Shown here in pieces: positions 1 to 23,116 of a DNA stretch of 23,116 nt (positions are counted from its first letter, which is position 1; each line of letters begins with the position of its first letter). The DNA is from a virus. The position numbers were made by a program, and so were the translations under genes. Location of the stretch: the IMG/VR virus record IMGVR_UViG_3300021130_000019, positions 1 through 23,116 of that record; one strand, given 5' to 3'. The notes beneath the pieces are model-generated. The model was not told the DNA's origin, made no database searches, and saw nothing but the letters and a program-made list of their open reading frames with translations.

Positions 1-61
1 AATTTTTAGCTACAATATGTAAAATTGCTTGGTGATGCGGGCATAAAATTAAGGAAAAGTT

Positions 62-1231
62 ATGACTGTTCAGCTTTTTGCCAATAATGCGAAAACAACG
101 CTGGCATCACCGATTAACGCTACCCAGACTACCATTACAGTAGCTCCGGGGACAGGAGTGCTTTTTCCTTCTCCAAGCTCTGGTCAAGGTTTTAAAGTTA
201 CTTTAGTTAGCGCAACTTCCGCTTCTGTATACGAAATTTGCCTTTGTACTGCTAGATCAGGCGACACTTTAACAGTAGTTAGAGCCCAAGAAGGCACTTC
301 TGGAACACCTTTTCTTTTAAACGATATTGTTGGCAACTATGACACAGCAGATGTCATGGCTAATTTGGTTCAAGTTTTACAGCTACAAAACCAATATTAT
401 TTATATGCTGTAGCTAGCGGATCAGCCAATGCTTTAGCGGCGACAATCCCTTCACCTTTGACATCTATTCCAGATGGAATGTCTATTGTTGTCAAAGCTA
501 CTGCTGCGAATACTGGCGCAACCACTTTAAATTTAACCCTTGGAAGCACTTCAACAGGTGCTCAAGCTATTGTTACAGGAAATAATACTGCTTTAGTTGG
601 TGGTGAAATTCCCGGTTCTGGCTATCCTATAACTCTTTCTTATAGCTCTACTTTTGGTGCTTGGGTTATTACTGACGGTAATATTAATTTAAGCCTTTAT
701 GCTTATATTAACAGCCCAACATTTACAGGTACTCCAAGAGTTCCAACAGCGGCATTTAACGATAACAGCACTATTATTGCCAGTACCTCTTGGGTTCAAA
801 ATCAATTGGCTAACTATGCGCCAATTTATAACCCCACATTTACTGGTACTCCTGCCGCTCCGACTGCTCCATCTGGAACTAGCACAACTCAAATAGCTAC
901 TACTGCTTTTGTGCAAAATCAAATTGCTACTCAAGTTAAAGGTTTAGGATTTGGTGGCACTACTTGGCATGATGTTACTGGAAGTAGAGCGGCAAATACC
1001 ACTTATACAAATTCATACTCTTACCCAATTATGGTAAATGTGAATTTAATTACTGGTTCTTCTGGAATTACAAATCCTTCTTATTTTTATGTTAACGGAA
1101 TTGCGGTTGCAGATGCTAATAGCGGCGGTTGGACAGGAGCAACAAGTTTTACCGTTTCAGTAATAGTTCCACCGGGTAGTACATATTCAACAAATTCAAA
1201 TGGTATTGCTATTTGGGCAGAACTTTATTAA
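62..1231 (+). CDS. Tail fibre/receptor-binding-type protein
   Basis: Probable virion fibre component of 389 residues. Residues 1-105 (from MTVQLFANNAKTTL, including GQGFKVTL and TARSGD.LTVVR.QEGT) closely match the N-terminus of the large fibre at 1536, so this is probably a shared attachment module. Residues about 216-290 hold two copies of a repeat of the form SPTFTGTP..PTA...(T)TxIA(S/T)T.(F/W)VQNQ, which is familiar from phage tail fibre and collar proteins. The C-terminal part is Gly/Ser/Thr/Asn-rich and looks beta-structured, as expected of a trimeric tip. An AAGGAAAAG ribosome site sits just upstream of the ATG. The gene is followed after 9 bases by the 90-residue gene. The role as a fibre is from family knowledge; host receptor and position in the particle are unknown. 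Confidence 0.8.
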   Translation: MTVQLFANNAKTTLASPINATQTTITVAPGTGVLFPSPSSGQGFKVTLVSATSASVYEICLCTARSGDTLTVVRAQEGTSGTPFLLNDIVGNYDTADVMANLVQVLQLQNQYYLYAVASGSANALAATIPSPLTSIPDGMSIVVKATAANTGATTLNLTLGSTSTGAQAIVTGNNTALVGGEIPGSGYPITLSYSSTFGAWVITDGNINLSLYAYINSPTFTGTPRVPTAAFNDNSTIIASTSWVQNQLANYAPIYNPTFTGTPAAPTAPSGTSTTQIATTAFVQNQIATQVKGLGFGGTTWHDVTGSRAANTTYTNSYSYPIMVNVNLITGSSGITNPSYFYVNGIAVADANSGGWTGATSFTVSVIVPPGSTYSTNSNGIAIWAELY

Positions 1232-1240
1232 GGAAAAATT

Positions 1241-1513
1241 ATGACTTATAACTATGGTAGCCCCATTACAGGCACTCTTACTGGAACAACAGCTACTGTA
1301 GGCGTTCCAGCTTTAGTTTACCCAGCAACTATTGTGTTGAACTCCACAGCAGGTGGCAGAGCAATTCAATTTTCTTTGGATAACGGTACAACTTTTTATA
1401 CCGCAGTAACTCCTACAGGAACAGAAACAAGTCAAATTTATTATGTTCTGACTTTCCCTGTGACTACACTTAAATTTACTGGCGCAGCAAACGACACTTA
1501 TTCAATTCTTTAA
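1241..1513 (+). CDS. Small virion-associated hypothetical protein
   Basis: A 90-residue protein rich in Thr, Gly and aromatic residues with no Lys and few charges; it looks all-beta. AAGGAAAAATT precedes the ATG, the same initiation region as the fibre gene just upstream. It lies between two fibre genes that share an N-terminal module, which suggests a role in the tail tip, for example a fibre-associated or adaptor protein. I do not recognise the family. No signal peptide or transmembrane segment is visible. Confidence 0.7.
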   Translation: MTYNYGSPITGTLTGTTATVGVPALVYPATIVLNSTAGGRAIQFSLDNGTTFYTAVTPTGTETSQIYYVLTFPVTTLKFTGAANDTYSIL

Positions 1514-1535
1514 TAGTGTTGTATAAGGGTTTACC

Positions 1536-4500
1536 ATGACAATACTATTATTTGCAAACCAAGCGCAGACCACTCTTGCGTTACCAGTAGCCCCTTCTGA
1601 TACTACTATCTATGTAGCTAGTGGTACTGGTAATTATTTTCCCAACCCACAGGCTGGGCAAGGTTTTAAATTAACATTAGTTAATTCAACAAATTCATTA
1701 ATAGATGAAATTGTTTTGGTAACAGCCCGTTCTGGCGATGTCATGACTGTTGTTCGTGGTCAAGAAGGAACAATTCCTCAAGCTTGGAAGTTTGGAGATT
1801 TTGCAGTTAACTTAGATACTGCTGGTTCTTCTGATGCTTTTGTTCAGTTCGATCAAATTGAAAATGGTTCTATTAATGCGTACTTTAATAGTATGCGAAC
1901 CACTACAGGACAAGTGGATTCTGTTCCTGTAAACCCAACAGATTTAGTAAATAAAGCATATGCCGATTATTTAATTCAAGGCATGACACCAAAAAAAGAA
2001 TCTCAATGTGCCACAACGACAATTGCACAAGGTGGTGGAAATATTGCTTTATCTGGTTTGCCCATTATTGATGGTTATCAAACTGTTGCAGGAGATCGGG
2101 TTTTAGTTAAAAACCAAGACAGCCCTGCTCAAAATGGTATTTATGTAGCTAGTGCTGGAGCATGGCTCAGAGCTACAGATATGGATGTTTGGTCAGAAGT
2201 TCCAAGTGCTTTTACTTTTGTTCAAAACGGTACATACAATGTCAATACAGGTTGGGTAGCTATTGCTCCAGTAAACGGAACAATTAATGTAACTCCAATT
2301 AATTGGACACAGTTTTCTGGGTATGGAATTTCAGGTTACTCTGGTTATTCAGGTTATTCTGGCTATTCTGGCTTTAGTGGTAGCTCTGGCTATTCTGGAT
2401 CAGGTACATCAGGCTATTCAGGCATAAGCGGATTTAGCGGTTACTCTGGCTGGTCAGGAATCTCAGGATACAGCGGTCAATCAGGTTTTAGCGGCACTTC
2501 TGGTTATTCTGGATCAGGTGTATCAGGATTCTCTGGCTATAGTGGCTACAGCGGATTTAGTGGCATTTCTGGCTATTCTGGAATTAGTGGCTATTCTGGC
2601 ATTAGTGGATATAGCGGCATATCAGGCTATTCTGGTATTTCGGGATACAGCGGATCTGGCATTAGCGGATATAGCGGTTCTGGTATTTCAGGATATTCAG
2701 GAACATCAGGCTGGTCTGGCATCTCTGGCTGGTCAGGCTATTCAGGCATTAGCGGTGCATCAGGCACTTCAGGTTGGTCTGGTTATAGTGGTTATTCAGG
2801 CACATCAGGTTGGTCAGGTATTTCTGGTTGGTCAGGCTACTCTGGCACATCGGGTTGGTCAGGAATTTCTGGCTATTCTGGATATTCTGGAACTTCTGGT
2901 TTTAGCGGTTATTCAGGAATTTCTGGGTATAGCGGAATTTCTGGTTACTCAGGCATTTCTGGCTATTCAGGAGTATCAGGTTTATCAGGATATTCAGGAT
3001 CAGGTATTAGTGGGTATAGCGGATTTTCTGGTTTTAGTGGCGCACAAGGTACATCCATTAATATCAAAGGAACTGTTGCAACTCCAGCAGATTTACCAGC
3101 AACAGGCAATCAAGTTAATGATGCCTATATTGTTACTTCCAATGGCGATCTCTATGTATGGAATGGCACAGCTTGGTTTAACGCTGGTCAAATTGTAGGT
3201 ACATCGGGCTATTCAGGTTACTCTGGAACATCAGGATTTTCTGGTATTTCTGGCTACTCTGGCACAAGTGGATTTAGCGGTATCTCTGGTTATAGTGGCA
3301 CAAGTGGCTATAGCGGATTCTCAGGTATTTCTGGTTATTCAGGCTCTGGTGTAAGTGGATATAGCGGTTGGTCTGGTATATCAGGCTGGTCTGGCTATTC
3401 GGGCTATAGTGGCACTTCTGGCTACTCTGGTACATCAGGCTGGTCTGGTTACTCAGGAACTTCAGGATGGTCTGGTATTAGCGGATATAGCGGTTATTCT
3501 GGCACTTCAGGATGGTCTGGTATTAGCGGTTTTTCTGGTTACTCTGGCATCAGCGGAACTAATGGCGCTTCTGGATTTTCAGGAATTAGTGGTTACAGCG
3601 GTTACTCTGGAAGCGGTGTATCGGGGTATTCTGGATTTTCTGGTTATTCTGGAAGCGGTGTATCTGGTTATAGTGGATATAGCGGAAGCGGTGTAAGTGG
3701 CTATAGCGGATATTCAGGATATTCTGGTTCTGGTGTAAGCGGTTATAGCGGATATTCTGGTTTGGGATATTATGGATTAACCGCAACAGGATCAAATTCA
3801 TTAAGCCTTGGTAGCAAATCTTTTACTACCAATTTAGATGCTTCTACTACAGCTTTTTCTGTTGGGCAATATGTCAGAGTATTTTCTACATCTGTGCCAT
3901 CTCAATTTATGGAAGGCTTAATAACCGCATTTACAGGAACTTCACTAACAGTCAATATGACTTATGTAAATGGGGTAGCATCTTTTAGCAATTGGACAAT
4001 TACTGATTCTGGTGCTGTTGGAACTTCTGGCTATTCTGGCTATTCTGGTATTAGCGGGGCAAATGGCGCTTCTGGATTAAGTGGCTATTCAGGATTCAGC
4101 GGCATATCTGGGTACTCTGGATTCTCAGGAATTAGCGGATATTCTGGATCAGGTGTAAGCGGCTATTCTGGATACAGCGGAACAAATGGAACTAATGGCG
4201 CATCTGGATTAAGTGGTTACTCAGGATTTAGTGGCATATCCGGATATTCTGGTACAAACGGTTCTACCGGTATAAGCGGTTATAGCGGTTACAGCGGGGT
4301 TAACGGATCAACTGGAACTTCTGGTTATTCAGGCTATTCAGGTTTAAATGGTGCAACAGGAACATCTGGTTATAGCGGTTATTCAGGAGCTACTGGAGCA
4401 ACTGGCACTTCTGGTTACTCTGGTCAAAACGGTGCAACAGGTACTTCTGGCTATTCTGGTTATTCAGGACAAAATGGCGCAACTGGAACATCGGGATACA

Positions 4501-5054
4501 GCGGATATTCTGGACAAAATGGATCTACAGGAACATCAGGCTACAGCGGATATTCTGGAGCTACAGGTTCTGCTGGAACTTCTGGATACTCAGGTTATAG
4601 TGGTGTAGCCCCATCAACAGTTACTACTACCAGCACTTCTTCTGGTTCAACATTCTATTTAGATTTTGTAGCTGCCAATGGCGGTTCAGGACAAACTTTA
4701 TATAACAACGGATCTTTAACTTATGTTCCTTCAACAGGAACATTAACAGCTACATCTGTTGCTGGCTCATCAGATGAAAGATTAAAGAAAGATTGGGAAG
4801 ATCTACCTGAAAACTTTATTGAGTTGCTTGCACAAGTGAAACATGGGGTATTTACCCGTATCTCTAGCGGCAATAAAGAACCCGGTGTATCTGCTCAATC
4901 TATGCTAAATGCTTTAGCTCAAGCAGTTATTGAAGGCGAAGATGGTATGCTGGCAGTTAATTATGGCGGAGCAGCATTAGTTTCTGTTATAGAATTAGCA
5001 AACTTGGTTCTCAAACTTAAACAAGATATTGAGGAATTGAAAAACAAACCATAA
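1536..5054 (+). CDS. Large collagen-like tail fibre with S74 chaperone domain
   Basis: A 1172-residue fibre. Residues 1-105 are related to the N-terminus of the protein at 62. Residues about 150-260 carry a module seen in phage fibres, with the motif AGDRVLVKNQ...NGIYV...WLRATD. Then come three blocks of Gly-Tyr-Ser type triplets (261-502, 555-742, 829-1023; about 625 residues, units such as SGYSGISG), broken by two non-repeat islands. Island 503-554 has PADLP...NDAYIV..GDLYVWNGTAW; island 743-828 has SVGQYVRV...EGLITA. Both types recur in phage collagen-like proteins. From Ser1079 (SDERLKKD) to the end is an S74-type intramolecular chaperone domain, ending in a helical KLKQDIEELK tail. In characterised members this domain helps trimerisation and then cleaves itself off just before the Ser-Asp. 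AAGGG precedes the ATG. Function at the host surface is inferred. Confidence 0.88.
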   Translation: MTILLFANQAQTTLALPVAPSDTTIYVASGTGNYFPNPQAGQGFKLTLVNSTNSLIDEIVLVTARSGDVMTVVRGQEGTIPQAWKFGDFAVNLDTAGSSDAFVQFDQIENGSINAYFNSMRTTTGQVDSVPVNPTDLVNKAYADYLIQGMTPKKESQCATTTIAQGGGNIALSGLPIIDGYQTVAGDRVLVKNQDSPAQNGIYVASAGAWLRATDMDVWSEVPSAFTFVQNGTYNVNTGWVAIAPVNGTINVTPINWTQFSGYGISGYSGYSGYSGYSGFSGSSGYSGSGTSGYSGISGFSGYSGWSGISGYSGQSGFSGTSGYSGSGVSGFSGYSGYSGFSGISGYSGISGYSGISGYSGISGYSGISGYSGSGISGYSGSGISGYSGTSGWSGISGWSGYSGISGASGTSGWSGYSGYSGTSGWSGISGWSGYSGTSGWSGISGYSGYSGTSGFSGYSGISGYSGISGYSGISGYSGVSGLSGYSGSGISGYSGFSGFSGAQGTSINIKGTVATPADLPATGNQVNDAYIVTSNGDLYVWNGTAWFNAGQIVGTSGYSGYSGTSGFSGISGYSGTSGFSGISGYSGTSGYSGFSGISGYSGSGVSGYSGWSGISGWSGYSGYSGTSGYSGTSGWSGYSGTSGWSGISGYSGYSGTSGWSGISGFSGYSGISGTNGASGFSGISGYSGYSGSGVSGYSGFSGYSGSGVSGYSGYSGSGVSGYSGYSGYSGSGVSGYSGYSGLGYYGLTATGSNSLSLGSKSFTTNLDASTTAFSVGQYVRVFSTSVPSQFMEGLITAFTGTSLTVNMTYVNGVASFSNWTITDSGAVGTSGYSGYSGISGANGASGLSGYSGFSGISGYSGFSGISGYSGSGVSGYSGYSGTNGTNGASGLSGYSGFSGISGYSGTNGSTGISGYSGYSGVNGSTGTSGYSGYSGLNGATGTSGYSGYSGATGATGTSGYSGQNGATGTSGYSGYSGQNGATGTSGYSGYSGQNGSTGTSGYSGYSGATGSAGTSGYSGYSGVAPSTVTTTSTSSGSTFYLDFVAANGGSGQTLYNNGSLTYVPSTGTLTATSVAGSSDERLKKDWEDLPENFIELLAQVKHGVFTRISSGNKEPGVSAQSMLNALAQAVIEGEDGMLAVNYGGAALVSVIELANLVLKLKQDIEELKNKP
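2316..4604 (+). repeat. Degenerate Gly-Tyr-Ser coding repeat array
   Basis: Three stretches (about 2316-3041, 3198-3761 and 4020-4604) encode tandem G-Y-S / G-I-S / G-F-S / G-W-S / G-T-S triplets; the last block adds N-G-A-T-G units. At DNA level the repeat is imperfect because Ser alternates between TCN and AGY codons and Gly between GGA, GGC and GGT. Reading frames on both strands stay open over parts of it, which produces long spurious ORFs rich in Leu, Ala and Ile. These are by-products of the repeat, not genes. Confidence 0.85.
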
Positions 5055-5063
5055 GGATTAGTG

Positions 5064-6305
5064 ATGCAATCCCCAAAGTATTCGGTAGTGATACCGACTT
5101 ACAATAATTGTGAGAAATATCTAAAACCGTGTATTGATTCCATAATTAAATACACCGAAATGACCGACATAGAGTTGGTCATTTCTGCTAATGGCTGTAC
5201 CGATAACACTGCAAAATATCTAGAATATTTAGCAACAGCGATTCCTAACTTATATGTCGTTTGGAATGACGAACCTTTAGGTTTTGCCAAAGCTATTAAT
5301 CAAGGCATAGTAAATACTATTGGGCATAAAATAGTGTTTTTAAATAACGACACTTTGCTGTTAGAACAACCAAAAAATGATTGGTTAAAACGACTAGATA
5401 TTGGCGACATTGCGTCGGTTCTAACGCTAAACTCTCCTATTACAAATCAATCGTTTGCGGTTTTCTTTTGTACCATGATTGATCGCCAAGTATTTGATGA
5501 TATTGGCGTACTAGATGAATCATTTAAAACAGGTGGCTGTGAAGATATAGACTTTTGCAAACGAGCTACAGATGCGGGCTTTAGGCTAATAGATGTGGGC
5601 TATCGGGGTGATTTTCCAATATATCACGCTGCTGAAGGCACTGTTCACGATACTAGTCTTGTACAAGATTGGAGCCAAAAATTCCATGCCAACGAGCTGC
5701 GTTTAGCCAAAAAATGGAATACGGATCATTACCGCTATTTGCTATCCAATAATTACGAACGAGCTGTATTTCTAAAGGGCGATCCTGTATTTCCCCGAGA
5801 AACTACACGCTATGAATGGGCGGCAAAAAATCTTGATGACAGAACAAACGTCGTAGAAATTGGCTGTTCTACCGGTTACGGAAGTCAATTTTTCCCGAAC
5901 TACTATGACTATGTTGGTATTGATTACGACCCCATTATTGTGCAAGTAGCTAAAGAACAAGATTGGGGTTTTACAAGGGCTTTTACCCACGCTGACATTA
6001 ATAATTGTGACTTAGGAACGGCAGCCACTATTGTTGCTTTTGAAGTCATTGAGCATTTAGATAATGGTTTAGAGATTGTTGAAATGCTAAAAACAAAATG
6101 CCATCGGTTATTAATTTCGGTGCCGTGGAATGAGCCTAAAGGCTTTTGGGGTGAACATCACAAATTGCATGGCTTAAACGAAAGCCACTTCCCCGGCTTT
6201 ATGTTTTGGTACATTAACCACGCCGGAGTTTTATCTGCGGAGCCGCAAGCAATTACCCCTGAAAATCCTAGTAATTTAATGCTTTGCAGGTGGGATCATG
6301 AGTAA
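5064..6305 (+). CDS. GT2 glycosyltransferase-methyltransferase fusion
   Basis: Two-domain enzyme of about 413 residues. Residues about 7-200 are a GT-A fold family 2 glycosyltransferase: VIPTYNN start, ISANGCTDNT, GFAKAINQG, FLNNDT in place of the metal-binding DxD, and GGCEDIDFCKRA near the acceptor/catalytic region. Residues about 250-410 are a class I SAM-dependent methyltransferase, with motif I VEIGCSTGYG, motif II around VGIDYD and AFEVIEHLDNG. It would transfer a sugar from a nucleotide-sugar donor and methylate a sugar or nearby group; substrates cannot be read from sequence. I chose the ATG at 5064 because AGGA lies 6 bases before it; an in-frame GTG at 5061 is nearer to that site. 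It starts 10 bases after the large fibre gene and overlaps the next glycosyltransferase by 8 bases. Confidence 0.85.
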   Translation: MQSPKYSVVIPTYNNCEKYLKPCIDSIIKYTEMTDIELVISANGCTDNTAKYLEYLATAIPNLYVVWNDEPLGFAKAINQGIVNTIGHKIVFLNNDTLLLEQPKNDWLKRLDIGDIASVLTLNSPITNQSFAVFFCTMIDRQVFDDIGVLDESFKTGGCEDIDFCKRATDAGFRLIDVGYRGDFPIYHAAEGTVHDTSLVQDWSQKFHANELRLAKKWNTDHYRYLLSNNYERAVFLKGDPVFPRETTRYEWAAKNLDDRTNVVEIGCSTGYGSQFFPNYYDYVGIDYDPIIVQVAKEQDWGFTRAFTHADINNCDLGTAATIVAFEVIEHLDNGLEIVEMLKTKCHRLLISVPWNEPKGFWGEHHKLHGLNESHFPGFMFWYINHAGVLSAEPQAITPENPSNLMLCRWDHE

Positions 6306-7269
6306 AGTTCTTTGCTCAATAGCTACCAGAGGTAGATACCAGTCCACCCTGCCGCTTGTTTTACAGGCGGTTATTAATCAAACTTGGCTACCTAATAAGG
6401 TAGTTATTTTTGATGACAACGATGAACCTCAAGACATGCGGCAAGAGTTCATCTATCAGCATTTATTTAAACAGATGCAAATCAAAGGTATTGAATGGGA
6501 GTGGCTGTTTGCCGAAAAGAAAGGGCAGCACCATATCCATCAAAAAGCCAACTTGATGGGCTATGAGTGGGTATGGCGCGTCGATGACGATTGCGTTCCA
6601 GAACCAACTGTTCTTCAAAGCCTGTATAGCCATGCATCCCAAATAGACAATGTGGGGGCAGTAGGTGGTGCCATCATTACAGGACAGCCTATTAACGCAG
6701 TTAATTCCACCGGATTAATTAAAAATATTAATTTAGAACCTAATATTCAATGGGACTTTATTAAAGGTATCCGCGAGGTAGAGCATCTGCATTGCTCTTT
6801 CTTGTACCGCGCTGGAGTGCATGATTTTAATACCGGGTTATCCCGTGTAGCGCACCGTGAAGAAACGCTGTTTACTTATGGGTTATATCAAAAAGGTTAT
6901 AAAATTTTAGCTGTTCCCTATGCTACATCTTGGCATATGAAGAACCCCCAAGGCGGCATTCGGGCTGAAACTAACGGAGAAATGTATCACCATGACGAAC
7001 AAATTTTCAGAAACCACCTTAGCTATAGTGGGCGTACTATTGTGGTACTTAATGGTGGTCTTGGGGATCACATTGTGTTCAGTCGTATATTGCCTGAAAT
7101 TCATAACCCAATTGTTTTTGGCTGCTATCCTGAAATTATTGAAAGCGATTCCATAGCTAAAGCGCAACAGCTTTTTGGCAGCTTAGATCAATGGAATATC
7201 TACGCCAAGATGGATCAGTGGAAGTGGACTGATAGCTTAGAAAATGCTTATAGAAAGCTCTATCTATGA
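6298..7269 (+). CDS. GT2 glycosyltransferase fused to a GT9-type N-terminal half
   Basis: 323 residues. The N-terminal 235 or so residues are a GT2-like glycosyltransferase: SIATRGRY opening, VVIFDDNDE, a clear VDDDC motif (residues 95-99) for metal and nucleotide-sugar binding, and HREET (186-190) in the usual acceptor/base region. From residue about 246 the sequence switches to RTIVVLNGGLGDHIVFSRI, the typical start of the N-terminal Rossmann domain of GT9 (heptosyltransferase-like) enzymes. This half is short (about 78 residues) and the matching C-terminal half is the next gene, which starts inside this stop codon (ATGA at 7266). Together the two genes could form one bipartite GT2+GT9 enzyme. 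Substrate unknown; the neighbours suggest glycosylation of a virion protein or a host surface glycan. Confidence 0.8.
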   Translation: MSKVLCSIATRGRYQSTLPLVLQAVINQTWLPNKVVIFDDNDEPQDMRQEFIYQHLFKQMQIKGIEWEWLFAEKKGQHHIHQKANLMGYEWVWRVDDDCVPEPTVLQSLYSHASQIDNVGAVGGAIITGQPINAVNSTGLIKNINLEPNIQWDFIKGIREVEHLHCSFLYRAGVHDFNTGLSRVAHREETLFTYGLYQKGYKILAVPYATSWHMKNPQGGIRAETNGEMYHHDEQIFRNHLSYSGRTIVVLNGGLGDHIVFSRILPEIHNPIVFGCYPEIIESDSIAKAQQLFGSLDQWNIYAKMDQWKWTDSLENAYRKLYL

Positions 7270-7700
7270 TTTTAATACACCCTTTTGCCAAACCTTTAGT
7301 AAAAGGTAGGGAAAACCCTAAAAACTATCCATATTGGGAAGAACTTGTATACGAATTGCAAAAAACTATGCACGTCGTTCAAATTGGGCTAGAGGGCGAA
7401 CGTCAATTAGTTCCTGATTTTCGCAAAGGGTTATCCATGCCCCAATTGCGTCAGCTCATTAAAGAGTGCAAAACGTGGATTGGTATTGACAGTTTTTTTC
7501 AGCACTTGGCTTGGAGTGAGGGCAAACCGGGCATTGTGCTTTGGTCAGTTTCTGACCCAAACATTTTTGGGCATCCGGAAAACATTAATTTACTAAAAGA
7601 CCGTAAATATTTGGCGTCAAATCAATTCCTTTGGTGGGACTTTACAGAGCATAATCCAGACGCTTTTGTAAAACCGCAAGAAGTGTTAAACTTTCTGTAA
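7266..7700 (+). CDS. GT9-type (heptosyltransferase-like) C-terminal domain protein
   Basis: 144 residues that look like only the C-terminal, donor-binding half of a GT-B fold GT9 transferase: ILIHPFAK (equivalent of the IHPG strand), PYWEELVYELQ, VVQIGLEGE, the segment LRQLIKECKTWIGIDSFFQH (equivalent of the family's D-x-G-x-x-H region) and GIVLWSVSDPNIFGHPEN. A full GT9 protein is usually over 300 residues, so the N-terminal half is missing here; it is found at the end of the preceding gene. Start and upstream stop share ATGA, which favours translational coupling. No slippery heptamer is visible at the junction, so a frameshifted fusion is less likely than two chains. Confidence 0.75.
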   Translation: MILIHPFAKPLVKGRENPKNYPYWEELVYELQKTMHVVQIGLEGERQLVPDFRKGLSMPQLRQLIKECKTWIGIDSFFQHLAWSEGKPGIVLWSVSDPNIFGHPENINLLKDRKYLASNQFLWWDFTEHNPDAFVKPQEVLNFL

Positions 7701-7728
7701 CTTTTAGTGTTTAAATGAGGGGTAGGCT

Positions 7729-7992
7729 ATGTCTTGGGAGTCCATAATCGCAGCGATAACGCTAGCCTACATGTTTATTAGTGGACTCATCGGTTGGTGG
7801 ACAAATAGCATTTCCCGTAGTCAAAAAGAAGTTAGTGATGCCCAAGCGCAGCTTGCTAGGGATATGAAAAAACTAGAAGTAATGCTTCCAAATGAGTATG
7901 TTAAAAAGGCTGACTTAGACCAACGATTATCAAGAATGGAACATACATTAGACTTGATAATGGCAAAATTAGATACTAAACAGGATAAATAA
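7729..7992 (+). CDS. Small membrane-anchored coiled-coil protein of the lysis region
   Basis: 87 residues: one transmembrane segment near the N-terminus (about residues 6-24, IIAAITLAYMFISGLIGWW) followed by a long charged helix (about 28-87) with heptad-like spacing. Strong GAGGGG-type ribosome site before the ATG. It opens the lysis cassette after a 28-base gap from the glycosylation genes. Architecture resembles short phage membrane proteins placed near holins; it could be a holin, an antiholin or another membrane accessory protein. Its stop overlaps the next start (TAATG). Confidence 0.7.
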   Translation: MSWESIIAAITLAYMFISGLIGWWTNSISRSQKEVSDAQAQLARDMKKLEVMLPNEYVKKADLDQRLSRMEHTLDLIMAKLDTKQDK

Positions 7993-8174
7993 TGTTCTCT
8001 AAAATCTGCACCCTCCTCCGTAAAAAGCCTGTAGAAACCAAACTTCCTGAGTTTCCCGTAGAAATACCGGTAAAAGCTAAAAAAGAATTAGTTAAAAAAG
8101 CTACTACTCGTAAGCCTGTAGCTAAAAAAGCAACTATTGTTGCCAAAAAGACAACTATCAAAAAGAAAAAATAG
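7992..8174 (+). CDS. Lys-rich histone-H1-like small protein
   Basis: 60 residues. The C-terminal half is almost entirely Lys, Ala, Thr, Val and Pro (for example KKATTRKPVAKKATIVAKK) and ends in KKKK, like the tails of histone H1 and bacterial H1-like proteins. This suggests binding to nucleic acid or another polyanion, but I see no folded domain. It lies between membrane-protein genes of the lysis cassette, overlaps the previous gene by one base (TAATG) and stops 1 base before the next start. The reading frame fits the operon, so I take it as real; function unknown. Confidence 0.6.
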   Translation: MFSKICTLLRKKPVETKLPEFPVEIPVKAKKELVKKATTRKPVAKKATIVAKKTTIKKKK

Positions 8175-8175
8175 T

Positions 8176-8544
8176 ATGGAAAATAAACCTGATATTTCTT
8201 TTGATTCAGCAAAAGAAGTTGCTGGACGTTCCATTGGTAAGCATGGTCTTGCTTATATTACAGCCATTATTGTTATTTCTGTAGCTGCCAGTATATTTTT
8301 AGATACTGCCAAAATAGCCGCCGTAATCGGTATGGCGGGCGGTGCAATTATGGCAATTATCAATATGATGAATGCAGTATCTGGCACAACCGAAAAAGAA
8401 GAAAAGCCAGAATTTGCGGTTATTCAAAATTTGATTGATAAGTTAGACCATCTTGCAGATAAAGAGCCTCCAATGTCAGTTACAGTTGATGGCGATAAAG
8501 TCACTGTCACTAAAGGTGAAGATACGATTACGACCAAAAAATGA
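8176..8544 (+). CDS. Two-helix membrane protein, lysis cassette
   Basis: 122 residues from the ATG at 8176, which lies just after the preceding stop. An in-frame start at 8137 would add 13 Lys/Arg-rich residues overlapping the previous gene. Two hydrophobic segments (about residues 25-43, YITAIIVISVAASIFL, and 46-66, AAVIGMAGGAIMAIINMM) are followed by a charged C-terminal region (EKEEKPE...VTVDGDKVTVTKGED). Size and topology are compatible with a holin or antiholin, but the long soluble tail is unusual for one. Family not recognised. Its stop shares ATGA with the next gene. Confidence 0.65.
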   Translation: MENKPDISFDSAKEVAGRSIGKHGLAYITAIIVISVAASIFLDTAKIAAVIGMAGGAIMAIINMMNAVSGTTEKEEKPEFAVIQNLIDKLDHLADKEPPMSVTVDGDKVTVTKGEDTITTKK

Positions 8545-8786
8545 ACAAAATATTAACCCACCTTCTTACAGGTAAAGATAATGAAACTCATGATATTGCT
8601 CGTTGGGCTTGGGCTTTGGGCTTTATTGTGGTTGCTATTGCTGCCATTTATTTAATTTATAGCGGCAAAGAAATTAGCCTTACAGAGCTTGCTGGCGCGC
8701 TGGGTATTGTTTCTGGGTCTGGCGCCGCGTCTGTAGCTGCTAAACAAATGTCAGGATCAGAGCCAAATGTTCCCTCTTCCAATTAG
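8541..8786 (+). CDS. Holin candidate
   Basis: 81 residues. A transmembrane helix at about 23-41 (WALGFIVVAIAAIYLIYSG) is followed by a short loop and a second weakly hydrophobic Gly/Ala-rich stretch (LAGALGIVSGSGAASVAAKQ). Small proteins with this pattern directly before spanin and endolysin genes are commonly annotated as phage holins. Holins form holes in the inner membrane and time lysis. The start overlaps the previous stop (ATGA) and the C-terminal codons overlap the i-spanin start by 20 bases. No experimental family match can be claimed, and 8176-8544 is the competing candidate. Confidence 0.6.
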   Translation: MNKILTHLLTGKDNETHDIARWAWALGFIVVAIAAIYLIYSGKEISLTELAGALGIVSGSGAASVAAKQMSGSEPNVPSSN

Positions 8787-9180
8787 CGCATATATCTATG
8801 CCGGTTTAGTTTTAATAGCTTTAGCTGGTGTAGGCTATGGCAGACATGAACATACTGTGTTTGAAGAGTACAAAGCTGAAGAAATTGCTAATGCACGGCT
8901 AAAAGAACATCAACTTCAAGATGCCACCGATCAAATAAGGAAAGACAAAGATGCTCAAATCAACGCTATTAATGACCAGCTTGCTACTGTTCTTGTGCAG
9001 TTGCGCTCCCGAACCAGTAGGAACGATAAAGTATCCAACAATGGACAAGGTGGAACTGGGATGTCCCTTTTTGCCGAGGATGCAGCTTTTCTTGACGGGG
9101 AATCTGCCCGTGCCGACAAATTGCGGTCAGCCCTTGACGCCTGTTATAAACAGTACGACGAAGTAACTGGGAATAAATAA
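8767..9180 (+). CDS. Rz: i-spanin (Rz-like)
   Basis: 137 residues with an N-terminal transmembrane anchor (about 7-24, SAYIYAGLVLIALAGVGY) and a periplasmic alpha-helical, charged region (HEHTVFEEYKAEEIANARLKE...DQIRKDKDAQINAIN), the usual inner-membrane spanin plan. A second, lipoprotein-coding gene is embedded in the +1 frame (8951-9166), the hallmark of Rz/Rz1. The pair bridges the inner and outer membranes and completes lysis of Gram-negative hosts after endolysin action. The start overlaps the holin candidate; the last A of the stop codon is the first base of the lysozyme ATG (TAATG). Confidence 0.82.
   Translation: MFPLPISAYIYAGLVLIALAGVGYGRHEHTVFEEYKAEEIANARLKEHQLQDATDQIRKDKDAQINAINDQLATVLVQLRSRTSRNDKVSNNGQGGTGMSLFAEDAAFLDGESARADKLRSALDACYKQYDEVTGNK
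8951..9166 (+). CDS. Rz1: o-spanin (Rz1-like) lipoprotein, nested gene
   Basis: 71 residues wholly inside the i-spanin gene, in the +1 frame. It starts MLKSTLLMTSLLLFLCSC: a Lys, a hydrophobic stretch and a lipobox (LCSC, lipidated Cys18), predicting export and lipid attachment at the outer membrane. The mature part of 54 residues contains several Pro residues, as Rz1 proteins usually do. AAGGA lies about 9 bases upstream of the ATG, although this is inside the coding sequence of the other gene. Together these support a genuine nested gene rather than an accidental frame. Confidence 0.78.
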   Translation: MLKSTLLMTSLLLFLCSCAPEPVGTIKYPTMDKVELGCPFLPRMQLFLTGNLPVPTNCGQPLTPVINSTTK

Positions 9181-9626
9181 TGGAGTACTCTAAAGATGGT
9201 TTACACCTTACTGAGCAGTTTGAAGGAGTACGGCTTACTGCTTATCCAGACCCCGGGACTGGTGGAGATCCTTGGACTATTGGTTACGGTCATACTGGGG
9301 CTGATATACACGCGGGATTGACCATCACTCAGGCGCAAGCCGAAGAGTATTTGCGTCAAGACGTGCAAAAAGCAGCCGCCAATGTAAACACCCATGTCAA
9401 AGTTGAAATCACTCAAGACGAGTTTGATGCACTTGTGGACTTTGCATTTAACTGCGGATGCGGCAACTTGGACACTTCTACGCTATTAAAGAAACTTAAT
9501 GCTGGCGATCACGAAGGTGCCGCGCAAGAGTTTCTTAAATGGGATATGGCTGGCGGACACCATATGGCGGGTTTGCTGCGCCGCCGTCAAGCAGAAGCAG
9601 CATTATTTTTGACTAAACTAGCATGA
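9180..9626 (+). CDS. Endolysin, GH24 lysozyme
   Basis: 148 residues, the normal length for phage T4/P22-type lysozymes (glycoside hydrolase 24), which cleave the N-acetylmuramic acid to N-acetylglucosamine bond of peptidoglycan. The catalytic triad can be placed: Glu15 (EQFEG), Asp24 (AYPDP) and Thr33 (PWTIGYGHT). Glu to Asp spacing matches T4, while Asp to Thr is three residues longer because of a GGD insertion that is common in this branch. Later conserved segments are QDEFDALVDFAFNCG and AGLLRRRQAEAALF. There is no signal peptide or N-terminal signal anchor, so release should depend on the holin. The next gene overlaps by ATGA. Confidence 0.93.
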   Translation: MEYSKDGLHLTEQFEGVRLTAYPDPGTGGDPWTIGYGHTGADIHAGLTITQAQAEEYLRQDVQKAAANVNTHVKVEITQDEFDALVDFAFNCGCGNLDTSTLLKKLNAGDHEGAAQEFLKWDMAGGHHMAGLLRRRQAEAALFLTKLA

Positions 9627-9838
9627 GCGCCGACTTTTTTGATGAGGCTTCAGACATGGAAGCCTTGCATCGTGACTTAGCTATTAAGGCTATTCGTAAC
9701 GAAAAGAAAACGCCCTATACCGGGCATTGTTTGTGCTGTAATGAATTGATACCCCAAGGCAGATTCTGTTCCGCAGAATGTCGTAAAGATTGGGAAATGG
9801 AACAAAAAATTAGAAAAATAGCTGGAAAATCTCTATAA
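9623..9838 (+). CDS. Small C4 zinc-finger protein
   Basis: 71 residues. The segment HCLCCNELIPQGRFCSAEC supplies a CxxC (or CxC) pair and a CxxxC pair that likely bind one zinc. It is followed by a basic helix with RKDWEMEQKIRK. The layout resembles the TraR/DksA-like and other short zinc-ribbon proteins that are common in phages, where some act on host RNA polymerase; this one is short and lacks a visible coiled coil with the DksA tip. Role therefore unknown. The start overlaps the lysozyme stop (ATGA). Confidence 0.72.
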   Translation: MSADFFDEASDMEALHRDLAIKAIRNEKKTPYTGHCLCCNELIPQGRFCSAECRKDWEMEQKIRKIAGKSL

Positions 9839-9854
9839 GTCATTGAATTTCCAT

Positions 9855-9879
9855 ATAGTTCGTTTAATATGCGAACTAT
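9855..9879 (+). promoter_or_regulatory. 8-bp inverted repeat in front of the metallophosphoesterase gene
   Basis: ATAGTTCG (9855-9862) and CGAACTAT (9872-9879) are perfect complements around a 9-base loop. It lies in the 57-base gap after the zinc-finger gene and just before the AAGGA ribosome site. It could be an mRNA hairpin or a small operator. There is no T-run after it, so it is not a typical terminator. Confidence 0.45.
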
Positions 9880-9895
9880 TGTCATAAGGATTACT

Positions 9896-10879
9896 ATGCC
9901 GTTTAAGCCTGTGTGTTCCGATGAAGAGTTTATTGCGTTATGGAAAAAACTAGGTTCTCCTACGCTTGTGGGTAAAGAACTAGGTATAAACCCTAGGAGC
10001 GTCAGTAACAGAAAAAGCGCTATTAAAATTCGACACAATATTGAGCTACCTACGCATGGATCATTAAGAGATCCCAAAAAAGAAAAACCCAAAAAAATAG
10101 AGCTTGCCCCTCATAACGTCCGAAGAGGCATAGACGTTGACAAAGTTAAACGCGTTATTGTGTTCTCAGACGCGCATTTTACTGATACCACTACCACGGC
10201 GTTTAAAGCGCTGCTGGCAATGATTAAGAAGTTTAAGCCACAGGTTATCATCTGCAACGGCGACGCCTTCGATGGGCAGGTTTTGAGCCGCTTTCCGTCG
10301 ATTAATTACGATGCCAAGCCTAGCGTATTGCAAGAGTTAGAATCGTGCCGTTATCACCTAGATCAAATCGTTAAGCATAAACCTGCGGGCTGTCGGCTAA
10401 TATGGACACTGGGAAACCATGATATGCGCTACGAGTCATGGTTGGTTAACAAAGTACCCGAATATAGCGGCGTAGATGGTTTTAGTTTGAAATACCATTT
10501 CCCCGAGTGGGAAACCTGTTGGAGCTTTTGGATTGGTGAAGAAACCGTGGTCAAGCACCGTTTTAAGGGAGGACGCACTGCGGGTTATAGTAACTTGCTG
10601 GCGGCGGGTAACACAAACATCATTACGGGGCATACGCACGTTCTCGCTTGCCAACCGATTTCAAATTATCAAGGCAACTTTTATGGGGTTCAGACCGGCT
10701 GTTTAGCTGATCCTATGAGCCCTACCTTTGAATATTGCGAAGATAGCCCCAAAGATTGGCGTTCTGGCTTTGTTATGCTTTCGTTTGACCAAGGCAGAAT
10801 GCTCATGCCCGAGCTAATTATGGTTAGCGACGAGCAAAACGGCGAATACGAGTTCCGCGGGGAAATTCACGCGGTATGA
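9896..10879 (+). CDS. Metallophosphoesterase with N-terminal helix-turn-helix
   Basis: 327 residues from the ATG at 9896, chosen because AAGGA sits 7 bases upstream; an in-frame ATG at 9869 lies in the loop and stem of an inverted repeat and lacks such a site. Residues about 5-45 look like a helix-turn-helix (LWKKLGSPTLVGKELGINPRSVSNRKSAI). The rest is a calcineurin-like phosphoesterase with its metal ligands visible: DAH (92-94), GDAFDG (122-127), GNHDMR (173-178), His221 in HRFKGG and GHTH (245-248). Such enzymes hydrolyse phosphomonoesters or phosphodiesters using two metal ions. The DNA-binding-like head suggests a nucleic acid substrate, but this is inference. It overlaps the SprT-like gene by ATGA. 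Confidence 0.88.
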   Translation: MPFKPVCSDEEFIALWKKLGSPTLVGKELGINPRSVSNRKSAIKIRHNIELPTHGSLRDPKKEKPKKIELAPHNVRRGIDVDKVKRVIVFSDAHFTDTTTTAFKALLAMIKKFKPQVIICNGDAFDGQVLSRFPSINYDAKPSVLQELESCRYHLDQIVKHKPAGCRLIWTLGNHDMRYESWLVNKVPEYSGVDGFSLKYHFPEWETCWSFWIGEETVVKHRFKGGRTAGYSNLLAAGNTNIITGHTHVLACQPISNYQGNFYGVQTGCLADPMSPTFEYCEDSPKDWRSGFVMLSFDQGRMLMPELIMVSDEQNGEYEFRGEIHAV

Positions 10880-11223
10880 AAATCACACCTAAAATTCTTG
10901 AGTCTATCTATTTGACTTTGGCAAAGTGTGAACCTTTTATAAAATGGGATTTGCCGCCAAGTGAATTGTGCCGTTACGATATTGTTGACGATCATCAAGT
11001 AATGGCTACTTATGAATACGATGAATCAATGTCTAAACCGCATATTTTTAGTATCTCTAAAGCTCGCTGCGGTCATTACGATACGGTGGTGCGATCTATG
11101 GCTCACGAAATGATCCATTGTTCTAGGCACAAATCTGGTAAATGGACGCTTCATGACGCCACTTTTAAACGTAGAAAAATGGCTGTGGGCTTGGAGCTAG
11201 GGTTTGACGGTCATGAACTCTAA
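10876..11223 (+). CDS. SprT-like zinc metallopeptidase
   Basis: 115 residues. The segment VRSMAHEMIHCSRHKSG contains the HExxH zinc-protease motif (His77-Glu78-...-His81), and His93 in LHDATFKRR is the likely third ligand, the spacing seen in SprT-like domains. In eukaryotes, related SPRTN proteases cut proteins crosslinked to DNA; the target of phage copies is not known to me. The protein is a minimal catalytic domain without a zinc-ribbon tail. It is coupled to the metallophosphoesterase by ATGA and is the last gene of the rightward unit. Confidence 0.85.
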   Translation: MKITPKILESIYLTLAKCEPFIKWDLPPSELCRYDIVDDHQVMATYEYDESMSKPHIFSISKARCGHYDTVVRSMAHEMIHCSRHKSGKWTLHDATFKRRKMAVGLELGFDGHEL

Positions 11224-11293
11224 ATATATAAAATTTGCAGTTTTGTAGACATATTGTCGATATATGTACGTTTTTGTCGACATTTTGTACATG

Positions 11294-11317
11294 AAATGTG
11301 TAATTAATTACACATTT
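11294..11317. repeat. 24-base perfect palindrome
   Basis: The left half AAATGTGTAATT is followed directly by its reverse complement AATTACACATTT, with no spacer. Perfect two-fold symmetry of this length suggests a dimeric protein site, an origin element or a cruciform; as RNA it would need a loop inside TTAATT. It has almost no GC, so it is not a good intrinsic terminator. Confidence 0.8.
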
Positions 11318-11376
11318 GTTGACTTATTAAACAGTCCTTAAATAACTTAAAGCCTTATTAATGAATCATTTAACAT

Positions 11377-11401
11377 ACTGTTGTTATTATTAACATACAG
11401 T
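11377..11401. repeat. Bulged 10-bp inverted repeat
   Basis: ACTGTTGTTA (11377-11386) pairs with TAACA-T-ACAGT (11391-11401) around a TTAT loop, with one unpaired T. It lies between the palindrome and the terminators; function unknown. Confidence 0.5.
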
Positions 11402-11475
11402 GCGTTAACACTTTTTCTTACAAAATACCCCGTTCGGGAATATTTTCCTATTTTTGCACACTTTTTTATCAATTC

Positions 11476-11496
11476 TTCCCGTTCGGGAAACTTTTT
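11476..11496 (+). terminator. Possible rightward intrinsic terminator
   Basis: TTCCC-GTTC-GGGAA followed by AC and TTTTTC, read rightward. A weaker sister with the same CCCGTTCGGG core and an ATATTTT tail lies at 11429-11445. The stems are short (5 and 3-4 bp), so efficiency is uncertain, but they are suitably placed to stop transcripts coming from the lysis and SprT genes. Confidence 0.4.
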
Positions 11497-11594
11497 CTTA
11501 TGAAGCTGACCTATTTTAAAAACGCTTGTAAGTGCATGAAATTTCAATAAAAAGTCATGCAAAAATAGGACATTGTTGTCCGATATTTGTATAT

Positions 11595-11642
11595 TTTTTT
11601 CATACTTATAGGTATGAAAAAAGGTTCCGAATTGGAACCTTT
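11595..11642 (-). terminator. Leftward intrinsic terminator with overlapping second hairpin
   Basis: Read leftward, a 9-bp stem (11634-11642 with 11620-11628, core GGTTCC/GGAACC, 5-base loop) runs directly into a six-T tract (complement of A at 11617-11622), a standard intrinsic terminator for the leftward operon that begins at 16280. The T tract is also one arm of a second perfect 11-bp inverted repeat (TTTTTTCATAC at 11595-11605 with GTATGAAAAAA at 11612-11622). Read rightward, the first hairpin is followed only by TTT, so it may work weakly in that direction too. Confidence 0.75.
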
Positions 11643-11659
11643 AGGTATTAAAACTAATT

Positions 11660-11791
11660 TTATTTAGTTTTTACTATTTTAAAAAACTCTTTAATAGTAG
11701 ACAAAGTTGACTGTAACCAAAACTCGTTTACTTCTTTAACGCGCTCTACCAACTCTTCATATTGTTTAAATGGTTTTTCAAAATCAAACAT
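11660..11791 (-). CDS. 43-aa protein, last gene of the leftward operon
   Basis: Reads MFDFEKPFKQYEELVERV...STIKEFFKIVKTK. A strong ribosome site (TAGGAGATTGCT before the ATG) supports it, and its stop lies about 18 bases before the terminator hairpin. The protein should be a single amphipathic helix with alternating acidic and basic residues and several aromatics. I do not recognise it; the sequence vaguely resembles the start of phasin-like helical proteins, which I would not press. Confidence 0.65.
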   Translation of the reverse strand: MFDFEKPFKQYEELVERVKEVNEFWLQSTLSTIKEFFKIVKTK

Positions 11792-11833
11792 AGCAATCTC
11801 CTATTTATGTTGCAATGCAATAATTATAAAACA

Positions 11834-11980
11834 TTATTTTGTAGCTAGCAAGTACGCTCCATAATTGGCAAAAGCATAGCCCGCGTACATAAAAGCCAAA
11901 CCGTAGTCGCCTTTAAATAAGTTTTCTACAAAAATATAAGCGTAAATTAGCCCTGTAACGACAATTAACCAAGGCGTCAT
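11834..11980 (-). CDS. 48-aa two-helix membrane protein
   Basis: Reads MTPWLIVVTGLIYAYIFVEN...DYGLAFMYAGYAFANYGAYLLATK: two hydrophobic segments separated by a short NLFKGD turn. The ATG overlaps the end of the DUF7220 gene upstream, consistent with coupled translation. It is a probable small inner-membrane protein with no recognised family. The ORF is complete and of the same style as its neighbours. Confidence 0.65.
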   Translation of the reverse strand: MTPWLIVVTGLIYAYIFVENLFKGDYGLAFMYAGYAFANYGAYLLATK

Positions 11981-12207
11981 ATGTTAGCTAATAGCTTATG
12001 GATACGAGCATTGAACCAACGGCGAATGCAATAGCTGCGAATTACTGAGATGACAGTGTATAGCAGACCCATATAGAAGTTAGCTAACAGACTAATGTGA
12101 AAGCCAAACAGCGGAAATATCAACAAATTGGCGATGTAATTAATGGTAAACCCTATTAGTACATTTACCCATGCCTCAATAAAAGAGCCTAGTTTAGTTT
12201 GACTCAT
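11977..12207 (-). CDS. DUF7220 family small membrane protein
   Basis: 76 residues. The pattern SQTKLGSFIEAWVNVLIGF...FPLFGFHISL..N...GLLYTVISVIRSYCIRRWFN matches the short membrane proteins known as DUF7220 in many phages and prophages. Two hydrophobic helices (about 12-36 and 40-58) are followed by a basic tail (RSYCIRRWFNARIHKLL), which by the positive-inside rule should be cytoplasmic. Function is unknown. The start shares ATGA with the upstream 52-aa gene and its stop overlaps the downstream 48-aa gene. Confidence 0.82.
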   Translation of the reverse strand: MSQTKLGSFIEAWVNVLIGFTINYIANLLIFPLFGFHISLLANFYMGLLYTVISVIRSYCIRRWFNARIHKLLANI

Positions 12208-12362
12208 ATCAAAGCATCCTCAAACTTATAATCTTCTGCTTTCTTTGCCCGCATGAATTTAAACCACCAGCCTTTACGCAGTGAGCAAATAGCAATGGCT
12301 TCTTCACGCCTTGCAGCGATTCGCATAGGCTGATCGTTTTCGTCAAACACAATGTAGCTCAT
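12204..12362 (-). CDS. 52-aa hypothetical protein
   Basis: Reads MSYIVFDENDQPMRIAARR...EEAIAICSLRKGWWFKFMRAKK...EDALI. AAGGAG lies about 9 bases before the ATG. It overlaps by ATGA at both ends, with the diphosphohydrolase-like gene upstream and DUF7220 downstream. The N-terminal strand (YIVFDENDQPMRIA) followed by a helix beginning at ARREEA is a pattern seen in other short phage proteins. Function unknown. Confidence 0.7.
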   Translation of the reverse strand: MSYIVFDENDQPMRIAARREEAIAICSLRKGWWFKFMRAKKAEDYKFEDALI

Positions 12363-12853
12363 GGCATTAGCTCCTTAGGTGGTCTATCGTCGCCTTCGGA
12401 ATAGGTTTTGGCATACAAAGTCAACATCCGCAAGTTGCACATGGCGTGAGCAAGATGAGGCAATCCAGACTCGGCGTCGTTTTCTTCCCCACGCTGCCAT
12501 GCTGCTAAATGGCGCATAGCACAAGCAAACGGAACTGACCAATCCATGCCTTTAGCCCAGTTCCATGCAGCATACTTTTGTTTGCCATACGCCCAGACCT
12601 TAGCTTCATCTTCAAGAGTGCATAAGGGAATCAAGCTAAAGTCTGGTTTGCCGGTGTTGTATCGAGCTCCAGACCCTTTGGCAGTGCTATTAACGTCGCC
12701 AATTCCACCAACCCCAGCGCCACTTGGTTGCGAATTACCGGCGCCTGTACTAGATAAAGCTTCTGCAATTGCCAAAATAGATTTTTGCGCGTCAACAGGG
12801 TCGTATTCCATCACGGCTACGTTGCCCGGATTATTCGGTTCAAAATGACTCAA
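12359..12853 (-). CDS. dATP/dGTP diphosphohydrolase-like protein (DUF5664 type)
   Basis: 164 residues from a TTG start at 12853. That TTG overlaps the TGA of the upstream 54-aa gene as TTGA, and GGGAGG lies 9 bases before it; a GTG at 12871 would add six residues but overlies the ribosome site. After a low-complexity Gly/Ser/Ala segment (about 34-62) comes the conserved domain: YNTGKPDFSLIP, KVWAYGKQKYAAWNWAKGMDW, RHLAAWQRGEENDAESGLPH and LAHAMCNL. These match the phage all-helical domain named dATP/dGTP diphosphohydrolase N-terminal, in which the His, Glu and Asp residues are expected to bind metal. Likely role: hydrolysing deoxynucleotides to shape the pool during replication. Activity is inferred from the family name, not visible directly. 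Confidence 0.8.
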   Translation of the reverse strand: MSHFEPNNPGNVAVMEYDPVDAQKSILAIAEALSSTGAGNSQPSGAGVGGIGDVNSTAKGSGARYNTGKPDFSLIPLCTLEDEAKVWAYGKQKYAAWNWAKGMDWSVPFACAMRHLAAWQRGEENDAESGLPHLAHAMCNLRMLTLYAKTYSEGDDRPPKELMP

Positions 12854-13014
12854 AATGTTTTTCCTCCCCACACTTGTTGTTCTAAATGGCGTACATAACT
12901 GTTTTGATGGTCAATGTGCTTGATTAGCTTGTCATACATTAGACGCCAATAGTCTGCATCGGCTAAAGCTTTAGCCAATCGTTCTTGCAATTTAGCAATC
13001 TCGATCTCGTCCAT
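12850..13014 (-). CDS. 54-aa coiled-coil-like protein
   Basis: Reads MDEIEIAKLQERLAKALAD...YWRLMYDKLIKHIDHQ...VRHLEQQVWGGKTF. Mostly helical, with Leu/Ile spacing suggesting a coiled coil. Its start overlaps the previous stop (TAATG) and its last codons contain GGGAGGAAAA, which doubles as the ribosome site for the diphosphohydrolase-like gene. Family not recognised. Confidence 0.7.
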   Translation of the reverse strand: MDEIEIAKLQERLAKALADADYWRLMYDKLIKHIDHQNSYVRHLEQQVWGGKTF

Positions 13015-13187
13015 TAGAACTCCCACGTCTTTTTAATTTCAATCTTGGTTTCGCCATTTTCGGCACTTAAAGAAAAGTGCCAAACCTCTTGATCGGGCTT
13101 ACTTAGATCAGCATGCCCCGCAAACGGGATGGGTTCTTTTTCAAGCTCTTGCGCTGCTTTTCTGTCGTCAGTAGTAAAAGTTGTCAT
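13014..13187 (-). CDS. 57-aa hypothetical protein
   Basis: Reads MTTFTTDDRKAAQELEKEPI...GHADLSKPDQEVWHFSLSAE...KIEIKKTWEF. GGGAGG lies 6 bases before the chosen ATG; another in-frame ATG two codons upstream touches the ribosome site. An acidic N-terminal helix is followed by what looks like two beta strands. The stop is shared with the next gene's start (TAATG) and the start with the stop of the 35-aa gene (ATGA). Unknown function. Confidence 0.68.
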   Translation of the reverse strand: MTTFTTDDRKAAQELEKEPIPFAGHADLSKPDQEVWHFSLSAENGETKIEIKKTWEF

Positions 13188-13291
13188 GCCCATCCTCCCA
13201 ATCGTATGCCAAGACGAATAGCAGAAATAAGAATGACGGTGGCTATTACCATAAGGGCAATAACCACCTTATCAGCCCAACTAGTCTGCAT
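13184..13291 (-). CDS. 35-aa single-pass membrane peptide
   Basis: Reads MQTSWADKVVIALMVIATVI...LISAIRLGIRLGGWA. One strong transmembrane helix (about 9-27) with a short basic C-terminus. It is nested between coding neighbours by overlaps at both ends (10 bases with the 56-aa gene, ATGA with the 57-aa gene). Its codons for GLY-GLY-TRP include the ribosome site of the next gene. Very small, but the fit into the overlap chain supports it. Confidence 0.55.
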   Translation of the reverse strand: MQTSWADKVVIALMVIATVILISAIRLGIRLGGWA

Positions 13292-13451
13292 AGTTCGCCA
13301 CCTGAATTTCTAGTCGGATAACTGCTACTTTAATCTCTTCTACAGCGTCTGTAATTAATTTTTTTCCGACCAATCCGGGATTGGCATTCAATACTTCTAA
13401 TTGGTTTAAAAGCTTTTTGAGCTTAATTAAATCGTGTGATAGATCATTCAT
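13281..13451 (-). CDS. 56-aa helical protein
   Basis: Reads MNDLSHDLIKLKKLLNQLEV...LVGKKLITDAVEEIKVAVIRL...EIQVANYAD. Two amphipathic helices separated by NANPGLVG. GAGGA precedes the ATG, which overlaps the upstream stop (ATGA). No recognised family; a helical hairpin that might dimerise. Confidence 0.68.
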   Translation of the reverse strand: MNDLSHDLIKLKKLLNQLEVLNANPGLVGKKLITDAVEEIKVAVIRLEIQVANYAD

Positions 13452-13657
13452 TTGATCCTCGCCACTTTAGCTTTTTGTAATGCCATCTCATAGACTTCAC
13501 GCATGTCGGCATCTAAATCGCGCAACGGAAGGTTTTGATAGTACTTCCACTTGTCTTTGTACTCTTGCAACTCGGATGGTGGTACCCAGCCGTATTGAGT
13601 GCGCCAACGCTTGGTAATGTCGGTTCCAGCTTTAGTCCAGATATAAGGTGTTCTCAT
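13448..13657 (-). CDS. 69-aa hypothetical protein
   Basis: Begins MRTPYIWTKAGTDITKRWRT and continues QYGWVPPSELQEYKDKWKYY, then a helical, charged C-terminus ending KAKVARIK. Many Trp and Tyr residues. AGAGGAAAAATC ahead of the ATG is a good ribosome site. It seems to be one of many short early phage proteins of unknown role; it overlaps the next gene by ATGA and starts 24 bases after the 72-aa gene. Confidence 0.72.
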   Translation of the reverse strand: MRTPYIWTKAGTDITKRWRTQYGWVPPSELQEYKDKWKYYQNLPLRDLDADMREVYEMALQKAKVARIK

Positions 13658-13681
13658 GATTTTTCCTCTAGTTAAATCAGT

Positions 13682-13900
13682 TTAAGCAGCTATTTGTTTG
13701 CGAAGCTCTTCCCGTTCTCTTGCTGCACGGAGAATGGTGTACCGTTGATGTAAGCGTTGTACGATAGACCAACGCTTGGCACCTTCCAGTTCTTGTTCCA
13801 ATAGATTGCCAACTTCCTCTTCATCCAAAGTGGACAAAATATCGGTTAATGATCTCCAGCTATAAGTCTTTGCTGGTTCTTTCTTTTTAAGCCATTTCAT
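13682..13900 (-). CDS. 72-aa hypothetical protein
   Basis: Begins MKWLKKKEPAKTYSWRSLTD; then LDEEEVGNLLEQELEGAKRW and a basic helical tail ending in ELRKQIAA. AAAGG lies about 7 bases before the ATG. It overlaps the 73-aa gene upstream by 14 bases. Fully helical prediction, no recognised family. Confidence 0.7.
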   Translation of the reverse strand: MKWLKKKEPAKTYSWRSLTDILSTLDEEEVGNLLEQELEGAKRWSIVQRLHQRYTILRAAREREELRKQIAA

Positions 13901-14108
13901 TTAATGCCTTTCTTAACGTAATTAATTCAGCTTGCATTTCGGCTAATTTATTTGATGGCACAAGCACAGAGTTACCACGAATAGTTTTAAGTTCCTCTAT
14001 TTCAGCTTGTTGCTGGCGTAGCATGGTGGCTGCTTGCGTTAAAGTTAAATCATCAAACCATCCAGTAGTCATATTTTCTAAAGCATCAGCTAGTTCATTT
14101 GCGTTCAT
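13887..14108 (-). CDS. 73-aa coiled-coil phage protein
   Basis: Begins MNANELADALENMTTGWFDD and continues LTLTQAATMLRQQQAEIEELK. Short phage proteins with NELAD.LE and ATMLRQQQAEIE.LK are common, usually annotated hypothetical. The first part looks like a small domain, the rest a coiled coil. AAAGGAAATAGC before the ATG is a good ribosome site, and an extended -10 promoter lies 26-53 bases upstream, so this is probably the first gene of an internally promoted small-gene transcript. Confidence 0.75.
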   Translation of the reverse strand: MNANELADALENMTTGWFDDLTLTQAATMLRQQQAEIEELKTIRGNSVLVPSNKLAEMQAELITLRKALNEMA

Positions 14109-14133
14109 TGCTATTTCCTTTCAGCTTTTAGCT

Positions 14134-14161
14134 AATGTAACAGATTTATTTGTATTGTAAA
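14134..14161 (-). promoter_or_regulatory. Leftward sigma70-like extended -10 promoter
   Basis: On the minus strand, -35 TTTACA (14156-14161), a 16-base spacer, and -10 TACATT (14134-14139) preceded by TGT, an extended -10. The core AATCTGTTACATT nearly equals the rightward promoter at 16303-16330 (AATCTGTTACACT). Predicted start near 14127 gives a leader of about 18 bases before the 73-aa gene. Confidence 0.55.
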
Positions 14162-14180
14162 GCATTGTGTTGCTTTTTAG

Positions 14181-15536
14181 TCACTTTAGCTCTTCAATTG
14201 CTATATCGCTAATTGCGCGTTTGTCCGCCAACGCCGCCCAGATGCGCTCATCAATGGTTTTGTTGGTCAGCAGGATGTAGCACCATACATCTTGTGTTTG
14301 TCCGCTGCGATGGAGGCGCCCAATGGTCTGCTCATACAGCTCCAAACTCCAAGGTAAACTGATAAATACCAGCTTATTGCCGCCATGCTGAAGATTCAAG
14401 CCATGACCTGCGGACTTGGGGTGAATTAGTAGCAACTCGATCTTGCCCGCGTTCCAACGCTCGATAGCGTCTGTATCGTCTAGCGTTACAGCATGTGGAT
14501 AGCGGCGTTTGAGTTCGGCTAGCTCTTCCTTGTAGTTATAGACAATCAGCGTATTGGCTCGTTGGTTCTCGGCTAACAGATCATCTAGCAGTTCAAATCT
14601 GTGGTCTGAAAACCACACTGGCGTTTGTTTGATGTCAAATTGACCGGGAATACTAGACGCCGATTTCTCCGTGTAGTAACAAAAGCCAGAAGCCATCTGT
14701 TGTAATTTCTGCGTAACTACGGCAGAATTGGCAGCTACTACTTTTGCTTCAGGAAATTGATGCACAAAGTCTTTTTTCATTTTCTCGTAGGGTTCGCGAT
14801 CTGGCAAATCGCAACGTATCTCTACGGTTCGCAATGGTGGCAACTTATCTTTATATTCACTGGATTCAAGTAAAAATGTCGCAGGGCGAATACGTTGCAT
14901 TACTGATTCTAACGATCCTAATCTGGGTTGCCATTCACCAAAATCGCGATTGATACATACAAAGTATTGCTGTAGGAACGCACCCTTGCTTCTGCCTAAC
15001 AGCTTTTGGTCAACAATTTTGCACTGACCAAAGACATCCTCCAAGCCATTGCTGGTAAAGCTGCCCGTCAAACCCCAACGTATTGGTACAAGGTCTAGCA
15101 CTTTTAACAATGCCTTAAAGCGTGTTCCCGATGGGTTCTTGAGCTTGGTTAACTCATCAAACACAATACCGTCAAAATCAAGGTATTGTTCAGTGAGCCA
15201 TTGAATGTTGTCGTAATTAATGACTACAACTTGGGACTTACTTCTCAAGGCTTCTAGCCGTTGCTTAGGAGTGCCAATACAAACTGATAAGGATAAACCC
15301 TTAGCCCACTTGTCACGCTCTTGTCGCCATACATCGGTGCATACGCGCTTGGGGGCTAATACTAACCAACGCTTAACTATTTTGGTGTCAAGCATTTCCT
15401 TCATGGCAGTTAAAGCAATCGCGGTTTTACCCGCGCCTACTGATGCTAAAATCATCGCCCTATCGTTCTCGTACAAGAAGTCAACGGCTTTTTCTTGATA
15501 ATCCCTAAGTTTAAGCATGGCGGGCGTATTCTCCAT
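14181..15536 (-). CDS. SNF2-like DEAD/DEAH-box helicase/ATPase
   Basis: 451 residues with a full superfamily 2 motif set: Q-like start LRDYQEKAVDFLYEN, Walker A ASVGAGKT (31-38), motif Ia VLAPKRV, Walker B variant FDELTKLKN (DELT instead of DEAH, residues 127-130), motif III GLTGSFTSNGLEDVFGQ, and in the second lobe motifs V (HPKSAGHGLNLQ) and VI (QTIGRLHRSGQTQDV). It resembles the single-chain SNF2-type translocases that sit next to VRR-NUC nucleases in many phages. It would use ATP to move along or remodel DNA in replication or repair. The start overlaps the end of the HNH gene by 26 bases; a second in-frame ATG at 15518 is possible. Confidence 0.9.
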   Translation of the reverse strand: MENTPAMLKLRDYQEKAVDFLYENDRAMILASVGAGKTAIALTAMKEMLDTKIVKRWLVLAPKRVCTDVWRQERDKWAKGLSLSVCIGTPKQRLEALRSKSQVVVINYDNIQWLTEQYLDFDGIVFDELTKLKNPSGTRFKALLKVLDLVPIRWGLTGSFTSNGLEDVFGQCKIVDQKLLGRSKGAFLQQYFVCINRDFGEWQPRLGSLESVMQRIRPATFLLESSEYKDKLPPLRTVEIRCDLPDREPYEKMKKDFVHQFPEAKVVAANSAVVTQKLQQMASGFCYYTEKSASSIPGQFDIKQTPVWFSDHRFELLDDLLAENQRANTLIVYNYKEELAELKRRYPHAVTLDDTDAIERWNAGKIELLLIHPKSAGHGLNLQHGGNKLVFISLPWSLELYEQTIGRLHRSGQTQDVWCYILLTNKTIDERIWAALADKRAISDIAIEELK

Positions 15537-16017
15537 GATATTTATGCCGCGCTTCTTGAGCTACTAAATCTGCTAACTCTAAATCATCAAAATAACCTAA
15601 ACATCTTTTTCCTGCATCTGTAGATACTTGAACAATCCATTTTTTATCTCTTGAACACCAATGAACGCCTTTTACGCCAGACTTATTATTGCGATTTATG
15701 CCTCGATTCCATAGATTTTGTAGCTTTGTGGCTGGGCGTAAATTGTCAATATTGTTATTAAGCCTATTTCCATCTATGTGATCTAAAAATTCCGGAACCC
15801 ATTTATGGTGCATAAAAAATATTAACCGATGGCTTAAATAACCTATACCATCAAATTTTATTTTCATATACCCTTGATCGTTTACATGCCCCGCTATATC
15901 ACCAACTTTAATACAATTACTTCTTGCAATTTTCCAGTAAAGCGCTCCATCTTTATATTCAAATAGCTTATGTAAATACTCTAATGGGGGCATGGGTTTG
16001 TTACTTTTGCTAGCCAT
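15511..16017 (-). CDS. HNH homing-type endonuclease with AP2 domain
   Basis: 168 residues. Residues about 60-95 hold an HNH nuclease core (LSHRLIFFMHH...LDHIDGNRLNNNIDNLRPAT), and residues 113-165 an AP2-type DNA-binding domain (SGVKGVHWCSRDKKWIVQV, GYFDDLELADLVAQEARHKY). This pairing is typical of free-standing phage homing endonucleases, which spread by cutting alleles lacking them. GGAG lies about 8 bases before the ATG. It overlaps VRR-NUC by 37 bases and the helicase by 26 bases in other frames, so it is wedged at a junction of two genes that are often adjacent in phages. Activity is not proven by sequence alone. Confidence 0.9.
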   Translation of the reverse strand: MASKSNKPMPPLEYLHKLFEYKDGALYWKIARSNCIKVGDIAGHVNDQGYMKIKFDGIGYLSHRLIFFMHHKWVPEFLDHIDGNRLNNNIDNLRPATKLQNLWNRGINRNNKSGVKGVHWCSRDKKWIVQVSTDAGKRCLGYFDDLELADLVAQEARHKYHGEYARHA

Positions 16018-16280
16018 TCGTTAATCTCCAATTTTGTACTTAAACAGGCGTACCGTTGTTTTAAAGCTACAACATCATCTTTAAATATTTCTTGCATCGG
16101 CGACAGGTATCCACCCTTTGGTCGCTTTAATTCTACAAACCATGTATTGCCATTCGGCATACAAGCAATACGGTCTGAAACGCCGCGTTGTGTTGGTGAT
16201 TTAAACTTATAGGTCTTTCCACCAATAGACTCAACTGACCAAACAAAATACTTTTCTATTTCACGTTCGCGTTCGTTCAT
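15981..16280 (-). CDS. VRR-NUC domain nuclease
   Basis: 99 residues. The core GVSDRIACMPNGNTWFVELK then RPKGGYLSPMQ contains the PD-(D/E)xK-like catalytic set: Asp36, Glu50 and Lys52, plus the Gln63 seen in VRR-NUC proteins. Minimal phage members of this family are structure-specific endonucleases in related systems; here it is likely to work with the SNF2-like helicase downstream. The C-terminus (KVTNPCPH) lies within the overlap with the HNH gene. There is no strong ribosome site; the promoter predicted just upstream would start the mRNA at or within two bases of this ATG. Confidence 0.88.
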   Translation of the reverse strand: MNEREREIEKYFVWSVESIGGKTYKFKSPTQRGVSDRIACMPNGNTWFVELKRPKGGYLSPMQEIFKDDVVALKQRYACLSTKLEINEWLAKVTNPCPH

Positions 16281-16284
16281 AAGA

Positions 16285-16312
16285 AATATATCATAAAAAG
16301 TGTTGCACTCAA
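16285..16312 (-). promoter_or_regulatory. Leftward early promoter, nearly leaderless
   Basis: Minus strand: -35 TTGAGT (16307-16312), 16-base spacer, -10 TATATT (16285-16290) preceded by TGA (extended -10). Transcription should begin near 16278-16280, which is the ATG of VRR-NUC. Its -35 box overlaps the -35 box of the rightward promoter by two bases (16307-16308). Confidence 0.5.
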
Positions 16313-16330
16313 AAAATAATCTGTTACACT
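16303..16330 (+). promoter_or_regulatory. Rightward early promoter
   Basis: -35 TTGCAC (16303-16308), 16-base spacer, -10 TACACT (16325-16330) preceded by TGT (extended -10). Predicted start near 16337 leaves about 25 bases, including an AAAGGA ribosome site, before the DUF2800 gene. Same spacing and -10 design as the two leftward promoters. Confidence 0.6.
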
Positions 16331-16361
16331 GACAGTTCTAAAGAAAAAAGGATAAAGAAAA

Positions 16362-17486
16362 ATGGCAAAGCATTCAGCAATTGTAGGCGGTTCCACCGCT
16401 TCTCGGGTAATCAAATGCCCTGCATCTGTAGCGCTCTGCGCCAAGATGCCGCCAAAGCCTTCAAGCAAATACGCCGACGAAGGAACATTACTTCACAACG
16501 CAATCGCAGAAATTTTAGAAAAAGATTTAGAGCCAAGCGAAATCATTGGTTTTAAGTACAAAGAACTTGAAGTAACTCACGAATTATTTGCTGACAAAAT
16601 TATTCCCGCTTTGCGTAGTTTGGATGAAGTTGATCCTGATTGCGAAATGAAAATAGCAGTCGAGTCAGAAGTAGATTTCGGTGAATATCTTCCCGGTGTA
16701 TTTGGTTCTGCTGACGTTATTGGGCGCCTTGGAGATAAAGCAATTGTTCTGGATTGGAAGTTTGGTTCTGGCGTAATCGTTAATGCCGAAGAGAACAATC
16801 AAGGTATGTTCTATGCCGCGGCAGCCATGCGTACAGAGAAAACCAAGTGGGCATTTGAGAGCGCTAAAGAGATTGAGATCATTATTGTTCAACCTCCAGA
16901 GATGCGTCGTTGGGTTACAACTCCCGAGCGCATCAAAGAGTTTGAACAGCAACTATCTATTGCCGTTAAAGAAGCTGGACGCAAAGACGCACCGATGCAA
17001 TCAGGTAGCCATTGTCGTTGGTGCGCTGCGAAGCCTGTTTGCCCCATCATGACCGATTCTGTAGCTCGATCAACACAGATTGCATTGAAAGATCTAAAAC
17101 CCGATTTGATTGCAACTTATTTGCAACAAGCCGATGTGCTTGAGGATTGGATTAAAGAGCTGCGTGACTTAGCTCATCAGATGTTGGAAGCGGACGTTAG
17201 GGTTCCGGGCTATAAGCTAGTAGCTAAAAGAGCCATACGCCAATGGGCTGACGAACATGAAGCAGCCATAGCGTTATCGACTAAAGGTATTTCACCTCAT
17301 AAGCCATTAGAAGTCATTTCTCCTGCACAAGCAGAAAAGCTTCTTGGTAAAAGCGGCAAAGACGCAATTAAAGATTTAGTAGTAGCAGTAAGCAGTGGCA
17401 GTACGTTGGTACCGGAGAGTGATCCCCGCCCAGCGGTTTTACAAATCGGCAAGCAACTCACCGCTGCCTTAAACAAACTTAACTAG
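16362..17486 (+). CDS. DUF2800 family Cas4/RecB-like nuclease
   Basis: 374 residues. PD-(D/E)xK features: GVFGSADVIG (Asp118) and VLDWKFGSG (Asp131, Lys133), followed by NNQGMFYAAA. Four cysteines at Cys19 (VIKCPAS) and Cys218, Cys221, Cys227 (HCRWCAAKPVCP) have the one-plus-three arrangement of iron-sulphur nucleases such as Cas4 and AddB. Likely a 5' to 3' type exonuclease or recombination nuclease acting with the SSB-like protein 12 bases downstream. First gene of the rightward replication operon; AAGGA lies about 9-10 bases before the ATG. The DUF2800 label is from recognised pattern; direction of DNA degradation is unknown. Confidence 0.87.
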   Translation: MAKHSAIVGGSTASRVIKCPASVALCAKMPPKPSSKYADEGTLLHNAIAEILEKDLEPSEIIGFKYKELEVTHELFADKIIPALRSLDEVDPDCEMKIAVESEVDFGEYLPGVFGSADVIGRLGDKAIVLDWKFGSGVIVNAEENNQGMFYAAAAMRTEKTKWAFESAKEIEIIIVQPPEMRRWVTTPERIKEFEQQLSIAVKEAGRKDAPMQSGSHCRWCAAKPVCPIMTDSVARSTQIALKDLKPDLIATYLQQADVLEDWIKELRDLAHQMLEADVRVPGYKLVAKRAIRQWADEHEAAIALSTKGISPHKPLEVISPAQAEKLLGKSGKDAIKDLVVAVSSGSTLVPESDPRPAVLQIGKQLTAALNKLN

Positions 17487-17498
17487 GAGCAAAGAGCA

Positions 17499-18173
17499 AT
17501 GAGCAATTTAACAACATTTAAAAACGCAGGTTTACCAGCAGTAGCAGATTTATCCAAGGCTTTGAAGTCTAACTTAGCAACCGTTACCGATGTTGGTACT
17601 GTGATTATTAAGATGGACAAGACAGGTCATTGGGTATTTGGTTCAGATCAAACTGAAACGCAAGATGGTTCCGAATGGGCTATCAATCCTTTTAGCTTTG
17701 TACATGGTTACATCGCTTGGGGCGCGTCTGAAGTATTGGGTGAGAAGATGGTTCCCATTAATCAACCACTACCTGAACTCGAGCCAGCACCAGCCAATGC
17801 TAAAAAAGGTTGGGAAGTACAAGTCGGTTTAGAAATGAAGTGCATCAATGGTGACGACAAGGGGCTAACAGCTCGTTGGGCAACCACAGCAACCGGCGGC
17901 AAACGCGCCATCCAAGCATTGGGTGTTGAGATTGCCGAGCAGATCGAGAAAGACTCTAGCAAGCCAGTTGCCATCGTTGCATTAGAAACTGAGCATTACA
18001 CTCACAAGTCTTATGGTAAGGTATACACCCCAAAGATTCGTGTAATTCGTTTTGAGTCTATGGAAGTGGAATCAGCTACCGATGCGCCTGAACTTGAGGC
18101 ACCAGAAGCAGATGAACCAGAAGTAGCAGCAGCTCCAGCAGCGCCAGTGCGTCGTCGCAGAGCAGCCGTATAA
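17499..18173 (+). CDS. SSB-like phage replication/recombination protein
   Basis: 224 residues. Begins MSNLTTFKNAGLPAV and contains TGHWVFGSDQ, EWAINPFSFVHGYIAW, LEMKCINGDDKGLTARWATT and HKSYGKVYTPKIRVI: a beta-rich body with an acidic/Ala-rich tail ending in RRRRAAV. Proteins of this kind are common beside DUF2800 nucleases in phage operons, in the slot where DUF2815 ssDNA-binding proteins occur. I therefore infer ssDNA binding; the OB fold cannot be proven by eye. The basic tail differs from the acidic tip of bacterial SSB. GGAG occurs about 12 bases before the ATG. Confidence 0.72.
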   Translation: MSNLTTFKNAGLPAVADLSKALKSNLATVTDVGTVIIKMDKTGHWVFGSDQTETQDGSEWAINPFSFVHGYIAWGASEVLGEKMVPINQPLPELEPAPANAKKGWEVQVGLEMKCINGDDKGLTARWATTATGGKRAIQALGVEIAEQIEKDSSKPVAIVALETEHYTHKSYGKVYTPKIRVIRFESMEVESATDAPELEAPEADEPEVAAAPAAPVRRRRAAV

Positions 18174-18285
18174 ACTTGTATAAACACGGGGTGAAAGTAC
18201 TGACACTATTCAGCTCAAGTACTCGAGGACGAACGACTAAAAAGACTTGCGAGTAGCCCCACCTAATTTAACTAGAGGACAAATC
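18174..18285 (+). ncRNA. Candidate structured mRNA leader A
   Basis: 112 bases untranslated. GGGG (18188-18191) can close onto CCCC (18257-18260); inside, TACTCG (18220-18225) pairs with CGAGTA (18250-18255) and CTGA/TCAG (18200-18203, 18210-18213) forms a small hairpin. AAGTACT occurs twice (18195-18201, 18217-18223), giving an alternative partner for AGTA. The 5' ACGGGG and 3' AGTA(G)CCCCACCTAA are shared with leader B. It precedes the 67-aa gene, whose ribosome site (AGAGG) lies just past the clamp. Fold is by hand, not computed. Confidence 0.35.
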
Positions 18286-18489
18286 ATGGTAGACAGATCA
18301 AATTTAAACCCGACAGAGCGTCGGCAAATCAGCGAAGTAAAGATGGCGATGGTTCGCGCCGCGCAAGTCAATATTAAGAATATTTTCCCAAGTCTTGGCG
18401 CCAAGAGCGAAAAAGTGCACCACACTAAGAGCTTGTCGCATACGCGTAAGGGTTCAGGACGTAAGCACCAGCAAGGTAAAGTAGTATAA
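18286..18489 (+). CDS. 67-aa basic protein
   Basis: Begins MVDRSNLNPTERRQISEVKM and ends HTRKGSGRKHQQGKVV. Start ATG at 18286 chosen for AGAGG 7 bases upstream; an in-frame TTG at 18247 would cut into leader A. N-terminal helix, then a strongly basic, His-rich C-terminal tail that could bind nucleic acid. It sits between two related-looking structured leaders in the replication operon. Family not recognised. Confidence 0.65.
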   Translation: MVDRSNLNPTERRQISEVKMAMVRAAQVNIKNIFPSLGAKSEKVHHTKSLSHTRKGSGRKHQQGKVV

Positions 18490-18640
18490 CGATTACGGGG
18501 GAAATAATCGGCTCGCGAAAGTGGATACACAAGTAAGCCTTGTCCAAAGCGGGAAGCCTAACATCCTAGGAAAAATGGTTAGGTAGCAAGAGGATAGTAA
18601 ACCGATTAAAGTACCCCACCTAAATTAGAGGATTAGGATA
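18490..18640 (+). ncRNA. Candidate structured RNA, leader B
   Basis: 151 bases without a reading frame. Hand fold: GGGG (18497-18500 or 18498-18501) with CCCC (18614-18617) and TAATCGG (18505-18511) with CCGATTA (18602-18608) nest as an outer clamp. Inside, CTCGC (18512-18516) pairs with GCGGG (18549-18553, one G-U), enclosing GG-ACAAG/CTTGT-CC (18523-18545). A second arm is CCTAAC/GTTAGG (18557-18562, 18578-18583). An upstream CGATTA (18490-18495) can instead pair with TAATCG (18505-18510), exposing CCCC. CCTAA (18619-18623) can pair with TTAGG (18633-18637), which is the ribosome site of the next gene. It could be a riboswitch-like leader or a free phage ncRNA. Confidence 0.5.
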
Positions 18641-18808
18641 ATGAGATTCATTATTGGATTTATTGCTAGTGCAATTTTATTAACTTTTACATGGTGGCTG
18701 GCTGGATATAACTTTGACCAACGAAATATTGATGTTGCTTTTGGATTTGGTATGAGTGTAATTCTCAGCTTTATTGCTGGTATGGGTGCGGAAACCACTA
18801 AATACTAA
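18641..18808 (+). CDS. 55-aa two-helix membrane protein
   Basis: Reads MRFIIGFIASAILLTFTWWL...AGYNFDQRNIDVAFGFGMSV...ILSFIAGMGAETTKY. Two transmembrane segments (about 3-22 and 33-48) with a short polar loop. AGGATTAGGATA before the ATG is a strong ribosome site and may be masked by the leader's CCTAA. Small membrane proteins in early operons are often host-takeover or superinfection-exclusion factors, but nothing here shows that. Confidence 0.72.
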   Translation: MRFIIGFIASAILLTFTWWLAGYNFDQRNIDVAFGFGMSVILSFIAGMGAETTKY

Positions 18809-18822
18809 AAAGGATTAGGACA

Positions 18823-19158
18823 ATGATTGTAGATAACAAAGACGGTACATTTAGTATTAAACGCCTTACTGTATGGGAAATGTCCGCTGACGAAGTAAAG
18901 ATTTTGCAAGAGCAAAATAAACAGCTTAAAGAGTTTGTTAAAGCAATATTAGTTCATGGCGGTGACGGCGTTGGTGATTGGGATGGCTATGAATTACAAG
19001 AGTTGGCAGTTAAATCAGGGCTGTTTATAGAAAAGACAATGACCGAGCCATGTAATTTAGGTAAAGAAGAAACCGAAAGCTGTTTATGCCGCGAGTATTG
19101 CTATGGCGAAGAATCGTGGGAATGCTACAGAATTAATAGATTCTTGTTGGAGGATTGA
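18823..19158 (+). CDS. 111-aa hypothetical protein with C-terminal Cys cluster
   Basis: Begins MIVDNKDGTFSIKRLTVWEM. A central helix (DEVKILQEQNKQLKEFVKAI) is followed by a Cys-rich tail (CNLGKEETESCLCREYCYG...C) with five or six cysteines that could bind a metal. AGGATTAGGACA precedes the ATG, almost the same initiation sequence as the preceding gene. The stop overlaps the polymerase start (TGATG). Family not recognised. Confidence 0.72.
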   Translation: MIVDNKDGTFSIKRLTVWEMSADEVKILQEQNKQLKEFVKAILVHGGDGVGDWDGYELQELAVKSGLFIEKTMTEPCNLGKEETESCLCREYCYGEESWECYRINRFLLED

Positions 19159-21104
19159 TGTCAATTCTTTGGATTGACTTTGAAACCAAGTCCCGTTGTA
19201 ACTTGTTAACGCGAGGCGTATACAACTACGCGCAAGACATCTCTACGGAAGTCTTGTGTATGTCGTATGCGTTTGATGATAACGAAGTTATAACGTGGAC
19301 GCCTGACATGCCGTTCCCAGAAGAAGTCATGCGGCATGAAGGCATGATTTACGCTCACAATGCCGCGTTCGAGCGTCTTATCTTTTGGTATGTCTTGCAG
19401 GTCAATTTCAAGCTCGAGCAATTCTATTGCACCGCTACGCAAGCGCGAGCCAATTGCGCTCCCGGATCATTGGAAGATGTTGGTCGTTTTGCTGGCGCCT
19501 CGATGCGGAAGGATTTCAGAGGATCTCAACTGGTTCGCGCTCTATCTATTCCGCAATCGGATGGAACATTTAATAATGATCCTGAATTGATGAAAGAAAT
19601 GATTGAGTACTGCGAGCAGGACGTTCGAGTGATGCGAAACATTAGCAAACTGATGCGTCCATTATCAAAGGAAGAATTAGATGATTACCATATCAACGAG
19701 CGCATTAATGATAAGGGCGTATTGGTCGACGTATCACTTGCCCAAGCTGCTATGTTGTACTCGGAAGAAGAGATCGCGGAAGTACAAAAGCTTGTCGTTG
19801 AAATTACCGAAGGCGAAATCACCTCTGTACGTTCTCCCAAGATGCGGGAGTGGGTTCAGTCGCGGGTTGGTAGCGAAGCGCTCAAGCTCATGGAGAGCTA
19901 TAAAGAGGGTCGAAAAAAGTATTCAATCGACAAGAATGTACGAAATACTCTCCTCGCTTTTGCAGACGAAAACCCAGACGAAGTTCCGCCGCATGTAGCC
20001 GATGTTATTCAATGTGCCGATGATTTGTGGGCATCTTCAGTAGCGAAGTTTCAGCGTATGGTGAACTTGGCTGACATCGAGGATCACCGCGTTCGTGGTG
20101 CCTTTATGTTTAACGGCGGTTCAGCTACGGGAAGGGCTTCTAGCTTTGGGCTACAGGTGCATAACTTTACTCGTAAATGTGCTAAGAACCCTGAAGCTGT
20201 TCGCGCTGCGATGGTTAAAGGCGACGATATTGTGCCGCAATATGGTAAAAGAGTGACCGATGTGCTAAAAGGAATGTTGCGTCCAGCGATTGTTCCATCT
20301 AAGGGTAAATACTTAGTAGTGGCAGACTGGGCAGGTATTGAGGCACGATGCAATCCGTGGTTATCTAACAAACCTCAAGCCGAAGAAGTCCTCGATATTT
20401 TTAGGACTGGAAAGGATATTTATGTTCGAGAAGCTGCGGGAATTTTCCATTGTGATGAAGCAGACATTACGCCTGATCGCAGACAGATTGGCAAGGTCGC
20501 TATTCTTTCATGTGGTTATGGTGGTGGTATTGGTGCTTTTGCTGCGATGGGTCGTAACTATGGTGTGGTTCTACCCGAATCTGACGCCAAGCGAACGGTG
20601 GATGCGTGGCGTAGGGCAAACCAGTGGGCGGTGCATTACTGGCAGGAACTTGAGTCAGCCTATACCCGTGCAATGCGTAATCCGGGTTACGAATTTTCTG
20701 CGGGTCGAGTAACTTATCTATATGACACACAACATCTTTGGTACGCACTTCCAAGTGGGCGCGTGTTATGCTATCCATATGCGCGCTTAGATGACGAGGG
20801 GATCTCCTACGCCAAAGCAGCGTGGAAACCGGCTGCAATGGCTACAGAATGGGCGAGAGCTAGACTCTGGAAAGGGCTTGCTTGCGAGAATATTACGCAA
20901 GCTGTTGCCAATGATATTCTCCGCAATTCGCTACGACGATTAGATAACGTGGTTTTGCACGTTCATGACGAAATAGTTATCGAAACTGATAGTCCAGAAG
21001 AAGTAAAATTACAGATGGAAAAAATTATGTGCGAGCCACCCGTTTGGGGTCAGGGCTTACCCTTAGACGTAGAAGTAAACATTATGACAAGGTACGGAAA
21101 GTAG
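19158..21104 (+). CDS. DNA polymerase, family A, with 3'-5' exonuclease
   Basis: 648 residues from the ATG at 19158 (GGAGG upstream; a TTG codon at 19155 is less likely). N-terminal DnaQ-like proofreading domain: DFET (Asp7, Glu9), HNAAFE (Asn68) and YCEQD (Asp155). Polymerase domain: TGRASSFGLQVHNF, motif A VADWAGIEAR (Asp390, Glu395), O-helix RRQIGKVAILSCGYG (Arg442, Lys446, Tyr454) and motif C VHDE (Asp604, Glu605). The residue that aligns with E. coli Pol I Phe762 is Leu450. Length and domain order match phage replicative Pol I-like enzymes without a 5' nuclease. It should copy the phage genome with the primase-helicase encoded downstream. All catalytic residues are present. Confidence 0.95.
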   Translation: MSILWIDFETKSRCNLLTRGVYNYAQDISTEVLCMSYAFDDNEVITWTPDMPFPEEVMRHEGMIYAHNAAFERLIFWYVLQVNFKLEQFYCTATQARANCAPGSLEDVGRFAGASMRKDFRGSQLVRALSIPQSDGTFNNDPELMKEMIEYCEQDVRVMRNISKLMRPLSKEELDDYHINERINDKGVLVDVSLAQAAMLYSEEEIAEVQKLVVEITEGEITSVRSPKMREWVQSRVGSEALKLMESYKEGRKKYSIDKNVRNTLLAFADENPDEVPPHVADVIQCADDLWASSVAKFQRMVNLADIEDHRVRGAFMFNGGSATGRASSFGLQVHNFTRKCAKNPEAVRAAMVKGDDIVPQYGKRVTDVLKGMLRPAIVPSKGKYLVVADWAGIEARCNPWLSNKPQAEEVLDIFRTGKDIYVREAAGIFHCDEADITPDRRQIGKVAILSCGYGGGIGAFAAMGRNYGVVLPESDAKRTVDAWRRANQWAVHYWQELESAYTRAMRNPGYEFSAGRVTYLYDTQHLWYALPSGRVLCYPYARLDDEGISYAKAAWKPAAMATEWARARLWKGLACENITQAVANDILRNSLRRLDNVVLHVHDEIVIETDSPEEVKLQMEKIMCEPPVWGQGLPLDVEVNIMTRYGK

Positions 21105-21131
21105 TAAACTGTCCGTCCAATAAAGCGAAAA

Positions 21132-21158
21132 AGTCTGAACCCTTATGAGATTCAGACT
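21132..21158 (+). promoter_or_regulatory. 8-bp hairpin in the polymerase/primase gap
   Basis: AGTCTGAA (21132-21139) pairs perfectly with TTCAGACT (21151-21158) around an 11-base loop, followed by ATTTCT. The T tail is poor, so this may be a weak terminator/attenuator or an RNA processing site. The 81-base gap then has AACTAGAGGATTAA, a strong ribosome site like that of the 67-aa gene. Confidence 0.4.
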
Positions 21159-21185
21159 ATTTCTAACCAATAACTAGAGGATTAA

Positions 21186-23116
21186 ATGGCTGCCAAAATA
21201 ATATCACAAATTGACTTTATTGAATATTTAGCAAAACTCCCAGCAGAAGGTGAAACACTACTTTTAGTTCAGCAAAAGCCTGTTAAGAAAGAAGGTAAAC
21301 CTGTTCTGCATAACGATGGGACACCGAAGTACACTTGGTTGCCTTCATTGCCAACTAAGGTAAAACCCGATACCGCGTTGTATGTCAACACGGGTAGTTT
21401 TATTATTGATCGCTTCGAAGGCGGCAAGTTATCGGCGTCATCTGCCAACTGCGAGCATGTGCTGTTTTTGATGTTAGACGACATCGGAACCAAGTCTAAG
21501 ACACCGCCGTTAGAACCTACATGGAAGATCGAAACGTCCCCCGGCAATCAGCAGTGGGGCTACATATTTGACTTTGATAACCAGCCATCCAAGGGTGAGT
21601 TCACCGCTGCAATCACCGCTATTGCTGCCGCTGGATACACCGATGGCGGAGCCACCAATGCAGTGCGTAACGTGCGTGTCCCCGGCTCAATTAACTTGAA
21701 GGCTGGTAAAGATAACTTTGCTGCCAAATTATTAGAATTTCATGCCGAGCGTGAGTTTACGCTTGAGCAAATCTGCGACGCGCTGGGGGTTGTGCCGAAT
21801 GATGCAGACACAGCCTCCATGCAGCGTATCGCGCTCACCGACGACGGTGACGATGACATCTTGCAGTGGATTTCCGATAACGGCATGTTGCTCGAGAAAG
21901 CCAACGGTGCTGGTTGGTACGGTATTGTTTGCCCTAACAGCGGCGAGCATAGTGATAACAATCCAATGGCTCGCTATCATCCTGTCAATCGCGCGTTCTG
22001 CTGCTATCACGAACATTGCCAGACGTTTGACTCGGCGGCTTACCTCGAGTGGGCAGCAGAGAACGGCGCACCCAAACACCAGCCCGGAGTTCGCTCCGAG
22101 CTATTAACAGAAAAGATGGCAAAAGCTTTAGAGCTCATTACGCCAACGGCTATGTTCTCCGATACTTCCAAAATCATTGCTGAAGTAGAGCGGAAAGAAC
22201 TAGCAAGAATAGAAAAGGAAGAGTGGTATGAGCGATTCGCGTATGTCCAAGATGACGACGCATACTTTGATCTTGTTGAAAGACGGGAGATCTCTCGAGG
22301 CACGTTTAACGCAATATTTCGACACATTAATTGCCGATCAGTTCATACAGGACGCAAGATCGAAGCCTCAGTCTGCTACGATGAGAACAGACAAGCTCAC
22401 AATGCCAAAGCTGTAGTCGGCATTACCTACGCTGCTGGTGAGTCCGTGCTGGTTGGGCGCGAAGGCGACATTTACGGCAATCGTTGGGTTGATGCTAGAC
22501 CTAACGTCGAGGACGTAGAAGTACAAGATATTTCCCTATGGGAAGAGTTGATCGAGCGCCTTGTGCCAGACGAGCATGACCGCAACCACCTGCTTGACAT
22601 CATGGCGTTCAAGTTGCAGAACCCACAGATCAAGATCAACCACGCAGTGTTGCATGTTGGCGATGAAGGTTGCGGTAAGGACACCATGTGGGCGCCGTTT
22701 ATCTGGTCAGTGTGTGGCGCGCGTTTAAAGAACCGCGGTTACATGGATAGCGACTCTTTGCACTCGCAGTGGGGTTATGACCTTGAGTCAGAGATCCTGA
22801 TTATTAATGAGTTGAAAGAACCGGACGCAGCAGCTCGCCGTGCATTAGCAAACAAACTCAAGCCAATTATTGCGGCGCCACCTGAAATGCTGAACATCAA
22901 CCGTAAGGGTTTACACCCATACCAAATGGCTAACAGGCTATTTGTACTGGCATTCTCGAACGAGCAAATTCCCATCAGTTTGGCGTCGCAAGATCGTCGT
23001 TGGTTTGCTATCTCATCAAACGCCCCTCGTATGGAAAACCACGAAGGTAAAGCTATCTGGGATTGGTATTTAGCTGGGGGCTTTGGGCAAATAGCTGCGT
23101 TCTTGTGGGATCGCGA
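21186..23116 (+). CDS. Primase-helicase (DUF5906/RepB-type), 3' end cut by the window
   Basis: At least 643 codons, open to the window edge. The N-terminal region (about 90-190) has LMLDDIGTKS, WKIETSPGNQQWGYIF and VRNVRVPGSINLK, matching RepB/AEP-like primase domains in phage and plasmid replication proteins. A CHC2-like zinc-binding segment follows: Cys249, His255, Cys272/273, Cys278 (YGIVCPNSGEHSD, FCCYHEHC). The C-terminal helicase resembles DUF5906: Walker A GDEGCGKDT (492-500), Walker B EILIINEL (536-543) and a sensor-like FVLAFSNEQIPI. It would unwind DNA and lay primers for the polymerase just upstream. The ATG follows AGAGGATTAA. The remaining C-terminus lies outside the window. Confidence 0.88.
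   Translation, partial: MAAKIISQIDFIEYLAKLPAEGETLLLVQQKPVKKEGKPVLHNDGTPKYTWLPSLPTKVKPDTALYVNTGSFIIDRFEGGKLSASSANCEHVLFLMLDDIGTKSKTPPLEPTWKIETSPGNQQWGYIFDFDNQPSKGEFTAAITAIAAAGYTDGGATNAVRNVRVPGSINLKAGKDNFAAKLLEFHAEREFTLEQICDALGVVPNDADTASMQRIALTDDGDDDILQWISDNGMLLEKANGAGWYGIVCPNSGEHSDNNPMARYHPVNRAFCCYHEHCQTFDSAAYLEWAAENGAPKHQPGVRSELLTEKMAKALELITPTAMFSDTSKIIAEVERKELARIEKEEWYERFAYVQDDDAYFDLVERREISRGTFNAIFRHINCRSVHTGRKIEASVCYDENRQAHNAKAVVGITYAAGESVLVGREGDIYGNRWVDARPNVEDVEVQDISLWEELIERLVPDEHDRNHLLDIMAFKLQNPQIKINHAVLHVGDEGCGKDTMWAPFIWSVCGARLKNRGYMDSDSLHSQWGYDLESEILIINELKEPDAAARRALANKLKPIIAAPPEMLNINRKGLHPYQMANRLFVLAFSNEQIPISLASQDRRWFAISSNAPRMENHEGKAIWDWYLAGGFGQIAAFLWDR

Follow-up and report, generated by a model that had tools for sequence, protein, structure and literature searches.

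Structure of the intergenic RNA

The locus considered here lies at positions 18490–18640 of a 23,116-base virus record (the window, meaning the record at its full length), and it raises the question of whether the gap between two small genes encodes a structured RNA, whether such an RNA switches between alternative folds, and whether it stands alone or has relatives in other phages. The location given by an initial annotation, between two small genes, was confirmed, and it lies upstream of a DNA polymerase gene. On the + strand, the gap is preceded by the gene of a basic 67-aa protein (18286–18489) and followed by the genes of a 55-aa protein, membrane-type by eye (18641–18808), and a 111-aa protein (18823–19158), none of the three being assigned to a Pfam or PHROGs family. 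The DNA polymerase gene (phrog_17; 19155–21104, + strand) comes next, with a listed start at TTG 19155 and an ATG at 19158. Neither a sigma-70-like promoter nor, on the + strand, an intrinsic terminator (GC hairpin plus U-run) was found between positions 18000 and 18900 of the window. Elsewhere in the window, at about 2330–4600, a long repeat (Ser-Gly-Tyr-Ser-Gly by eye) probably belongs to a tail or fibre protein.

The RNA under study, element B, spans 18497–18617 on the + strand. Its minimum-energy fold (−32.4 kcal/mol) contained, nested and in place, all five helices that had been described for the gap. The outer helix P1 pairs GGGG (18497–18500) with CCCC (18614–18617) at probabilities of 0.84–0.85, and P2 pairs TAATCGG (18505–18511) with CCGATTA (18602–18608) at 0.89–1.0. 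Between the two helices lies an internal loop, GAAA (18501–18504) on one strand and AAGTA (18609–18613) on the other, which had been overlooked and which we assign, from its sequence signature only, to the bulged-G (loop E / sarcin-ricin) type. The interior, here called the payload, folds into two hairpins, one (18512–18553) closed by CTCGC (18512–18516) and GCGGG (18549–18553) around an inner helix, and the other (18557–18583) formed by CCTAAC (18557–18562) and GTTAGG (18578–18583). A possible but weak pseudoknot (18563–18595) would join ATCCT (18563–18567) to AGGAT (18591–18595); an equally long complementary run was present in 260 of 5000 shuffles of the loop and tail. The expected advantage over dinucleotide-shuffled sequences was detected, although it was not extreme: z was −2.38 for 18497–18617, with 4 of 200 shuffles folding as well, and −1.71 for the longer stretch 18480–18650 (8 of 200).

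The second copy of CGATTA (18490–18495), which had been proposed to compete for the P2 strand, does exist, within the 7-nt spacer (18490–18496) that separates the stop codon (18487–18489) from P1. Its pairing with 18505–18510, however, had a probability of 0.001 and was less stable by 4.2 kcal/mol, and on this ground the idea of a switch through this pairing was discarded. The proposed covering of the ribosome site TTAGG(A) by the downstream CCTAA was indeed predicted (0.38–0.70 per pair), but it need not be special to element B, because many members of the wider class described below have an ACC tail past P1, including those from a scan that did not demand one. Element B is a real structured RNA; it is not a switch of the kind proposed, nor is it without relatives.

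Among the sequences searched, an identical copy of the payload of element B was found in one contig only (IMGVR_UViG_3300020711_000014; loci L003, L083, L085 and L107), and a BLAST search of the payload against phage records gave no homologue. A second DNA-pattern match lay inside coding-like DNA of another phage, lacked the frame, and was rejected. Since the payload has no independent homologue, and so no covariation, the inner hairpins are unproven; the search for compensating changes is inapplicable to them, as they are carried by that one contig with an identical copy, and such changes were found instead at the level of the class (P1 and the inner stem in class D, P2 in elements built like B).

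A constant frame shared by many phage RNAs

Sequence comparison places element B in a large class of phage RNAs, in which a constant frame encloses an exchangeable payload. From the outside inwards, the frame runs through the G/C-rich helix P1, an internal loop of GAAA and AGTA, and then a further helix, P2. Element B very probably belongs to this class: its G/C-rich P1 directly flanks GAAA and AGTA, its P2, with 7 pairs, lies directly inside the loop, and P1 begins 7 nt past the stop codon, within the 4–8 nt typical of the class. A frame with at least four G-C pairs in P1 flanking GAAA...AGTA, and at least five pairs in P2, was absent from 9.29 Mb of reversed control sequence, counted on both strands, and when the window was shuffled by mononucleotide 200 times, P1 and GAAA...AGTA with a P2 of at least five pairs never arose.

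Two frame-only scans, blind to gene content, matched at least 120 viral DNA stretches in one case and 64 in the other, with overlap. These scans required P1, GAAA, AGTA and the ACC tail and left P2 and the interior free; the frame without any of these imposed parts is seen in the protein-anchored loci only. The commonest subclass, class D, accounted for 94 of the 158 distinct elements of the two scans, among the matches listed, and is built of a GC/GC P2, then a second conserved loop with GGATG opposite (A)YGCA, then a covarying stem. Element B lacks this signature and carries TAATCGG/CCGATTA and a junction in its place. When the class D core was scanned with P1 left free and the loops required, at least 120 viral stretches were matched, partly those of the frame scans, and 214 distinct class D members were collected altogether.

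The same core gave 33 matches in bacterial genomes, 13 of them with a P1 of at least 4 pairs. By title, 10 of these 13 came from betaproteobacteria, either genomes or bins (Limnohabitans, Polynucleobacter, Cupriavidus, Comamonas and a Burkholderiaceae isolate among them), two shared a bin labelled Armatimonadetes, and the last came from a Verrucomicrobiota bin. Among the other 20, one match in Pelomonas (L321, with a 3-bp P1) and perhaps L299 look genuine, while most of the rest appear chance or coding-like by eye. Named phage records yielded two weak matches to a minimal element (MW202462 and MW202544, E 0.03); further ones, at E 0.06 or worse, were chance-like and were set aside.

Exactly one class D element was present in each of 25 matching records (34 examined, with a pattern that misses variants), and exactly one type A element, a further type described below, in each of 24 of 24 records. 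Different types can share one genome, as in the window (A and B) and in L008. Two frame elements in tandem were observed at 5113–5265 of L126 and are suggested, by the flank only, at about 1860–1960 of L313. In six loci (L110, L148, L157, L171, L181 and L219) the ACC tail was followed directly by a further hairpin-like conserved stretch (GCC..AGC...GTGGCG).

Element A and the surrounding loci

The window holds a second member of the class, element A (18188–18260, + strand), about 240 nt upstream of element B, between the 224-aa and 67-aa genes; both this element and the large class holding A and B had been missed by the initial annotation. Element A reads GGGGT-GAAA ... GAGTA-GCCCC, then ACCTAA, and it has the same P1 and GAAA/GAGTA frame as element B, with another payload inside (TATTCAG...CTAAAAAG core). 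P1 flanks GAAA/AGTA and a P2 of 3 pairs lies inside. It begins 14 nt past the stop codon at 18171–18173, outside the 4–8 nt of the class, and its single-sequence fold was not significant (z −0.56).

The upstream 224-aa protein (17499–18173, + strand) was assigned to phrog_9528, labelled nucleotidyltransferase. Its structure model (mean pLDDT 78.9) matched a chain of the phiC31 integrase-RDF complex (E 0.006, TM 0.35) and, weakly, numerous SSBs (E at best 0.075, TM no higher than 0.35), matches that do no more than suggest an OB-fold. The name DUF2815 found no confirmation in Pfam and was dropped.

In loci fetched through the 224-aa protein, the gap to the DNA polymerase gene carries, by eye, differing structured RNAs or none. 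The GAAA/AGTA frame was present in several of them (e.g. L031, L039, L041, L042, L048, L057, L069 and L077), and in others a helix directly enclosed the type A core. Two other relatives of the 55-aa protein (L108 and L109) had no frame element upstream. Just 3′ of the homologue of 17499–18173, loci L017, L018, L019, L034, L051 and L072 showed a third type, with two interleaved helices (a pseudoknot by eye). Behind the 67-aa homologue in L012 and L099–L102, and behind the 224-aa homologue in L036 and L069, lies yet another structured RNA, GTGCTTGGCGGC..., whose long hairpin resembles a terminator; the genes directly after it look by eye like NUMOD4/HNH endonucleases.

Covariation of the paired regions

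With P1 left free, 68 of 78 distinct class D elements, among the matches listed, paired over at least 4 bp, against a mean of 19.6 of 78 when the right flanks were re-dealt. The P1 types included GGGG/CCCC, TTGG/CCAA, GGCC/GGCC, AGCC/GGCT, GAGG/CCTC and GCCT/AGGC. This pairing count covers 78 distinct elements of the scan, and the count of G-U and A-C cells covers 109; both counts are unfiltered, whereas elements with a P1 below 3 bp were removed from the collected class D set, and so from its alignment and from the counts of its spacing, neighbouring genes and payloads. Across the 67 aligned class D elements the covariation score of P1 was 0.437, compared with 0.121 in shuffles and 0.196 in the best slid version, and both sides had changed in 103 cells against 27.5 in shuffles.

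The inner stem of class D likewise covaries. P2 is invariant in class D, and hence provides no covariation evidence there; among 64 non-D frame elements (a set that takes in a handful of class D elements with slight alterations), 30 had a P2 of at least 4 pairs, against 7.5 when re-dealt, and element B is built in the same way. The 327 unfiltered P1 cells contained 11 G-U and 1 A-C, an excess that favours an RNA of the coding strand.

Placement relative to gene ends and starts

The distance from the stop codon to P1 was 4–8 nt in 145 of 177 class D cases, and in 119 of 137 cases of the two frame scans, among the matches listed; for type A, the distance to the helix fell in the same range in 39 of 46 cases, again among the matches listed. 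Judging by ribosome footprints, P1 could hardly lie much nearer than 4–8 nt past the stop codon and still remain folded while a ribosome terminates. Such a spacing points to an RNA that would stay folded on the working mRNA.

The type A core scan matched at least 119 stretches. In 72 of 72 distinct examples examined the closing helix, of strongly varying sequence, had at least 5 pairs, a count biased by the helices having been picked as the best available. In 25 type A cases without a gene end within 40 nt, near-identical sequences included, the best −10-like hexamer lay 6–8 nt before the helix in 18; the mean −10 score of these leaders was 5.06, against 4.06 at control positions, and no clear −35 signal was detected in the same 25 cases (2.76 vs. 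2.54). Given a −10-like box 6–8 nt ahead, the mRNA may begin with the type A element itself at such sites. Upstream of the type A leader in L430 and L433, the same genome carried a further GGGGCTGGC...GTCAGCCCC-like element, which follows an ORF related by eye to exonuclease-type upstream proteins.

A gene start usually lies downstream of the element. Starts within 11 nt of P1 had an SD-like tetramer in 0 of 23 cases (the searchable space being at most 8 nt, and L126 and L409 possibly spurious), and starts farther than 11 nt away in 86 of 129.

A cis-acting mRNA domain is favoured by the fixed spacing to a stop codon or promoter-like box together with the gene start that follows, and we infer, as the likeliest reading and with a probability of roughly 45%, that the elements act in cis, as leader or intercistronic domains of the mRNA. 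The upstream gene would be finished by the ribosome, or the RNA polymerase would start, without the element being unfolded; the folded element would then shield or mark the end of the mRNA and determine initiation at the gene that follows, while the payload would be a tolerated or separately selected module. The initial suggestion of a new phage cis-regulatory RNA is plausible to this extent.

Genes adjoining class D

The genes ahead of class D bear on a different placement of function, in a 3′-UTR element of the upstream gene, chiefly an ssDNA-binding one, that would raise mRNA stability or mediate feedback through the bound protein. Of 169 upstream proteins obtained, 150 were scanned against PHROGs and Pfam, and about 40 of the 150 matched ssDNA-binding or annealing families, if the groups do not overlap (SSB-like 18, DUF669 type 9, Enc34/Gp2.5 type 6, SSB 4, RecT 3). 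A C-terminal PF, which is a signature of SSB tails, ended 50 of 177 class D upstream proteins, compared with 159 of 10843 mechanical ORFs, a set with many non-genes in it. Downstream proteins were varied, the largest family comprising 29 of the 132 scanned (137 obtained). This enrichment of class D behind ssDNA-binding genes would suit a function tied to the upstream gene in place of a cis leader one. On the other hand, the same frame is found in the same position behind other genes (45 upstream-protein clusters in the frame-scan set and 49 in the class D set), and type A, with 0 of 46 PF ends among its upstream proteins, also occurs where no gene ends nearby, so that a 3′-UTR element fits class D only; we regard it as distinctly unlikely.

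For the largest upstream family, the structure model (pLDDT 63.5) had no match better than E 0.37. HNH-like genes, by eye, adjoin some elements (L039 and L051).

Comparison with known RNAs

The proposal that the RNA falls outside known families held: Rfam 15 gave no match for the window at gathering thresholds or for 18170–18660 at E values up to 10, and none at gathering in 20 loci with class D elements. Families of the Weinberg 2017 survey should reportedly be in Rfam.

Other described elements share single traits with the class. In cluster K mycobacteriophages, the Extended Start-Associated Sequences (ESAS) occur several times per genome as imperfect inverted repeats of 17 bp associated with a 13-bp SAS, the spacer being given as 4–13 bp in the part of the source consulted (PMC3203893). 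Like the present elements, they lie immediately ahead of start codons and consist of a variable spacer between complementary, conserved arms. The present elements differ in occurring once per record for each type, in their bulged-G-type loop and in a payload of a few to more than 80 nt that is often structured. Copy number and arms set the class apart from ESAS. Two further motifs, as far as they are covered in the consulted portion of their source, resemble it in context (PMC2864571): the L17 downstream element is a structured RNA directly behind one gene class, with possible feedback, but it belongs to a cellular ribosomal protein gene and has a different structure, and the STAXI motif lies near ssDNA-binding and other DNA-handling genes, but is a pseudoknot in two or three tandem repeats.

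The put RNAs of phage HK022 deserve closer comparison, since an RNA-only processive antiterminator of this type, whose nascent domain binds RNA polymerase and causes read-through of early-operon terminators, would be another way to account for the elements. According to the passages available, put RNAs are about 70 nt long, putL lies just downstream of the early promoter, and each has two stem-loops in a V (PMC9378689). The elements studied here are also often about 70 nt and occur as one of each type per record, and as leaders behind promoter-like boxes, adjoining replication and recombination genes; put shares the size, the early phage context, the leader or near-leader position and the number of two per genome (PMC9378689). 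Element B and class D, however, each form one closed domain, and the two adjacent stem-loops of put were not found in them; nor does the same source, in those passages, give put a constant frame or exchangeable payload, and antitermination has been demonstrated for put (PMC9378689). A crude count showed no enrichment of terminator-like sites downstream on the sense strand, with 0.041 per kb there, 0.070 antisense downstream and 0.041 sense upstream of the elements, and antitermination leaves the tight spacing to the stop codon and the next gene unexplained. Altogether, a put-type function, the strongest competitor of the cis-acting domain, is unlikely.

Payload exchange inside the frame

The interiors range from almost nothing (41–45-nt elements L236, L238 and L244) to over 80 nt. 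Class D payloads of at least 20 nt fell into 142 sequence clusters, and 14 of the 17 clusters with at least 3 members occur behind at least 2 upstream-protein BLAST clusters, several with differing P1; compensating changes in payload stems are visible by eye. The type A core illustrates the exchange, occurring closed directly, inside the GAAA/AGTA frame (the window) and inside the D frame (L156). Some payloads recall tRNA: that of L325 scored 25.7 bits (E 0.0009) against the Rfam tRNA model, under the gathering score of 29, that of L160 matched only T-arm-like fragments of the tmRNA and mascRNA models, and those of L165 and L335 look tRNA-like by eye. ARAGORN reported no tRNA gene in L160, L165, L228 or L156.

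Payload families that recur across gene contexts, with conserved loops within variable helices, could belong to ligand-sensing aptamers or attenuators of the riboswitch kind, each payload reading its own signal, and T-runs directly after the closing helix of several type A leaders (L427, L430, L448 and L482) may mark some of these as attenuators. Against this stand the lack of a competitive alternative pairing in element B, the presence of TTTT within 16 nt past P1 in just 47 of 212 class D elements, the 41–45-nt members with almost no payload, and the varied downstream genes, and we consider such a function quite improbable.

The finding that one payload can accompany several P1 sequences and several upstream genes, and the HNH-like neighbours, might also be read as the trace of a selfish or recombination element that acts as DNA and spreads via its conserved arms. 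Each type nevertheless occurs in one copy per record, and the bias of G-U over A-C, together with the fixed stop-codon spacing, points to RNA; a DNA element is accordingly very improbable.

Returning to RNA domains on the mRNA, a bolder reading, which we offer tentatively and hold to be less probable than not, is that the frame is a universal RNA socket, constant, precisely placed and common to many phages, into which unrelated folds, tRNA-like ones included, are plugged and exchanged between phages and genes, with one copy of a given payload per genome, and that the payload is a functional, rapidly diversifying module and not filler. Jointly with this socket, and with the same reserve, the module could be a decoy, a receptor or a part that docks to the polymerase or the ribosome. 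We know of no frame-and-cassette RNA system of this kind. A literature search covering titles and the beginnings of abstracts returned no such system and nothing resembling the element.

The elements described here make up an apparently uncatalogued class with strong compensatory evidence, and their fixed site between phage genes makes a role in gene expression directly testable. The natural swapping of payloads in one frame, tRNA-like bodies included, amounts to a ready experiment on the recombination of RNA modules, and the frame may serve as a stable scaffold for RNA parts.
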